Part shown: positions 1-48,828 of the stretch, piece after piece
How the letters are laid out: every line of letters starts with the position of its first letter
Position numbering within the stretch: position 1 is the first letter of the stretch
Assembly (NCBI GenBank): GCA_035532835.1
Contig: DATKQG010000024.1
Location: forward strand, 1-48,828
Source: Candidatus Dormiibacterota bacterium
GTDB taxonomy: Bacteria; Vulcanimicrobiota; Vulcanimicrobiia; Vulcanimicrobiales; Vulcanimicrobiaceae
DNA: 48,828 nt
Direction of reading: 5' to 3'
The notes under the pieces: generated by a model
The model's database searches: none
Told to the model about the DNA's origin: nothing
What the model saw: the letters and a program-made list of their open reading frames with translations, nothing else
Program-made: the position numbers and the translations under genes

Positions 1-638
1 TGGTTGCCTTCGATGGTTGCCAGCAGGCCGGCGAGGGCGCACGCCCCGGCAAAGCCGGAGCAGACCGATGCTGCGGGAATATGTTTTTTCCCCGCGCCCC
101 ATAAGGGAATGGCGGTCGCCGAGAGCAGCACGCCGGTGTAACCTGCGACGAAGGCGCCGAGGACGGCCTGCAGCGGAGTGGTAACGCTCGGCGCCAAATG
201 ACGCATCCATCGCGGCAGTACGCCCGCATCGGCGAGTTCTCTAGCCACGTTCGCACCGGCGGCTCCCGAGAAAAAGATCAATCCCCAGACCCCGAGCGAC
301 ATCGGCGATTTGATTTTAACGATGCGCAACATGTGCAGAAAGCGCTCGGGGCGCCCGAGGTGAGAAATCAGAATCAACGGATTGATCGCCGCTAGCGCAA
401 ACGACGCAAACCGGGCCGAGCGGCGCAATCGGCGTTCGTCTTCTTGATCTTCGCGCGCGATCGTCGCGAGGACGCCGAGGCCCCCCATCACGCCGCCGAG
501 GAAGAGGTACGTGATGACGTTCCACTCCCAATGCGGTGCCTTAAGCATCGGCCGCTCGAAGTACGTCGGCGTCGCCGGCAGCGAATCGCGCCCGGAGGCG
601 CCGGCAAAGGCTTCGTCGGGACTCGCTACGTTACGCAT
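1..638 (-). CDS. NrfD-family membrane subunit of formate dehydrogenase (partial, runs off left edge)
   Basis: This is the membrane anchor and quinone-reactive subunit expected to take electrons from the Fe-S subunit encoded just upstream. About 212 residues are visible, starting MRNVASPDEAF; the 3' end lies outside the window. A soluble N-terminus of about 40 residues is followed by hydrophobic helices, with HLGRPERFLHML between the second and third. That Gly-Arg-Pro-rich loop is characteristic of NrfD/PsrC polysulfide-reductase-type subunits and unlike the haem b subunit FdnI. The ATG overlaps the stop codon of the Fe-S gene by 8 bases (631-638), so translation is probably coupled. Family assignment is firm; the exact quinone used is inferred to be menaquinone from other genes in the window. 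Confidence 0.85.
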   Translation of the reverse strand, partial: MRNVASPDEAFAGASGRDSLPATPTYFERPMLKAPHWEWNVITYLFLGGVMGGLGVLATIAREDQEDERRLRRSARFASFALAAINPLILISHLGRPERFLHMLRIVKIKSPMSLGVWGLIFFSGAAGANVARELADAGVLPRWMRHLAPSVTTPLQAVLGAFVAGYTGVLLSATAIPLWGAGKKHIPAASVCSGFAGACALAGLLATIEGN

Positions 639-1479
639 TGCGGAAGATCATCCATCCGGCGATTGCCAGTCCGGCCGCGGTAAGCGCCGCCGCCGTATAT
701 CCTGCGGGCTGGCGCGTCGACGGGAGGACGGGTTCCACGGGCAAATTGTACGCTTCGGGCCGATCCGTCAACAAGAAGAAGGCATTGAGAGCGCCTATGC
801 CGCCTCCGACGTCGCCGGCTCCGTAGAGCGAGGCTTCGATCCCACGCTTTGCGAGCGATTCGACGCGCACGTTCGCACGTTCGCGCAGTTCTTCGAGGTT
901 TCCAAACTGGATCGACTCGGTCGGGCAAGCCTTCGCGCAGGCCGGCGTCATGCCCAGCGTTTGCCGGTCGTAGCACAGCGTGCACTTCCCAGCGACGCCG
1001 CCCGTGGCTTGAACGGCCGTCTGCTTGTCGTCGAGCCGTTGGTCGTTCAGCGTCGCGAGCCCGTACGCTCCGCTCGCTTCCGAATTGAAAACGTTCACGA
1101 GATCGATCACGCCGAACGGGCACGAGACCACGCAATACCCGCATCCGTTGCAGACGTCCGGTTGTACGAATACCGAATCGAATTCGTTGCGAATGATCGC
1201 GCCGGTGGGGCACGCTTCCATGCAGCCTGCGTGCGTGCAGTGTTTGCATACGTCGCTCATCATCAGCCAGCGGTCGTCGATGGCGGTTTCCTCGACGTGC
1301 ATCTGTTCGACGAAGGCGACGTGTCGCCACGTCGTTCCGGAGAGCTGTGAGGTGTTGTCGTAGGAATTGCCGGTGAACTCGTAGCCGTCGGACGGCAACT
1401 CGTTCCACTGCTTGCACGCGACCTCGCAGGCTTTACAGCCGATGCATAGGGTGGTATCGGTAAAAAATCCGGTCGACAT
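631..1479 (-). CDS. Four-cluster ferredoxin-type Fe-S subunit of formate dehydrogenase
   Basis: This electron-transfer subunit (FdnH/HybA type, 282 residues) should link the molybdenum or tungsten active site to the membrane subunit. Four cysteine groups are visible: CIGCKACEVACKQWN near the N-terminus, CKHCTHAGCMEACP, CNGCGYCVVSCPFG and a later CTLC...CAKACP, enough for four [4Fe-4S] clusters. A single hydrophobic helix near the C-terminus (AALTAAGLAIAGWMIF) matches the membrane tether of FdnH. I chose the ATG at 1479 because AAAGGAG lies just upstream and the protein then begins MSTGFFTDTTLCIGC; a longer reading frame to 1569 overlaps fdhA. It starts one base after the fdhA stop and overlaps the NrfD gene by 8 bases, so all three form one operon. 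Confidence 0.93.
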   Translation of the reverse strand: MSTGFFTDTTLCIGCKACEVACKQWNELPSDGYEFTGNSYDNTSQLSGTTWRHVAFVEQMHVEETAIDDRWLMMSDVCKHCTHAGCMEACPTGAIIRNEFDSVFVQPDVCNGCGYCVVSCPFGVIDLVNVFNSEASGAYGLATLNDQRLDDKQTAVQATGGVAGKCTLCYDRQTLGMTPACAKACPTESIQFGNLEELRERANVRVESLAKRGIEASLYGAGDVGGGIGALNAFFLLTDRPEAYNLPVEPVLPSTRQPAGYTAAALTAAGLAIAGWMIFRNA

Positions 1480-1480
1480 C

Positions 1481-4400
1481 CTACACTCCTTTTTCGGGGC
1501 TGGGTTTATCGCCCTGGCCCATCTGTCGCATGCCATGGCTGGCATCCTTGCCGCTGTCGGCACGCGCATGGTGCGCGAGTGCAGCCGGATCGCGGAGGTC
1601 CTCCGGTCCCAAGGCCGACGATTGCCCCATCGTCGTTCGTTCGCTCATCGGCACGTCGGCTTCGACCACGCCTCTATGGCGCGGCGCGCGCCGGCCGGCA
1701 CGGATGTTGCACGTCAACGATTTGGATTCGTGGATCGAGACGTTAGGATCCATCGAGAGCGCGATCAAATCGCCCACCGAATCGCCGCGCGCGAACGCCA
1801 CTTGATTGCCGTAATTGTACGGTATGCCGATCTGGTGCACGCGTTGTCCCTTCGCGATGCGTAGCGGGCGCAAGCGGCCGCTCACGAGTGCGCGCGCCTC
1901 CATCTCGCCGAGTGCCGTCGAAATCGTCACCCATCCGCCATTCTTGATGCCCTTCTCCACCGCGAGTTCCGGATTGAGCTCGCAGAATGCGGCGGGCTGC
2001 AATTCGGCAAGCCACGGAACGTAGCGGGTCATGATGCCGGACATCTCGGTGACGCGGTAGGTCGTCAGGACGTACGGGTATGCGGCATCGATCGCTTCGT
2101 TGTAGGCGTTGTCGGGGCGATCCCACTGGCGCAGCATCGGATTGCTCTGTTGCTCGTAGAGGGGGTTGCGAACGACGGATTGCAGCGGCTCGTAGTGGGT
2201 CGGTAACGGCCCGTCTTTGAGCGCACCGTTCACAAAAAGCTGTCCTTTGCCGTCCACGTTCATAATAAACGGGTCGGCCCCAGAATGCGCGTCGAGCCCT
2301 TTTCCACCGGGAATTGCGGGCGTCGTCGGGGCTTTCGTCTTGGGAAAATCGGGAACGTCGTGTCCGGTCCACTCGTGGCGCTCTTCGTCCCACCAAACGT
2401 ACTTTTTGCGCTCGCTCCACGGCTTGCCGTCCGGGTCGGCGGACGCGCGGTTATAGAGCGTGCGCCGGTTCGCAGGCCACGCCCAGCCCCAATTGAGTGA
2501 GGTGGAGTCGTCGCCGGTGCGCGAGCGCGCGTGATTGGTGTGTTCGTCGGGGCAGACTCCGGTAAAGATCCAGCCGCCGGCCGCGGTCGAGCCGTCGTCC
2601 ACCAGATCGGTAAAGGCTTTGACTTGTTCGCCCGTCGCCGTGTAGAAGCCGTTGATCTCGCGCAGTACGCGAAGTGCCGAAGGCTCGCCTTTGGCACGCT
2701 CGTGCGGGTCGTCGTGATCGTATTCCCACGTCATATCGAGAATCGGTCGATCCTTCGGGTCGCTCGAAGCCGCGTAGAGTGCCTTGAGGCGCTTCCCCAG
2801 ATCGTAGAAATACCATAGATCGCTATGCGCGTCGCGAGCGGGCTCGATCGCTTTGTCGTGCCACTGTAACAGGCGACTGGTTTGCACCATCGTGCCTTCT
2901 TTTTCGAGTACCGTGGCGCCCGGTAAGAAAAATACCTCAGTCGCGATTTTTGACGGATCGGCGCCCTCGCGCTTCCAGAACGAAACCGTCTCGTTGTCGT
3001 AGAAGTCGATGTTCACGAGCCAATCCAATCGCTCCATCGCCGAGCGCGTAAGCTCGCCGTTCTGGCTCGAAGCGCCCGGATTCTGGCCGATGACGAAGTA
3101 GCCTTTGACGTTGCCGTCTTTCATCGCCATCGTGGTCGGTAACGTAGAATGATCGCCGGTTAATTGCGGCAAGTACTCGTAGCAATAATCGTTTTCTTTC
3201 GTTGCGGCGGTACCGTAAAACGCCTTGAGCAATGAGACGACGTATTTGGGCATGTTCGCCCACCAGCCGGTCGGCTTCGTAGTGCTCTTGAGATAGCTCC
3301 CGAGCGTCTGTTCGTCGCGTAACGCGGAAGGCATGGGGAGATAGCCCGGGAGCAAATCGTACAGCGTCGCAATATCGGTCGCGCCCTGGATATTGGCGTG
3401 CCCGCGCAACGCCATGATGCCGCCGCCCGGGCGCCCGATATTACCTAGCAGCAACTGCAAGATGGCCGCAGTCCGAATGAACTGCACGCCGGCCGTGTGC
3501 TGCGTCCAACCAACCGCGTAGGCAAAAGCGGTGGTGCGTTCGCGCCCGCTGTTTTTCGCCAGCAACTCCGCGATCTTCAGGAACGACGCCTGCGGCGTGC
3601 CGCAAACGTTCTCAACCATCTCCGGCGTGTAGCGCGCAAAGTGGCCTCGCATGATGTTGAGGACGCAGCGCGGATGCTGCAACGTCGGGTCGTTGACGAC
3701 GGCACCGTGCTCGTCGCGCTCGAAATCCCAGGTAGCGATGTCGTAGCCGTTCTTCTCTTCATTCCATCCGGAAAACAAGCCGTGCAGATCCTCGGTATCG
3801 ACAAAATCTTCGCGTACGAGATGCGATGCATTGGTGTAGGCGGCGACGTACTCTTTAAAATACGATTCGTTGGCCAGCACGTGATTGATGATGCCGCCAA
3901 GGAATACGATATCGGTCCCGCTTCGAATCGGCGCGTACACGTCGGCCATTGCGGACGTGCGCGTGAATCGCGGGTCGACGTGAATGATCGTAGCGCCGCG
4001 CTCCTTGGCCTGCATGACGAAGCGAAACGCGACCGGATGCGCTTCGGCAAAATTCGAACCTTCGATGAGGATGCAATCCGCGTTGGCTAGATCCGGAACC
4101 CAGACCGTTGCGCCGCCGCGACCGAACGAGGTGCCGAGACCCGGCACCGTCGAGGAGTGTCATATTCGCGCTTGATTTTCAATCGAAACCACGCCGAGCG
4201 AGTGCATCAACTTCCCGAGCAGGTAGTTCTCTTCCACGCCGAAAGTGGCGCCCCCGAGCGAAGCGATGCCGAGCGTGTGGTTAACGCGCTTGCCTTCCGA
4301 GCTTCTTACGAACGTTTGCTCGCGCGTTTCTTTGACGCGTTGCGCGATGCGTTCGAGCGCCCAAGCGAGCGGCCGCTCCTCATAACGATCTGAATACGGC

Positions 4401-4732
4401 GCGCGATACTTTACCGTAGTCCAACGCTGGTCGTTGACGGTCAGGCCAAAGATCGCCGAGCCTTTGGGGCACAGGTGGCCGGCCGATATCGGGCTGTCGG
4501 GATTGCCCTCAACATCGAGAAGCTTGCCTTCGTCGCTAACGTACGCAAGCGTGCTGCAGCCTACCGCGCAATACGGGCACAGGCTGACGACCGGTTTTGC
4601 GTGAGCGATGCGGCCCTCGAGCGTTCGCGTACGTTCGGACGCAAGGTTGGGCATCATGCCGATGCGTTCGCTCAAACGTAGTCCCCCGCCGGACGATAGC
4701 ATTTTCGTGAGATCGATCGTCGTTTTTGCCAT
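1481..4732 (-). CDS. fdhA: Selenocysteine-containing formate dehydrogenase catalytic subunit (TGA at 4160-4162 read as Sec)
   Basis: Oxidises formate to CO2 at a bis-MGD molybdenum/tungsten centre. Two reading frames in register, 4732-4163 and 4159-1481, are separated by one TGA. The residues around it read ENQARI-TGA-HSSTVPGLGTSFGRG, matching the selenocysteine site of FdnG/FdoG-type enzymes (NQARV-Sec-H). Full length is 1,083 residues with Sec at 191. Cys52, Cys55, Cys59 and Cys88 (CPYCAVGC...CPKG) bind an N-terminal [4Fe-4S] cluster. The ATG at 4732 follows GAGGGG; an ATG at 4744 is an alternative. Unlike E. coli FdnG there is no twin-arginine signal peptide, so the subunit may face the cytoplasm. 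The last 55 or so residues are a polar extension without a clear family match. SelA, SelB, SelC and SelD must be encoded elsewhere. Confidence 0.95.
4127..4162 (-). promoter_or_regulatory. Bacterial SECIS element with its selenocysteine UGA codon
   Basis: Reading the minus strand, TGA (4162-4160) is followed after exactly 18 bases by the loop GGTCT (4141-4137). The loop is closed by a perfect 7-bp stem, GGTGCCG (4148-4142) with CGGCACC (4136-4130). Below it, CGA and TCG can pair across one bulged C at 4149. As I recall the E. coli fdhF element, loop sequence and loop-to-UGA distance are the same, and a U sits at the same offset in the stem. This hairpin is what SelB recognises to decode UGA as selenocysteine, so the TGA is not a nonsense mutation. 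Confidence 0.93.
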
Positions 4733-4806
4733 GCTACCCCTCATGAAGCGACTCGTAGCCTAAACGGCCCAAAAGGTTTGTGCCCATAGTGACCGATTAC
4801 TGAACT

Positions 4807-7488
4807 ATGCAAGCGTTAGATGCACCCATTGGGTTGCACTTCGCCCAAGAGCTCTCGAGTTGGCTTGAAGCGGTTGTCTCCAACCGCGATTTTAGCCTAT
4901 CACCGCAGCTTCAGGACGATCTTACCCCCGAAGAATCCGCCATCCTCGCGGCGACGTTCGAAATGGTCCGCACCTTTAGCGGTGAGTTCGAACGATATGT
5001 GGCCGTCATCGGGCATGCCGATGCCGCGATCGCCCGCAATGCCGAGCAGGTACGGTACGCGCTCGCCGATGCCACGAGTTACAATCGCTTGATCGAGCAT
5101 GCGTCCGCTACCCTGGACCAAGCGCGCAGCGGCTCTATCCACGTGGCAACGCAGACCGAATCCCTCGAACGCGAAGCGCTTGGGGCGCGGGATGCTTCGC
5201 GGAGCGCGCTCGGCGAGGTGGCGCGGGCTCGGGTCGAGCCGCTCGTAGCGTCGATCCAAAACGTGGAGACGTCGGCCGGCGCGCTCCAGCGGACCTCGCT
5301 GGGCCTCTCCGCTTTCGTCGAAGGGATAGCGCGGATCTCGCGCCAGGCCGGGCTGCTCAGCACCAATGCGCTCATCGAAGCGGCCCATTTTGGGATGGCC
5401 GGTAAGGGCTTCGGCATCGTCGCGACCGAGGTCCGGACGCTCGCCGAATCCACCAAGGATTCCGTCCGCGATATCGGCTCCATCGCGCGACAGCTTCGCG
5501 AATCGACGGCGCGCGTCGGCTCGGTTACCACCGAGGCGCTGCACGCGGCCCAGCAGCTTGCATCCGATACCGGCGCGATCGCTCGAGGGGTCGAGCGCAT
5601 CGATGCGTTGGTCGCTGCGTTTGCGGAACCGGTCGAGGCGATCGCGGCGATCGCGGCCGAGCAACAGGCCGCGTTGCCGCTGCTGGCCGAGAACGTCGAT
5701 AGCGTTGCGATGCAGGCTGAGGCCACGGCCAAGGCGGCTGAGGGCGCCGCTGCGATCGACCTGGAGGAGATGTTCTCTCAGGCGCGCTCCCTGATCGCGT
5801 CCTACCGCTTCGCGGATGCGTCGGCGTCGCGTGTTATGCCGGCGGTAGAATCCACGCTCGTCGAAGCGATCGTGCGCGTTGCCGGCGGCGAGACCGACGC
5901 GCTTGCAAGTGCGGGCATCGGTAGCGGCGATCCCGCCGCGGCCCTGGTCGTGCGGGCGGTGGCGGATTTCGCGAGCACGCTTGCGGCGAAAGAACGCGAG
6001 GTTCTCACGACGGTCATGCGCGTTGCCGTCGCGGTCGCGCGCAACAGTTTTTCGTGGAAATCCATCGCAACGAATCTCTCGGAATTGAAGGCGTCGCTGC
6101 ATGCCGGCAATCGCGCGCTGACGGAATCGCGCGAAGCCGCGCACTCCTTGCTCACCTCCGCTCGCACCATGCAGCGCCTCGGCGACGAACTACGCTCCGA
6201 AATCGAAGCGCCGGCACGCTCGCTCGCCGCCTCGGTCGCGTCGCTGGGGACGGTTCGCGAGCAAGTGGGGCTCGTTCGCACCGTCGTGGAGGAGATGTCG
6301 GCATCGCTGGATCGGGCCGGTGCGATTCTCAATCTCGTCGATGAAATCTCCGAGGAGACCAATCTCTTGGCGCTCAACGCCGCCATCGAAGCCGCCCATG
6401 CCGGCACCGCCGGTTTGGGTTTTTCAGTGATTGCCGGAGAGATTCGCAAGCTCGCCGACCGAACGCACGACGCCACGCGCGAAGTGAGCGCAGTGATCGA
6501 AGCCGTCTCCGCATCGGGCCGCGAGATGGGCGCCGGGACGAGCGATGCCACGGAGCGGACGCACGAGGTGGAAGATCGGGCTCGCGATATCGAGGGCGTG
6601 GTGGAGAAGCTCTTGCAGACGATTGCCCGCGCCGTCGATCGGGCGCAAGAACTGGCGGTCGTAGCGCAGCAGCAAGTGACGGGATTCGACGCGCTCTTGC
6701 ACGAGATCGACGCGGCCGTGAGCGCGATCGATGCAAGCGCCGCGACGGCCACCGACACGCGTCGCTTGGAACTTGCGAACGTCGGACGCCAAGCGCACGA
6801 CCTCGCCGCGCATCGCACGCTCGGAACGTTTGCCGAACGCATCCGCGATTGGGGATTGGCACTGGCACAAGAGATGGACGAAGCGTTCGACGATGCCGTC
6901 GATCGCGGCGCGATGACGCTTGCGGATTGCAAGGATACCGGCTATCAACCGATCGTTGGGACGCGCATCGCCGAGCTGGCGCGGCTCTTCGATGTCTCGC
7001 GCGTTACCGCGGCCGGATTCGATCCGCCGAAATTCGCCACGCGCTATGACCGTGCGGTCGAAGACGGGATCGACGCGATCATCGATCGCTGGGTGCCGAA
7101 GGATCCGGCGATTAAGGCGATGTTCGCCGTCGATCTCAACGGCTATTGCTTCGGGCACTACAAAGAGTGTCGCCGGGATTGGACCGGCGATTACGTTACC
7201 GATCTCAACGGCAATCGAATCAAACGGTTCTTCGAAGACGTGCTGAGCCTGCGTTGTTCGCGGGTCGGGCTTGGAGACGCGGCCGACGACTTCCCCGCAC
7301 GCACTCCATACGAACGGTTCGAACAGGCGGGATGCGACCTGTCTCGCCCTCGCGGGCGGCGCCCCTGGGCGATCTTCACCTACGCTCGCGATACGGGCTT
7401 GGTATATAACGATCTCTCGGTTGCGCTCTACGTTAAGGACCGGCGCGTTGGAACGATCCGCATCATCTACGATCCCGACGTGTTATAG
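4807..7488 (+). CDS. Soluble tandem methyl-accepting-chemotaxis-like protein with C-terminal sensor domain
   Basis: A chemoreceptor-like signalling protein of 893 residues with no membrane helix. It carries two coiled-coil signalling modules. The first tip (about residues 180-215, [19 protein letters not shown]) is degenerate. The second (about 512-560, [18 protein letters not shown]) is a canonical CheA/CheW-contacting hairpin. Residues from about 680 to the end (with [12 protein letters not shown] and a final RVGTIRIIY) resemble the C-terminal Cache-like sensor of alphaproteobacterial chemoreceptors. It diverges from the formate dehydrogenase operon across only 74 bases and converges with a formate/oxalate-type transporter, so a role in sensing formate, oxalate or redox state is plausible but unproven. 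No Shine-Dalgarno sequence is obvious before the ATG. No cheA, cheW or cheY lies in the window. Confidence 0.85.
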
Positions 7489-7503
7489 CAGCCGTACAAA
7501 AAA

Positions 7504-7534
7504 CAACGCCCGGCATCATCGATGCCGGGCGTTG
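7504..7534 (-). terminator. Rho-independent terminator for the MFS transporter gene
   Basis: A perfect 13-bp stem (CAACGCCCGGCAT at 7504-7516 with its complement at 7522-7534) has a 5-base loop. On the minus strand it is followed by a T-tract (TTTTTTG, complement of the A-run at 7498-7503). It sits 21 bases past the transporter stop codon. The chemoreceptor gene ends 15 bases to the left on the other strand; on the plus strand there is no T-run, so termination is best supported for the minus strand. Confidence 0.85.
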
Positions 7535-7555
7535 CATGTGATAGCGGAGCGGCAG

Positions 7556-8896
7556 CTATGCGGCAGCTTCGCGTGGGAGGTTCGTGGGTTTTTTAACGAA
7601 GAACGGGATGACCGCCGCGACGAGTAGCATGATCGCGACCGGAATGAGTGCGCCTGAGAACGATCCCGTCGCATCCTTGACGCGCGCGGCGATAAACGGC
7701 CCAACGACTCCGCCGAGGCCCCACGCGGTAAGAATCATCCCGTAGTTAGCGCCGAGGTACTTCGTGCCGAAGAAGTCGGCATTGAAGGACGGCATCACGC
7801 CGAAGCCTCCGCCGTAGCAGAGCAGCACGATCGCGAATGCGAGGCCCACCAACGTGAGAGAGTGGAATCCACCGAGCAAAAAGAAGACGACGACCTGAAT
7901 GAGGTACATTACCGTGTACGTCAGGCCGCGTCCGATTCGATCGGAGATGCTCCCCCAGAGGAAACGGCCAAGCCCGTTGAAGATGGCGAGGAAACCATAT
8001 GCCGGAGCGGCGACGGCCGCGGAGGCTTTGGTCAGCTCGATGATAATCGGCACGGCATTCGAGATGATGAGAATACCCGCAGTTACGTTCAGGAAGAGCA
8101 GCAACCAGAGGCCGTAGAGTTGCGGCATGCGTAGAGCTTCTCCGGGCGTGAAGCTGCCGGCAGAAGCGGCGGCGGTTGCGGTCGCGCCCGACAGCGTGTA
8201 ATTCGCCGGCGGGTTCTTCATGAGGAACGCGCAGAGGCCGCCCAGGACGATAAAGACGACGCCGGACACGACGAAGATCGACATCACGCCGGCAACTTGA
8301 TCGTGCGATAGCTGATAGGTCGAAGGATCGAACACCGTGCCGGCCTTGATCGCCGCGTCGCGCGCGGCAACGTACGCGCCGGACGCTTTCGCGGCCGATG
8401 CGAAGATGGCGATTTTCGGAACAATTTGGTTATAGAAAAAGGCACCTAAACCGAAGCCCATGACGACCAGGCCGCTACCTAATCCACGGCGATCCGGGAA
8501 CCATTTCGTCACCATGGCAACCGGCGTGACGTACGCCATGCCGTTACCGAATCCAGCGATGATTCCGTAGGTGAGGTAGAGCCACCACTGGCCGATGGCT
8601 TGCGTTCCGAGCCCGGCGAGCGCGATGCCAAGACCCCATAGGACGACGCCGACGATGGTGACGGTACGCGGACCGACGCGGTCTTGCCAGCGTCCTCCGA
8701 ATACCGCACCGAGTCCGAGGAAGAAGATTGCGAGTTCGAATGGAGTCGTTGCACCTTGCTGACTCCAGTTAAATCCCGCGATGAGTGAATTGGTGAAAAT
8801 ACTCCACGAGTAGACGGTGCCCAGGCAAATCATTACGATCACGCCCGCAAGCGCGATTCCCCAACGGTTACCCGTTGATGTGGGAGTGGAAGCCAT
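7556..8896 (-). CDS. MFS transporter of the oxalate/formate antiporter (OFA) family
   Basis: A 446-residue, roughly 12-helix major facilitator protein. The N-terminal stretch RWGIALAGVIVMICLGTVYS, the loop FGGRWQDRVGPR after helix 2, and GFGNGMAYVTPVAMVTKWFP are typical of the OFA family, which includes OxlT and YhjX. OxlT exchanges oxalate for formate; other members move pyruvate, lactate or unknown acids, so the substrate is not certain. The nearby formate dehydrogenase favours formate, oxalate or a related acid. The ATG at 8896 is preceded by AAGGAG at normal distance; the longer frame to 8914 would place that ribosome-binding site inside the coding region. The gene ends at a strong terminator. 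Confidence 0.88.
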   Translation of the reverse strand: MASTPTSTGNRWGIALAGVIVMICLGTVYSWSIFTNSLIAGFNWSQQGATTPFELAIFFLGLGAVFGGRWQDRVGPRTVTIVGVVLWGLGIALAGLGTQAIGQWWLYLTYGIIAGFGNGMAYVTPVAMVTKWFPDRRGLGSGLVVMGFGLGAFFYNQIVPKIAIFASAAKASGAYVAARDAAIKAGTVFDPSTYQLSHDQVAGVMSIFVVSGVVFIVLGGLCAFLMKNPPANYTLSGATATAAASAGSFTPGEALRMPQLYGLWLLLFLNVTAGILIISNAVPIIIELTKASAAVAAPAYGFLAIFNGLGRFLWGSISDRIGRGLTYTVMYLIQVVVFFLLGGFHSLTLVGLAFAIVLLCYGGGFGVMPSFNADFFGTKYLGANYGMILTAWGLGGVVGPFIAARVKDATGSFSGALIPVAIMLLVAAVIPFFVKKPTNLPREAAA

Positions 8897-9084
8897 TGGA
8901 TCACTCTCCTTCAAAAAATCGCTCGTACCGTTGCAGCATCGGCACGAATCATTCGGAGTCTGTCCGGCTTGGGTCTACGAGGTTGCCTACGGGGCTAAAT
9001 GGCCAAAATGGCCCAATCCTAACAGGCTCTTAGACCAAAACTCCTGCGATAGCCGGGTTGGATTCGCCTGCCTATGCTGAAATT

Positions 9085-9270
9085 TTACTGAGGCCGTTCG
9101 AAGGTCGAGCCGATGAATCCGAGCAGCACGATGGCCAGGAAGATCGCGGCCTTGAGCGATCCGTCGAGCCCTAGGGGTAGCAAAGCGAAGCCGACGGCGA
9201 CGACGACGGCGGCCGGGGCGACGATCGAACCACCCGTGATGAAATCCCAGATCTCCGCGAGCGCCTTCAT
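9085..9270 (-). CDS. Small two-helix membrane protein (61 residues)
   Basis: An unrecognised 61-residue protein beginning MKALAEIWDFITGG. It has two hydrophobic segments (about residues 16-33 and 40-55) and a short polar C-terminus ending STFERPQ. The start is set by an ATGA overlap with the stop of the upstream COG4280-like gene (9267-9270), so it is probably translated by coupling. It closes a three-gene operon. It could be a small accessory subunit of the upstream membrane protein; nothing in the sequence fixes a function. Confidence 0.7.
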   Translation of the reverse strand: MKALAEIWDFITGGSIVAPAAVVVAVGFALLPLGLDGSLKAAIFLAIVLLGFIGSTFERPQ

Positions 9271-9986
9271 GCTCTCGCCGCCTGCGGTCGCATGAGCGCC
9301 ACCAAGATGGCCGAGATCGCAAAATAGAGGCCGACCAACGCGAAGAGGGTCGAGTCGCCGAGCCACCAGGTGAGGCCCAAGCCTTCCCCCGCCCAGAGCG
9401 TCCCCAGCGAAAGCAGCATGATGCCGACCGTGGCTTTGAGCGCGTTCTCCGGTACGCGCGAGAACGGTTTGTGCAGCGCGATCGCTGCGATCAACACCGC
9501 GATCAGCGCTACCGCGGCGCCGCCCGCCGCCCAGGCTATCGAGCCGTGGCGCGTGGCGGAGAAGGTCACCACGATCACCGCAACCTCCAATCCCTCGATA
9601 AAGACGCCTTGAAAGGCGGTCGCGAAGCCGAGATGACGCTCGCGATCGGCGCGCAAGCGCTGGACCTCGCGGTCGTAGTTTGCCTGCTCGTCGCGCAGCG
9701 CTTTGCGGCCGGAATAGCGCCATACCGCCTTACGCAACCAGCCGATGCCGTAGACGATGAGGAACGGTCCGACGAAGACTTCGATGCGATGCACCGACGA
9801 AATGTTCGCAAGTAAGGGCCCGAAGAGGGCCACGAGCACGCCCAGCGCGAGCGTTGCCCATAGCGTGCCGGTCAATGCCGCTCGCCAGCCCTGCGTGAAG
9901 CCGACGGCGAGTACGATGGTCGCCGCTTCGACGAACTCCACCGTCGATGCGACCGCGCTGGTTCCGGCTAGTACCCAAAGATTCAC
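9267..9986 (-). CDS. COG4280-like polytopic membrane protein
   Basis: A 239-residue membrane protein with about six hydrophobic segments and a charged cytoplasmic loop (about residues 85-115, rich in Arg/Glu). It resembles the uncharacterised family COG4280. Two similar acidic helices, VEFVEAATIVLAVGF near the N-terminus and GVFIEGLEVAVIVVTF after the loop, suggest an internally duplicated carrier. Paired Glu-rich helices occur in cation transporters such as Ftr1 and UPF0016, so ion transport is a possibility only. The GTG start at 9986 follows GGAGG and overlaps the stop of the phosphoesterase gene by GTGA. The same frame reads upstream to 10391 but that part is a shadow of the phosphoesterase. 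Confidence 0.8.
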   Translation of the reverse strand: MNLWVLAGTSAVASTVEFVEAATIVLAVGFTQGWRAALTGTLWATLALGVLVALFGPLLANISSVHRIEVFVGPFLIVYGIGWLRKAVWRYSGRKALRDEQANYDREVQRLRADRERHLGFATAFQGVFIEGLEVAVIVVTFSATRHGSIAWAAGGAAVALIAVLIAAIALHKPFSRVPENALKATVGIMLLSLGTLWAGEGLGLTWWLGDSTLFALVGLYFAISAILVALMRPQAARA

Positions 9987-12226
9987 AAGCGTCCTCCGAC
10001 GGCATGGGCGAGTATGTCGTTGAAAAGCGCGGGGTCGACATCGTCCGCATGGGCGAAATCGAGACGCTCGCTTTTCGATGCTCCGTATGCGGTGCGCGCG
10101 TTCGTTGCGCGAACGTCGATTTCCGGCGCGATCGCATCGAAAGCCCGGAGGTCCGGGCGCGCTGCGAACGCGGTATAGAGGGGTTCCGCGACCGTGTCGT
10201 ACACCGACATCGGCGCCATCCCGAGAACGATTTCGATCGTGCGCAATACCGACGCGGTGCTGTAGTCGGTATGGTGGACGCCGGGTGCGGCATACGGCGA
10301 AGCGACGTAGAGCGTCGTGCGCTGATCGTCGACGTGATCGGCCCCGTTCTGAGCGTCGTCTTCGATCGCGAAGATGGCGGTGGTGGCCCAATATGGCGAA
10401 TGCGAAACGGCCGCCACGATCTCTCCGAGCGCGTAGTCGTTCTGCGCGACGTAGGCCTGCGGCGTCAGCGCGCCCGGGCGCGTCCCTTCGGTATGATCGT
10501 TCGGTAACCGCACGATCTCAAGCTGCGGCAGATCGCCGCGCGCGACGTAGGCGTCGAATTCGCGCTTCCACAAGGCGTAGCGGGTTTGGTCCGATATCTG
10601 CAGATCGAACCCGGGATATTCTGGGTCGATGTGGCCGAGCAGCCCAGGCATGTGCGTGGTGACGACGGCGCTTGCGGATGTCGGATTCGTGACGAACTCG
10701 CCGTAATCGCGAAAGCTCACGTGCGCGCGTTGCGCGTCGTCCCACAGGTAGCCGTTATGCGGTACCGAAGCCGTGGCGCCGTCGTCAAAATCGTAGAGCG
10801 AGCGGCGGCGCGCGTACACCGATGGCCACATGCGCTCGAGATAGTCGTTCGCGAACGCCGCGGTCGACCAACTGTGGCCGTCGGCGCTCACCTGCGCATC
10901 GGCGAAGGTGCGATCGAAGATGCCGAATCGTTCGGCGAGCGCATGCTGATTCGGGGTGTTCGTTTTGCCGAACCACACTAAACTCGGGTCGCCGTCCGCG
11001 CGCGCGATGTCGCCGAGAACCTCGTCGTACGTGCGGTTTTCTTTGATGATGTAGATGACGTGCCGGATCGGGCCGTCGGGACGGATGATGGTGCGCTGCG
11101 GCGGCAGCCATTGCGGCTGCGCGTCGGCGAGCACCGTCGCGCTCTGGGCGAGGACGCGAGCGGTCACGTCGATGCTCCGTAGCGACCCGTCCAGGCTCGA
11201 GCCGACGTAGCCGGCCGAGTTGGGCGAAAACGGATCGAACTGCGGGTTGGCGGGGCTGCTCTCGCCTTTTGCGTCGACGACGTACAGATGCGTGCCCAGC
11301 GCGGCGACCCCGCTCGGATACCAGCCGGTAGGAATATAGTCGATTCGCTGCGGAGCGACCAGCGCGAAGGTTGCGACGGCGTTCTCTGCGCCCAGGCTGA
11401 TATAGAGCCGGCCATCCGCAATTGCGAGCGCGTTGGGCGATGCGCCGATGCCGCGAACGCGCTCGCCGCGCAATCCGACGGGCGTGACGGCGATCGTACG
11501 ATCGTCGGCGAGATCGATCGCGCGCACGCTATCGTCGTCGCTCTGCGCGACGTACAGCGTTCCCCCGCCGATGGCAAGCGCGCTCGGATGCATGCCGACG
11601 GGAAGGATCCGAACGCGACGGCTTGCGAGGTCGATACGTGCGAGCGCGTTGCTCCCGCGTAGGGCGACGTACAAGCGCTTGCCGTCGGCGGTGAATGCAG
11701 CATCGCTCGGGTGCGGCCCGACCGCTATCGTCGTAATGCGTTGCGTTGCGAGATCGGCCAGCGTTACGCTGCCGTTGCCGTCGTCCACGGTGGCAACGCG
11801 TGCCGTATTTCGAGCGATTGCGACGTTGGCGGGCCACGTCCGCGGGCCGATGGGAATCGCCCGATACGATCCGTCGGCCACATCGACGTCGTCGACGGCA
11901 TCGGTCCCGGCACCGGCGACCAGCACGTGCGTCGCGTCGAGCCAGGCCGGTTTTCCGAAGGCGCTCTTGAGCGCAACGACGCGGATGAGGCGTAGGCTCG
12001 TCGCATCGAGGATGCGCAGTGCGGGGGGGCCGTCGCCGGCCTCGACCACCGCGATTCGCGTCCCGTGCGGCGAAAGTGCAACACCCTGCGGAAAGAGTCC
12101 CAGGGATACGGCGGGGCCGCTCGGCGGCGTGATGCGCCACCCGGTCGGGAGCAGAACGGCTGTGACCGTTGTGGCTGCAACGACGCCCAATAGCAAGAAC
12201 ACGATAACGACGGATCGGCGGAGCAT
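9983..12226 (-). CDS. Beta-propeller/phosphoesterase fusion (YVTN-type repeats plus phospholipase C-like domain)
   Basis: A membrane-anchored extracytoplasmic protein of about 747 residues. One N-terminal helix (LRRSVVIVFLLLGVVAATTV) acts as signal anchor. About 300 residues of YVTN/YncE-like beta-propeller repeats follow, with repeated patterns such as GPHPSDAAFTADGKRLYVAL and GASPNALAIADGRLYISL. The C-terminal half is a PF04185-type phosphoesterase, recognisable from HVIYIIKENRTYDEVLGD, LPNDHTEG and AIEDDAQNGADHVDDQRT, the metal- and phosphate-binding segments of acid phosphatases and phospholipase C. The ATG at 12226 is my choice; a GTG at 12250 is an alternative and longer frames run into the divergent ilvE promoter. 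Substrate unknown. It leads an operon with two membrane proteins. Confidence 0.85.
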   Translation of the reverse strand: MLRRSVVIVFLLLGVVAATTVTAVLLPTGWRITPPSGPAVSLGLFPQGVALSPHGTRIAVVEAGDGPPALRILDATSLRLIRVVALKSAFGKPAWLDATHVLVAGAGTDAVDDVDVADGSYRAIPIGPRTWPANVAIARNTARVATVDDGNGSVTLADLATQRITTIAVGPHPSDAAFTADGKRLYVALRGSNALARIDLASRRVRILPVGMHPSALAIGGGTLYVAQSDDDSVRAIDLADDRTIAVTPVGLRGERVRGIGASPNALAIADGRLYISLGAENAVATFALVAPQRIDYIPTGWYPSGVAALGTHLYVVDAKGESSPANPQFDPFSPNSAGYVGSSLDGSLRSIDVTARVLAQSATVLADAQPQWLPPQRTIIRPDGPIRHVIYIIKENRTYDEVLGDIARADGDPSLVWFGKTNTPNQHALAERFGIFDRTFADAQVSADGHSWSTAAFANDYLERMWPSVYARRRSLYDFDDGATASVPHNGYLWDDAQRAHVSFRDYGEFVTNPTSASAVVTTHMPGLLGHIDPEYPGFDLQISDQTRYALWKREFDAYVARGDLPQLEIVRLPNDHTEGTRPGALTPQAYVAQNDYALGEIVAAVSHSPYWATTAIFAIEDDAQNGADHVDDQRTTLYVASPYAAPGVHHTDYSTASVLRTIEIVLGMAPMSVYDTVAEPLYTAFAARPDLRAFDAIAPEIDVRATNARTAYGASKSERLDFAHADDVDPALFNDILAHAVGGRL

Positions 12227-12326
12227 GGTACGGAGGTGCCACGAAGGCACGCCTGCAACCTTCGATGCTGCCTTGCGGCTCTTGGCGATCGCCGCACGCA
12301 CGCTAACGTCACGGAGAGTACTTGCT

Positions 12327-13265
12327 GTGGACTTATCATCGACCACCGTCTATTCCAACGGCCGCTTCTGTCGCTACGATGAGGCAAAGGTCGGGCTGCT
12401 CACGCACGGTCTGCAATACGGAACCGGATGCTTCGAAGGGATTCGCGGGTATTGGGTGCCGGAGGATCGCGAACTCTATCTCGTGCTGCTGCGCGAGCAC
12501 TACGAGCGGCTGCGCACCTCCGCGAAAATTCTGATGATGGAGTTGCCGCACACGACCGACGAACTGATCGACATCACGCTCGATCTGGCCGAACGCAATC
12601 ACTTCGAGACGGATATTTACATCCGCCCGTGCATCTTCAAGGCGGCCGAAGATATCGGCGTGCGCTTGCATAACGTGCCGGATTCGTTCGCGATGATTCC
12701 GATACCGTTCAAAAGCTATCTCGACCCGACGCGCGGGCTCGCGGTGTGCATCAGTTCGTGGCGCCGCGCCGACGATACGATGGCGCCGCCGCGCGCAAAG
12801 ATCACGGGCTTGTACGTCAACTCGGCGTTAGCCAAGAGCGAAGCGGTCGGGAACGGCTACGATGAGGCGATCCTGCTCTCGCACGACGGGCACGTCGCCG
12901 AGGGCTCGGCCGAGAACGTGTTCATCGTCCGGGACGGCAAGCTCTATACGCCGGACCCATCGCAGAACGTGCTCGAAGGCTGCACGCGCCGAGCGATCAT
13001 GACGATCGCGCAGGACGTGTTCGGCATCGAGGTGGTCGAGCGCGCGATCGATCGCGGCGAACTCTATGCGGCGCAAGAAATCTTCTTCACCGGTACCGCC
13101 GCGGGCATCGCCCACGTGACGTCGATCGATCGCCGCACCGTGGGCGATGGGACGATCGGTCCGATCGGCAAAAAACTCGGTGAGTATTACCTGCGCGTCG
13201 TCAACGGTAGGGAACCGGCCTACGCGCAGTGGCTCTCGCCGACGTACGCTAAGACGCGCGTTTAG
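12327..13265 (+). CDS. ilvE: Branched-chain amino acid aminotransferase
   Basis: A class IV PLP aminotransferase of 312 residues that interconverts valine, leucine and isoleucine with their 2-oxo acids in the cytoplasm. Visible family motifs are HGLQYGTGCFEGIRGY near the N-terminus, the PLP lysine Lys158 in RAKITGLYVNSALAKSEA, then NGYDEAILL, EGSAENVF and FFTGTAAGIAHV. Length matches bacterial IlvE (about 309). I chose the GTG at 12327, ten bases after GGAG; the frame stays open far upstream, but only as a shadow of the divergent phosphoesterase. It is a stand-alone gene with no other ilv or leu genes nearby. A D-amino-acid or ADC-lyase-type paralogue is much less likely given the motif set. 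Confidence 0.93.
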   Translation: MDLSSTTVYSNGRFCRYDEAKVGLLTHGLQYGTGCFEGIRGYWVPEDRELYLVLLREHYERLRTSAKILMMELPHTTDELIDITLDLAERNHFETDIYIRPCIFKAAEDIGVRLHNVPDSFAMIPIPFKSYLDPTRGLAVCISSWRRADDTMAPPRAKITGLYVNSALAKSEAVGNGYDEAILLSHDGHVAEGSAENVFIVRDGKLYTPDPSQNVLEGCTRRAIMTIAQDVFGIEVVERAIDRGELYAAQEIFFTGTAAGIAHVTSIDRRTVGDGTIGPIGKKLGEYYLRVVNGREPAYAQWLSPTYAKTRV

Positions 13266-13274
13266 CGCGCGCCG

Positions 13275-14297
13275 CTACTCCCCGCCGGCGGCGTCGAGGT
13301 CGGTGCCGCTGCGCCAGTAGCGAACGTCCGACGGCACGTGCGCGCTCGCGGAATCGCCAACCGTGTCGCCGACGGCGAACGTGTCGATGCCGACGGTGGC
13401 CCTCCACGCGGCTAGCCGCTGTTCGTCGCGATACGCATCGCTCGAGAGGCGATGAAAAAACGTGCGTCCGATGCCGCGCGACGGTAAGCCGGTCGTATAA
13501 ACCGCGATCACGTACGGCGCCTGCGAGGCGTAGACGATGCCGACGTCGTCGAGGGTATCGAAAAAGCTGCCGGTCTTATGCGCGATCGGCACGTCGTCGG
13601 GGAGCGGTTCGGGGAGCAGGGTGTTGTACTGGTCTTGCTCGAGAATCGAGATCATCTCGCCCGAGGCCCACGCATCGACCAGACGCCGTTTCGCCATCAA
13701 CTCGAGAAGGCGGACCATGTCGCTGGGCGAGGAGCGGAGTTCCTGGCGCACGTTCCAGCTCGTGGTGCGAACGTCGCTGGTCAACACTGTGTGACGCAGG
13801 CCGAGTTCGCGCATCGTGCGGTTGATTCGTTGCCGTCCGACCAAGCGAATGAGCATGTTGGTGGCCGTATTGTCGCTGATGTCGATCATCTTTTCGAGCA
13901 GCTCGGATACCGGATACGTCGTGCCGACCGGCAGATCGCACAGCTCGCCCGAGCCATAATCCTTATCGCTCGCCAAGAGCGTCACGTGCCGCTGCAAATT
14001 GAATCGCCCGGCTTCGAGTTGTTTGAAGACCTCGATCATGACCGGAATCTTGATCGTCGAAGCGGCGGGCATACTGCGGCTCTGATTGTAACCGGCGCTA
14101 TAACCGGTCGAGAGATCCATCACTTCGACGGCGCTGGAAGCGGGCAAGCGTGCCGCAAGGGTACGTACATCCGCTCGTAACTCGGCTAGTGGTTGCGGGA
14201 CGGCGTAAGCGCGCGCAACCCCCATACTCGAAGCGAGCAGCGATGCAACGGCGGCGAGTATCGCACAACAGCGACGCAGACCCGATGTATCGTTCAC
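13275..14297 (-). CDS. Class A beta-lactamase-like exported serine hydrolase without the usual deacylation glutamate
   Basis: Exported protein of 340 residues with a Sec-type signal peptide (hydrophobic stretch about residues 11-28, ending VARAYA). It has the active-site triad motifs of penicillin-recognising enzymes: SxxK as Ser80-Lys83 (STIKIPV), SDN at 141-143, and KTG at 241-243. The omega-loop Glu-x-x-Leu-Asn of true class A beta-lactamases is not visible; at the position 34 residues after SDN there is an Arg. It may therefore be a peptidase or penicillin-binding enzyme rather than an efficient beta-lactamase. The GTG start at 14297 is picked for the signal peptide; the frame to 14552 overlaps the transporter gene. 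It is convergent with ilvE, with 9 bases between stop codons. Confidence 0.82.
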   Translation of the reverse strand: MNDTSGLRRCCAILAAVASLLASSMGVARAYAVPQPLAELRADVRTLAARLPASSAVEVMDLSTGYSAGYNQSRSMPAASTIKIPVMIEVFKQLEAGRFNLQRHVTLLASDKDYGSGELCDLPVGTTYPVSELLEKMIDISDNTATNMLIRLVGRQRINRTMRELGLRHTVLTSDVRTTSWNVRQELRSSPSDMVRLLELMAKRRLVDAWASGEMISILEQDQYNTLLPEPLPDDVPIAHKTGSFFDTLDDVGIVYASQAPYVIAVYTTGLPSRGIGRTFFHRLSSDAYRDEQRLAAWRATVGIDTFAVGDTVGDSASAHVPSDVRYWRSGTDLDAAGGE

Positions 14298-14307
14298 GTT
14301 GCGACGT

Positions 14308-14313
14308 ATTGTA
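14308..14313 (-). promoter_or_regulatory. Candidate -10 box of the serine hydrolase gene
   Basis: On the minus strand the hexamer TACAAT ends 10 bases before the GTG start at 14297, in a locally AT-richer stretch between the hydrolase and the nucleoside transporter permease. A clear -35 partner is not visible (the best is TAGGAC at 18-bp spacing). If used, transcription would begin within a few bases of the start codon, giving a nearly leaderless mRNA. Confidence 0.35.
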
Positions 14314-14356
14314 GCAAAGATAGAGTCGAAAGTCCTAGGTATCGAAAATAATTCTC

Positions 14357-15214
14357 TTAGTACGGGACGCCGTCTGCTTTCGGCGGGCGCACTTTGCCCG
14401 TGATACCCGCTAGCGCGATCAATGCCGCGACGTATGGAAGTGCGGACATCGCGCTTGGCGGAAGCCACGCGATGCGCCCTTCGAGGACGAACTGCAACGC
14501 TTCGAAGAGTCCGAACACCAGCGCCGCGCCCGTCGCACCTAGCGGCGTCCAACGTCCGAAGATCACCGCCGCCAGCGCGATGAAGCCGCGACCGGCGGTC
14601 ATCCCCTCGGAGTAGAGGTTGAGCTCTCCGATCGAGAGGAACGCGCCGCCCAACCCGGCGAGTGCGCCGCTGAGCACCACCGCGTACGTGCGCAGCAGCA
14701 GCGGATTGAGCCCGGCCGACGTCACGGCAAACGGATTCTCTCCGCAGGCTCGCACGCGCAGCCCCCAGGGCGTGCGATAGAGCACCACGTGCAACGCTCC
14801 GGCGAGGGCGAACGCGAGGACGACGAGGATCCAGTAGTTCGATCCCAGCGCGTGCACTTGAACGCTTGCGCCCGGTTGATTGAAGAGCAGAACGAGCCCG
14901 TACGCGGCGCCGCCGGTACAGATGAGGTTGATGCCCATACCGGCGACGATTTGATCGACTTTGAAACGCGTCGCCGCGAGGGCGAGGATGTATCCGAACG
15001 CGGCGCCCGCCGCTACGCCGGCGATCAACCCGAGGGCCGGGCTGCCCGTCGCGTACGATACGATGACCGCGAAGAACGCGCCGGCTACCATCATGCCCTC
15101 CAGGCCGATGTTGATGACGCCCGACCGCTCCGATATCACGCCGCCCAGCGCCGCAAAGATGATTGGCGTCGCTTTGATGAGCGTGAGAACGATGAGCGTT
15201 ATCGCGAGGGTCAT
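14357..15214 (-). CDS. Nucleoside-type ABC transporter permease 2 (NupQ/YufQ-like)
   Basis: Integral membrane permease of 285 residues from the BPD_transp_2 family. Signature segments are ISERSGVINIGLEGMMVAGA near the N-terminus and RACGENPFAVTSAGLNP in the middle; the latter resembles the coupling region that touches the ATPase. About eight hydrophobic helices are visible. The gene is the last of a four-gene set with a BMP-type lipoprotein, a double ATPase and a second permease, the arrangement of guanosine/nucleoside importers. The ATG at 15214 follows GGGAG at good spacing; the longer TTG frame to 15235 overlaps the preceding permease. Confidence 0.9.
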   Translation of the reverse strand: MTLAITLIVLTLIKATPIIFAALGGVISERSGVINIGLEGMMVAGAFFAVIVSYATGSPALGLIAGVAAGAAFGYILALAATRFKVDQIVAGMGINLICTGGAAYGLVLLFNQPGASVQVHALGSNYWILVVLAFALAGALHVVLYRTPWGLRVRACGENPFAVTSAGLNPLLLRTYAVVLSGALAGLGGAFLSIGELNLYSEGMTAGRGFIALAAVIFGRWTPLGATGAALVFGLFEALQFVLEGRIAWLPPSAMSALPYVAALIALAGITGKVRPPKADGVPY

Positions 15215-15227
15215 AGCGCGGCTCCCA

Positions 15228-16247
15228 TCAAGCAACCTCGGTGCCCGCGGCGACGTAACGACGCGCGGCGAGGACGAGAATAATCAAACCTTCGATCACA
15301 TGGATCGCATCCTTGGGAACTTGCGCGCTTGCCTGCATGGCAAGGCCGCCCGCTTCGAGGATGCCGAAACCGAACGCCGCGACGCACACCCACAGCGGGT
15401 TCAAATCGCCGACGAGCGCGACCGCGATCGCCGTGAATCCATAACCGGGCGAGAGCTGCGTGTTGAATCGATGCAGCTCGCCGGTGACGATAACCGCACC
15501 GCCGACGCCCGCGATCGCGCCCGAGAGCGCGAGCGAGAGCCACGTGAGGCGGCGGAGATCGACGCCGCTGCGGCGCGCGGCTTCGGGGGCTTCGCCGACG
15601 GCGCGCAGATCGTAACCAAATACCGTGCGCGTGAAAACGAACTGCAGCACCACCGCAATCGCCAGCGCAACCACGAGTCCGATCGAGAGACGCGTATGCG
15701 GCAGCAGCGTGGGCAGCCAGTACTGTGGTGCGAGCCACGCGGTCTCGGCGCCGCTCGCCACCGGCCCCTTCAGCGGCCCGCTCACCAGATCGAGCGCGAG
15801 AAATGCGGCGACGAAATTGAGCATGAGCGTTGCGATGATCTCGCTCGCTCCAAAGCGCGCCTTCATCCAGCCTGCGATGCCGCCCCAGATGCCGCCGCCG
15901 ACCGCTCCGAGCAGCAGTAGCAGCGTGATTTCGATCGCCGGCGGAAGCGAGATCGCCGCACCGACCGCGCCCGCGAAGAGGCCGCCCATCAGCAGTTGCC
16001 CCTCCGCGCCGATGTTGAACAGCCCTGCCCGAAACGCAAGCGTGATGCCGAGCGCGGGAAAGAGCAGCGAGGTGGTGGCCACGAGCGTTTCGCCGAGTTC
16101 GTTGCGCCCGCCGAGCGCCCCCAAGAACAGCGCCGAGAATCCGTCGATCGGGCTGGTCCCCGCGACGACCATCGCGAGTGACATGAGGACGACGATCAGC
16201 AGTATCGCACCCAGCGGACCGGAGAGCGTTGAAAGCGTCCGCTTCAT
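15228..16247 (-). CDS. Nucleoside-type ABC transporter permease 1 (NupP/YufP-like)
   Basis: The larger of two permeases, 339 residues. The helices carry GITLAFRAGLFNIGAEGQLLMG, the paired counterpart of the NIGLEG motif in the second permease, and LRAVGEAPEAARRSGVD in the ATPase-facing loop. It forms a heterodimeric channel with the 14357-15214 product. Its start overlaps the end of the ATPase gene by four bases (ATGA, 16244-16247), showing coupled translation. Confidence 0.9.
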   Translation of the reverse strand: MKRTLSTLSGPLGAILLIVVLMSLAMVVAGTSPIDGFSALFLGALGGRNELGETLVATTSLLFPALGITLAFRAGLFNIGAEGQLLMGGLFAGAVGAAISLPPAIEITLLLLLGAVGGGIWGGIAGWMKARFGASEIIATLMLNFVAAFLALDLVSGPLKGPVASGAETAWLAPQYWLPTLLPHTRLSIGLVVALAIAVVLQFVFTRTVFGYDLRAVGEAPEAARRSGVDLRRLTWLSLALSGAIAGVGGAVIVTGELHRFNTQLSPGYGFTAIAVALVGDLNPLWVCVAAFGFGILEAGGLAMQASAQVPKDAIHVIEGLIILVLAARRYVAAGTEVA

Positions 16248-17671
16248 GCGATGCCCGCCATCAGGCGTCCGATCTGCGCTCGCTCGACCGCCTTCCGCTC
16301 GAACGCACCGACGATCGCACCGCGATACATCACGAGAATGCGATCCGCGAGCGAAAGAATCTCATCGAGTTCGAACGAGATGAGCAAGACCGCCGCGCCT
16401 TCGTTGCGCGCCTGCATCAAACGCGACTGCACGAGCGCGCTCGCGCCGACGTCGATACCGCGCGTCGGATTGTAGGCAACGATCAGGCTCGGCGCGTCGA
16501 TGAGCGCGCGTCCCACCACGACCTTCTGCTGGTTGCCGCCGGAGAGATGCTTTACCGTGGCGTCGAGCGACGGCGTACGAACGTCGTACCGCTCGACGAT
16601 TTGCTGCGCGTCTTCGCGAGCGTGGATGCGATCGATGAGCATTCCGCGGCGCGAACGCGCTCGATACTGGCGGCCGAGAAGAGCGTTCTCTACGATCGAC
16701 CAATTCGGGACGAGCGCCTCCGCAAGCCGGTCCTGCGGAATAATTCCGATGCGCGCGCGGGGCGGCCGCTCGATGGTGCCCCGATAGGGAATGACTCCGG
16801 CGAGCGCGTCGGCGAGCGCGCTCTGCCCGTTGCCCTCGACACCCGCAATGCCGACGATCTCACCCGAGCGTACCTCGAACGTTGCGCCGCGCACGGCGCG
16901 TTCGTCTTCTCCGCCGTACAGTTCCGCAACGCGCAAACACGGTGCGTGCGTGGTAGCGGCGCGTGCCGCAACCGGCGGGAGGTCGCCGCCGACCATCGCT
17001 CGAGCGAGTTGCTCCCCGCTGGTTTGCGCGGCGAGCGTTCGCTCCACGATCGCACCGTGACGCATCACGCTGACGCGGTGCGCGTACGCCATCACTTCGG
17101 CGAGCTTGTGAGTGACGATCATGATTGCGGTGCCGCGCTGGGCCAAGGCGGTAACGGTAGCGAAGAAGCTGGCGATCTCGGCCGGCGCCAACGCTGCGGT
17201 CGGTTCATCCAATAAGAGGATGGCCGGTTCGCGATCGAGTTCGCGCAGTAATTCGACGCGCTGTTGGATGCCGACCGGCAATTCGTCGACGAACGCGTCG
17301 GGGTCGATCTCAAGCCCGTTGCGTTGCGCGAGCGCGATAACGTGCGCGTGCGCTGCTGTGGCGTCGATTCGCCAGCCGCGTAGCGGCTCGCGGCCGAGCA
17401 AGACGTTCTCCCAGACGCGCAACCGCCCCGCCAACTCGAAATGCTGGTGCACCAAACCGACTACGCCGCGGGCTTCGACGGTTCCACGATCGGGACGCAT
17501 TTCGCCGAACGCGATCGACGCGAGCGTCGATTTGCCGGCGCCGTTTTCGCCGACCAACGCGTGGATCTCACCGGGGAAGAGTTCCAGATCGACATCGTCG
17601 ACCGCGACCACTCCGGGATAGGTCTTGCGAATGCCGCGAAGCAGAAGAACGGGTTGCGCGGAGCCCTGCAT
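16244..17671 (-). CDS. Double-domain ABC ATPase of nucleoside importer (NupO/YufO-like)
   Basis: A 475-residue ATPase with two fused nucleotide-binding domains, as in sugar and nucleoside importers. Domain 1 has Walker A GENGAGKST (residues 41-49), a weak signature (ELPVGIQQR) and Walker B ILLLDEPTAAL. Domain 2 has a degenerate Walker A (GVEGNGQS) but a canonical signature, LSGGNQQK. This asymmetry is normal for the RbsA/NupO family. The ATG shares one base with the TGA of the BMP lipoprotein gene (TGATG), and its own stop overlaps the next permease, so the four genes form one operon. Confidence 0.92.
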   Translation of the reverse strand: MQGSAQPVLLLRGIRKTYPGVVAVDDVDLELFPGEIHALVGENGAGKSTLASIAFGEMRPDRGTVEARGVVGLVHQHFELAGRLRVWENVLLGREPLRGWRIDATAAHAHVIALAQRNGLEIDPDAFVDELPVGIQQRVELLRELDREPAILLLDEPTAALAPAEIASFFATVTALAQRGTAIMIVTHKLAEVMAYAHRVSVMRHGAIVERTLAAQTSGEQLARAMVGGDLPPVAARAATTHAPCLRVAELYGGEDERAVRGATFEVRSGEIVGIAGVEGNGQSALADALAGVIPYRGTIERPPRARIGIIPQDRLAEALVPNWSIVENALLGRQYRARSRRGMLIDRIHAREDAQQIVERYDVRTPSLDATVKHLSGGNQQKVVVGRALIDAPSLIVAYNPTRGIDVGASALVQSRLMQARNEGAAVLLISFELDEILSLADRILVMYRGAIVGAFERKAVERAQIGRLMAGIA

Positions 17672-18693
17672 CAGAGTGCGACCGGCTTGAACGTCGCGAG
17701 TTTCGCGCGCGTATCCGGCGGGTCGATCTTGCCGCTCACGATCGCGCGCCGAATGAGCTCGAGGCGCGCTAGACGCGCGGGGCCGATCGCTTTACGCGTA
17801 TATTTGAAGTCGGTCAATCCGATGGCTCCGTCTTTGAGGCCCAGCACGAGGTGTCCCGTGAGCGGCTTACCGCGCTGAATCGCTTGGCCGACATCGAACA
17901 CCGCGACGTCGACTTTTTTTACCATCGAGGTGAGGATGCGTCCCGGCGCGAGCGCATCTTGGTTGGAGTCCACGCCGATCACGTAATCGGTATCGCGCGA
18001 TTTCACCGCGTCGATCGCACCCAAGCCCGCTTTACCGGCGGCCGTGTACACGATATCGGCACCGGAATCGAAGAGCACGTTCGCGAGTTCTTGACCCGAA
18101 GCGACGTCGTCGAAGCTGCCGACGTACTTCACGTCCACACGGATATTCGGATCGATCTCGCGCGCTCCGGCCGTATATCCGGCCTCGAACTTTCGCAAAA
18201 GCGGGATGTCTTGACCGCCCAAAAATGCGATGTGGTGCGTCTTGGTCATCATTGCGGCCAGCGCGCCGGCGAGAAAGGAGCCGTCCTGTTCTCGAAACGT
18301 CACCGAGACGACGTTCGGGTCGGGAACGACCGCGTCGATGATCGCGTAATGCTGGTGCGGATGCTCTTTGGCGATTTGATCGAGATCGAGGCTCATCAGA
18401 AATCCGATGGCATAGATCATTTGGAAATGCAGGTTGGTCAGCGCGCTGAGGTTGGGCTCGTAATCTGCGGCCGAGCGGGATTGCAGCACTTGAATGTACG
18501 CGCCGAGCCTCGAGCGAGCGCGGAGCAGGCCGCGATACGCCGAATCGTTGAACGATCGGTCGCCGAGGCCCCCAACGTCGGTGACCATGCCGAGCGTGAG
18601 CTGCCCCGGCCGCGGCCCGGGATGGTGCAGCCCGCAGCCTACAAGGCAGAGGGCGGACGCCATTAACAGAGCGACGAGCGCCTTCTGTTTCAT
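17671..18693 (-). CDS. BMP-family substrate-binding lipoprotein of nucleoside ABC importer
   Basis: A 340-residue periplasmic-facing lipoprotein. The signal peptide ends with lipobox LVGC (Cys20), and the mature part starts LTLGMVTDVGGLGDRSFNDSA, the family hallmark of BMP/PnrA/NupN binding proteins for purine nucleosides. HHIAFLGGQDIPLLRKFEAG and YVIGVDSNQDALAPG match the second lobe. It is the first gene of the importer operon and diverges from the DUF5069 gene. I use the ATG at 18693 because it gives a typical lipoprotein signal; an ATG at 18723 would only lengthen the n-region. Substrate is inferred from family and operon. Confidence 0.9.
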   Translation of the reverse strand: MKQKALVALLMASALCLVGCGLHHPGPRPGQLTLGMVTDVGGLGDRSFNDSAYRGLLRARSRLGAYIQVLQSRSAADYEPNLSALTNLHFQMIYAIGFLMSLDLDQIAKEHPHQHYAIIDAVVPDPNVVSVTFREQDGSFLAGALAAMMTKTHHIAFLGGQDIPLLRKFEAGYTAGAREIDPNIRVDVKYVGSFDDVASGQELANVLFDSGADIVYTAAGKAGLGAIDAVKSRDTDYVIGVDSNQDALAPGRILTSMVKKVDVAVFDVGQAIQRGKPLTGHLVLGLKDGAIGLTDFKYTRKAIGPARLARLELIRRAIVSGKIDPPDTRAKLATFKPVAL

Positions 18694-18749
18694 CGTCGGC
18701 TCTGTACGACCCAGGGGAGCCATTGCCTGCGTACCGAAGCCGCTCGCAA

Positions 18750-19247
18750 ATGGTACGAGATTTACGGCACGAGCCGCCGCGACGATGGAGCGAACAGGTG
18801 GGCGGCATCCGCTGGTTGCCGCGGCTGATCGACAAGACGCGCAGCGCGCTGCACGGCACGCTCGGCAGTTATCTTTTTGGGCAAAGTCCGATGGACCGCG
18901 CATTACTGGAGCGCTTGGGACTAAGCCATCGCGCCTTTGCCGAGATCGTAGCGGACGCGCTCGATGACGATGCCGTGCTCGCCGCGCTGCGCGCACGCGA
19001 CCCAAAGGGCGTAGCGCGCGCTCGCGAATGGAGCGACGCCTTACCGCAACGCTCGCGCGTCTTTCTCTTTATCATCGATCTCGACGACGGCTATATCGGG
19101 GGCGGCTGGAAGCTGCTCAAAGGCCCGGCCAACGTTGCGAGCGGCGCTCTGACCTGGACGGTGAAGCGTCTCTTCCCGTCGCGCGCGGCACGCCCCGTTC
19201 GCGAATCCGGGCATATGGCGAGTGCGAACGACGGAGAGTCGCCTTGA
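18750..19247 (+). CDS. DUF5069-family protein
   Basis: A 165-residue soluble protein of unknown function. DLRHEPPRRWSEQVGGIRW followed by LPRLIDKTR and LHGTLGSYLFG match the conserved N-terminal half of DUF5069 proteins. The start is uncertain: ATG 18750 keeps the family's DLxxEPPR segment; TTG 18723 and GTG 18798 (the latter with GGAG upstream) are alternatives. It overlaps the arginase start by TTGA (19244-19247), so the two are probably co-translated. The C-terminal 25 residues are Arg-rich and not conserved. Confidence 0.75.
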   Translation: MVRDLRHEPPRRWSEQVGGIRWLPRLIDKTRSALHGTLGSYLFGQSPMDRALLERLGLSHRAFAEIVADALDDDAVLAALRARDPKGVARAREWSDALPQRSRVFLFIIDLDDGYIGGGWKLLKGPANVASGALTWTVKRLFPSRAARPVRESGHMASANDGESP

Positions 19248-20131
19248 CAACCACGCTCCGCGCAACCGCCGGCGTTGAGATCATCGGCGTTCCGATGGAT
19301 TTAGGCGCTAGCCGCCGAGGCGTCGACATGGGCCCGGCGGCCGTGCGATACGCGAAGCTCTACGAACGCTTGCGCGCGCTGGGCGTCGAACACATCGTCG
19401 ACCACGGCAACCTGCACGTGCCGATTCGCGAGTCGATCGAAGCGGGCGAAGCGGGCGCAAAGTACTTCTCCGTCATCCAGCGCGTCTGCGACGAACTCGC
19501 CGGATTGGTGGAATCGGCGATTCACGCGAAGCGGATGCCGATCGTGCTGGGCGGCGATCACTCCATCGCGATGGGAACGCTCGCGGGTCTGACGCGCGCG
19601 TACGGCGATGCTCCGGGCTTGGTATGGATCGACGCGCACGCCGATATCAACAACCCGCAGAGTTCGCCATCGGGAAACGTCCACGGCATGCCGCTCTGGT
19701 TCGCGCTCGAACGCGGCTACGCGCTGGCGGAGAACACCGTGCTGATCGGCCTGCGCGATGTCGACGCGGTGGAGAAACGCATCCTGCACGAATCCGGCGT
19801 GCGCGCGTTTTCGATGACCGACGTCGATAAGCTCGGCATGACGCGCGTGATGGAAGAAGCGTTGAGGGTCGCCGGCGCCGGCGGGCGACGCATCCACGTC
19901 TCGTTCGACATGGACGGCATCGACCCGAGCGAAGCACCGGGGACGGGCACGCCGGTCAAGGGCGGCCTGAGCTATCGCGAAGCGCATCTCGCCATGGAGA
20001 TGCTCGCCGAATCCGGCGCGCTCGGATCGATCGAGATGGTGGAGATCAATCCGATTCTCGACAACCGCAATCAAACGGCCGCGCTGGCGGTCGGCCTGAT
20101 CTGCTCGGGTCTGGGCAAATCCATTCTGTGA
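19244..20131 (+). CDS. rocF: Arginase
   Basis: Cytosolic binuclear-manganese ureohydrolase of 295 residues, converting arginine to ornithine and urea. The N-terminus GVPMDLGASRRGVDMGP is typical of arginase rather than agmatinase. Metal ligands are in GGDHSIAMGT, WIDAHADIN and SFDMDGIDPSEAPGTGTP, followed by SIEMVEINP. The TTG start at 19244 has GGAG seven bases upstream and overlaps the DUF5069 stop. Its own stop overlaps the next gene by GTGA (20128-20131). No urease or ornithine-using gene is in the window. Confidence 0.93.
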   Translation: MTTTLRATAGVEIIGVPMDLGASRRGVDMGPAAVRYAKLYERLRALGVEHIVDHGNLHVPIRESIEAGEAGAKYFSVIQRVCDELAGLVESAIHAKRMPIVLGGDHSIAMGTLAGLTRAYGDAPGLVWIDAHADINNPQSSPSGNVHGMPLWFALERGYALAENTVLIGLRDVDAVEKRILHESGVRAFSMTDVDKLGMTRVMEEALRVAGAGGRRIHVSFDMDGIDPSEAPGTGTPVKGGLSYREAHLAMEMLAESGALGSIEMVEINPILDNRNQTAALAVGLICSGLGKSIL

Positions 20132-20715
20132 ACGCGTTGCGGCTCGCCGCAGTACGCACGCACGGAGCCATGCGAGCGGACGCGATGCGTTCGCTCGCCG
20201 CATATCTTACCGAGCACGTTCCCGACGTGCTCGCAATCCACGGTGTCGATGAGGGCGATGCGTTAGCGCTCGCCACGCGCTTCGAGTACGGCTGGGGCTA
20301 TCGCGGGAGCGAGGCGCTGTTTTGGTCGAGCGCATATCGCGCCCGTGCGATCCACGATCGCTATCTCCCAGCCCCGCTGCTGCGCCCCTTCGAACGGCGC
20401 GGGCTGCTCTGCATCGAGGGCGAGTGCGGCGGGGCCGCGCTCGCGCTGAGCGCCGTGCAGTTTTCACCCGATCGCGCACGCGCGCACGAAGTACGGTTTG
20501 TGCGCGAGCAATTGCGCCGAATGGACGGCGATGCGTTGTTTTTCGCGGCCGCGTTCGATCCGCGTTTGCGGCTGCAGTCGCTCGACTTTACGGTAGTTGC
20601 GGCACCCGACGGCGGCGAGGAATTGGCGATCGGCTTGCGCGGCTTCGCTGCGGGCACCGCAACGGCGGAGGATGCAGCGTTCGGTGGTGCGCTGCGACTT
20701 ACCGCGCGCCGCTAG
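20128..20715 (+). CDS. EEP-like (endonuclease/exonuclease/phosphatase fold) protein, degenerate
   Basis: A 195-residue protein I only partly recognise. The order of short blocks (LRLAAVRTHGA, YLTEHVPDVLAIHGV, YRGSEALFWSS, LALSAVQFSPDRARAHEVRF and DALFFAAAFDPRLR) mirrors a compact endonuclease/exonuclease/phosphatase domain. The catalytic residues are largely replaced (Gln-Glu by His-Gly, GDFN by AAFD). It is probably not an active nuclease, or the resemblance is superficial. The GTG start overlaps the arginase stop, and the gene converges with the TonB-like gene, sharing 4 bases at the ends. Confidence 0.6.
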   Translation: MNALRLAAVRTHGAMRADAMRSLAAYLTEHVPDVLAIHGVDEGDALALATRFEYGWGYRGSEALFWSSAYRARAIHDRYLPAPLLRPFERRGLLCIEGECGGAALALSAVQFSPDRARAHEVRFVREQLRRMDGDALFFAAAFDPRLRLQSLDFTVVAAPDGGEELAIGLRGFAAGTATAEDAAFGGALRLTARR

Positions 20716-21410
20716 AGTTTGATGGTTGCGCGTCCCACGCATGGAATGCCGCCGCCGCAGACCGATGGATCCCAGCGAGCGGTAGCGAGCAAGGCTCCGA
20801 TGTTGGCCTCGGTGGCGGCGTCGAGCGGGGGCTGGAAGACGACCTGTTTGGTGTGTCCGTCATCGCCGACGGTGACCAGCAGCGTTACGTGGACTCCGAG
20901 CGCGACGAGCGCTTTGAAGACGCTTGGGTCGAGCACCGGGTCGTGCTCTTCGGCTCCGAGGGGCAAGTAGCCGACCACTGCATCGCGCGCGACGCTTGCG
21001 ATTTTACGCACGGGCTGCGGCGTCGGCGTGGCCTGCGGCGCGCCGGTGCCGGACGAGACGGCTATGGGCGCAGCTATCGCGGCTACCGGAGCGGCGGCAA
21101 CAGCTAGAACCCGCGCCGGTTTTTTGGCTGCGCGATGCGCTATGCGAGGCAACGCCGTACCCGCCGGCGCGGGGCTACGGACTGGTTGCGGTGCGTGTGC
21201 GGCGGCTTTGGCCGCGTGCGGGTGCGGCGGTTTCGCCCGCGTCTGGATCACGATCCGTTCCACCGGAGAGAAGGCGAGGGTTTCGAGCGTTTGGTCGCGC
21301 GACGGGGCGACGATGGCGGGAACGAACAGCGCCGCCGTTCCGTGCAGCAGCAGCGAAGCCAGGAGCGCAGCTTCCAGCGGCCGTCGTCGTAGCGCCATCG
21401 CGAGGTTCAT
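20712..21410 (-). CDS. TonB-like energy-transducer protein
   Basis: A 232-residue protein. One N-terminal membrane helix (about residues 13-33) is followed by a Pro/Ala/Lys-rich linker of about 110 residues and a small C-terminal domain (VHVTLLVTVGDDGHTKQVVF...GRATIKL). That layout matches TonB, which spans the periplasm to drive outer-membrane receptors. The C-terminal domain is short and contains a Cys pair (CGGGIPC) not usual in TonB. No exbB, exbD or receptor gene lies nearby. Its presence is one of the few hints of an outer membrane. Confidence 0.65.
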   Translation of the reverse strand: MNLAMALRRRPLEAALLASLLLHGTAALFVPAIVAPSRDQTLETLAFSPVERIVIQTRAKPPHPHAAKAAAHAPQPVRSPAPAGTALPRIAHRAAKKPARVLAVAAAPVAAIAAPIAVSSGTGAPQATPTPQPVRKIASVARDAVVGYLPLGAEEHDPVLDPSVFKALVALGVHVTLLVTVGDDGHTKQVVFQPPLDAATEANIGALLATARWDPSVCGGGIPCVGRATIKL

Positions 21411-21524
21411 GCAGGCCCCTCAAGGGTGTGTCCCGTCACAGCGTTCCTACGCGCCGGGTCGTGACGATCCCCTTTATCGCGCCGCCGAGCAGGGCCGGCT
21501 TACGTGGATTTCGCAGAGAGGGGC

Positions 21525-21776
21525 ATGATCGATACGGAGATCGTCCTCTATCAGGCCGAGTGGTGCGGATACTGCGCGCGCGTGCGCTCGAAATTTACGG
21601 ATATGCTGCTCGACTACAAGTGCGTGAACGTCCCTCCGGAACATCATAAGCGGACGCTGCTCAAGGAGCTGTTCGGCGTCACCGGCATTCCCTCGATGAC
21701 CGACGGCGACGTGAAGATCGCCGACGACGACGATGCGATTATCGCCTACGTGCGGGATAAATACGGCAGGAAATAG
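21525..21776 (+). CDS. Glutaredoxin-like thiol-disulfide protein
   Basis: An 83-residue thioredoxin-fold protein. It has the active-site motif CGYC (Cys14 and Cys17), a strand-helix start EIVLYQAEWCGYCARV, and the cis-proline segment VTGIPSM expected in glutaredoxins. It would reduce disulfides or glutathionylated or otherwise mixed disulfides in the cytoplasm. The ATG at 21525 follows AGAGGGG closely; a GTG at 21504 is possible. It diverges from the TonB-like gene and converges with the DUF92 gene. Confidence 0.85.
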   Translation: MIDTEIVLYQAEWCGYCARVRSKFTDMLLDYKCVNVPPEHHKRTLLKELFGVTGIPSMTDGDVKIADDDDAIIAYVRDKYGRK

Positions 21777-21793
21777 GGCCGCGCGGCGCGGTT

Positions 21794-22564
21794 CTATCGA
21801 GCGACGATCGAGGCTGCGACTGCGGCGCCGGCGAGGGTGGCGGCAAAGTTCACCGCATCGTTTTCGAACCATGCGATCCCGCGGCGGACGACGGTGGCGG
21901 TACCGCAGATGTGAGGATTGCTTTCACAATCGCGCTTGCATGAAGGGCAGTAGCGTAATGCTTGTACGCTGCCGCCGAGCAGCGAATCGACGGTCGCGCC
22001 GATAAATCCGGCTAGCGCGATGGGCCAAAAAGGCGCGACGTGCGCGGCTTGCGCTACGAGCGCTACCGCTACCGCCCCGATCGCCGCCGCGGCGGTTCCC
22101 GCCGCCGAGATGCCGCCCGAAAGTCCGGCTGCGAGCGGTCGCAACGTCAGGATCGAGCGGGGCCGTCCGCCGATCCACGTGCCGATTTCGGTGCCCCACG
22201 TATCGGCGGACGCCGCCGCGAAGGCGCCCGCAAAGGCGGCTGCAAGCGGCGCTCCCAGAAATCGCGCGAGAACGATGGCGGCCGCCGCGATACCGCCGTT
22301 CGCAAGCACTTGGCGCGCGTCACGCGCACCCGATTTTGCAATATCCACGAGCCCACGCTTGCGCTCGCGCCCCAGCCGCGAGAGCAGTGCCGACGGAACG
22401 AAGAAGGCGAAGAGCACGAGCGCTGCGGGCCATCCGCCGGCGCCGAAGGTGGCGGCGCCGATCGCCCACGCGGCGATTGCACCGGAACGATCCAGCGAAC
22501 GCGCTCGGAATGCGGCGTACGCGACGATCGCCGCAAGCACGCATCCGAACGCGGCTTGCGTCAC
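21794..22564 (-). CDS. DUF92-family membrane protein
   Basis: A 256-residue polytopic membrane protein of the DUF92/TIGR00297 family, to which plant VTE6 (phytyl-phosphate kinase) belongs. Diagnostic segments are FAAASADTWGTEIGTW, GFIGATVDSLLGGSVQA, then a cysteine-containing loop (CPSCKRDCE, HICG) and NDAVNFAATLAGA. A prenol- or CTP-dependent lipid kinase role is possible by family membership only. It is the last gene of the hemA operon and overlaps the cobA-hemD stop by ATGA (22561-22564). Confidence 0.82.
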   Translation of the reverse strand: MTQAAFGCVLAAIVAYAAFRARSLDRSGAIAAWAIGAATFGAGGWPAALVLFAFFVPSALLSRLGRERKRGLVDIAKSGARDARQVLANGGIAAAAIVLARFLGAPLAAAFAGAFAAASADTWGTEIGTWIGGRPRSILTLRPLAAGLSGGISAAGTAAAAIGAVAVALVAQAAHVAPFWPIALAGFIGATVDSLLGGSVQALRYCPSCKRDCESNPHICGTATVVRRGIAWFENDAVNFAATLAGAAVAASIVAR

Positions 22565-24090
22565 GCGGTTGCGTGTGCCGCGAAATGGCGCTCGAGCGCG
22601 TCGAGCAATCCGTCGGTGGTGAAGACGTCGGCCACGACATCCGGCTCCAGGCCGATCGCCCGCGCCGCGTCGGCGGTGATCGGCCCGATACAGGCCACCA
22701 CCTTACCGCGCGCCGCATCGCGCGCCGCGGCTTCGCCGCCTAAGGACGCCGCGAAAGCATCGACCGTGCTCGCGCTGGTAAAGGTGAGAATGTCGGCGCG
22801 TTCCACGTTGCCGGCGAACGCGTCGTCGTGGGAGAACGTCGTCTTATATGCTGCGGCAACCGTTACGTCGCGATCCGCGTCGCGGAGCATCTGCGGCAAC
22901 ACGTCGCGCGCATCTTGCGCGCGATAGATCGCGATCCGATCGCCCTCGCGCGTCGCTTCGATCAGCGCGCGAGCGATCTCTTCGCCGACGAACGCGGCCG
23001 GAACCAGATCCGGTCGCACGCCGTAGCGCTCCAAACGCTGCGCGGTTTTACTGCCGATTGCGGCGATCTTTACGCCGCCCAGCAGGCGCGCATCCGCGGC
23101 CAGCGATCGCACGCGGTCGAAAAATGCATCGACGCCGTTCTGCGAGGTGAAGACGATCCATGCGTAGTTCGCGATCTCATCGACGAGCCGGTGCGCCGCA
23201 TGGACGTCGTCGGGCGGCCCGATCTCGATGGCGGGAGCGAGGATCGGTTCGATACCGCGCGCGTAGAGCGCGCGCGCGAAAGATTCCGCTTGGGCGGCCG
23301 GCCGCGTCACCAGGACGCGCTTCCCAAAGAGCACGCCGCTGTCGAACCACGCAACGTCTTCGCGCACCGTGACGACGTCGCCGATGATGACGATGGCCGG
23401 AGCGCCGAGCCCCGCGCGTTGTGCCTCGCCCGCGATCGTCGCGAGCGTCGCGACGATGGTGCGCTGCGTCGGGCGCGTGCCGTCCTGAATCACGGCGGCG
23501 GGCGTGGATGGCGCGAGGCCGTGCGTGACGAGTTTGTCCGCGATGGCTGCGAGGTTGCCCATCGCCATGAGGAGCACGAGCGTGCGATGCGGGTCGGCCA
23601 GTTTCGCCCAGTCCAGCGTCGACTCGGGCTTGGTCGGGTCTTCGTGCCCGGTCGCTACCGTAAACGCGGTGTTGTGGTCGCGATGCGTCACCGGAATTCC
23701 GGCGTAGGCGGGCGCCGCGATCGACGAACTGATGCCGGGAACGATTTCGAACGGAATCCCCGCCGCGCGAAGTTCTTGCGCCTCTTCGGCTCCGCGGCCG
23801 AAGACGAACGGATCGCCGCCCTTCAGGCGCACGACGCGTTTGCCCTCGCGTGCTTTGCGTACGATCAGCGCCTCGATCTCATCCTGCGGAAGCGCGTGGT
23901 TGCCGCCGCGTTTGCCGACAAAAATGCATTCGCAATCCGGTGGAACCATCGCGACGGTCGGGTCGCTGGCGAGCGCGTCGTACAGCAACACGTCCGCGTT
24001 TCGCAGCGCTTCGGCGGCGCGTAACGTCAGCAGGCCCGGATCGCCCGGGCCTGCGCCTACGAGGTAGACCTTGCCTGGATGGCTACTCAT
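22561..24090 (-). CDS. cobA-hemD: Bifunctional uroporphyrinogen-III C-methyltransferase / uroporphyrinogen-III synthase
   Basis: A 509-residue fusion. Residues 1 to about 245 are a SUMT (CobA) methyltransferase: VYLVGAGPGDPGLLTLRA, VRLKGGDPFVFGRGAEE, and VPGISSSIAAPAYAGIPVTH, the SAM and substrate sites. It makes precorrin-2 from uroporphyrinogen III. From about residue 255 a full-length HemD domain (KRVLVTRPAAQAESFARALY ... WIVFTSQNGVDAF ... ADILTFTSASTVDAF) cyclises hydroxymethylbilane to uroporphyrinogen III. The fusion channels the central tetrapyrrole toward siroheme or cobalamin-type products. The ATG overlaps the hemA stop by eight bases (ATGAGTAG). Confidence 0.95.
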   Translation of the reverse strand: MSSHPGKVYLVGAGPGDPGLLTLRAAEALRNADVLLYDALASDPTVAMVPPDCECIFVGKRGGNHALPQDEIEALIVRKAREGKRVVRLKGGDPFVFGRGAEEAQELRAAGIPFEIVPGISSSIAAPAYAGIPVTHRDHNTAFTVATGHEDPTKPESTLDWAKLADPHRTLVLLMAMGNLAAIADKLVTHGLAPSTPAAVIQDGTRPTQRTIVATLATIAGEAQRAGLGAPAIVIIGDVVTVREDVAWFDSGVLFGKRVLVTRPAAQAESFARALYARGIEPILAPAIEIGPPDDVHAAHRLVDEIANYAWIVFTSQNGVDAFFDRVRSLAADARLLGGVKIAAIGSKTAQRLERYGVRPDLVPAAFVGEEIARALIEATREGDRIAIYRAQDARDVLPQMLRDADRDVTVAAAYKTTFSHDDAFAGNVERADILTFTSASTVDAFAASLGGEAAARDAARGKVVACIGPITADAARAIGLEPDVVADVFTTDGLLDALERHFAAHATA

Positions 24091-25420
24091 CCGTGTCGAT
24101 TGCGGCCGAGGCCGGCAGCAGGTGGGCGATGTGATCGGCGAGATCGAGTTCGAAGAGTTCGTCGAGCACGCGTGCGTGCGAAATCGCCTCGGAGTGATTG
24201 CGCGATGCGGTCGCGCGAATGCGGGTAACGGCCGAGTGGAGCAACTTCGAAACGATCGTCATCGACATGCCTGCGACCAGCATCTTCTCGCGTTCGGTCA
24301 ATTCGGGGCAGCGAGCGAACAGCCGCGCGACCTCGGATTCGCGGATCGCCTCGGCTTTGCGGGTCAGCGAGGAGATGATCGGTACCGCCACGCGTGCGCG
24401 GTACCATTCGTCGAACCGCTCGATGTAGGATTCGATGATCTCCTCAACATCCGGAATCGATTCGCGCCGCGTGTCCAAGTTTCGGTCGACAACGGATTTG
24501 AGCCCGTCGATATCGACCATCGTCACGTTGGGAATCTCAACGACGCTGGGTTCGGCATCGCGCGGTACCGCGATGTCGATGATAAAGAGCGGTCGCTCCG
24601 GGCGTGCCGCCATCGCTGCCGTGATGTTCTCGCGCGTGAGCACGAAGTGCGATGCGCCGGTGGACGTGACGACGATGTCGGCGGAGGAGAGCGCTTCCAC
24701 CAGCCCCGGCATCTCGACGGCTTCGCCGAATCCAACCTCGGCGATCAAATCCTGCGCGCGCGACATCGTGCGATTGGTGACGATGAGGTGCGTCGCGCCT
24801 TCTTGCCGTAGGCGTTTGACCGCGGTGCGGCCCATCTTTCCCGCGCCGATGACGACGACCGAACGGCTATCGAGCGATCCCAGCCGAGCCTTCGCGGCTT
24901 CGATCGCGGCGGTCGCGATGGAGACGGATTCATCGCCGATGTGCGTCTGCGAACGGGCGGTCTTTCCGGCATTGAGGGCTTCGCGAAAGAGCCGGTGCAA
25001 GCTCTTGCCCAGCGCCTTGGCTTGGTGCGCCGCGATGTACGCGTCCTTGACTTGGCCCAAGATCTCGGCTTCGCCGATCAGCATCGAATCCAAGCCGGTC
25101 GCGACGCGGAACAGGTGCTCGACCGCCTGGCGCCCGAGCAGCGTGTACATATACGAATCCAGGTCGTATCGGGTGCGCGCCGAGCCATGGCCGAAATTGC
25201 CCAGGAACGATTTGAGCTGCACGACGCCGGCTTCGTAATCGTCCAGCTCGGCATAAATTTCGAGCCGGCCGCAGGTTTGCAACATTGCGGCTTCTTTGAC
25301 GGCGCCGTAGTCGCGCAGGGCCGTCAGCGCTTCGGCCATACGGGAGGCGGGAAATGCGTGGCGCTCGCGGACTTCCACGGGAGCGGTGTTGTGGGAGAGC
25401 CCCAAGCAAACGATCGGCAC
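24083..25420 (-). CDS. hemA: Glutamyl-tRNA reductase
   Basis: First committed enzyme of the C5 route: NADPH-dependent reduction of glutamyl-tRNA to glutamate-1-semialdehyde. The protein is 445 residues. GLSHNTAPVEVRE opens the catalytic domain, the nucleophile Cys50 lies in LQTCGRLEIYAE, and FRVATGLDSMLIGEAEILGQ is a near-perfect family signature. VVVIGAGKMGRTAVKRL is the NADPH site. The GTG start at 25420 is preceded by GAGGAT at good spacing. Its end overlaps cobA-hemD. It has its own candidate promoter about 60 bases upstream, separate from the hemL operon. Confidence 0.96.
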   Translation of the reverse strand: MPIVCLGLSHNTAPVEVRERHAFPASRMAEALTALRDYGAVKEAAMLQTCGRLEIYAELDDYEAGVVQLKSFLGNFGHGSARTRYDLDSYMYTLLGRQAVEHLFRVATGLDSMLIGEAEILGQVKDAYIAAHQAKALGKSLHRLFREALNAGKTARSQTHIGDESVSIATAAIEAAKARLGSLDSRSVVVIGAGKMGRTAVKRLRQEGATHLIVTNRTMSRAQDLIAEVGFGEAVEMPGLVEALSSADIVVTSTGASHFVLTRENITAAMAARPERPLFIIDIAVPRDAEPSVVEIPNVTMVDIDGLKSVVDRNLDTRRESIPDVEEIIESYIERFDEWYRARVAVPIISSLTRKAEAIRESEVARLFARCPELTEREKMLVAGMSMTIVSKLLHSAVTRIRATASRNHSEAISHARVLDELFELDLADHIAHLLPASAAIDTDE

Positions 25421-25479
25421 CTAGGCCATCCTCACGATTGATGCACCAGCGAGCCCGCTAACGAACCGGACATATCCCG

Positions 25480-25508
25480 ATCCTACGGCGCCGCGGCGCG
25501 GGCGGCAA
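25480..25508 (-). promoter_or_regulatory. Candidate sigma-70-type promoter of hemA
   Basis: On the minus strand TTGCCG (25508-25503) and TAGGAT (25485-25480) are separated by exactly 17 bases in the 110-base gap between hemL and hemA. Each box matches four of six consensus positions. The spacer is very GC-rich (CGCGCCGCGGCGCC, itself self-complementary). Transcription would start near 25473, where a 13-codon ORF (25473-25432) precedes hemA; that ORF may be fortuitous. Confidence 0.4.
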
Positions 25509-25530
25509 GTGGATTGATAGCAGGCCTGGC

Positions 25531-26829
25531 TCACGGGCGCTCGAGGATCTCCGTGAGGCTGGCGTCGGCCGCGGCCAGGGTGAGTTCGATATCGCGCGTG
25601 GTGTGCGCGCTGGAAACGAAGCCGGCTTCGAACTGCGAAGGGGCGAGATAGATGCCGCGATCGAGCATAGCGTGAAAATACTTCGCGTAGAGTGCCGTAT
25701 CCGACTTCATGGCGCTCTCTAAATCCGTGATGGGCGGTTCGGCGAAGAACAGGCCGAACATCGAGCCCGCGTAGGCGACCGCGTGGGGAACGCCGTGCTT
25801 GGTAAAGATTTCGGCTAAGCCGTCGGCCATCAGCTTGCTGAGGACCTCGAGCCGATCGTATAGCGTGGCGTCGTCTCGGATGATGCGCAGGGTCGCGATC
25901 CCGGCGGCCATCGCCAGGGGGTTGCCCGAGAGCGTGCCGGCATGGAAAATCGGCCCCTGGGGCGTGAGCTGCTCCATGATCGTAGCCCTTCCCCCAAAGG
26001 CTCCAACCGGGAGCCCGCCGCCGATCACCTTGCCCAAGGTCGTCAGGTCGGGCATGATGCCCTCGCGTTCTTGGACGCCGCCGCGAGCGACACGAAAGCC
26101 GGTCATCACCTCGTCGAAGATCAGCAGGGCGCCGTTTGCGGTACAGAGCTCGCGGAGCCGTTGCAGGTAGCCGGGCTTGGGCAGCACGAGGCCCATGTTG
26201 CCGACGTAGGGCTCGACGATGACGCAGGCGATCTCGTCCGGGTGCGCGTTGAAGGCGACCGCAAGGGCATCGGCGTCGTTGTACGGCAGCACGATCGTAT
26301 CGGCCGCCGTCGCCCGCGTGATTCCCGGAGAGTTCGGGACGCCGAGGGTGAGCGCGCTCGAGCCCGCCGCAATGAGAAACGGATCGGCGGCGCCGTGGTA
26401 GCAGCCGGCGAATTTTACGATCTTCTCGCGATGCGTGTATCCGCGTGCAAGGCGCACCGCGTTCATCGTCGCTTCGGTACCGCTCGAAGTGAAGCGTACG
26501 CGCTCGACGCCCGGCACCATCGCGCACACGAGTTCGGCGAGTTCGCTCTCCGCTTCGGTCGGCGTTCCGAACGAGCTGCCGCGCGCGGCGGCGCTCTGTA
26601 CCGCTTTGACGACGGCGGGGTGCGCGTGCCCGAGAATGAGCGGTCCCCACGAGAGCACGTAATCGATGAATTCGTGGCCGTCGATATCGAAGATCGTCGC
26701 GCCGCTTCCGCTCTTCATGAAGACCGGCGTTCCACCGACGGCTTTGAAGGCGCGCACCGACGAATTGACCCCGCCGGCGATCGAGTTTTTAGCGCGCGCG
26801 TAGGCAGAGATCGAACGCTCGAACTTCAC
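25531..26829 (-). CDS. hemL: Glutamate-1-semialdehyde 2,1-aminomutase
   Basis: PLP enzyme of 432 residues that converts glutamate-1-semialdehyde to 5-aminolevulinate, the step after HemA. Clear signatures: AKNSIAGGVNSSVRAF at the N-terminus, RFTSSGTEATMNAVRLARG, KFAGCYHGAADPFL, LIFDEVMTGFRVA, and the PLP lysine in TLGKVIGGGLPVGAFGG. The GTG start at 26829 follows AAAGGA and overlaps the mobA stop by GTGA. The open frame upstream to 27228 is a shadow of mobA. It is the last gene of the sirC-hemC / hemB / mobA / hemL operon. Confidence 0.96.
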   Translation of the reverse strand: MKFERSISAYARAKNSIAGGVNSSVRAFKAVGGTPVFMKSGSGATIFDIDGHEFIDYVLSWGPLILGHAHPAVVKAVQSAAARGSSFGTPTEAESELAELVCAMVPGVERVRFTSSGTEATMNAVRLARGYTHREKIVKFAGCYHGAADPFLIAAGSSALTLGVPNSPGITRATAADTIVLPYNDADALAVAFNAHPDEIACVIVEPYVGNMGLVLPKPGYLQRLRELCTANGALLIFDEVMTGFRVARGGVQEREGIMPDLTTLGKVIGGGLPVGAFGGRATIMEQLTPQGPIFHAGTLSGNPLAMAAGIATLRIIRDDATLYDRLEVLSKLMADGLAEIFTKHGVPHAVAYAGSMFGLFFAEPPITDLESAMKSDTALYAKYFHAMLDRGIYLAPSQFEAGFVSSAHTTRDIELTLAAADASLTEILERP

Positions 26830-27431
26830 GGTGTTCCTTTCGGCGGGGCGGCGCACGCGCGCATCAAATCCTCGGGAGTGTTCACGTTGAGAAACCAGCG
26901 ATCGTCGCCCGAAATCGCGCGCGAACGCAGCCGTTCGAGCAGCGCGTGCATCGCACCCGTGCCTTCGCGCAGCAGGGCGAACCCTTCGCGCACCAGCGCC
27001 GCGCGATCGTAGAGCGCCGCCAGCGGCTCGAGGCGCCCGTCGTGGCGATAGACCACCGCTTCGTCCTCCGGCATCCAGGCAGCCTCGAGACGCTCGAGCG
27101 CCGTCCGCTCGATGAGCGGGAGATCGCCGGCCACGGCGAAGATGCGTCGCGCTCGTAGCGCTCCGGCCGCACTCACCAGCGCGCCTAGCGGGCCCGCATC
27201 GGGCCAGCGATCGATCAAGACCGGGCATGCGAGGCGCTCGTCGAGTTCCGGTGAGAACCCTCCGCGCGCCGCAATCGCGATCGGCCAGCGGCCGCCGAGC
27301 CGTTCGAAAACGCGCACGAGTAAGGGCTCTCCGCCGATCTCGCGTTCGAGTTTACCGGGCAATCGGCTCGCCTTACCACCGGCGAGGATGACGATTGCCG
27401 CATCCGCTGCGGCTTCGGTTGGGGATATCAC
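26826..27431 (-). CDS. mobA: Molybdenum cofactor guanylyltransferase (MobA-like)
   Basis: A 201-residue nucleotidyltransferase. The GTP-binding segment VILAGGKASRLPGK (about residues 14-27), the middle DRWPDAGPLGALVSA and AVAGDLPLI, and C-terminal FLNVNTPEDL are the MobA pattern. It adds GMP to molybdopterin to give the guanine dinucleotide form. The formate dehydrogenase in this window needs bis-MGD, so MobA is likely part of its supply line. It sits between hemB and hemL with GTGA overlaps on both sides (27428-27431 and 26826-26829), an unusual operon position. The motif LAGGxxSRLPGK departs slightly from the usual RMGxxK. Confidence 0.85.
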   Translation of the reverse strand: MISPTEAAADAAIVILAGGKASRLPGKLEREIGGEPLLVRVFERLGGRWPIAIAARGGFSPELDERLACPVLIDRWPDAGPLGALVSAAGALRARRIFAVAGDLPLIERTALERLEAAWMPEDEAVVYRHDGRLEPLAALYDRAALVREGFALLREGTGAMHALLERLRSRAISGDDRWFLNVNTPEDLMRACAAPPKGTP

Positions 27432-28402
27432 GCGTGCCCGTGCCTGCGGGCGTACTCTTTGGCGAAATAGGTAATGACGATATCCGCTCCCGCGCGTACG
27501 AAGCACGCGAGCAATTCGTCGATCGCGCGGTCCCCTTCGATCCAACCGTTGGCGATCGCCCCCTGCAGCATCGCGTATTCGCCGCTCACGTTGTACACCG
27601 CGATCGGTACGTCGAACGTGTCGCGCGCCTCGCGCACGATGTCCAAATACGGCAATCCCGGCTTGACCATGACGATATCCGCGCCTTCGTCGATATCGAG
27701 CGCGATTTCGCGCATCGCTTCGCGTGCGTTGGGCGGGTCCATCTGATAGGTACGCCGGTCGCCGAATTGCGGCGTCGAATCGGCGGCTTCGCGAAACGGC
27801 CCGTAGAATGCCGAGGCGTACTTCGCGCTGTACGCCATGATCGTGATATCGGTAAAGCCGTGCGCGTCGAGGGCGTGGCGAATCGCTTCGACGCGGCCGT
27901 CCATCATGTCGGACGGCGCGATGATATCGACGCCCGCCTGCGCGTACGTGACGGCGGCGCGTGCGAGCAGCTCGACCGTCGCATCGTTGTCGACGTTGCC
28001 CGCGGCGTCGATGATGCCGCAGTGCCCGTGGTCGGTGTATTCGCAATTGCAGAGGTCGGCGATTACGAGCATATCGGGCAATGCCGCTTTGATCGCGCGC
28101 ACCGCTCGCTGGACGATGCCGTTCGGGTCGACGTTACCGGACGCAACCGCATCTTTGTGTTCGGGAATGCCGAAGAGCAGGACGCTATTGACGCCCAGCG
28201 CCGCGAGTTCGCGCGCTTCGGCGACCGCACCGTCCACGGTGAAGCGGCTGATTCCGGGCATCGATTGAAGCGGCCCCGCATCGCTTGGGCGCTCGACGAT
28301 GAAGAGCGGTTGCACGAGGCGATCGACGCGTACGTGGTGTTCGCGGACGAGCGAACGCAAAGCGGGAGTGCGGCGCAGACGGCGTGGGCGAATCGGCATC
28401 AT
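27428..28402 (-). CDS. hemB: Delta-aminolevulinic acid dehydratase (porphobilinogen synthase)
   Basis: Condenses two 5-aminolevulinate molecules to porphobilinogen. It has 324 residues, the normal length. The catalytic zinc site DLCNCEYTDHGHCG is intact, marking the zinc-dependent class rather than the magnesium-only class. Schiff-base lysines lie in MAYSAKYASAFYGPFR and IVMVKPGLPYLD. The start overlaps the upstream fusion gene's stop by ATGA (28399-28402). Operon partners supply its substrate (HemL) and use its product (HemC domain). Confidence 0.96.
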   Translation of the reverse strand: MMPIRPRRLRRTPALRSLVREHHVRVDRLVQPLFIVERPSDAGPLQSMPGISRFTVDGAVAEARELAALGVNSVLLFGIPEHKDAVASGNVDPNGIVQRAVRAIKAALPDMLVIADLCNCEYTDHGHCGIIDAAGNVDNDATVELLARAAVTYAQAGVDIIAPSDMMDGRVEAIRHALDAHGFTDITIMAYSAKYASAFYGPFREAADSTPQFGDRRTYQMDPPNAREAMREIALDIDEGADIVMVKPGLPYLDIVREARDTFDVPIAVYNVSGEYAMLQGAIANGWIEGDRAIDELLACFVRAGADIVITYFAKEYARRHGHA

Positions 28403-30309
28403 CGTTGGTGGAGTTGCTCCGAAATCAGGGTGACGAAGGCATCGATCGATGCTTCTTCGCAGATGGCGTCCGGGGTGAATCCCGCGGCGCTCGCGGCGCT
28501 CGCCGATTGCGGCCCCATCGCAGCAACGCGCGGGCGCTGCGTACGGTTGCGAAGTTCGGCGAGATACGGCTCCGCCGCCGCGACCGATCCGCTCGACGGG
28601 AACGCCAGCAGATCGGGCATGTTTTCGTGCTCGATTGATGAGGCTGCGGTGATCTCGATCACGGTGGCACCCCGTTCGCGCAGTGCGGCGGCGATGCGGC
28701 TGGGGCGATCTTGCGTGCGCGGCAAGAATACGAGCCTTCCGTGGAGCGTGGCCGGCGCGGCCGATCCGGCTTCCAGCATAGCGAGCAAATGCCGCCCCAT
28801 TTCGGCGCCGATCGCCTCGGCTTCATCGAGCGAGCGTACGGTGCGTTCGAGCGCGTGACGGTAGACCGGGCCGTTCGGCACCGCATAGACACCGTCGACG
28901 TGGAGCGTCGAATCGTTTAATCGCGCGTGCACGCCGACCGGCGCATCGCAACCGGCCCGCAATTCGCGTAAGGCGGCACGTTCGCAACGGACGCAAAGCT
29001 CGGTGGCTTCGTCGTTGATCGCATCGCGGATGTGCGCCGTCAGCGCCTCTTCGCCGGAGCGCACCTCGACGGCCAACGCGCCTTGCGCCACCGCGGGCAC
29101 GACGCTGCGGGGGTCGAACGGCACCGTGTGGGTGGCCCGTAGACGCAAACGATTCAGGCCCGCCATCGCGAGTACGATCGCATCGTATTCGCCGTCCCGC
29201 AGTTTGCGCAGACGGGTATCCACGTTGCCGCGAATATCGCGAAACTCGAGATCCGGGCGCAGCGCGGCCAGCTGCCAGCGCCGGCGCGGGCTGGAGGTGC
29301 CGACGATCGCGCCGCTCGGTAACGCTTCGAAGCTGGCGTACCGTTCGCTACAGAATGCGTCGCGCGCATCCTCGCGTTGCGAGAACGCCGCGAGTTGCAG
29401 ATCGGGTTGAAGCTCGCTTGGAAGATCCTTGCACGAATGCACCGCGTAATCGGCGCGCCGGTCGCGCAGCGCGTGCTCTAATTCCTTGACGAAGACGTTG
29501 ACGCTGCCGATCTCCGCCAGGGGCCGGTCTTGAACGCGGTCGCCGACCGTGCTGATCGAGAGAATCGAGGTCGCGATGCCGCGCTCGGCCAAGCGTGCCG
29601 CAACCCATTTGGTCTGCGTCATCGCCAGCGCGCTGGCGCGCGTCGCGCAGACGATGCTCGACGTACGCGTCGGCGGGGCGTCGCTGCGCAGATGTTCGAT
29701 CGCGTGCTCCACTTCGTGCTCGGCGAGGATGGGGTTCATGCGCGCGAGTTCCTCGATGGGGCGCTCCGCAAACGCGCGCAACACGGCGGCTCGTTCCGAT
29801 GGGTCGGGAGCGACGGCCTTAACGTACGCTCGTACCCGCGCGAGAGTCCGCGCGGCGGCCGCGTACTCCGGCCCGAAATGCGCTTCGATCTCGCGCGCGA
29901 TGCGCTTGGAGAACGCCGGGGTGCTGCCGCCCGAATCGATCGAAAAGGTGAGATCGCCGACGCGCACGGTGGCAAGCATCGTAAAATCCGCTCGTTCGGG
30001 CGCGATGGCGTCGCACGCGAGAATGCCCTGCGCACGCGCGTCGCTCACGACCGCGGCGTTGACGGCTTCGCTATCGGTTGCCGCTATCACCAGGCGCGCG
30101 CCCGCCGTATCGCCGGGTGCGTAGGCGCGCTCCTCGCACGAGCCGCCGGTCTCGGTCGCCAACGCGCGCAGCCGGGCATCGATCTGCGGAGCGATGATGC
30201 GCGTCTGGAAGCCGGAGGCGATGAGCGCCTCGGCTTTTCGTAGGGCGACGTTACCACCGCCGATGATGAGGGCGTGGCGCCCGTCGGGCCGTAAGGCAAT
30301 AGGGAGCAT
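28399..30309 (-). CDS. SirC-HemC fusion with a short HemD-like C-terminal domain
   Basis: A 636-residue multidomain enzyme. Residues 1 to about 205 are a precorrin-2 dehydrogenase/CysG-N type domain (LIIGGGNVALRKAEALIASG, ATDSEAVNAAVVSDAR, FSIDSGGSTPAFSKRIAREI). Residues 216-512 are porphobilinogen deaminase: CATRASALAMTQ, AVHSCKDLPSEL with Asp295, GTSSPRRRWQL, and Cys454 (RAGCDAPVG), which holds the dipyrromethane cofactor. Residues 521-636 (GRLVFLPRTQDRPSRIAAAL ... DLLAFPSSGSVAAAEPYL) look like a compressed HemD, about half the normal size. So one chain carries an early and a late step of siroheme synthesis. The start at 30309 lacks a Shine-Dalgarno sequence and is 11 bases from the divergent gene's ATG. 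Confidence 0.9.
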   Translation of the reverse strand: MLPIALRPDGRHALIIGGGNVALRKAEALIASGFQTRIIAPQIDARLRALATETGGSCEERAYAPGDTAGARLVIAATDSEAVNAAVVSDARAQGILACDAIAPERADFTMLATVRVGDLTFSIDSGGSTPAFSKRIAREIEAHFGPEYAAAARTLARVRAYVKAVAPDPSERAAVLRAFAERPIEELARMNPILAEHEVEHAIEHLRSDAPPTRTSSIVCATRASALAMTQTKWVAARLAERGIATSILSISTVGDRVQDRPLAEIGSVNVFVKELEHALRDRRADYAVHSCKDLPSELQPDLQLAAFSQREDARDAFCSERYASFEALPSGAIVGTSSPRRRWQLAALRPDLEFRDIRGNVDTRLRKLRDGEYDAIVLAMAGLNRLRLRATHTVPFDPRSVVPAVAQGALAVEVRSGEEALTAHIRDAINDEATELCVRCERAALRELRAGCDAPVGVHARLNDSTLHVDGVYAVPNGPVYRHALERTVRSLDEAEAIGAEMGRHLLAMLEAGSAAPATLHGRLVFLPRTQDRPSRIAAALRERGATVIEITAASSIEHENMPDLLAFPSSGSVAAAEPYLAELRNRTQRPRVAAMGPQSASAASAAGFTPDAICEEASIDAFVTLISEQLHQR

Positions 30310-30320
30310 GGGCAGGACGC

Positions 30321-32036
30321 ATGACTTCCGCACCGGCGCGCCAAAAACTGCACGCACACGTGGGAAGAACGATCGAACGCCCCGCCCGTGCGGCTTTTGT
30401 CGGTGCTCTGGTGGCGGCGTTGATCACGCTACCCGGCCTTGGCGCAGGCACGCTCTGGGATAATAGCGAGACGGCCTATGGCGAAGTGGCGCGCGAGGTG
30501 CTGGTTTACCATAGCTGGATCGTCATGCACCTCAACGGCGCGGCCTGGTTCGTACAGCCCCCGCTCTATTTCTGGATTGCCGCCCTATGCATGAAGCTTC
30601 TGGGGGTAACGTCGTTTGCGCTACGCTTGCCCGCCGCGCTGGCGACGATTTGCATGGGCGCCATGACCGGCTATGCCGTCTCGCGCCAGGTTGGGACGCG
30701 CGTCGGCATCTATGCCAGCGTGATCCTGTCGAGTTGCCTCATGCAAGCCGTCATCGGGCGCCTGGCGATCATGGACGCCCTGCTCGATCTGAGCGTCGCG
30801 CTCACGATTTTTTGGTGGTTTCGCAGCATCGAAGCGGGTGAAGACCGGTACTTCGTCTACGGATGGATCGCTGCCGGCTTCGGCTTCCTGGCAAAAGGGC
30901 TGGTCGCGCCGGTCGTCGCGCTGATGGTGATGGCTCCGTTTGTGGTTTGGAACGTTCGAGCCGAGCGCACGAGGTTACCCTCGCTGCGCGCGTGGGTGCT
31001 GGGCATCGGCGCGTGCGTCGCAATCTCCGCACCGTGGCTCGTCGCCATCGCGATCCATTCCGGTATCGGCGCGCTGATCGATCTGGTCGTGCACTACACG
31101 TTCGGGCGCTATACCGGCGTCATCGAAAATCAGGCCGGGCCGATCTGGTACTACCTCCCGGTGATGATCCTGGGATTTTTTCCGTGGATCGCGTTTCTGC
31201 CGATGGCGCTGGTCTACGGCGTGCAACAGCTCCGCGCGACTTCGGCCGGCGATCCGAGCGTGGCGCGGCTGTGGCGACTGGGCATCACCTGGATCGTCGT
31301 CCCGTTGGTGTTTTTCAGCTTCGCGCGGACCAAATTGCCGAATTACGTGGCGCTCGAATTTCCGGCGCTGGCGTTGGTGACGGCGCTGTACTTCGATGCG
31401 ATGGTGCGGCGCGGCGTCTCTCGCGCCGCGATCGTCTCGGCTGCGACCGTGCCGATCTTCATCGGTATGATCGCGTTTGCGCTCTGGGCGTTCTCGCGAG
31501 ACAACCGTTTTCCGCCGGATGCCTATAGTTTGGTTCCCGATCTCGCGAGCATGGGCGCGGCGATCTTCGTCGGCTCCGCGCTGAGCGCGGTGCTGTTCGC
31601 GCGCCGGGCCACGATGGGCATCGCACCGTACGCGCTCGTCGCGGCGACGCTGGTGGCGATGGACGTGCTTGCGCTCTTCGCGCTTCCGAAATCCGATCGG
31701 TTCAAACCGGTGCCGCAATTGGCAGCCATCATCGAACGCGATCGGCAACCCGGCGACGTCGTGGCGATCCAGAGCTATCGCGGCGCCAATTCGCTGGTGT
31801 TTTACACGCAGCCCGGCGTGCGGATTTTGGCGCCCGCCGGCATCGCGCCCAACGATGATGCCGCGAGCCCCCGCGCGGTCGTGTGCGCCGCGCCGCGCGT
31901 CTGGCTGGTCGCGCCTAAAGCGCGCCCGGCCTACGACCCGACCTACGGCCGGGACCGCCGCATCGTCGCGCAGTCCGGCAGCGCCGCCCTTTTCCTGATC
32001 GATGGACCACGCTGTGGAAATCCCAGGGGCGTCTAA
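30321..32036 (+). CDS. ArnT/PMT-like membrane glycosyltransferase (GT83-type)
   Basis: A 571-residue integral membrane protein with about ten hydrophobic helices. The acidic loop after helix 1 (LWDNSETAYGEVAREVL) and WFVQPPLYFWIAALCMKLLG are the pattern of ArnT/PMT_2 transferases, which move a sugar from a polyprenyl-phosphate donor onto lipid A, proteins or other envelope targets. FARTKLPNYVALEFPALAL is a further family block. Acceptor and sugar cannot be told. AGGA lies only three bases before the ATG, so initiation may be weak or leaderless. It is followed after 23 bases by a two-component system that may regulate the envelope. Confidence 0.85.
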   Translation: MTSAPARQKLHAHVGRTIERPARAAFVGALVAALITLPGLGAGTLWDNSETAYGEVAREVLVYHSWIVMHLNGAAWFVQPPLYFWIAALCMKLLGVTSFALRLPAALATICMGAMTGYAVSRQVGTRVGIYASVILSSCLMQAVIGRLAIMDALLDLSVALTIFWWFRSIEAGEDRYFVYGWIAAGFGFLAKGLVAPVVALMVMAPFVVWNVRAERTRLPSLRAWVLGIGACVAISAPWLVAIAIHSGIGALIDLVVHYTFGRYTGVIENQAGPIWYYLPVMILGFFPWIAFLPMALVYGVQQLRATSAGDPSVARLWRLGITWIVVPLVFFSFARTKLPNYVALEFPALALVTALYFDAMVRRGVSRAAIVSAATVPIFIGMIAFALWAFSRDNRFPPDAYSLVPDLASMGAAIFVGSALSAVLFARRATMGIAPYALVAATLVAMDVLALFALPKSDRFKPVPQLAAIIERDRQPGDVVAIQSYRGANSLVFYTQPGVRILAPAGIAPNDDAASPRAVVCAAPRVWLVAPKARPAYDPTYGRDRRIVAQSGSAALFLIDGPRCGNPRGV

Positions 32037-32059
32037 GCCCGCTCTCTTATGGTTGGCGC

Positions 32060-32740
32060 GTGCCCGCACACCCTAAAGTGCTCGTCGTCGACGACGAACT
32101 GCATATTCGCGAGCTGGTCGCTTTTATATTGGAGGATTCCGGCTACGAGATCCGCGGCGTTCCCGACGGCTTCGAAGCGCTGCGGGTTTTAGAGACCTGG
32201 ACGCCGGACGTAATTCTGCTGGATATCATGATGCCGAGGCTCGACGGCTTCGAACTCTTGCCGAAACTGCGCCAACTCACCGACGCGCCGGTGATCGTTC
32301 TGAGCGCTCGCGGCGACGTCCAGGATCGCGTCGCGGGCTTAGTGCGCGGCGCCGACGACTACGTCAGCAAGCCGTTCGACCCACGCGAACTCGAGGCGCG
32401 GATCGCCAAAGCGTTGCGCCGTCCAAAGTTGGCGGCGACGACGCTGTTGCGATACGCGGACCTCACGATGGATTTGGAGACGCACAGCGTTACCCGCGGT
32501 TCGCGCGCGATTCATCTCACACGACGCGAATTCGATTTACTGCAACGGCTGATGCGGTTTCCCCGGCGCGTTTTTTCGCGCGACGAACTGATCGAACACG
32601 TCTGGGGCTCCGATAGCAGCGTCGGTACCGGGGTCATCGAAACGTACGTTTCGTATCTGCGCGCCAAAATCGATAGCGGAACGTCCAACCCGCTGATCCG
32701 TACGCTGCGAGGTGTCGGTTACTCGCTGCGCGACGGATGA
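32060..32740 (+). CDS. OmpR/PhoB-family response regulator
   Basis: A 226-residue DNA-binding regulator. The receiver domain has the acidic pair Asp11-Asp12, phosphoacceptor Asp55 (VILLDIMMPRLDG), Ser82 and Lys104 (VSKPFDP). The C-terminal winged helix is intact: HLTRREFDLLQRLMR, FSRDELIEHVWG, and VIETYVSYLRAKID ... IRTLRGVGYSL. The GTG start at 32060 is 23 bases after the glycosyltransferase gene. Its stop overlaps the histidine kinase start by ATGA, so the pair is co-translated. The signal and target genes are not evident. Confidence 0.94.
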   Translation: MPAHPKVLVVDDELHIRELVAFILEDSGYEIRGVPDGFEALRVLETWTPDVILLDIMMPRLDGFELLPKLRQLTDAPVIVLSARGDVQDRVAGLVRGADDYVSKPFDPRELEARIAKALRRPKLAATTLLRYADLTMDLETHSVTRGSRAIHLTRREFDLLQRLMRFPRRVFSRDELIEHVWGSDSSVGTGVIETYVSYLRAKIDSGTSNPLIRTLRGVGYSLRDG

Positions 32741-34077
32741 AATTCCGCCAGCTTCGCAACCGATTAACCTGGTGGTACGCGCTGCCGGTCATCGCGTTGG
32801 TTATCGCGATCGCGGTCGGCGGCGTCTCGATCCTCTTGCACGAAGCGGGACGCGGTATCCAAGAGCGCCTGCGCTTAGCCGCCCAAGACGTGGCGCGCCG
32901 CCCGGATCAAGTGCGCGAGCATTATGCGGGCGCGGCCGACCTCATCGTGATCGTGTTTCGTCGCGACGGGGCGGTGCTCTCGACGCAAACGATGCCGTCG
33001 TTCGATCGCGGAGGGCCGGGCGCATCGCGTCCGCAACAAGCGGGCTTCGCTGCCGGGTTCGTTCTCGCGCCGTTCGGCGTGCACCCTGTGGTGGTAGAGC
33101 GCAAGGGCTGGCGCATCGTCGTGCTGCCCAGGGTCGCGTGGCTCGCAAACATTCTCAAATGGTACGCGCTGGTCGCGGCGCTCGTCGTCCTGGCCGCTAC
33201 GTGCGTGGCCTGGATCATCGCTCGGTACGTCTCCGCCAAAGCCGTCGCACCGCTGGTCGAAATGGCGAACGCGCTGGACCGTTTGGCGGGCGGTGAGTTT
33301 ACCGTTGCGCCGATTCGTACCGACGACCGCAGCGAACTGGGGCATTTGGTTACGCTCTTCAACCATGCGGCCGATTCGATCGCGGTTTCGATGGAAGAGC
33401 GAAAGCGTTCGGAGGCGATGATGCGCCAGTTCGTGGCGGATGCCGGGCATCAGCTGCGAACGCCGCTCACCGTCATCCTCGGCTATGTCGATATCTTGGG
33501 CGCGCGCTCCGGCAACGCCGACCCGAAGATGATGCACGTGTTCGACGTGATGCATATCGAAGGCCAGCGCATGCGCCGGTTGATCGATCAACTCTTGACG
33601 CTCGCGCGAATGGACCGCGAAGAGGAACCGCGCGACGAACGCGTCCTGATGTCGAGCATGGTCGAATCGCTGCGCGACGAGTTTGCGTTTCGCCTCGACC
33701 CTCCCGACGTGCACGTCGCGATTGAAGACGATGCGGCGATCTCCGCGAATGCGGACGAGCTCTACGAAGCCCTCTACAACATTCTCGACAACGCGGTCAA
33801 GTATGGCGCCGGTGCGCCGATCGATGTGATCCTGCGACGAACGGGCGGCGATATCGCCATCGTTATCCAGGACCGCGGCCCGGGCATTCCGCCCGGCGAA
33901 CGCGAGCGAATCTTCGATCGCTTCTATCGTGGAGAATCTTCGGAGGGTCTGGAAGGTACCGGCCTCGGCATGACGATCGCCCGCCGCGGCATCGAACGCG
34001 CGCACGGCACGATTTCGATCGAGAGCATGGAACCTCACGGCACGCGAGTCGTCGCGGCGTTCCCGATCGCGCTATAA
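32737..34077 (+). CDS. Membrane sensor histidine kinase
   Basis: Partner kinase of 446 residues. Transmembrane helices at about 15-35 and 142-163 flank a periplasmic sensor loop of about 105 residues with no recognised fold. A HAMP-like linker follows, then the phosphoacceptor His238 in ADAGHQLRTPLTVILGY. The ATP-binding part has the N box (NILDNAVKYG), G1 box (IQDRGPGIPP), F box (IFDRFYRG) and G2 box (GTGLGMTIARR). It overlaps the response-regulator gene by four bases and ends at a bidirectional terminator. Confidence 0.94.
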   Translation: MKFRQLRNRLTWWYALPVIALVIAIAVGGVSILLHEAGRGIQERLRLAAQDVARRPDQVREHYAGAADLIVIVFRRDGAVLSTQTMPSFDRGGPGASRPQQAGFAAGFVLAPFGVHPVVVERKGWRIVVLPRVAWLANILKWYALVAALVVLAATCVAWIIARYVSAKAVAPLVEMANALDRLAGGEFTVAPIRTDDRSELGHLVTLFNHAADSIAVSMEERKRSEAMMRQFVADAGHQLRTPLTVILGYVDILGARSGNADPKMMHVFDVMHIEGQRMRRLIDQLLTLARMDREEEPRDERVLMSSMVESLRDEFAFRLDPPDVHVAIEDDAAISANADELYEALYNILDNAVKYGAGAPIDVILRRTGGDIAIVIQDRGPGIPPGERERIFDRFYRGESSEGLEGTGLGMTIARRGIERAHGTISIESMEPHGTRVVAAFPIAL

Positions 34078-34080
34078 CAA

Positions 34081-34117
34081 AAACGAGGGCAGCGCGTTTG
34101 GCGCAACCCTCGCTTTT
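34081..34117. terminator. Bidirectional rho-independent terminator
   Basis: CGAGGG (34084-34089) pairs with CCCTCG (34107-34112), and inside it GCGC (34092-34095) pairs with GCGC (34101-34104) around loop GTTTG. An A-run lies on the left (AAAAA at 34079-34083) and a T-run on the right (TTTT at 34114-34117). It lies between the convergent ends of the histidine kinase (34077) and cytochrome b (34134) genes and can serve both. Confidence 0.75.
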
Positions 34118-34133
34118 ATGTTACGAAGCGTCG

Positions 34134-35636
34134 CTACTTGTAGCTGGCGACGTCCGCTTCTTTGACGGGAGAGGCTTTGTTCGTGCCGAGCGAACCGCGG
34201 ATGTAGGTGATCACGTCGGCGATGTCCTTATTCGAGAGCTGCCCCTTCCAGGCGGGCATTTGCCCGTTGTAGGCGGTGCCTTCGACTTGGATCGATCCGT
34301 GCAGTCCGTCGAGCAAGATCCCGATGACCTTGTGCGGATCGCCGGTGACGACCGGATTGTTGGCGAGCGGCGGAATGGCACCGGGTTGGCCCAGGCCGGT
34401 TGCGGCGTGGCAACCGGAGCAGTTCGTTGCATAGACCTTCGAGCCGTTCGCGTCGGCCGGCGCGGCTGCTACCGTTGCGGGCGCCGCGGCGCCGCCGCCG
34501 GTACCCGTACCGGTGGTTGCGGCCTCCGCGGGCGCCGCGAGAATCTGCGCTTGGCTGAGCGACGGCGGTTGCTGCGCCTCTTTTGCCACGATCGAGTTTT
34601 GCCCGTAAATGGAGAGCGCGACGATCGCCGCGATCGAGATAAACGTGCCCCAAAGGATCGGGGCGCGCGAACCGTACGAGCGCGTCGTGCTGCGATCGAG
34701 CCACGGCAGTAAGAACACCACGACGACGAAGATCGTCGGAATGATGATCGCCGCGAACATTTCAACCCACGGCGCGTTGCCTAGGAAGATCGGGACGAAA
34801 TTGAGCAGCCCGAAGAGCGAGAGGAAGTACCACGCCGGATAGGGCGTGAACGCGGAGTTGGTGGGGTCGGCCTTCGCGTCGAGGAACGGCGGAAGCACGA
34901 ACGCGAGGAAGATCACGATCCCGAAGACGATCAGCGATGCGAACGCATCCATGAACATCTGGTCGGGCCAGAAACGTCCCGGTTTGAGCTTGCGCGGATC
35001 CTGCGCAACCGGGCCGGCGGGACCGTTGTGACGGAAGATTGCCAAGTGCGCGCCGACCAATGCGACCAATGCCGCGGGCATCAACCACACGTGTAGGCCG
35101 AAGAAACGGTTGATCGTGTTGGTGCCCATGACGTTGCCGCCTTGAGCGATGCTCTGCAAGATCGCGCCGCCCGGCGGCAACCCGGCGATGTTGAGCGAGA
35201 CCTGCGAGGCGAAGTAGGCGTCCATATCCCACGGCAACAAGTAGCCGGTCAAGCCGAGTACCAGGGTTACGAGCAGCAGCAGCAGCCCGACGACCCACTG
35301 CAGTTCGCGCGGCGACTTATAGGCGCCCCAGATCAAGACTTGCAGCAAGTGCAAGAAGACCAGCGCGATCATCGCCGACGAACCCCAATAGTGGATGGAC
35401 AGGATCATGTGTTCGAACGGGTTCAGATAGATCGCGCGGGTGGATTCCCATGCGGTCGCCGCCGATGGCGCGTAGAAGAACGTGAGAAAAATGCCGGTGA
35501 CGATCTGCATGATCATCGCGAACATCGTCGCGCTGCCGAAAACGTACCAGTAACTCGCGCCACCGGGAATGTCTTCCACCAAGAAATCCTTCGCCATCGA
35601 GACGAAGCCGGTGCGCGACTCAATCCAGTTGAGCAT
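34134..35636 (-). CDS. Cytochrome b (b6/subunit IV-type) fused to a C-terminal cytochrome c domain
   Basis: Core of a menaquinol:cytochrome c oxidoreductase, 500 residues. Seven or eight transmembrane helices cover both the haem-binding half and the subunit-IV-like half. Haem ligands are in SIHYWGSSAMIALVFLHLL and GLHVWLMPAALVALVGAH; the second pair has the 14-residue spacing typical of b6-type proteins. The Qo-site motif reads PAWY at residues 267-270 where PEWY is usual. After an Ala/Pro/Gly linker, a class I cytochrome c domain follows with CSGCH at 406-410 and a probable Met ligand in YNGQMPAW. This three-part fusion is uncommon. It lies 18 bases after the Rieske gene. Confidence 0.93.
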   Translation of the reverse strand: MLNWIESRTGFVSMAKDFLVEDIPGGASYWYVFGSATMFAMIMQIVTGIFLTFFYAPSAATAWESTRAIYLNPFEHMILSIHYWGSSAMIALVFLHLLQVLIWGAYKSPRELQWVVGLLLLLVTLVLGLTGYLLPWDMDAYFASQVSLNIAGLPPGGAILQSIAQGGNVMGTNTINRFFGLHVWLMPAALVALVGAHLAIFRHNGPAGPVAQDPRKLKPGRFWPDQMFMDAFASLIVFGIVIFLAFVLPPFLDAKADPTNSAFTPYPAWYFLSLFGLLNFVPIFLGNAPWVEMFAAIIIPTIFVVVVFLLPWLDRSTTRSYGSRAPILWGTFISIAAIVALSIYGQNSIVAKEAQQPPSLSQAQILAAPAEAATTGTGTGGGAAAPATVAAAPADANGSKVYATNCSGCHAATGLGQPGAIPPLANNPVVTGDPHKVIGILLDGLHGSIQVEGTAYNGQMPAWKGQLSNKDIADVITYIRGSLGTNKASPVKEADVASYK

Positions 35637-35654
35637 CGATGCGATGATCCTTCC

Positions 35655-36335
35655 TTACGATGTGTACGAGATGACGATGCGGTCGGGCACCGTCGATTTA
35701 TAGCGAATCCACATGATCTCGGCGGCGCCGCTCTGCTCGCGCAGCGGGAGCGGATCGAGACCGCGTGGTGCCGGCCCGGCGAGGTGTTCGCCATCGAGGG
35801 CAAATTGCGATCCGTGGCACGGGCATTCGAACTTATCCGCGCCGTCGTTCCAGGCGAAGCGGCAGCCGAGATGCGGACAGATCGGGCTGAAGATGACGAA
35901 GTCCAGATTTACCGCGTCGTAGCCGTCCACCGCGGCCGTGCTGCCCTTCTTGAAGAGGTTGGGGCGCTTGGCCTCAAACTTGGCCGGATCGACCTTGATG
36001 CCCCAAACGTACTCCTCGGACGACTGCTCGGGAAGGTACGAATCCTTCGCCTTGAGCTGAAAGGTCAGCTTGACCGGTTTCGCCGTTGCGGCCTGGAGCT
36101 GCTTAAGCTCGTCGGCCGTAAGCGGGGACCAGTTGCCCTTAGTCGTTTTGCTCGATGGGAGCAGCGACCCGACGATCGGGATCGCGAGGCCCAGGCCGAT
36201 GACGCCGCCGATCACGAGTGTGGCGTTAGCCATAAACGTGCGCCGCGTCATCTCCTCGGGCGTGCCGGGGTCGTCGTAGGCGCTGTGGACCGAACGCTGG
36301 ACGCCCTCTGAGGCATCCGCAGAATGCTTAGACAA
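35655..36335 (-). CDS. Rieske iron-sulfur protein of the cytochrome bc complex
   Basis: A 226-residue [2Fe-2S] subunit that takes the first electron from menaquinol. A twin-arginine motif (TRRTFMA, residues 30-36) precedes a single membrane helix at about 38-58, so export via Tat is expected; tatA and tatC are encoded about 2.5-3.6 kb upstream. Cluster motifs are CPHLGC (153-158) and CPCHGSQF (171-178). The start is a TTG at 36335 with GGAG a little farther upstream than usual. It is first in the Rieske/cytochrome b operon. Confidence 0.94.
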   Translation of the reverse strand: MSKHSADASEGVQRSVHSAYDDPGTPEEMTRRTFMANATLVIGGVIGLGLAIPIVGSLLPSSKTTKGNWSPLTADELKQLQAATAKPVKLTFQLKAKDSYLPEQSSEEYVWGIKVDPAKFEAKRPNLFKKGSTAAVDGYDAVNLDFVIFSPICPHLGCRFAWNDGADKFECPCHGSQFALDGEHLAGPAPRGLDPLPLREQSGAAEIMWIRYKSTVPDRIVISYTS

Positions 36336-36381
36336 AGCTCACTCTCTCCGGAAAGATGAATCGGATCCTTGTTTCCAATGG

Positions 36382-36387
36382 ATTGTA
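36382..36387 (-). promoter_or_regulatory. Candidate -10 box of the Rieske/cytochrome b operon
   Basis: In the 118-base gap between ccsA and the Rieske gene the minus strand carries TACAAT, 46 bases before the TTG start, in the only AT-rich part of the gap. No good -35 box is visible; upstream is GC-rich with a short inverted repeat (CGCCC...GGGCG). The gap itself suggests that the bc genes can be transcribed apart from the ccsA operon. Confidence 0.35.
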
Positions 36388-36453
36388 AGCCCGCCCTCTT
36401 CCTAGGGGCGAGGACCTAACTCGGAGCGAGCAGACGGATGTCGCTTCGGAGCC

Positions 36454-37446
36454 CTACATCTTGTAGCTGTGGAGGCCGCTGATCCAGATATTGACGCCCA
36501 AATAACAGAAGATCGCGGTCGCGAACCCGAGGATGCTGACCCAGTTTGTCCGCAGCCCGCGCCAATTGTTGCGAGTGTGCAGATGCATGTACGCGAGATA
36601 GACGATCCAAGTCGCTAATGCCGCGGTCTCTTTGGGGTCCCACTGCCAGTAGGCGCCCCACGCTTCCTTCGCCCAGGCCGCCCCGGTGATGATGCCGATC
36701 GAGATCAGCGGCAATCCGATGGCGACGGCGCGATAGACGACGATGTCGAGTTGCGCGAGCGTCGGCAACGAGGTGAGCCAGGTCGCGGTGGGGTTGCCCA
36801 TGGCGGCCGCGGCGGCAATTGCCGGCGTGTCGCGCGTGATCTTGGCCTGCTCGGTTCCGGAGTACGAAATGTTCGCATGAGCACCGGCGAAGTTCGCCGG
36901 CGTACCGGCGTCGCCGGCGGCGACGAGAGGCCCGGCCGGGCGCGAGCTGTAGTGGCGCTCCGCGTAGTATTTCACGAGATAGATGCACGAGAAGACGAAC
37001 GCGACCAGAAACGCCGCATACGACGAAACGACGATCGGGACGTGGACCTTGGCCCAGTACGACTGCAGCGACGGTACGGCCGGCATCGTGCCTTCGTTCC
37101 AGGTGACGCCGTACGCGAGAAAAATCGCGGCCATCGCCAGCACGAATCCGCCCGCGAACCAGAGTTTGTAACGAATCGCGAAGCCGATGAAAATGGCGAC
37201 CGACATCGCCGAAAAGAGCGAGAGCGAACCGTACAGATTCAGCAGCGGCCAAATATGCGTCAATTCGTAGCGCACGACCAACTGCGCGAACTGGGTAACG
37301 CAGCCGGCGATCGCGAGCGGAGCGCCCAAATTGCGCAGCCAGTCCTCGCGCGTAAAGAAGAACATCAAGAGCGCCAGCGCGCCGAGCGTGTAGCACGCCA
37401 GTGCCACGATCATCATCAGTTCGTCGACCGAAATATGTGAGCCCAT
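36454..37446 (-). CDS. ccsA: Cytochrome c biogenesis protein CcsA (ResC-like)
   Basis: Membrane haem-handling subunit of System II cytochrome c maturation, 330 residues. The tryptophan-rich haem-binding segment WGAYWQWDPKETAAL is present near the C-terminal third, along with family histidines in helices (VHVPIVVSSYAAF, YMHLHTRNNW). An Ala/Gly-rich insert of about 50 residues follows the fifth helix. The gene starts four bases after resB. Its ribosome-binding site (GGAGG) lies inside the resB 3' end, separated from the ATG by a perfect 12-base palindrome (CGTATTAATACG, 37447-37458). The complex would mature the fused cytochrome c domain of the bc complex. Confidence 0.92.
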   Translation of the reverse strand: MGSHISVDELMMIVALACYTLGALALLMFFFTREDWLRNLGAPLAIAGCVTQFAQLVVRYELTHIWPLLNLYGSLSLFSAMSVAIFIGFAIRYKLWFAGGFVLAMAAIFLAYGVTWNEGTMPAVPSLQSYWAKVHVPIVVSSYAAFLVAFVFSCIYLVKYYAERHYSSRPAGPLVAAGDAGTPANFAGAHANISYSGTEQAKITRDTPAIAAAAAMGNPTATWLTSLPTLAQLDIVVYRAVAIGLPLISIGIITGAAWAKEAWGAYWQWDPKETAALATWIVYLAYMHLHTRNNWRGLRTNWVSILGFATAIFCYLGVNIWISGLHSYKM

Positions 37447-37450
37447 CGTA

Positions 37451-38851
37451 TTAATACGCCTCCGCGGGAGAGAAGTGAGCGCTGGGGCCGGGCGGCTCCA
37501 TCGAACTCGTGAATTCCGCGATCAATTCGCGGAATTGGGTTTCAAAGATATCGTAGCCCTTTACGGTTGTAGCGGCTAGGCCGACCGTACAGGTTTGTGA
37601 ATGAGCTTCCGCTTCGACGCGAACGTACAGGCGCGCGGGCAGGAAGTAGAACGAGATAATCAGGCCGGCGACGAGCACCAACGCGCCGATGCCGACCAAG
37701 GGGATGCCGGGATCGTAGCGATACTGAAAACCGCTGTACAGGACGTAACGGTTCGGGGTAATCTGCCAGCCGCGTCCTAGATCGATAGCGCTATGCAATG
37801 GGACCAGCGCGGCGCCCGCCGACGAGCCGCCCACGAAAAGGTTGAGTACGGTTGCCGGGTCGTTGACGCGCGGGTCCGCGGAGGGTTGCCCGCTTACGCG
37901 ATCGACGGTCGGGACGAAGCGCGTGTATTCGATCGTGCTCTGCGTCCCGGGGATATCGATCGTGTCGCCTTCTTTTAACGTGCGATCCGAGAGCGATGCG
38001 ACGCGCTTGCCGTCGTGCGTCACCAAGAAGCGCATTCCGAAACCGTAGCTCGACTGGTAGTACAGGGTCCCATCGACGTTGATGGGGTGGTTGACGCGGA
38101 CCGTGTAGTTCTTCGGCACGCCGTTCTTGCCGGTGACCGTGACGTGCGAGACGTAGTCGATCGGTTGATAGACCATTCCGCTCTTGGTGGCGATCGGAGC
38201 GATCGTGTAGCGGAAGCTGTTGAGGTGGAAGATCGCGTGAGTCTGCGGAATTTCCGCGGTTTGGCCGGTGAGTATGGCCGCATCGCCGGAGAAGCCCTTG
38301 GCCCAGTAGATCGTCGTACCGGCCGCGATGATCACGAATCCGAGATGCGCGATCAACACTCCGCGGCGCGCCCAATTGTGCTTATCCGCAAAGCCCCACT
38401 CGACGCCGTCGAATTCGCGATTGCGAATATGCCAACCACGGTTACGAAAAAACGCCTCGACCTTCGCGCGGACGCCGGCTTCGTCGCCGCGCACGCTCAC
38501 CGAAGCGTTGAGCGGGATCTTGTCGATTTTCACCGGCCGTAGGGGTGGAAGCCGGGCCGGGATCACTCGCTTGAACGTGCAAACGGCAAGCGAGAGCAAG
38601 ATCAATCCGATGATGCCGACGTACCACGGCGAGTGATAGATATTATCGAAGCCCAGGCGGATCAGGGCTCGAGCGATCGGGGCGGGATACGCGCTGAAAT
38701 AGGTGCTCGCGTCTTTGCCTTGGTCGACCACGACGCCGATGATCGTAAAGACGCCCCACACCAAGAACAGCAAGACGGCGAATAAGACGTTACCGAAGGT
38801 GCGTACGACGTTATCGTAGGCGGCATCGAGCGATGAGCGAGTTGCGATCAC
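37451..38851 (-). CDS. resB: Cytochrome c biogenesis protein ResB/Ccs1
   Basis: Partner of CcsA in haem delivery and attachment on the outer face of the membrane, 466 residues. Three helices lie in the N-terminal half (about 22-42, 77-95, 165-185), then a large extracytoplasmic domain, then a final helix near 385-405. WGFADKHNWARRGVLIAHLGF with its His is the typical conserved segment, and YYQSSYGFGMRF is part of the ResB domain. The GTG start at 38851 follows GGAG. It lies 12 bases after tatC and four bases before ccsA. Confidence 0.92.
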   Translation of the reverse strand: MIATRSSLDAAYDNVVRTFGNVLFAVLLFLVWGVFTIIGVVVDQGKDASTYFSAYPAPIARALIRLGFDNIYHSPWYVGIIGLILLSLAVCTFKRVIPARLPPLRPVKIDKIPLNASVSVRGDEAGVRAKVEAFFRNRGWHIRNREFDGVEWGFADKHNWARRGVLIAHLGFVIIAAGTTIYWAKGFSGDAAILTGQTAEIPQTHAIFHLNSFRYTIAPIATKSGMVYQPIDYVSHVTVTGKNGVPKNYTVRVNHPINVDGTLYYQSSYGFGMRFLVTHDGKRVASLSDRTLKEGDTIDIPGTQSTIEYTRFVPTVDRVSGQPSADPRVNDPATVLNLFVGGSSAGAALVPLHSAIDLGRGWQITPNRYVLYSGFQYRYDPGIPLVGIGALVLVAGLIISFYFLPARLYVRVEAEAHSQTCTVGLAATTVKGYDIFETQFRELIAEFTSSMEPPGPSAHFSPAEAY

Positions 38852-38863
38852 GACATCTCCAGG

Positions 38864-39625
38864 CTAGGCGGAAGCTTCAGCGCGTCGCCACGACTTCTCA
38901 AGCACGATGATAATCCAAATGGAAACTTCGTACAGAACGTACATGGGGAAAGCAAGCAAGGCCATGGTTAGCGGGTTGCCATCGGGCGCGGCGATTCCGG
39001 CGGCGATGACCATTGCGAAAAGTGCGTGGCGTCGGTATTTGCTCAGAAAGGCCGCGCTCACGATCCCCAGCCGCGCGAGACCGATCAAGACGATCGGCAG
39101 TTGAAAGATCAGTGCGAAGAGCGCGAGCAGAATCAGCAAGAAATTGAGCGTTTCGCTAACTCCGAAGGTCGGCGTCGCGATCGCATCCGTAATGCTCACC
39201 AGCGCCGCGATCACGCGTGGAATGACGATGAAATGCGCGAAGGCTAAGCCCAGCGCCGCCAGAAAAAACGAAGGCGCGATAAACGCGTAGACCATCCGCC
39301 GGGTGCGCGGGTGCACGGCCGGCACCACGAACATCCAGAGCTGGTATAAGAGCATCGGAAGGCCGACGATGATGCCGCCGATCACCGAAAATTTGATCTC
39401 GATGAAGATGACGTCGGCCGGGCCGAACGCGTGGAGCGTGATGCCGTGAAAATACGCGTTCACCATCCATTTGATGATGAATTGCGAGGGATAGAAGAGC
39501 ACGAGCGCGATGACGCCGACGGTTCCGATCGCGATCAATAGACGGTTACGGAGCTCCCCGAGGTGCTCCGTAAACGACATCTCCTTCTGATCCCAAGCGT
39601 GCGGCTCGGTGACGGTATCCTGCAA
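38864..39625 (-). CDS. tatC: Sec-independent protein translocase TatC
   Basis: Receptor subunit of the twin-arginine export system, 253 residues with six helices. MSFTEHLGELRNRLL near the N-terminus and FGVSETLNFLLILLALFALIFQLP are highly conserved TatC regions. The start is uncertain: the TTG at 39625 directly follows the tatA stop. An ATG at 39580 gives the classical N-terminus, but its AAGGAG abuts the start codon. The Rieske protein downstream is an obvious substrate. Confidence 0.93.
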   Translation of the reverse strand: MQDTVTEPHAWDQKEMSFTEHLGELRNRLLIAIGTVGVIALVLFYPSQFIIKWMVNAYFHGITLHAFGPADVIFIEIKFSVIGGIIVGLPMLLYQLWMFVVPAVHPRTRRMVYAFIAPSFFLAALGLAFAHFIVIPRVIAALVSITDAIATPTFGVSETLNFLLILLALFALIFQLPIVLIGLARLGIVSAAFLSKYRRHALFAMVIAAGIAAPDGNPLTMALLAFPMYVLYEVSIWIIIVLEKSWRRAEASA

Positions 39626-39934
39626 TTAGGCGCTCGGCGTGCCCTTGCCGGCGGTCGGCTGCGGGACCGCTTCGCCGGACATGCTTCCGGCCTCGACGTT
39701 GCTCATCGGATCCGCCGCGGCGGTCTGGGCCGCCATACGGGAACGGGCTTCTTCGCGGGCCTTCGCGGTCGCTTCATCGGCCTCGATCTGCCCCATCATG
39801 AATTCTTTCTTCGCCTGCCCGGCGCTGCGCGCCAGCTTCGGAAGCTTGTCGGCTCCGAAGAGCACGGCGCCCACCACCAAGATACCGATAATGATCGGCG
39901 CATCGATGATGGCAAAGAGTGGGTGGATGGACAT
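39626..39934 (-). CDS. tatA: Twin-arginine translocase subunit TatA/TatB
   Basis: A 102-residue protein with a short N-terminal membrane helix (about residues 10-26). An amphipathic segment follows (FGADKLPKLARSAGQAKKEF), then a charged and finally Pro/Ala/Gly-rich tail. The FGxxxLPxLAR hinge is the TatA/E signature. Only one TatA-type gene accompanies tatC, which suggests a minimal TatAC system, though other copies may lie elsewhere. GGAG stands about ten bases before the ATG. Confidence 0.9.
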   Translation of the reverse strand: MSIHPLFAIIDAPIIIGILVVGAVLFGADKLPKLARSAGQAKKEFMMGQIEADEATAKAREEARSRMAAQTAAADPMSNVEAGSMSGEAVPQPTAGKGTPSA

Positions 39935-39957
39935 AGGTGGTTATCTCCTCTCCCTAC

Positions 39958-40917
39958 TCAAACGAGCAGGGCATCGGCAAGGTTCGCCAAGCTCTCTTTC
40001 GACACGCCTTCCCGAAGAGGCTGCAGCGCCGCCTTAGCGCGCACTACATACTCGCCGATCCGTTCGCGGGTAGCTTCGAGGCCACCCTGGCCGTCGATAG
40101 CGCGAATCATGCTACCGATCATCGCGCCGTTCTCGCTCCCGGCATAGAAACGCTCGATCGTCGAACGAAAGTTGCGATCGCCGCGCCCCAGCGCCAAAAT
40201 CAAGGGAATCGTCATCTTACGCTCGGTAAGGTCGTTGCCGACCGGCTTGCCGACCGTCAGCTCGTCCGCGGTCATATCGAGCAAGTCGTCGTTCATCTGG
40301 AACGCGATCCCGTAGAGCTCGCCGAAGGCGTGCAGCGCGGCGATCTCCTCGCTCGAACCGCCGCCCATGATCGCCCCGCATTGCGCCGAAGCCGCGAACA
40401 GCGATGCCGTTTTCTTGCGCGCGACCTCCACGTAGCCGTTCAGGCCGAGATCGAAGTTGCCGAGCGCGCGAAGCTGCAGCACCTCGCCGTCGCAAATATC
40501 GGCCAGCGTCGACGAGAGTATGTTCGGCACCGGATGCGGGTAGTTTGCCGTGACGTTCTTGAATATCCACGCAAAGAGGTAATCGCCCGCGAGCACGCTG
40601 ACGCGATTGCCGTAATCGATGGCGGTTGCGTTTACGCCGCGTCGCGTCTTCGCATTGTCGACGACGTCGTCGTGGATCAGCGTCGCAACGTGGATCAATT
40701 CCATGTATGCAGCCAAGTGCAGATGCTCCGCTGCATCCCCACCGCAGGCTTGCGCGGAGAGCAGCGTCACGCGGGGGCGCAAGCGCTTTCCCCCGGCCGC
40801 CAGCATGCGTTTTACCGCTTCGGTAATGATCGCGTTGTCGGTCGAAAACGACGACGCGAAGAATGCTTCCACGAGCGCGTAGAGGTTCGATTCGCTCTCA
40901 AGAGCCCCGTGCATCAT
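39958..40917 (-). CDS. Long-chain polyprenyl diphosphate synthase
   Basis: A trans-prenyltransferase of 319 residues that builds the isoprenoid tail for menaquinone by adding isopentenyl units to an allylic diphosphate. The first aspartate-rich motif is LIHDDVVDNAKTRRG, the second is FQMNDDLLD, and GGKRLRPRVTLLSA is the substrate-binding start. Chain length cannot be read reliably. It overlaps menG by ATGA (40914-40917), so quinone tail synthesis and head-group methylation are co-translated. Confidence 0.9.
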   Translation of the reverse strand: MMHGALESESNLYALVEAFFASSFSTDNAIITEAVKRMLAAGGKRLRPRVTLLSAQACGGDAAEHLHLAAYMELIHVATLIHDDVVDNAKTRRGVNATAIDYGNRVSVLAGDYLFAWIFKNVTANYPHPVPNILSSTLADICDGEVLQLRALGNFDLGLNGYVEVARKKTASLFAASAQCGAIMGGGSSEEIAALHAFGELYGIAFQMNDDLLDMTADELTVGKPVGNDLTERKMTIPLILALGRGDRNFRSTIERFYAGSENGAMIGSMIRAIDGQGGLEATRERIGEYVVRAKAALQPLREGVSKESLANLADALLV

Positions 40918-41642
40918 GGATTCGTTCCATAGTGGATGGCGATCGAACCGCCCATCAACCGCACGTAGCCGCTCTGCGCGAATCCGACGCGTTCGAACCG
41001 CTCGCGGAGCGCGTCCGCATTGGGATGATGCGTGAGCGAATTGGGCAGATAGGTGTAGGCGCGTTTCGACCCGCCGATGATGCCGCCGATCAACGGCACG
41101 AGGCCGTAGAAATACAGATCGAATGCCCGTTTGAAGAGCGGGTTGGGCGCCTTGCTTACGTCGAGATTGACGAATCGCGCGCCCGGACGGAGCACGCGGC
41201 GCACTTCGCGTAGCACCTGGTCGATATCCACGACGTTGCGCAGGCTAAACCCCATAGTGGCTCCGTCAAAACTTGCATCGGCGAACGGCAACGCCATCAC
41301 GTCGCCTTCCAAAAACGTCGCCCGTCCCCGCGCCTCGCGCGGTGCGCGCGCTCGGGCTCCCGCGAGCATCGGTTCGCAGAAATCGACCCCCGTGAGTTCC
41401 AGGCTCGGGTCGGTGCGCAGCAGATGGAACACCACGTCGCCCGTTCCGCAGCACAGATCGAGAATACGCCCGCCATGAGGCGGCGCGAGGAGCGCGATGG
41501 CGCGTTTGCGCCAGCGCTCGTCGAGGCCCGCGGTGAGAACGCGATTGGCGGCGTCGTAGCGAGGGGCAATGTCGGCAAACATCTCGCGCACGAACGCACC
41601 CTTGTCATTTCCGGGCGGCCGGAGCGTTGGCGTAGTGCTCAT
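40914..41642 (-). CDS. menG: Demethylmenaquinone methyltransferase (MenG/UbiE)
   Basis: SAM-dependent methyltransferase of 242 residues carrying out the last step of menaquinone synthesis. Signatures: FADIAPRYDAANRVLTAGLD, SAM motif ILDLCCGTGDV, DVMALPFADASFDGATMGF and SLRNVVDIDQVLREVRRVLRPG, followed by LIGGIIGGSKRAYTYLPNS. I use the ATG at 41642, which gives the normal protein length; the open frame to 42020 is a shadow of the divergent PLD-like gene. It heads the menG, polyprenyl synthase, tatA, tatC, resB, ccsA series. Confidence 0.93.
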   Translation of the reverse strand: MSTTPTLRPPGNDKGAFVREMFADIAPRYDAANRVLTAGLDERWRKRAIALLAPPHGGRILDLCCGTGDVVFHLLRTDPSLELTGVDFCEPMLAGARARAPREARGRATFLEGDVMALPFADASFDGATMGFSLRNVVDIDQVLREVRRVLRPGARFVNLDVSKAPNPLFKRAFDLYFYGLVPLIGGIIGGSKRAYTYLPNSLTHHPNADALRERFERVGFAQSGYVRLMGGSIAIHYGTNP

Positions 41643-41736
41643 AGTTGATCTGTGCGGCTCTTTCAGAACGCCCCGACCCTCTCCTTGTACCCGAGTCTCT
41701 TGCGCCGAGCGACCTTTGTCGGGAAGTAACGATGCC

Positions 41737-42606
41737 ATGATAACCCTAGCTTCAACCGAGGACGTGCTCCGAGCGTTGCGAAGGGCGCGAGAGGTCACCT
41801 GCGCATCGTACGCGTTGCCGTCCGGCCCCGTGCTCGACGGGCTCGCGTCGGCCGCGCGCCGCGGCGCCCACGTCGTCGTCCGTTTAGAAGGCACCCCATA
41901 CAAGGATGCCGCGGGCGGGTTGCAACGAGCCAACGCCGCCGCCGTCGCCGCCCTGCGCTCCGCCGGAGCCGACGCGCGATTGCTCCACGGGGCCCCCGGC
42001 GAAGCAGCCCTGCACGCCAAAGCGATCGTCGCCGATGACGCACTCTATCTCGACGACTGCAACTGGCCGCACGACGGCTGCGACACCATCGTCCGCGACG
42101 ACGCACCCTCACACGTACGAATGGTGCGCGATATCACCCTCGGGCAGGCCGTCGCCGCTTCGCGCGGCTTCGCGACCGGCAAACGCGCCGCGCTCGCATC
42201 GGAAGCACGGACGATCGCCGCCGCATCTCGCGATTGCGTCGATATCGAAAGCGAATCGGTCAGCGCCTACAACTGCGCCTTTGCCGCCATCGACGCACGC
42301 GCCGAGCGCGGCGAACGCGTGCGCCTATTGGTCTCCGCGCGCGATCTTCGCGGCAACGCCAAAGAGCGCGCCGCGTTATCGAAGCTCGCGAACGACGGCG
42401 TACAAGTGCGAACCTGTCCGGCCAGCGAAAAATTCGCGCTAGCCGGCGCGCGCGCATGGATCGGCAGCGCAAATGCCTCCGCCGCATTCGATAAGCCCGA
42501 TCAAATCGATTGGGGCCTCCAAACGCGCGCGAAACAAGTGATCGCGCACCTCCGTTCGCACTTCGAACAACGCTGGATCAAAGCAACGCCGCTAAGAACG
42601 ATATAG
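41737..42606 (+). CDS. Phospholipase D-like protein with one degenerate HKD motif
   Basis: A 289-residue protein with PLD-superfamily architecture. The first motif, LHAKAIVADDALYLDDCNW (His93, Lys95, Asp100), is intact. The second block (SEKFALAGARAWIGSANAS) keeps the Lys and the GSAN end but has Ser for His and Gly for Asp. Active PLD enzymes usually need two HKD motifs, so this one may be inactive, may dimerise to use motif 1, or may be a minimal transferase/nuclease variant. No signal peptide or membrane helix is evident. The ATG at 41737 is the best start; it diverges from menG across about 95 bases. The gene ends 41 bases before the palindromic element. Confidence 0.7.
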   Translation: MITLASTEDVLRALRRAREVTCASYALPSGPVLDGLASAARRGAHVVVRLEGTPYKDAAGGLQRANAAAVAALRSAGADARLLHGAPGEAALHAKAIVADDALYLDDCNWPHDGCDTIVRDDAPSHVRMVRDITLGQAVAASRGFATGKRAALASEARTIAAASRDCVDIESESVSAYNCAFAAIDARAERGERVRLLVSARDLRGNAKERAALSKLANDGVQVRTCPASEKFALAGARAWIGSANASAAFDKPDQIDWGLQTRAKQVIAHLRSHFEQRWIKATPLRTI

Positions 42607-42647
42607 CTAAACGATAGCGCCGGTGTGCCTAATACAGCCACATAGCC

Positions 42648-42822
42648 TTGAAGGACGCGCGGTCCCCACGCACTGGGCCGGGAGACGCCCAAAAATTTCA
42701 TCCATGAAATTTTTCAGCTCGAGCATTTTTTCGACAGAACGAAGTTTTGAAGTGGCCCTCCGGGCCAGGTCGAAAAAACTGCACGCTCCCGGCCCAGTGC
42801 GTGGGGACCGCGCGTCCTTCAA
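42648..42822. repeat. 175-bp nested palindromic element
   Basis: Two perfect 37-bp inverted arms (42648-42684 and 42786-42822, outer ends TTGAAGGACG and CGTCCTTCAA) enclose an AT-richer core of 101 bases. Within the core, AAAAATTTCAT (42691-42701) pairs perfectly with 42704-42714. TTTTTTCGAC (42726-42735) pairs with 42769-42778, and inside that TGGCCC (42753-42758) pairs with GGGCCA (42762-42767). The predicted fold is a long stem ending in a branched junction with two side hairpins. It lies between two convergent genes, and its right arm supplies the tatD stop codon. No transposase is encoded. It could be a MITE-like or REP-like element, a structured RNA, or a bidirectional terminator; no second copy was noticed in this window. 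Confidence 0.85.
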
Positions 42823-43589
42823 CCCCGCCTCAAGCCAAAGAGCGATCGCGTTCGCGCATCGCTGCGTGCGATCACCTCGTCCGGAGGCAATCCGAGCAAT
42901 TCCGTGACGAATGCCACCGTGCGCGCGACGAATGCCGGCTCGTTGCGTTTGCCGCGCAATGGGACCGGCGCGAGATACGGGCAATCGGTCTCGAAGATGA
43001 GCGGCTCCAATCCGACCTCGCGGACCGCATCGCGAAGCGCTTGCGCCGTTTTGAACGTGACCACGCCGCCGATACCGAGCGAGAGGCCGAATTCTTCGAC
43101 GTACGTGCGCGCTTGATCGGCGTCGCCGGTGAAGCAGTGGATGACGCCGCGCATCCCCGGCACGAACTCTTCGCGAAGGATCGCGAGAAAATCGTCGTAC
43201 GCATCGCGGTGGTGGAAGATGACGGGCAAGTCGCGTTCGCGCGCGATGCGCAATTGCTTGCGGAGTACCGTTTGTTGCACGTCGCGCGGGCTGTGATCGT
43301 AGAAATAGTCGAGCCCGGTCTCGCCGATCGCGACGACGCGATCGTCGGCCAACAGCGGCGCAAACGCGGCCGCGAGATCTTCGGGAGCGTCGATCGCTTC
43401 GTGCGGGTGCACGCCGACCGAGGAGTAGACGCCGTATGCGCGTGCTGCTGCCAGCGCTCGGGCCGAATCGGGCAGATCGCATCCGACCGTTACGATGGTC
43501 GTTACGCCGGCCTCCCGCGCGCGCGCGACGACCGCGTCGCGATCTTCGTCGAATTGTTTATCGTGGATATGGGCGTGCGAATCGATCAC
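42819..43589 (-). CDS. tatD: TatD-family metal-dependent DNase
   Basis: A 256-residue TIM-barrel hydrolase. Metal-binding residues lie in MIDSHAHIHD, IGETGLDYFYD, VIFHHRDAYDDF, VIHCFTGDADQA and FETDCPYLAPVP, all intact. TatD enzymes act as 3'-5' DNases, possibly in repair. Despite the name it is unrelated to Tat export, and it is about 3 kb from tatA/tatC here. The start is GTG. The final codons GGT-TGA lie in or beside the right arm of the palindromic element, so the C-terminus may have been altered by insertion. It follows the diguanylate cyclase gene by 21 bases. Confidence 0.94.
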   Translation of the reverse strand: MIDSHAHIHDKQFDEDRDAVVARAREAGVTTIVTVGCDLPDSARALAAARAYGVYSSVGVHPHEAIDAPEDLAAAFAPLLADDRVVAIGETGLDYFYDHSPRDVQQTVLRKQLRIARERDLPVIFHHRDAYDDFLAILREEFVPGMRGVIHCFTGDADQARTYVEEFGLSLGIGGVVTFKTAQALRDAVREVGLEPLIFETDCPYLAPVPLRGKRNEPAFVARTVAFVTELLGLPPDEVIARSDARTRSLFGLRRG

Positions 43590-43610
43590 CCCGCTACCTT
43601 TGCCGAGAGG

Positions 43611-45299
43611 TTACGCGGTCTCCTCGACGTCTTCGACGATGCGATTGCGGCCCTGGTGCTTGGCTTCGTAGAGCGCTCGGTCGGCGCGCGCCACCAGGCT
43701 CTCGCCCGTTTCGCCTACATTGGCGGCGGCGACGCCGATGCTGGCGGTGACGGGATCGCCGTTGGCATAGCGCATGCCACCGAGCGCTACGGCTAAGCGC
43801 AGGCGTTCGCCGACGGTCATCGCAATGTCGCGCGAGGCGCCGGGCATGACGATCAGAAATTCCTCGCCGCCGATGCGGCCTGGCGTATCGCCGCTGCGAA
43901 TAGTGGATTTGATGATGTGCCCGATGCGGCGGAGGCAATCGTCGCCGGCGGCGTGGCCGAGTTGGTCGTTGACGGTTTTGAAGTGATCGACGTCCAGCAA
44001 AAGCACGGCGCCGCGATCGGGTATCGTGATCTCGGCGAGCATCGCATCGAGCCGTTCGAGCGTCGCGGCGCGGTTGTAGAGGGCGGTGAGCCCGTCGATG
44101 GTGGCGGCGTTTTGGGCGGCGGCGATCGAGCGCATGTCGCCGAGCAACGGTGCGAGTTCGCGCGCGGCGTTGGTGAATTGCGCGATTTGCTCGCCGCTGA
44201 GCGGCCGGTCGTGCCGCCGATGCACGATCAGCGCGCCGTTGAGATCGCCTTGCACGAGCTGAGCGGCGAACGCGTAGGCGACGTAGTATTGGTCGTGGAG
44301 CGTAATCGAGGCGGTGCCGCTAAATTTCATGCGCACCAGAAGCCGCCGCCGCATTTCGTCGCCGGCGGGGCTCAACGCCGGCCCGAGCAGCGTGACCGTC
44401 CGCCACAATTCGACGCGCGAACTCGTTGCCGCGAGCACGGTCACCGTTTCGCCCGGGGATGGGACGCGCAGCGTTGCGAGGATGGCGTTGATCTGCGGTA
44501 GCGGGTCGCGGTCGCCGAGCATCGCCTGCACGGCGTCACGCACTAAACGCAGACGGTGAAGCTCTGCGGTCTGTTCGTCGATGGTGCGCAAGAGTATTGA
44601 GGTGCCGATGACGGGAGCCCACATGGCGGCTGCGAGCGCGAAGTGGCCGGCGGCGACGGGGTCGCCGACCGCTACCGCCCACAGCACGTTCGAAGCGCCG
44701 ACGATCCACGTGCGCGGATCGCGTGCCAAACGCTGCCAGACGCGCGTAATACCGATGTGATACATGGCCGACGACGTGCAGGCGGAGATGCCGAAAACGA
44801 AGACGACCGTCACGACGGCGAGCGTCCCCGCAAACGCGAGTAGCGCACCCGGCGTGTTGGCTGCGAAGATCGGATCGATTTGCGAGAGCGGCGGAATGAA
44901 CGCGAGTGCCACGAGCGTGCGCAGGACGCCGTGACGCGCGATGTCGGTGGGAGCGCTGCCGCGGCGCGCAACGGCTGCGATACCGAAGCCGGCGGCGAGC
45001 GCTAGGGCCGCGGCAGTCGGGCCGGCCGCCCCATCGATCAAAAAGAGCGGAGCGACGATCGGAAGGTCGAGAAAAACGGCTTCGGCAGCCCGCCCGCTAC
45101 GGCGCATGCGCAGTCCGCGGATCGGCAGCGCGTTGAAGGCCACGAGCGCGACGCAAACCGCTGCGGCGCCGCACAGCAGCCAGAGCTGCGGCGTAAATTG
45201 CCGGATGAAGAGCGTGAGTGCGACGGCCAGCCCGGCGATGGCGATAGCGCCGCCGCCGAAGGTAAAGCCGCGGCCCGGGCCGCTCACGCTTGAGTCCAT
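43611..45299 (-). CDS. Membrane-bound diguanylate cyclase with GGEEF domain
   Basis: A 562-residue protein. About eight N-terminal membrane helices (to roughly residue 250) form an unassigned sensor, followed by a GAF-like cytoplasmic region. A C-terminal GGDEF domain has the active-site motif GGEEF and DGLTALYNRAATLERLD at its start. RSGD lies exactly five residues before GGEEF, an intact I-site for c-di-GMP product inhibition. It should make c-di-GMP from two GTP. The ATG at 45299 is four bases past the metG stop, placing it in the metG operon. No EAL or HD-GYP enzyme is nearby. Confidence 0.9.
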   Translation of the reverse strand: MDSSVSGPGRGFTFGGGAIAIAGLAVALTLFIRQFTPQLWLLCGAAAVCVALVAFNALPIRGLRMRRSGRAAEAVFLDLPIVAPLFLIDGAAGPTAAALALAAGFGIAAVARRGSAPTDIARHGVLRTLVALAFIPPLSQIDPIFAANTPGALLAFAGTLAVVTVVFVFGISACTSSAMYHIGITRVWQRLARDPRTWIVGASNVLWAVAVGDPVAAGHFALAAAMWAPVIGTSILLRTIDEQTAELHRLRLVRDAVQAMLGDRDPLPQINAILATLRVPSPGETVTVLAATSSRVELWRTVTLLGPALSPAGDEMRRRLLVRMKFSGTASITLHDQYYVAYAFAAQLVQGDLNGALIVHRRHDRPLSGEQIAQFTNAARELAPLLGDMRSIAAAQNAATIDGLTALYNRAATLERLDAMLAEITIPDRGAVLLLDVDHFKTVNDQLGHAAGDDCLRRIGHIIKSTIRSGDTPGRIGGEEFLIVMPGASRDIAMTVGERLRLAVALGGMRYANGDPVTASIGVAAANVGETGESLVARADRALYEAKHQGRNRIVEDVEETA

Positions 45300-45303
45300 C
45301 GCG

Positions 45304-46830
45304 TCAGCTGCCGGCCGGCTCGAGCTCGATGCGTGGAAAGAGCGCATCGCCGAGTGCGACGCGGGTTCCGGGCGCGAGCCCACCCCAATGCAACGCCTCG
45401 TTCCAATCGGCGTCGATGGGGGCGGTTGCCCCAAGCTGGCGCCACATCTCGGCCGTCCGCTCCGGCATCACCGGATGCAACAGCATCGCGAGCCAGCGGA
45501 TTCCTTCGCAGAGGTCGTAGAGGAGCGCGTCGAGTTCCGTATCCCGTTCCTCACGGTGGAGGACCCACGGTTTCTGGTCGTCGATGCGACGATTGAGCGC
45601 GACGACCAGCTCCCACACCGCCTCGAGCGCGCTGCGAAAATCGAGGGTGAGAATGAGGGTGCGCACGCGTTGCGGCAACGCGGCCATAGCGGCGCCCACC
45701 TCGCTCCCCGCTGCGTCTCCGGGCGGAATGACGCCGTCCCGATACTTGAGCAGCATGCTGAGCGAACGGCGAACCAGGTTCCCTAAGTCGTTTCCGAGGT
45801 CGCTATTGTGGCGCTGGGCGATCTTGGCTTCGGAGTACGAGAAATCGCTCCCGAACGGAGCTTCTCGTAAAAGGAAGTAGCGCAGAGAGTCGGCGCCAAA
45901 ACGCTCGGCAAGGGCGAAGGGATCGACGGCATTTCCGAGGCTCTTGCCCATCTTTTGGCCATCGACCGTGATCCAGCCGTGGGCGAAGACCAGCTCCGGA
46001 GCCTCCTCGCCCAAGGCCCACAGCACCGCCGGCCAAATGAGCGTGTGGAAGCGCGCGATCTCCTTGCCGATCAATTGAACGCTCGCGGGCCAATACGTGG
46101 CAAAACGCTCCGGATCCGACGACCAGCCGATCGCGGAAATGTAGTTGAGGAGCGCATCGAACCACACGTAGATGACGCCGCCGCCGCCCGGAATCGGAAT
46201 GCCCCAATCGAAGTTGGTGCGCGAAATCGAAAAGTCTTCAAGCCCCTCCTCGAGGAGCGCCACCATTTCGTTGTAGACGCTCTTGGGGCGCACCCACTCC
46301 GGATGCTCCCGATAATACTGCAACAGCCGATCCCGATAATTAGAGAGCCGAAAGAACCAATCGTCCTCCGAGATCCACTGCACCTCGCGTCCGCAGGTGG
46401 GGCATTTGCCGTCCACGAGCTTGGCTTCAAGCCAAAAGGTCTCGTCGTTGACGCAGTACCAGCCTTCGTATTTTCCTAAATAAACGTCGCCGTTTTCGCG
46501 CAAGCGTTCGAATACGCGCTGCACCACGCTTTCGTGCCGCGGCTCGGTCGTGCGGATGAAATCGTCGTAGCGAACGTGGTAGGTGGCGAATAATTTCTGC
46601 CAACGCGGCACCAACTCGTCACACCATGCCTGCGGGGTCTTCCCGGCAGCCGCGGCGGCGTTGGCGACCTTTTGCCCGTGCTCGTCGGTGCCGGTCAGGA
46701 AATAGGCCGGGCCGGAGGTGCGCGCCATGCGAGCGAGCACATCCGCGACCACCGTTGTGTATGCGTGGCCGATATGCGGGTTGCCGCTAATGTAGTAGAT
46801 CGGGGTGGTGACGTAAAAGGCGCGCTTCAT
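45304..46830 (-). CDS. metG: Methionyl-tRNA synthetase
   Basis: Charges initiator and elongator tRNA(Met). 508 residues, class I synthetase. The HIGH motif is intact (GNPHIGHAYT, residues 19-22). The second signature is KMGKS (GQKMGKSLGNAVDPF) in place of KMSKS, a variant seen in other MetG proteins. A zinc-knuckle remnant has Cys at CPTCGRE only, suggesting a single knuckle. The C-terminal EMAP/Trbp111-like tRNA-binding domain of longer MetG forms is absent. GGGGAG lies just upstream of the ATG. It is followed by the diguanylate cyclase and preceded by rsmI with 15 bases between. Confidence 0.96.
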   Translation of the reverse strand: MKRAFYVTTPIYYISGNPHIGHAYTTVVADVLARMARTSGPAYFLTGTDEHGQKVANAAAAAGKTPQAWCDELVPRWQKLFATYHVRYDDFIRTTEPRHESVVQRVFERLRENGDVYLGKYEGWYCVNDETFWLEAKLVDGKCPTCGREVQWISEDDWFFRLSNYRDRLLQYYREHPEWVRPKSVYNEMVALLEEGLEDFSISRTNFDWGIPIPGGGGVIYVWFDALLNYISAIGWSSDPERFATYWPASVQLIGKEIARFHTLIWPAVLWALGEEAPELVFAHGWITVDGQKMGKSLGNAVDPFALAERFGADSLRYFLLREAPFGSDFSYSEAKIAQRHNSDLGNDLGNLVRRSLSMLLKYRDGVIPPGDAAGSEVGAAMAALPQRVRTLILTLDFRSALEAVWELVVALNRRIDDQKPWVLHREERDTELDALLYDLCEGIRWLAMLLHPVMPERTAEMWRQLGATAPIDADWNEALHWGGLAPGTRVALGDALFPRIELEPAGS

Positions 46831-46845
46831 CGCGCTCCCCTTTCG

Positions 46846-47700
46846 TCAGCCGACCGGCCGCCCTTGCCTCGCGCGGTTTTTACGCTCGCTGGCACGCGCA
46901 TACAGCATCCGGCGCTCGCCCAGGCCCCCCTGGGCCAACAACCGAGCGATGTCGGCAATGCTGCGACCTTCTTTGAGGTAGCCGTCGATGCGCTCGTCGA
47001 TCTGTTCCGGCGTCGGCGCCGCAGGGGCGCTGGTGCGTTCGAGCGGCGCGATCGCAAACGCAATCTCGCCGCGCACGGGCTCCGCGATCGCGGCGGCAAC
47101 TTCGGCCGGAGAACCCAGAGCCTGCTGTTCGAAGAGCTTCGTGTACTCTCGCAGCACGAACACGCGCGCGTCGGGCGCGAGTTCTTGGAGGTCGGCGAGG
47201 GTAGCGTGGATACGCTTGGGAGACTCGTACCAAATCGTCGTGATGCCGCCCCGCAACGCTCGTTCGAAGGCATCGCGCCGATCGCGTTGCGTCCGCGGTA
47301 CGAACCCTTCGAAAAGAAACCGGCGCAGATCGAAGCCGGAGAGTACGGCGACTCCGAGCGCGGCGCTCGGGCCGGGCAGGAGATCGACCGGGACGCCGGC
47401 GGCGCGCGCGGCGGCTACCAGCGCGGTGCCCGGGTCCGAGATGCCGGGCATCCCGGCATCGGTTACCAGCACGACGTTACCGTCGCGAGCGCGCGCTAAG
47501 ATGCCTTCGGTAACGCTCGCGGCATTTTGTTCGCGGTAACTCCAACACTCTTTCGTGCCGATGCCCAGCGCAAAGAGGAGCTTGCGCGCGACGCGCGTGT
47601 CTTCGGCGACGACGATATCCGCATCGCGTAACGCGTCGAGCGAACGCAGCGTGATGTCGCGTAAATTCCCGAGCGGCGTCGGGACTAAAACGAGCGGCAT
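46846..47700 (-). CDS. rsmI: 16S rRNA (cytidine-1402 2'-O)-methyltransferase
   Basis: A 284-residue SAM methyltransferase of the tetrapyrrole-methylase fold that modifies C1402 of 16S rRNA. VLVPTPLGNLRDITLRSLDA, VVAEDTRVARKLL, LVTDAGMPGISDPG and FLFEGFVPRTQRDRRDA are all classic RsmI blocks. The ATG at 47700 shares one base with the stop of the ABC permease gene (TGATG); the frame upstream to 47844 is a shadow. The C-terminal basic tail (RASERKNRARQGRP) could contact RNA. Confidence 0.95.
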   Translation of the reverse strand: MPLVLVPTPLGNLRDITLRSLDALRDADIVVAEDTRVARKLLFALGIGTKECWSYREQNAASVTEGILARARDGNVVLVTDAGMPGISDPGTALVAAARAAGVPVDLLPGPSAALGVAVLSGFDLRRFLFEGFVPRTQRDRRDAFERALRGGITTIWYESPKRIHATLADLQELAPDARVFVLREYTKLFEQQALGSPAEVAAAIAEPVRGEIAFAIAPLERTSAPAAPTPEQIDERIDGYLKEGRSIADIARLLAQGGLGERRMLYARASERKNRARQGRPVG

Positions 47701-48828
47701 CAGGAACGAATCACGGACCAGATTTGCGAGAACTTCGGCGCGCGTCCGTAGAGCAGCATGCCGACGCGATAGAGCTTGCCGCCCAGGATGCCGATCCCGA
47801 TCAACGCGGCGATATTGAGTGCGAGCGAGATCGCGACTTGCCATACGGGCACGTTGCTAACCGCGATGCGCGCGAACATGACGAACGGCGAGAAAATCGG
47901 CACGAAGCTGGCGGCGACCACCCACGGAGCGTCCGGATCGCCCAGTGCCGAGATGGCGAGGAAAAACGCGCCGACGACCGGCAGCACTAACGGCGCGCTC
48001 AAGCTTCCCAGATCCTCGGTGCGATTGACCAGCGAAGCGACGCCTGCGAAGAGCGTCGAGAGTTGGAGAAACCCGCAGATGAAGAACAGCACGAACGCGC
48101 AAAGTACCCATGCCGAGAGCAAATTGCCGGAGAACAATCCGCCCAGCGCGATGGGGGAGGCGTCGGCACCACCGGCGGCTCCCATACTCGCGACCAGGCC
48201 CACGCCGACCCAAATCGCCATCTGCAGCAACGCGAGCGTCGCGGCGGCGAAAATCTTACCCGTGAGCAGGGCGATCGGGTCGACCGATGCGACCAGCAAT
48301 TCGGCGATGCGGCTGGTCTTCTCTTCGGCGACGGCACTCATGACGAGCTGACTGTTGAGCAGAATCAACATGTAGAGAAAGAAAATCAGCGTGTAAGCAA
48401 TGCCGCGCACGGCTTGCGCCTGGCTCGACGAGGAAAATTTGGAATCGATCGGGTGGATCGCGACGGGGATGGCTAACAACGAGGTTATGGCCGCCTTCGA
48501 CCCATGCATCGCCAACTGCACCTGCAGCGGGAGCAAATCGGCGCGGACTTCCTCGCGCGGCACGCTCCCCGGATCGCGCGCGAAGATCGTGACGTGGAGG
48601 CGATCTCCCACCCGCGAGAGCACGATGGCGGACGACGCATGGTGGGCTTTCAAAAGCGCGATATCGACGGTGGTAGGCGCGAGCGTTGCGGCGATATCGA
48701 AATCGCCCTTGAGTAACGGAACGGCGGGCGTGGTAAGCGCGGAATCGCCGACGACGATCGCTTGCTTGTTGCCGCTAAAAGCGCCGCCGAGCAGGCTCGG
48801 CAATTGAATGAACGCGAAAATCCCGATC
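47700..48828 (-). CDS. ABC-2-type transporter permease, NatB-like (partial, runs off right edge)
   Basis: At least 375 residues of a membrane permease. The frame is open to the window edge, where IGIFAFIQLPSLLGG is the end of a first helix. A long extracytoplasmic domain follows (to about 130 residues in), then five or six helices. VMSAVAEEKTSRIAELLVAS and PIALLTGKIFAAA are the NatB/YhaP-type coupling region of ABC-2 exporters. A matching ATPase (NatA) is expected upstream, outside the window. The apparent TTG at 48803 is internal and not the true start. Confidence 0.85.
   Translation of the reverse strand, partial: IGIFAFIQLPSLLGGAFSGNKQAIVVGDSALTTPAVPLLKGDFDIAATLAPTTVDIALLKAHHASSAIVLSRVGDRLHVTIFARDPGSVPREEVRADLLPLQVQLAMHGSKAAITSLLAIPVAIHPIDSKFSSSSQAQAVRGIAYTLIFFLYMLILLNSQLVMSAVAEEKTSRIAELLVASVDPIALLTGKIFAAATLALLQMAIWVGVGLVASMGAAGGADASPIALGGLFSGNLLSAWVLCAFVLFFICGFLQLSTLFAGVASLVNRTEDLGSLSAPLVLPVVGAFFLAISALGDPDAPWVVAASFVPIFSPFVMFARIAVSNVPVWQVAISLALNIAALIGIGILGGKLYRVGMLLYGRAPKFSQIWSVIRS

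Follow-up and report, generated by a model that had tools for sequence, protein, structure and literature searches.

The stretch of DNA analysed here (the window: 48,828 nucleotides, contig C24 of the Candidatus Eremiobacterota MAG G000) encodes, on the joint reading that we favour at a probability of about 0.9, a selenocysteine (Sec)-containing Mo/W formate dehydrogenase of the FDH-N/FdhAB family, in an organism whose tRNA-Sec would have been rebuilt by a mobile island. The genome (2.89 Mb, 120 contigs, 96.3% complete, 0.35% contaminated) comes from an uncultivated soil-type bacterium. The features of the window that bear on this reading are as follows.

1481 to 4732, minus strand: fdhA, alpha subunit of formate dehydrogenase, 1,083 residues, one of them a predicted Sec, stop codon TAG, alternative upstream ATG at 4744
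4160 to 4162, minus strand: TGA, predicted Sec codon, residue 195 from ATG 4744 or 191 from ATG 4732
4130 to 4148, minus strand: apical stem-loop of the bSECIS, GGTGCCG-GGTCT-CGGCACC, with its loop 18 nt downstream of the Sec codon
631 to 1479, minus strand: fdhB, 4Fe-4S electron-transfer subunit with a hydrophobic stretch at the C-terminus (FDH-beta TIGR01582, 159 bits, below the cut-off of 335)
3 to 638, minus strand: NrfD/PsrC-type membrane subunit, cut by the contig start (PF03916, E 6e-18)
4807 to 7488, divergent from fdhA and upstream of it: gene with a chemoreceptor signalling domain
7556 to 8914, beyond the chemoreceptor-domain gene on the upstream side of fdhA: monocarboxylate-type MFS transporter

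The first-pass annotation had proposed that a formate dehydrogenase is decoded with Sec by means of a bacterial SECIS. The proposal is supported, and its coordinates, frame, codon and ENQARI-U-H context are all correct. Two minus-strand ORFs, one of 194 aa (4160-4744) and one of 888 aa (1481-4147), are separated by the single TGA at 4162-4160; when this codon is read as Sec, fdhA becomes one open frame with no further stop before the terminal TAG, and the Sec site lies in the context SIENQARI-U-HSSTVPG. The 1,083-residue product that had been announced is obtained from ATG 4732, which is preceded by a ribosome-binding-like GAGGGG. In profile searches the joined product passes both NF041513 (1448.7 bits, cut-off 1400) and TIGR01553 (1025.9 bits, cut-off 814.2), and it matches Sec-containing formate dehydrogenase structures at E values of about 1e-235, with a nearly end-to-end alignment to D. 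vulgaris FdhA in which ENQARI-U-HSS is placed against EHQARI-X-HSP and the TGA falls on the catalytic Sec (X). The architecture of the protein is that of the FDH-N/FdhAB family and is not FdhF-like.

Among the best 80 homologues, assigned by record titles to Eremiobacterota, Chloroflexota, Acidobacteriota, Myxococcota, Actinomycetota and Proteobacteria, the Sec-site codon is TGA in 60, TAG in 20 and Cys in none. The formate dehydrogenase Sec motif is listed as UHxP, as a described motif that does not define the family (PMC13188914). The fdhA motif is UHSS, in which U-H is present and the fourth residue is Ser; most relatives with a retained TGA or TAG have Ser or Ala there. In the comparison with its nearest homologue (L047), fdhA has a dN/dS of 0.044, with 0.037 before the TGA and 0.045 after it, and the latter value indicates that the part 3' of the TGA is still maintained as protein. 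We hold with high confidence that the TGA would be read as Sec, and fdhA is, as judged from its sequence, an ordinary and well-supported selenoprotein that makes ordinary use of a known system. As a side observation, the homologues with a TAG codon (L079, L081, L085, L088 and 16 others between L090 and L125) are mostly named Geodermatophilaceae and have a SECIS as in fdhA; UAG-encoded Sec with a CUA anticodon has already been published for Geodermatophilaceae formate dehydrogenases (PMC5330540).

The hairpin GGUGCCG-GGUCU-CGGCACC at 4148-4130 consists of a 7-bp stem and a 5-nt loop and folds at -16.3 kcal/mol over 40 nt (z -2.59). The stem and the loop are as first described, while the distance of 18 nt, previously given for the stem, runs from the UGA to the loop; 11 nt separate the UGA from the first base of the stem. 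A bacterial SECIS model (PMC13188914) calls for an upper stem of 4-16 bp, a loop of 3-9 nt with G among its first two bases, a UGA-to-loop distance of 16-37 nt and an energy of at most -7.5 kcal/mol; the hairpin lies within all of these limits. The match to Rfam SECIS_3 is weak (33.1 bits, below the gathering score of 63). Of 904 TGA trinucleotides on both strands of the window, 14 are followed by a hairpin that loosely resembles a SECIS and has a stem of 7 bp or more; the strict form occurs only at the fdhA TGA. The loop reads GGUCU, AGUCU or AGUUU in 59 of the 59 TGA homologues counted.

Covariation was assessed for the six upper stem pairs in an ungapped alignment of 54 sequences, in comparison with column shuffles (n=500) and slid versions. 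Paired cells amounted to 99.4%; the shuffles reached 87.5% and the slid versions no more than 57.7%. In 37 cells both sides were changed, as opposed to 12.6 in shuffles (0/500). Pair 18-30, which joins the third positions of Val and Gly codons, takes all six standard forms (GC 19, CG 16, UA 9, AU 3, UG 3, GU 2) in 52 distinct sequences, none of them broken; pair 21-27, which links the third positions of Pro and Leu codons, compensates as well. Since it is third codon positions that covary across phyla, the RNA pairing rather than the protein sequence appears to be conserved at the stem.

The machinery for Sec decoding was located on other contigs of the genome, as listed here together with the remnant of the tRNA gene.

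G000 C17:12233-13543: selA, 499 bits
G000 C17:16396-18237: selB, 321 bits, moderately above the cut-off of 242
G000 C9:53562-54488: selD, 387 bits, with an in-frame TGA
L149:9517-11363, equal to G000:C17:33516-35362: tRNA-Sec 5' half followed by inserted DNA

The prediction of a functional selA/selB/selC/selD set was borne out for selA, selB and selD, all of which exceed their profile cut-offs; for selC, only a 38-nt 5' half of tRNA-Sec is present in the assembly. A distance of 2.8 kb separates selA from selB on C17. Their products are 92% (SelA) and 94% (SelB) identical to the counterparts in the sister genome G001. The in-frame TGA of selD is at the catalytic position (...SACAG-U-AAKMD..., L144:5593-5595); hairpins fold within the allowed UGA spacing, with no Rfam SECIS match in selD, and selD itself appears to be a selenoprotein. 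Within the phylum, SelB passes the cut-off in 48 of 60 genomes and a strong tRNA-Sec match (at least 63 bits) is found in about 41 of them, so that Sec decoding is the rule there. Among the papers searched, we found no mention of Sec decoding in the uncultivated phylum Eremiobacterota. The fdhA case provides an instance of it and corrects a gene that automatic annotation would split. Separately, five genomes (G036, which is 98% complete, and G021, G026, G034 and G039) have a SelB over the cut-off and neither a complete nor a half tRNA-Sec was found in them.

Searches of the G000 assembly with the Rfam model, with two patterns and by DNA comparison with the sister gene detected no complete tRNA-Sec; the top Rfam match, on C6 (46 bits), is tRNA-Ser(UGA) and was rejected. 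What is present are the first 38 nt (GGGAGCG...GGTCTTCAAA), ending in CTTCAAA and identical to G001 at 38 of 38 positions; the break is at the anticodon loop, and from there to the end of the contig the DNA is foreign and of low GC. In G001 the intact tRNA-Sec stands beside a TypA-like gene, a histidine kinase and a DsrE-like gene (named from their translations); these neighbours recur on C17 of G000, about 93% identical, and the matching region breaks off within the tRNA. Directly 3' of the half the GC content is 0.51, as opposed to about 0.60 before it, and 1,810 bases remain from the break to the end of the contig. The ORFs of the inserted DNA gave no matches, so that its visible end encodes no recognised protein; no integrase was found in the 1.8 kb visible, no phage, plasmid or viral relatives of the insert were found, and no viral contigs with the tRNA-Sec 5' half as an att site were found. 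The insert does contain TAGTGC(T/C)TAAAT-like repeats, which may be likened to integrase arm sites. An apolipoprotein N-acyltransferase-like gene that adjoins the tRNA-Sec in G001 is missing in G000 too, and for this reason the rebuilt tRNA-Sec probably lies in an assembly gap. In a MAG of 96% completeness in 120 contigs, the absence of the tRNA is no proof of its loss. An intact, rebuilt tRNA-Sec within the gap is most likely, and a functional selC in G000 is likely.

The same kind of break recurs in the phylum. A phylum-wide pattern search found nine breaks of tRNA-Sec at the anticodon loop in 8 of 149 genomes; as this search demanded an intact loop, breaks elsewhere in the tRNA would be missed by it. 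A less biased DNA search recovered the identical break point in three genomes (G000, G004 and G025), and in G019 a contig ends exactly there. In three relatives an intact tRNA-Sec, which starts again at G1, lies downstream of the half on one contig and in one orientation (1.69 kb in G025, 16.25 kb in G106 and 3.15 kb in G124), so that fragment and intact tRNA stand at the two ends; in G000 only the fragment end is visible. The sequences 3' of the break differ among genomes, except that G025 resembles G110 and the two of G070 are alike, and G025 and G106 have homologous left flanks with different inserts. On the 16.25-kb island of G106 (L208:4910-19001, L214:1-2135) we found HsdM, HsdS and HsdR of a type I restriction-modification system, as well as a decayed integrase; no integrase was found in the 1.69-kb island of G025. 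Because an intact copy follows in three relatives, the truncations have the look of tRNA-gene islands, each of which restores the gene by supplying a 5' half, and it is these contigs with both ends that support an island reading for G000.

Several further observations were made at these loci. G025 has a second, classical island at the tRNA-Sec 3' end, with an adjoining tyrosine integrase and, at its other end, a 3' fragment of 17 bp (L188:7431-8864, L212:3070-3086). G070 has two tRNA-Sec 5' halves (L205:4762-4793, L206:5495-5524) followed by similar bases (TGCGTGAAC) and each 29-31 bp from a contig end; these are perhaps a tandem of islands. An integrase in G004 is a doubtful agent of the tRNA-Sec break in that genome, as it sits at a contig end beside the apparent end of another tRNA. 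Neither in G025 nor in G106 did a search for an island-borne promoter before the rebuilt tRNA give a sigma-70-like match; the native site in G000 lacks one as well, and the search is hence uninformative.

The main alternative is that Sec decoding has been lost in G000, in that mobile DNA destroyed the sole tRNA-Sec without rebuilding it and translation of the formate dehydrogenase stops at the UGA. Four different searches return only the 5' half, and G004 (96% complete, SelB present) likewise has the 5' half only. However, selA, selB and selD are intact, the identity of SelA and SelB to their sister-genome counterparts remains high, and fdhA is strongly constrained 3' of the UGA. The missing apolipoprotein N-acyltransferase-like neighbour points instead to an assembly gap, and the three relatives with a like truncation have their intact copy downstream. 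On balance we regard such a loss as improbable; a very recent one may have taken place. An intron in the anticodon loop that is spliced out was also considered, as the break is just behind the anticodon, at the usual place of tRNA introns, and the tRNA-Sec of Daphnia and that of Lokiarchaeota are known to contain introns (PMC5330540). No intron family was found in the inserted stretch, however, no 3' half follows within the 1.8 kb to the contig end, the inserts of relatives are mostly unrelated, and the second copy restarts intact at G1; an intron is thus rejected as highly improbable. Finally, a genuine stop codon or a sequencing error at the TGA, with the two ORFs being separate genes or a pseudogene, agrees with the way in which gene callers would split fdhA but is scarcely credible given the covarying SECIS, the downstream dN/dS of 0.045 and the fact that all 80 homologues, from several phyla, have TGA or TAG.

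Under the favoured reading, a Sec-containing formate dehydrogenase together with an island-rebuilt tRNA-Sec, SelB would bind the fdhA hairpin and bring Sec-tRNA-Sec to the UGA, through which the ribosome would read. The start codon of fdhB at 1479 directly follows the fdhA stop and the gene for the NrfD-type subunit is next in the operon; electrons from formate would pass to the 4Fe-4S subunit, the NrfD-type membrane subunit and then quinone. No twin-arginine motif was seen when the fdhA N-terminus was read directly, and in the absence of this signal the enzyme probably faces the cytoplasm; we infer a cytoplasm-facing, quinone-linked formate dehydrogenase. At the tRNA locus, a mobile island would have targeted the tRNA-Sec gene of G000 and left the native 5' half behind, while its own 5'-half copy would have rebuilt an intact tRNA-Sec at the far end, in G000 within the assembly gap.

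The half tRNA-Sec is a more useful lead than fdhA itself. As the tRNA is single-copy in most genomes of the phylum and serves few proteins, an island that captures it could control a whole amino acid. It is conceivable, and in our estimate unlikely, that islands of Eremiobacterota repeatedly enter tRNA-Sec at the anticodon loop, restore it with a 5' half of their own and, by cutting this sole Sec-decoding gene from its native upstream region, place it under island control or leave it switched off in some states. If true, formate dehydrogenase and SelD would depend on a tRNA-Sec island. More generally, the presence of SelB without tRNA-Sec in a MAG can reflect an island and its assembly rather than loss.

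Among known formate dehydrogenases, fdhA aligns over nearly its full length with the FDH-N/FdhAB alpha subunits (TIGR01553; D. vulgaris FdhA 6sdr and E. coli FdnG 1kqf), with which it shares Sec at the equal position, the N-terminal 4Fe-4S domain and an accompanying 4Fe-4S subunit; its best family match is the subgroup NF041513. It differs from them in that no twin-arginine signal is seen, in UHSS for UHxP, and in an operon with an NrfD-type membrane subunit. The first-pass annotation had likened the hairpin to that of E. coli fdhF; the likeness is confined to the distance of 18 nt from UGA to loop and the loop letters GGUCU, which the E. coli fdhF/fdnG SECIS shares. The bulged U in the upper stem of the E. 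coli fdhF SECIS is missing from the perfect 7-bp upper stem of fdhA, which is therefore better described as a generic bSECIS. With the UAG-Sec formate dehydrogenases of Geodermatophilaceae (PMC5330540), fdhA shares the enzyme group and the SECIS, whereas the codon is TAG there and TGA in fdhA. The tRNA-Sec islands of the phylum resemble those of Islander (PMC4383910) in that a tRNA gene is split, an intact copy and a fragment mark the ends, and crossover at the anticodon loop is known. They differ from most Islander islands in that the leftover piece is the 5' half, a minority kind there (159/3919 islands), and a bacterial recombinant tRNA gene nearly always keeps its original promoter, with 5'-half exceptions seldom met (PMC8371274). 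The kind of tRNA-gene island is already known, and for G000 a single end of it is seen; an integrase in the anticodon-loop islands of the phylum was seen only as a remnant, in G106. The selC islands of E. coli, in contrast, use the 3' end of the tRNA gene.
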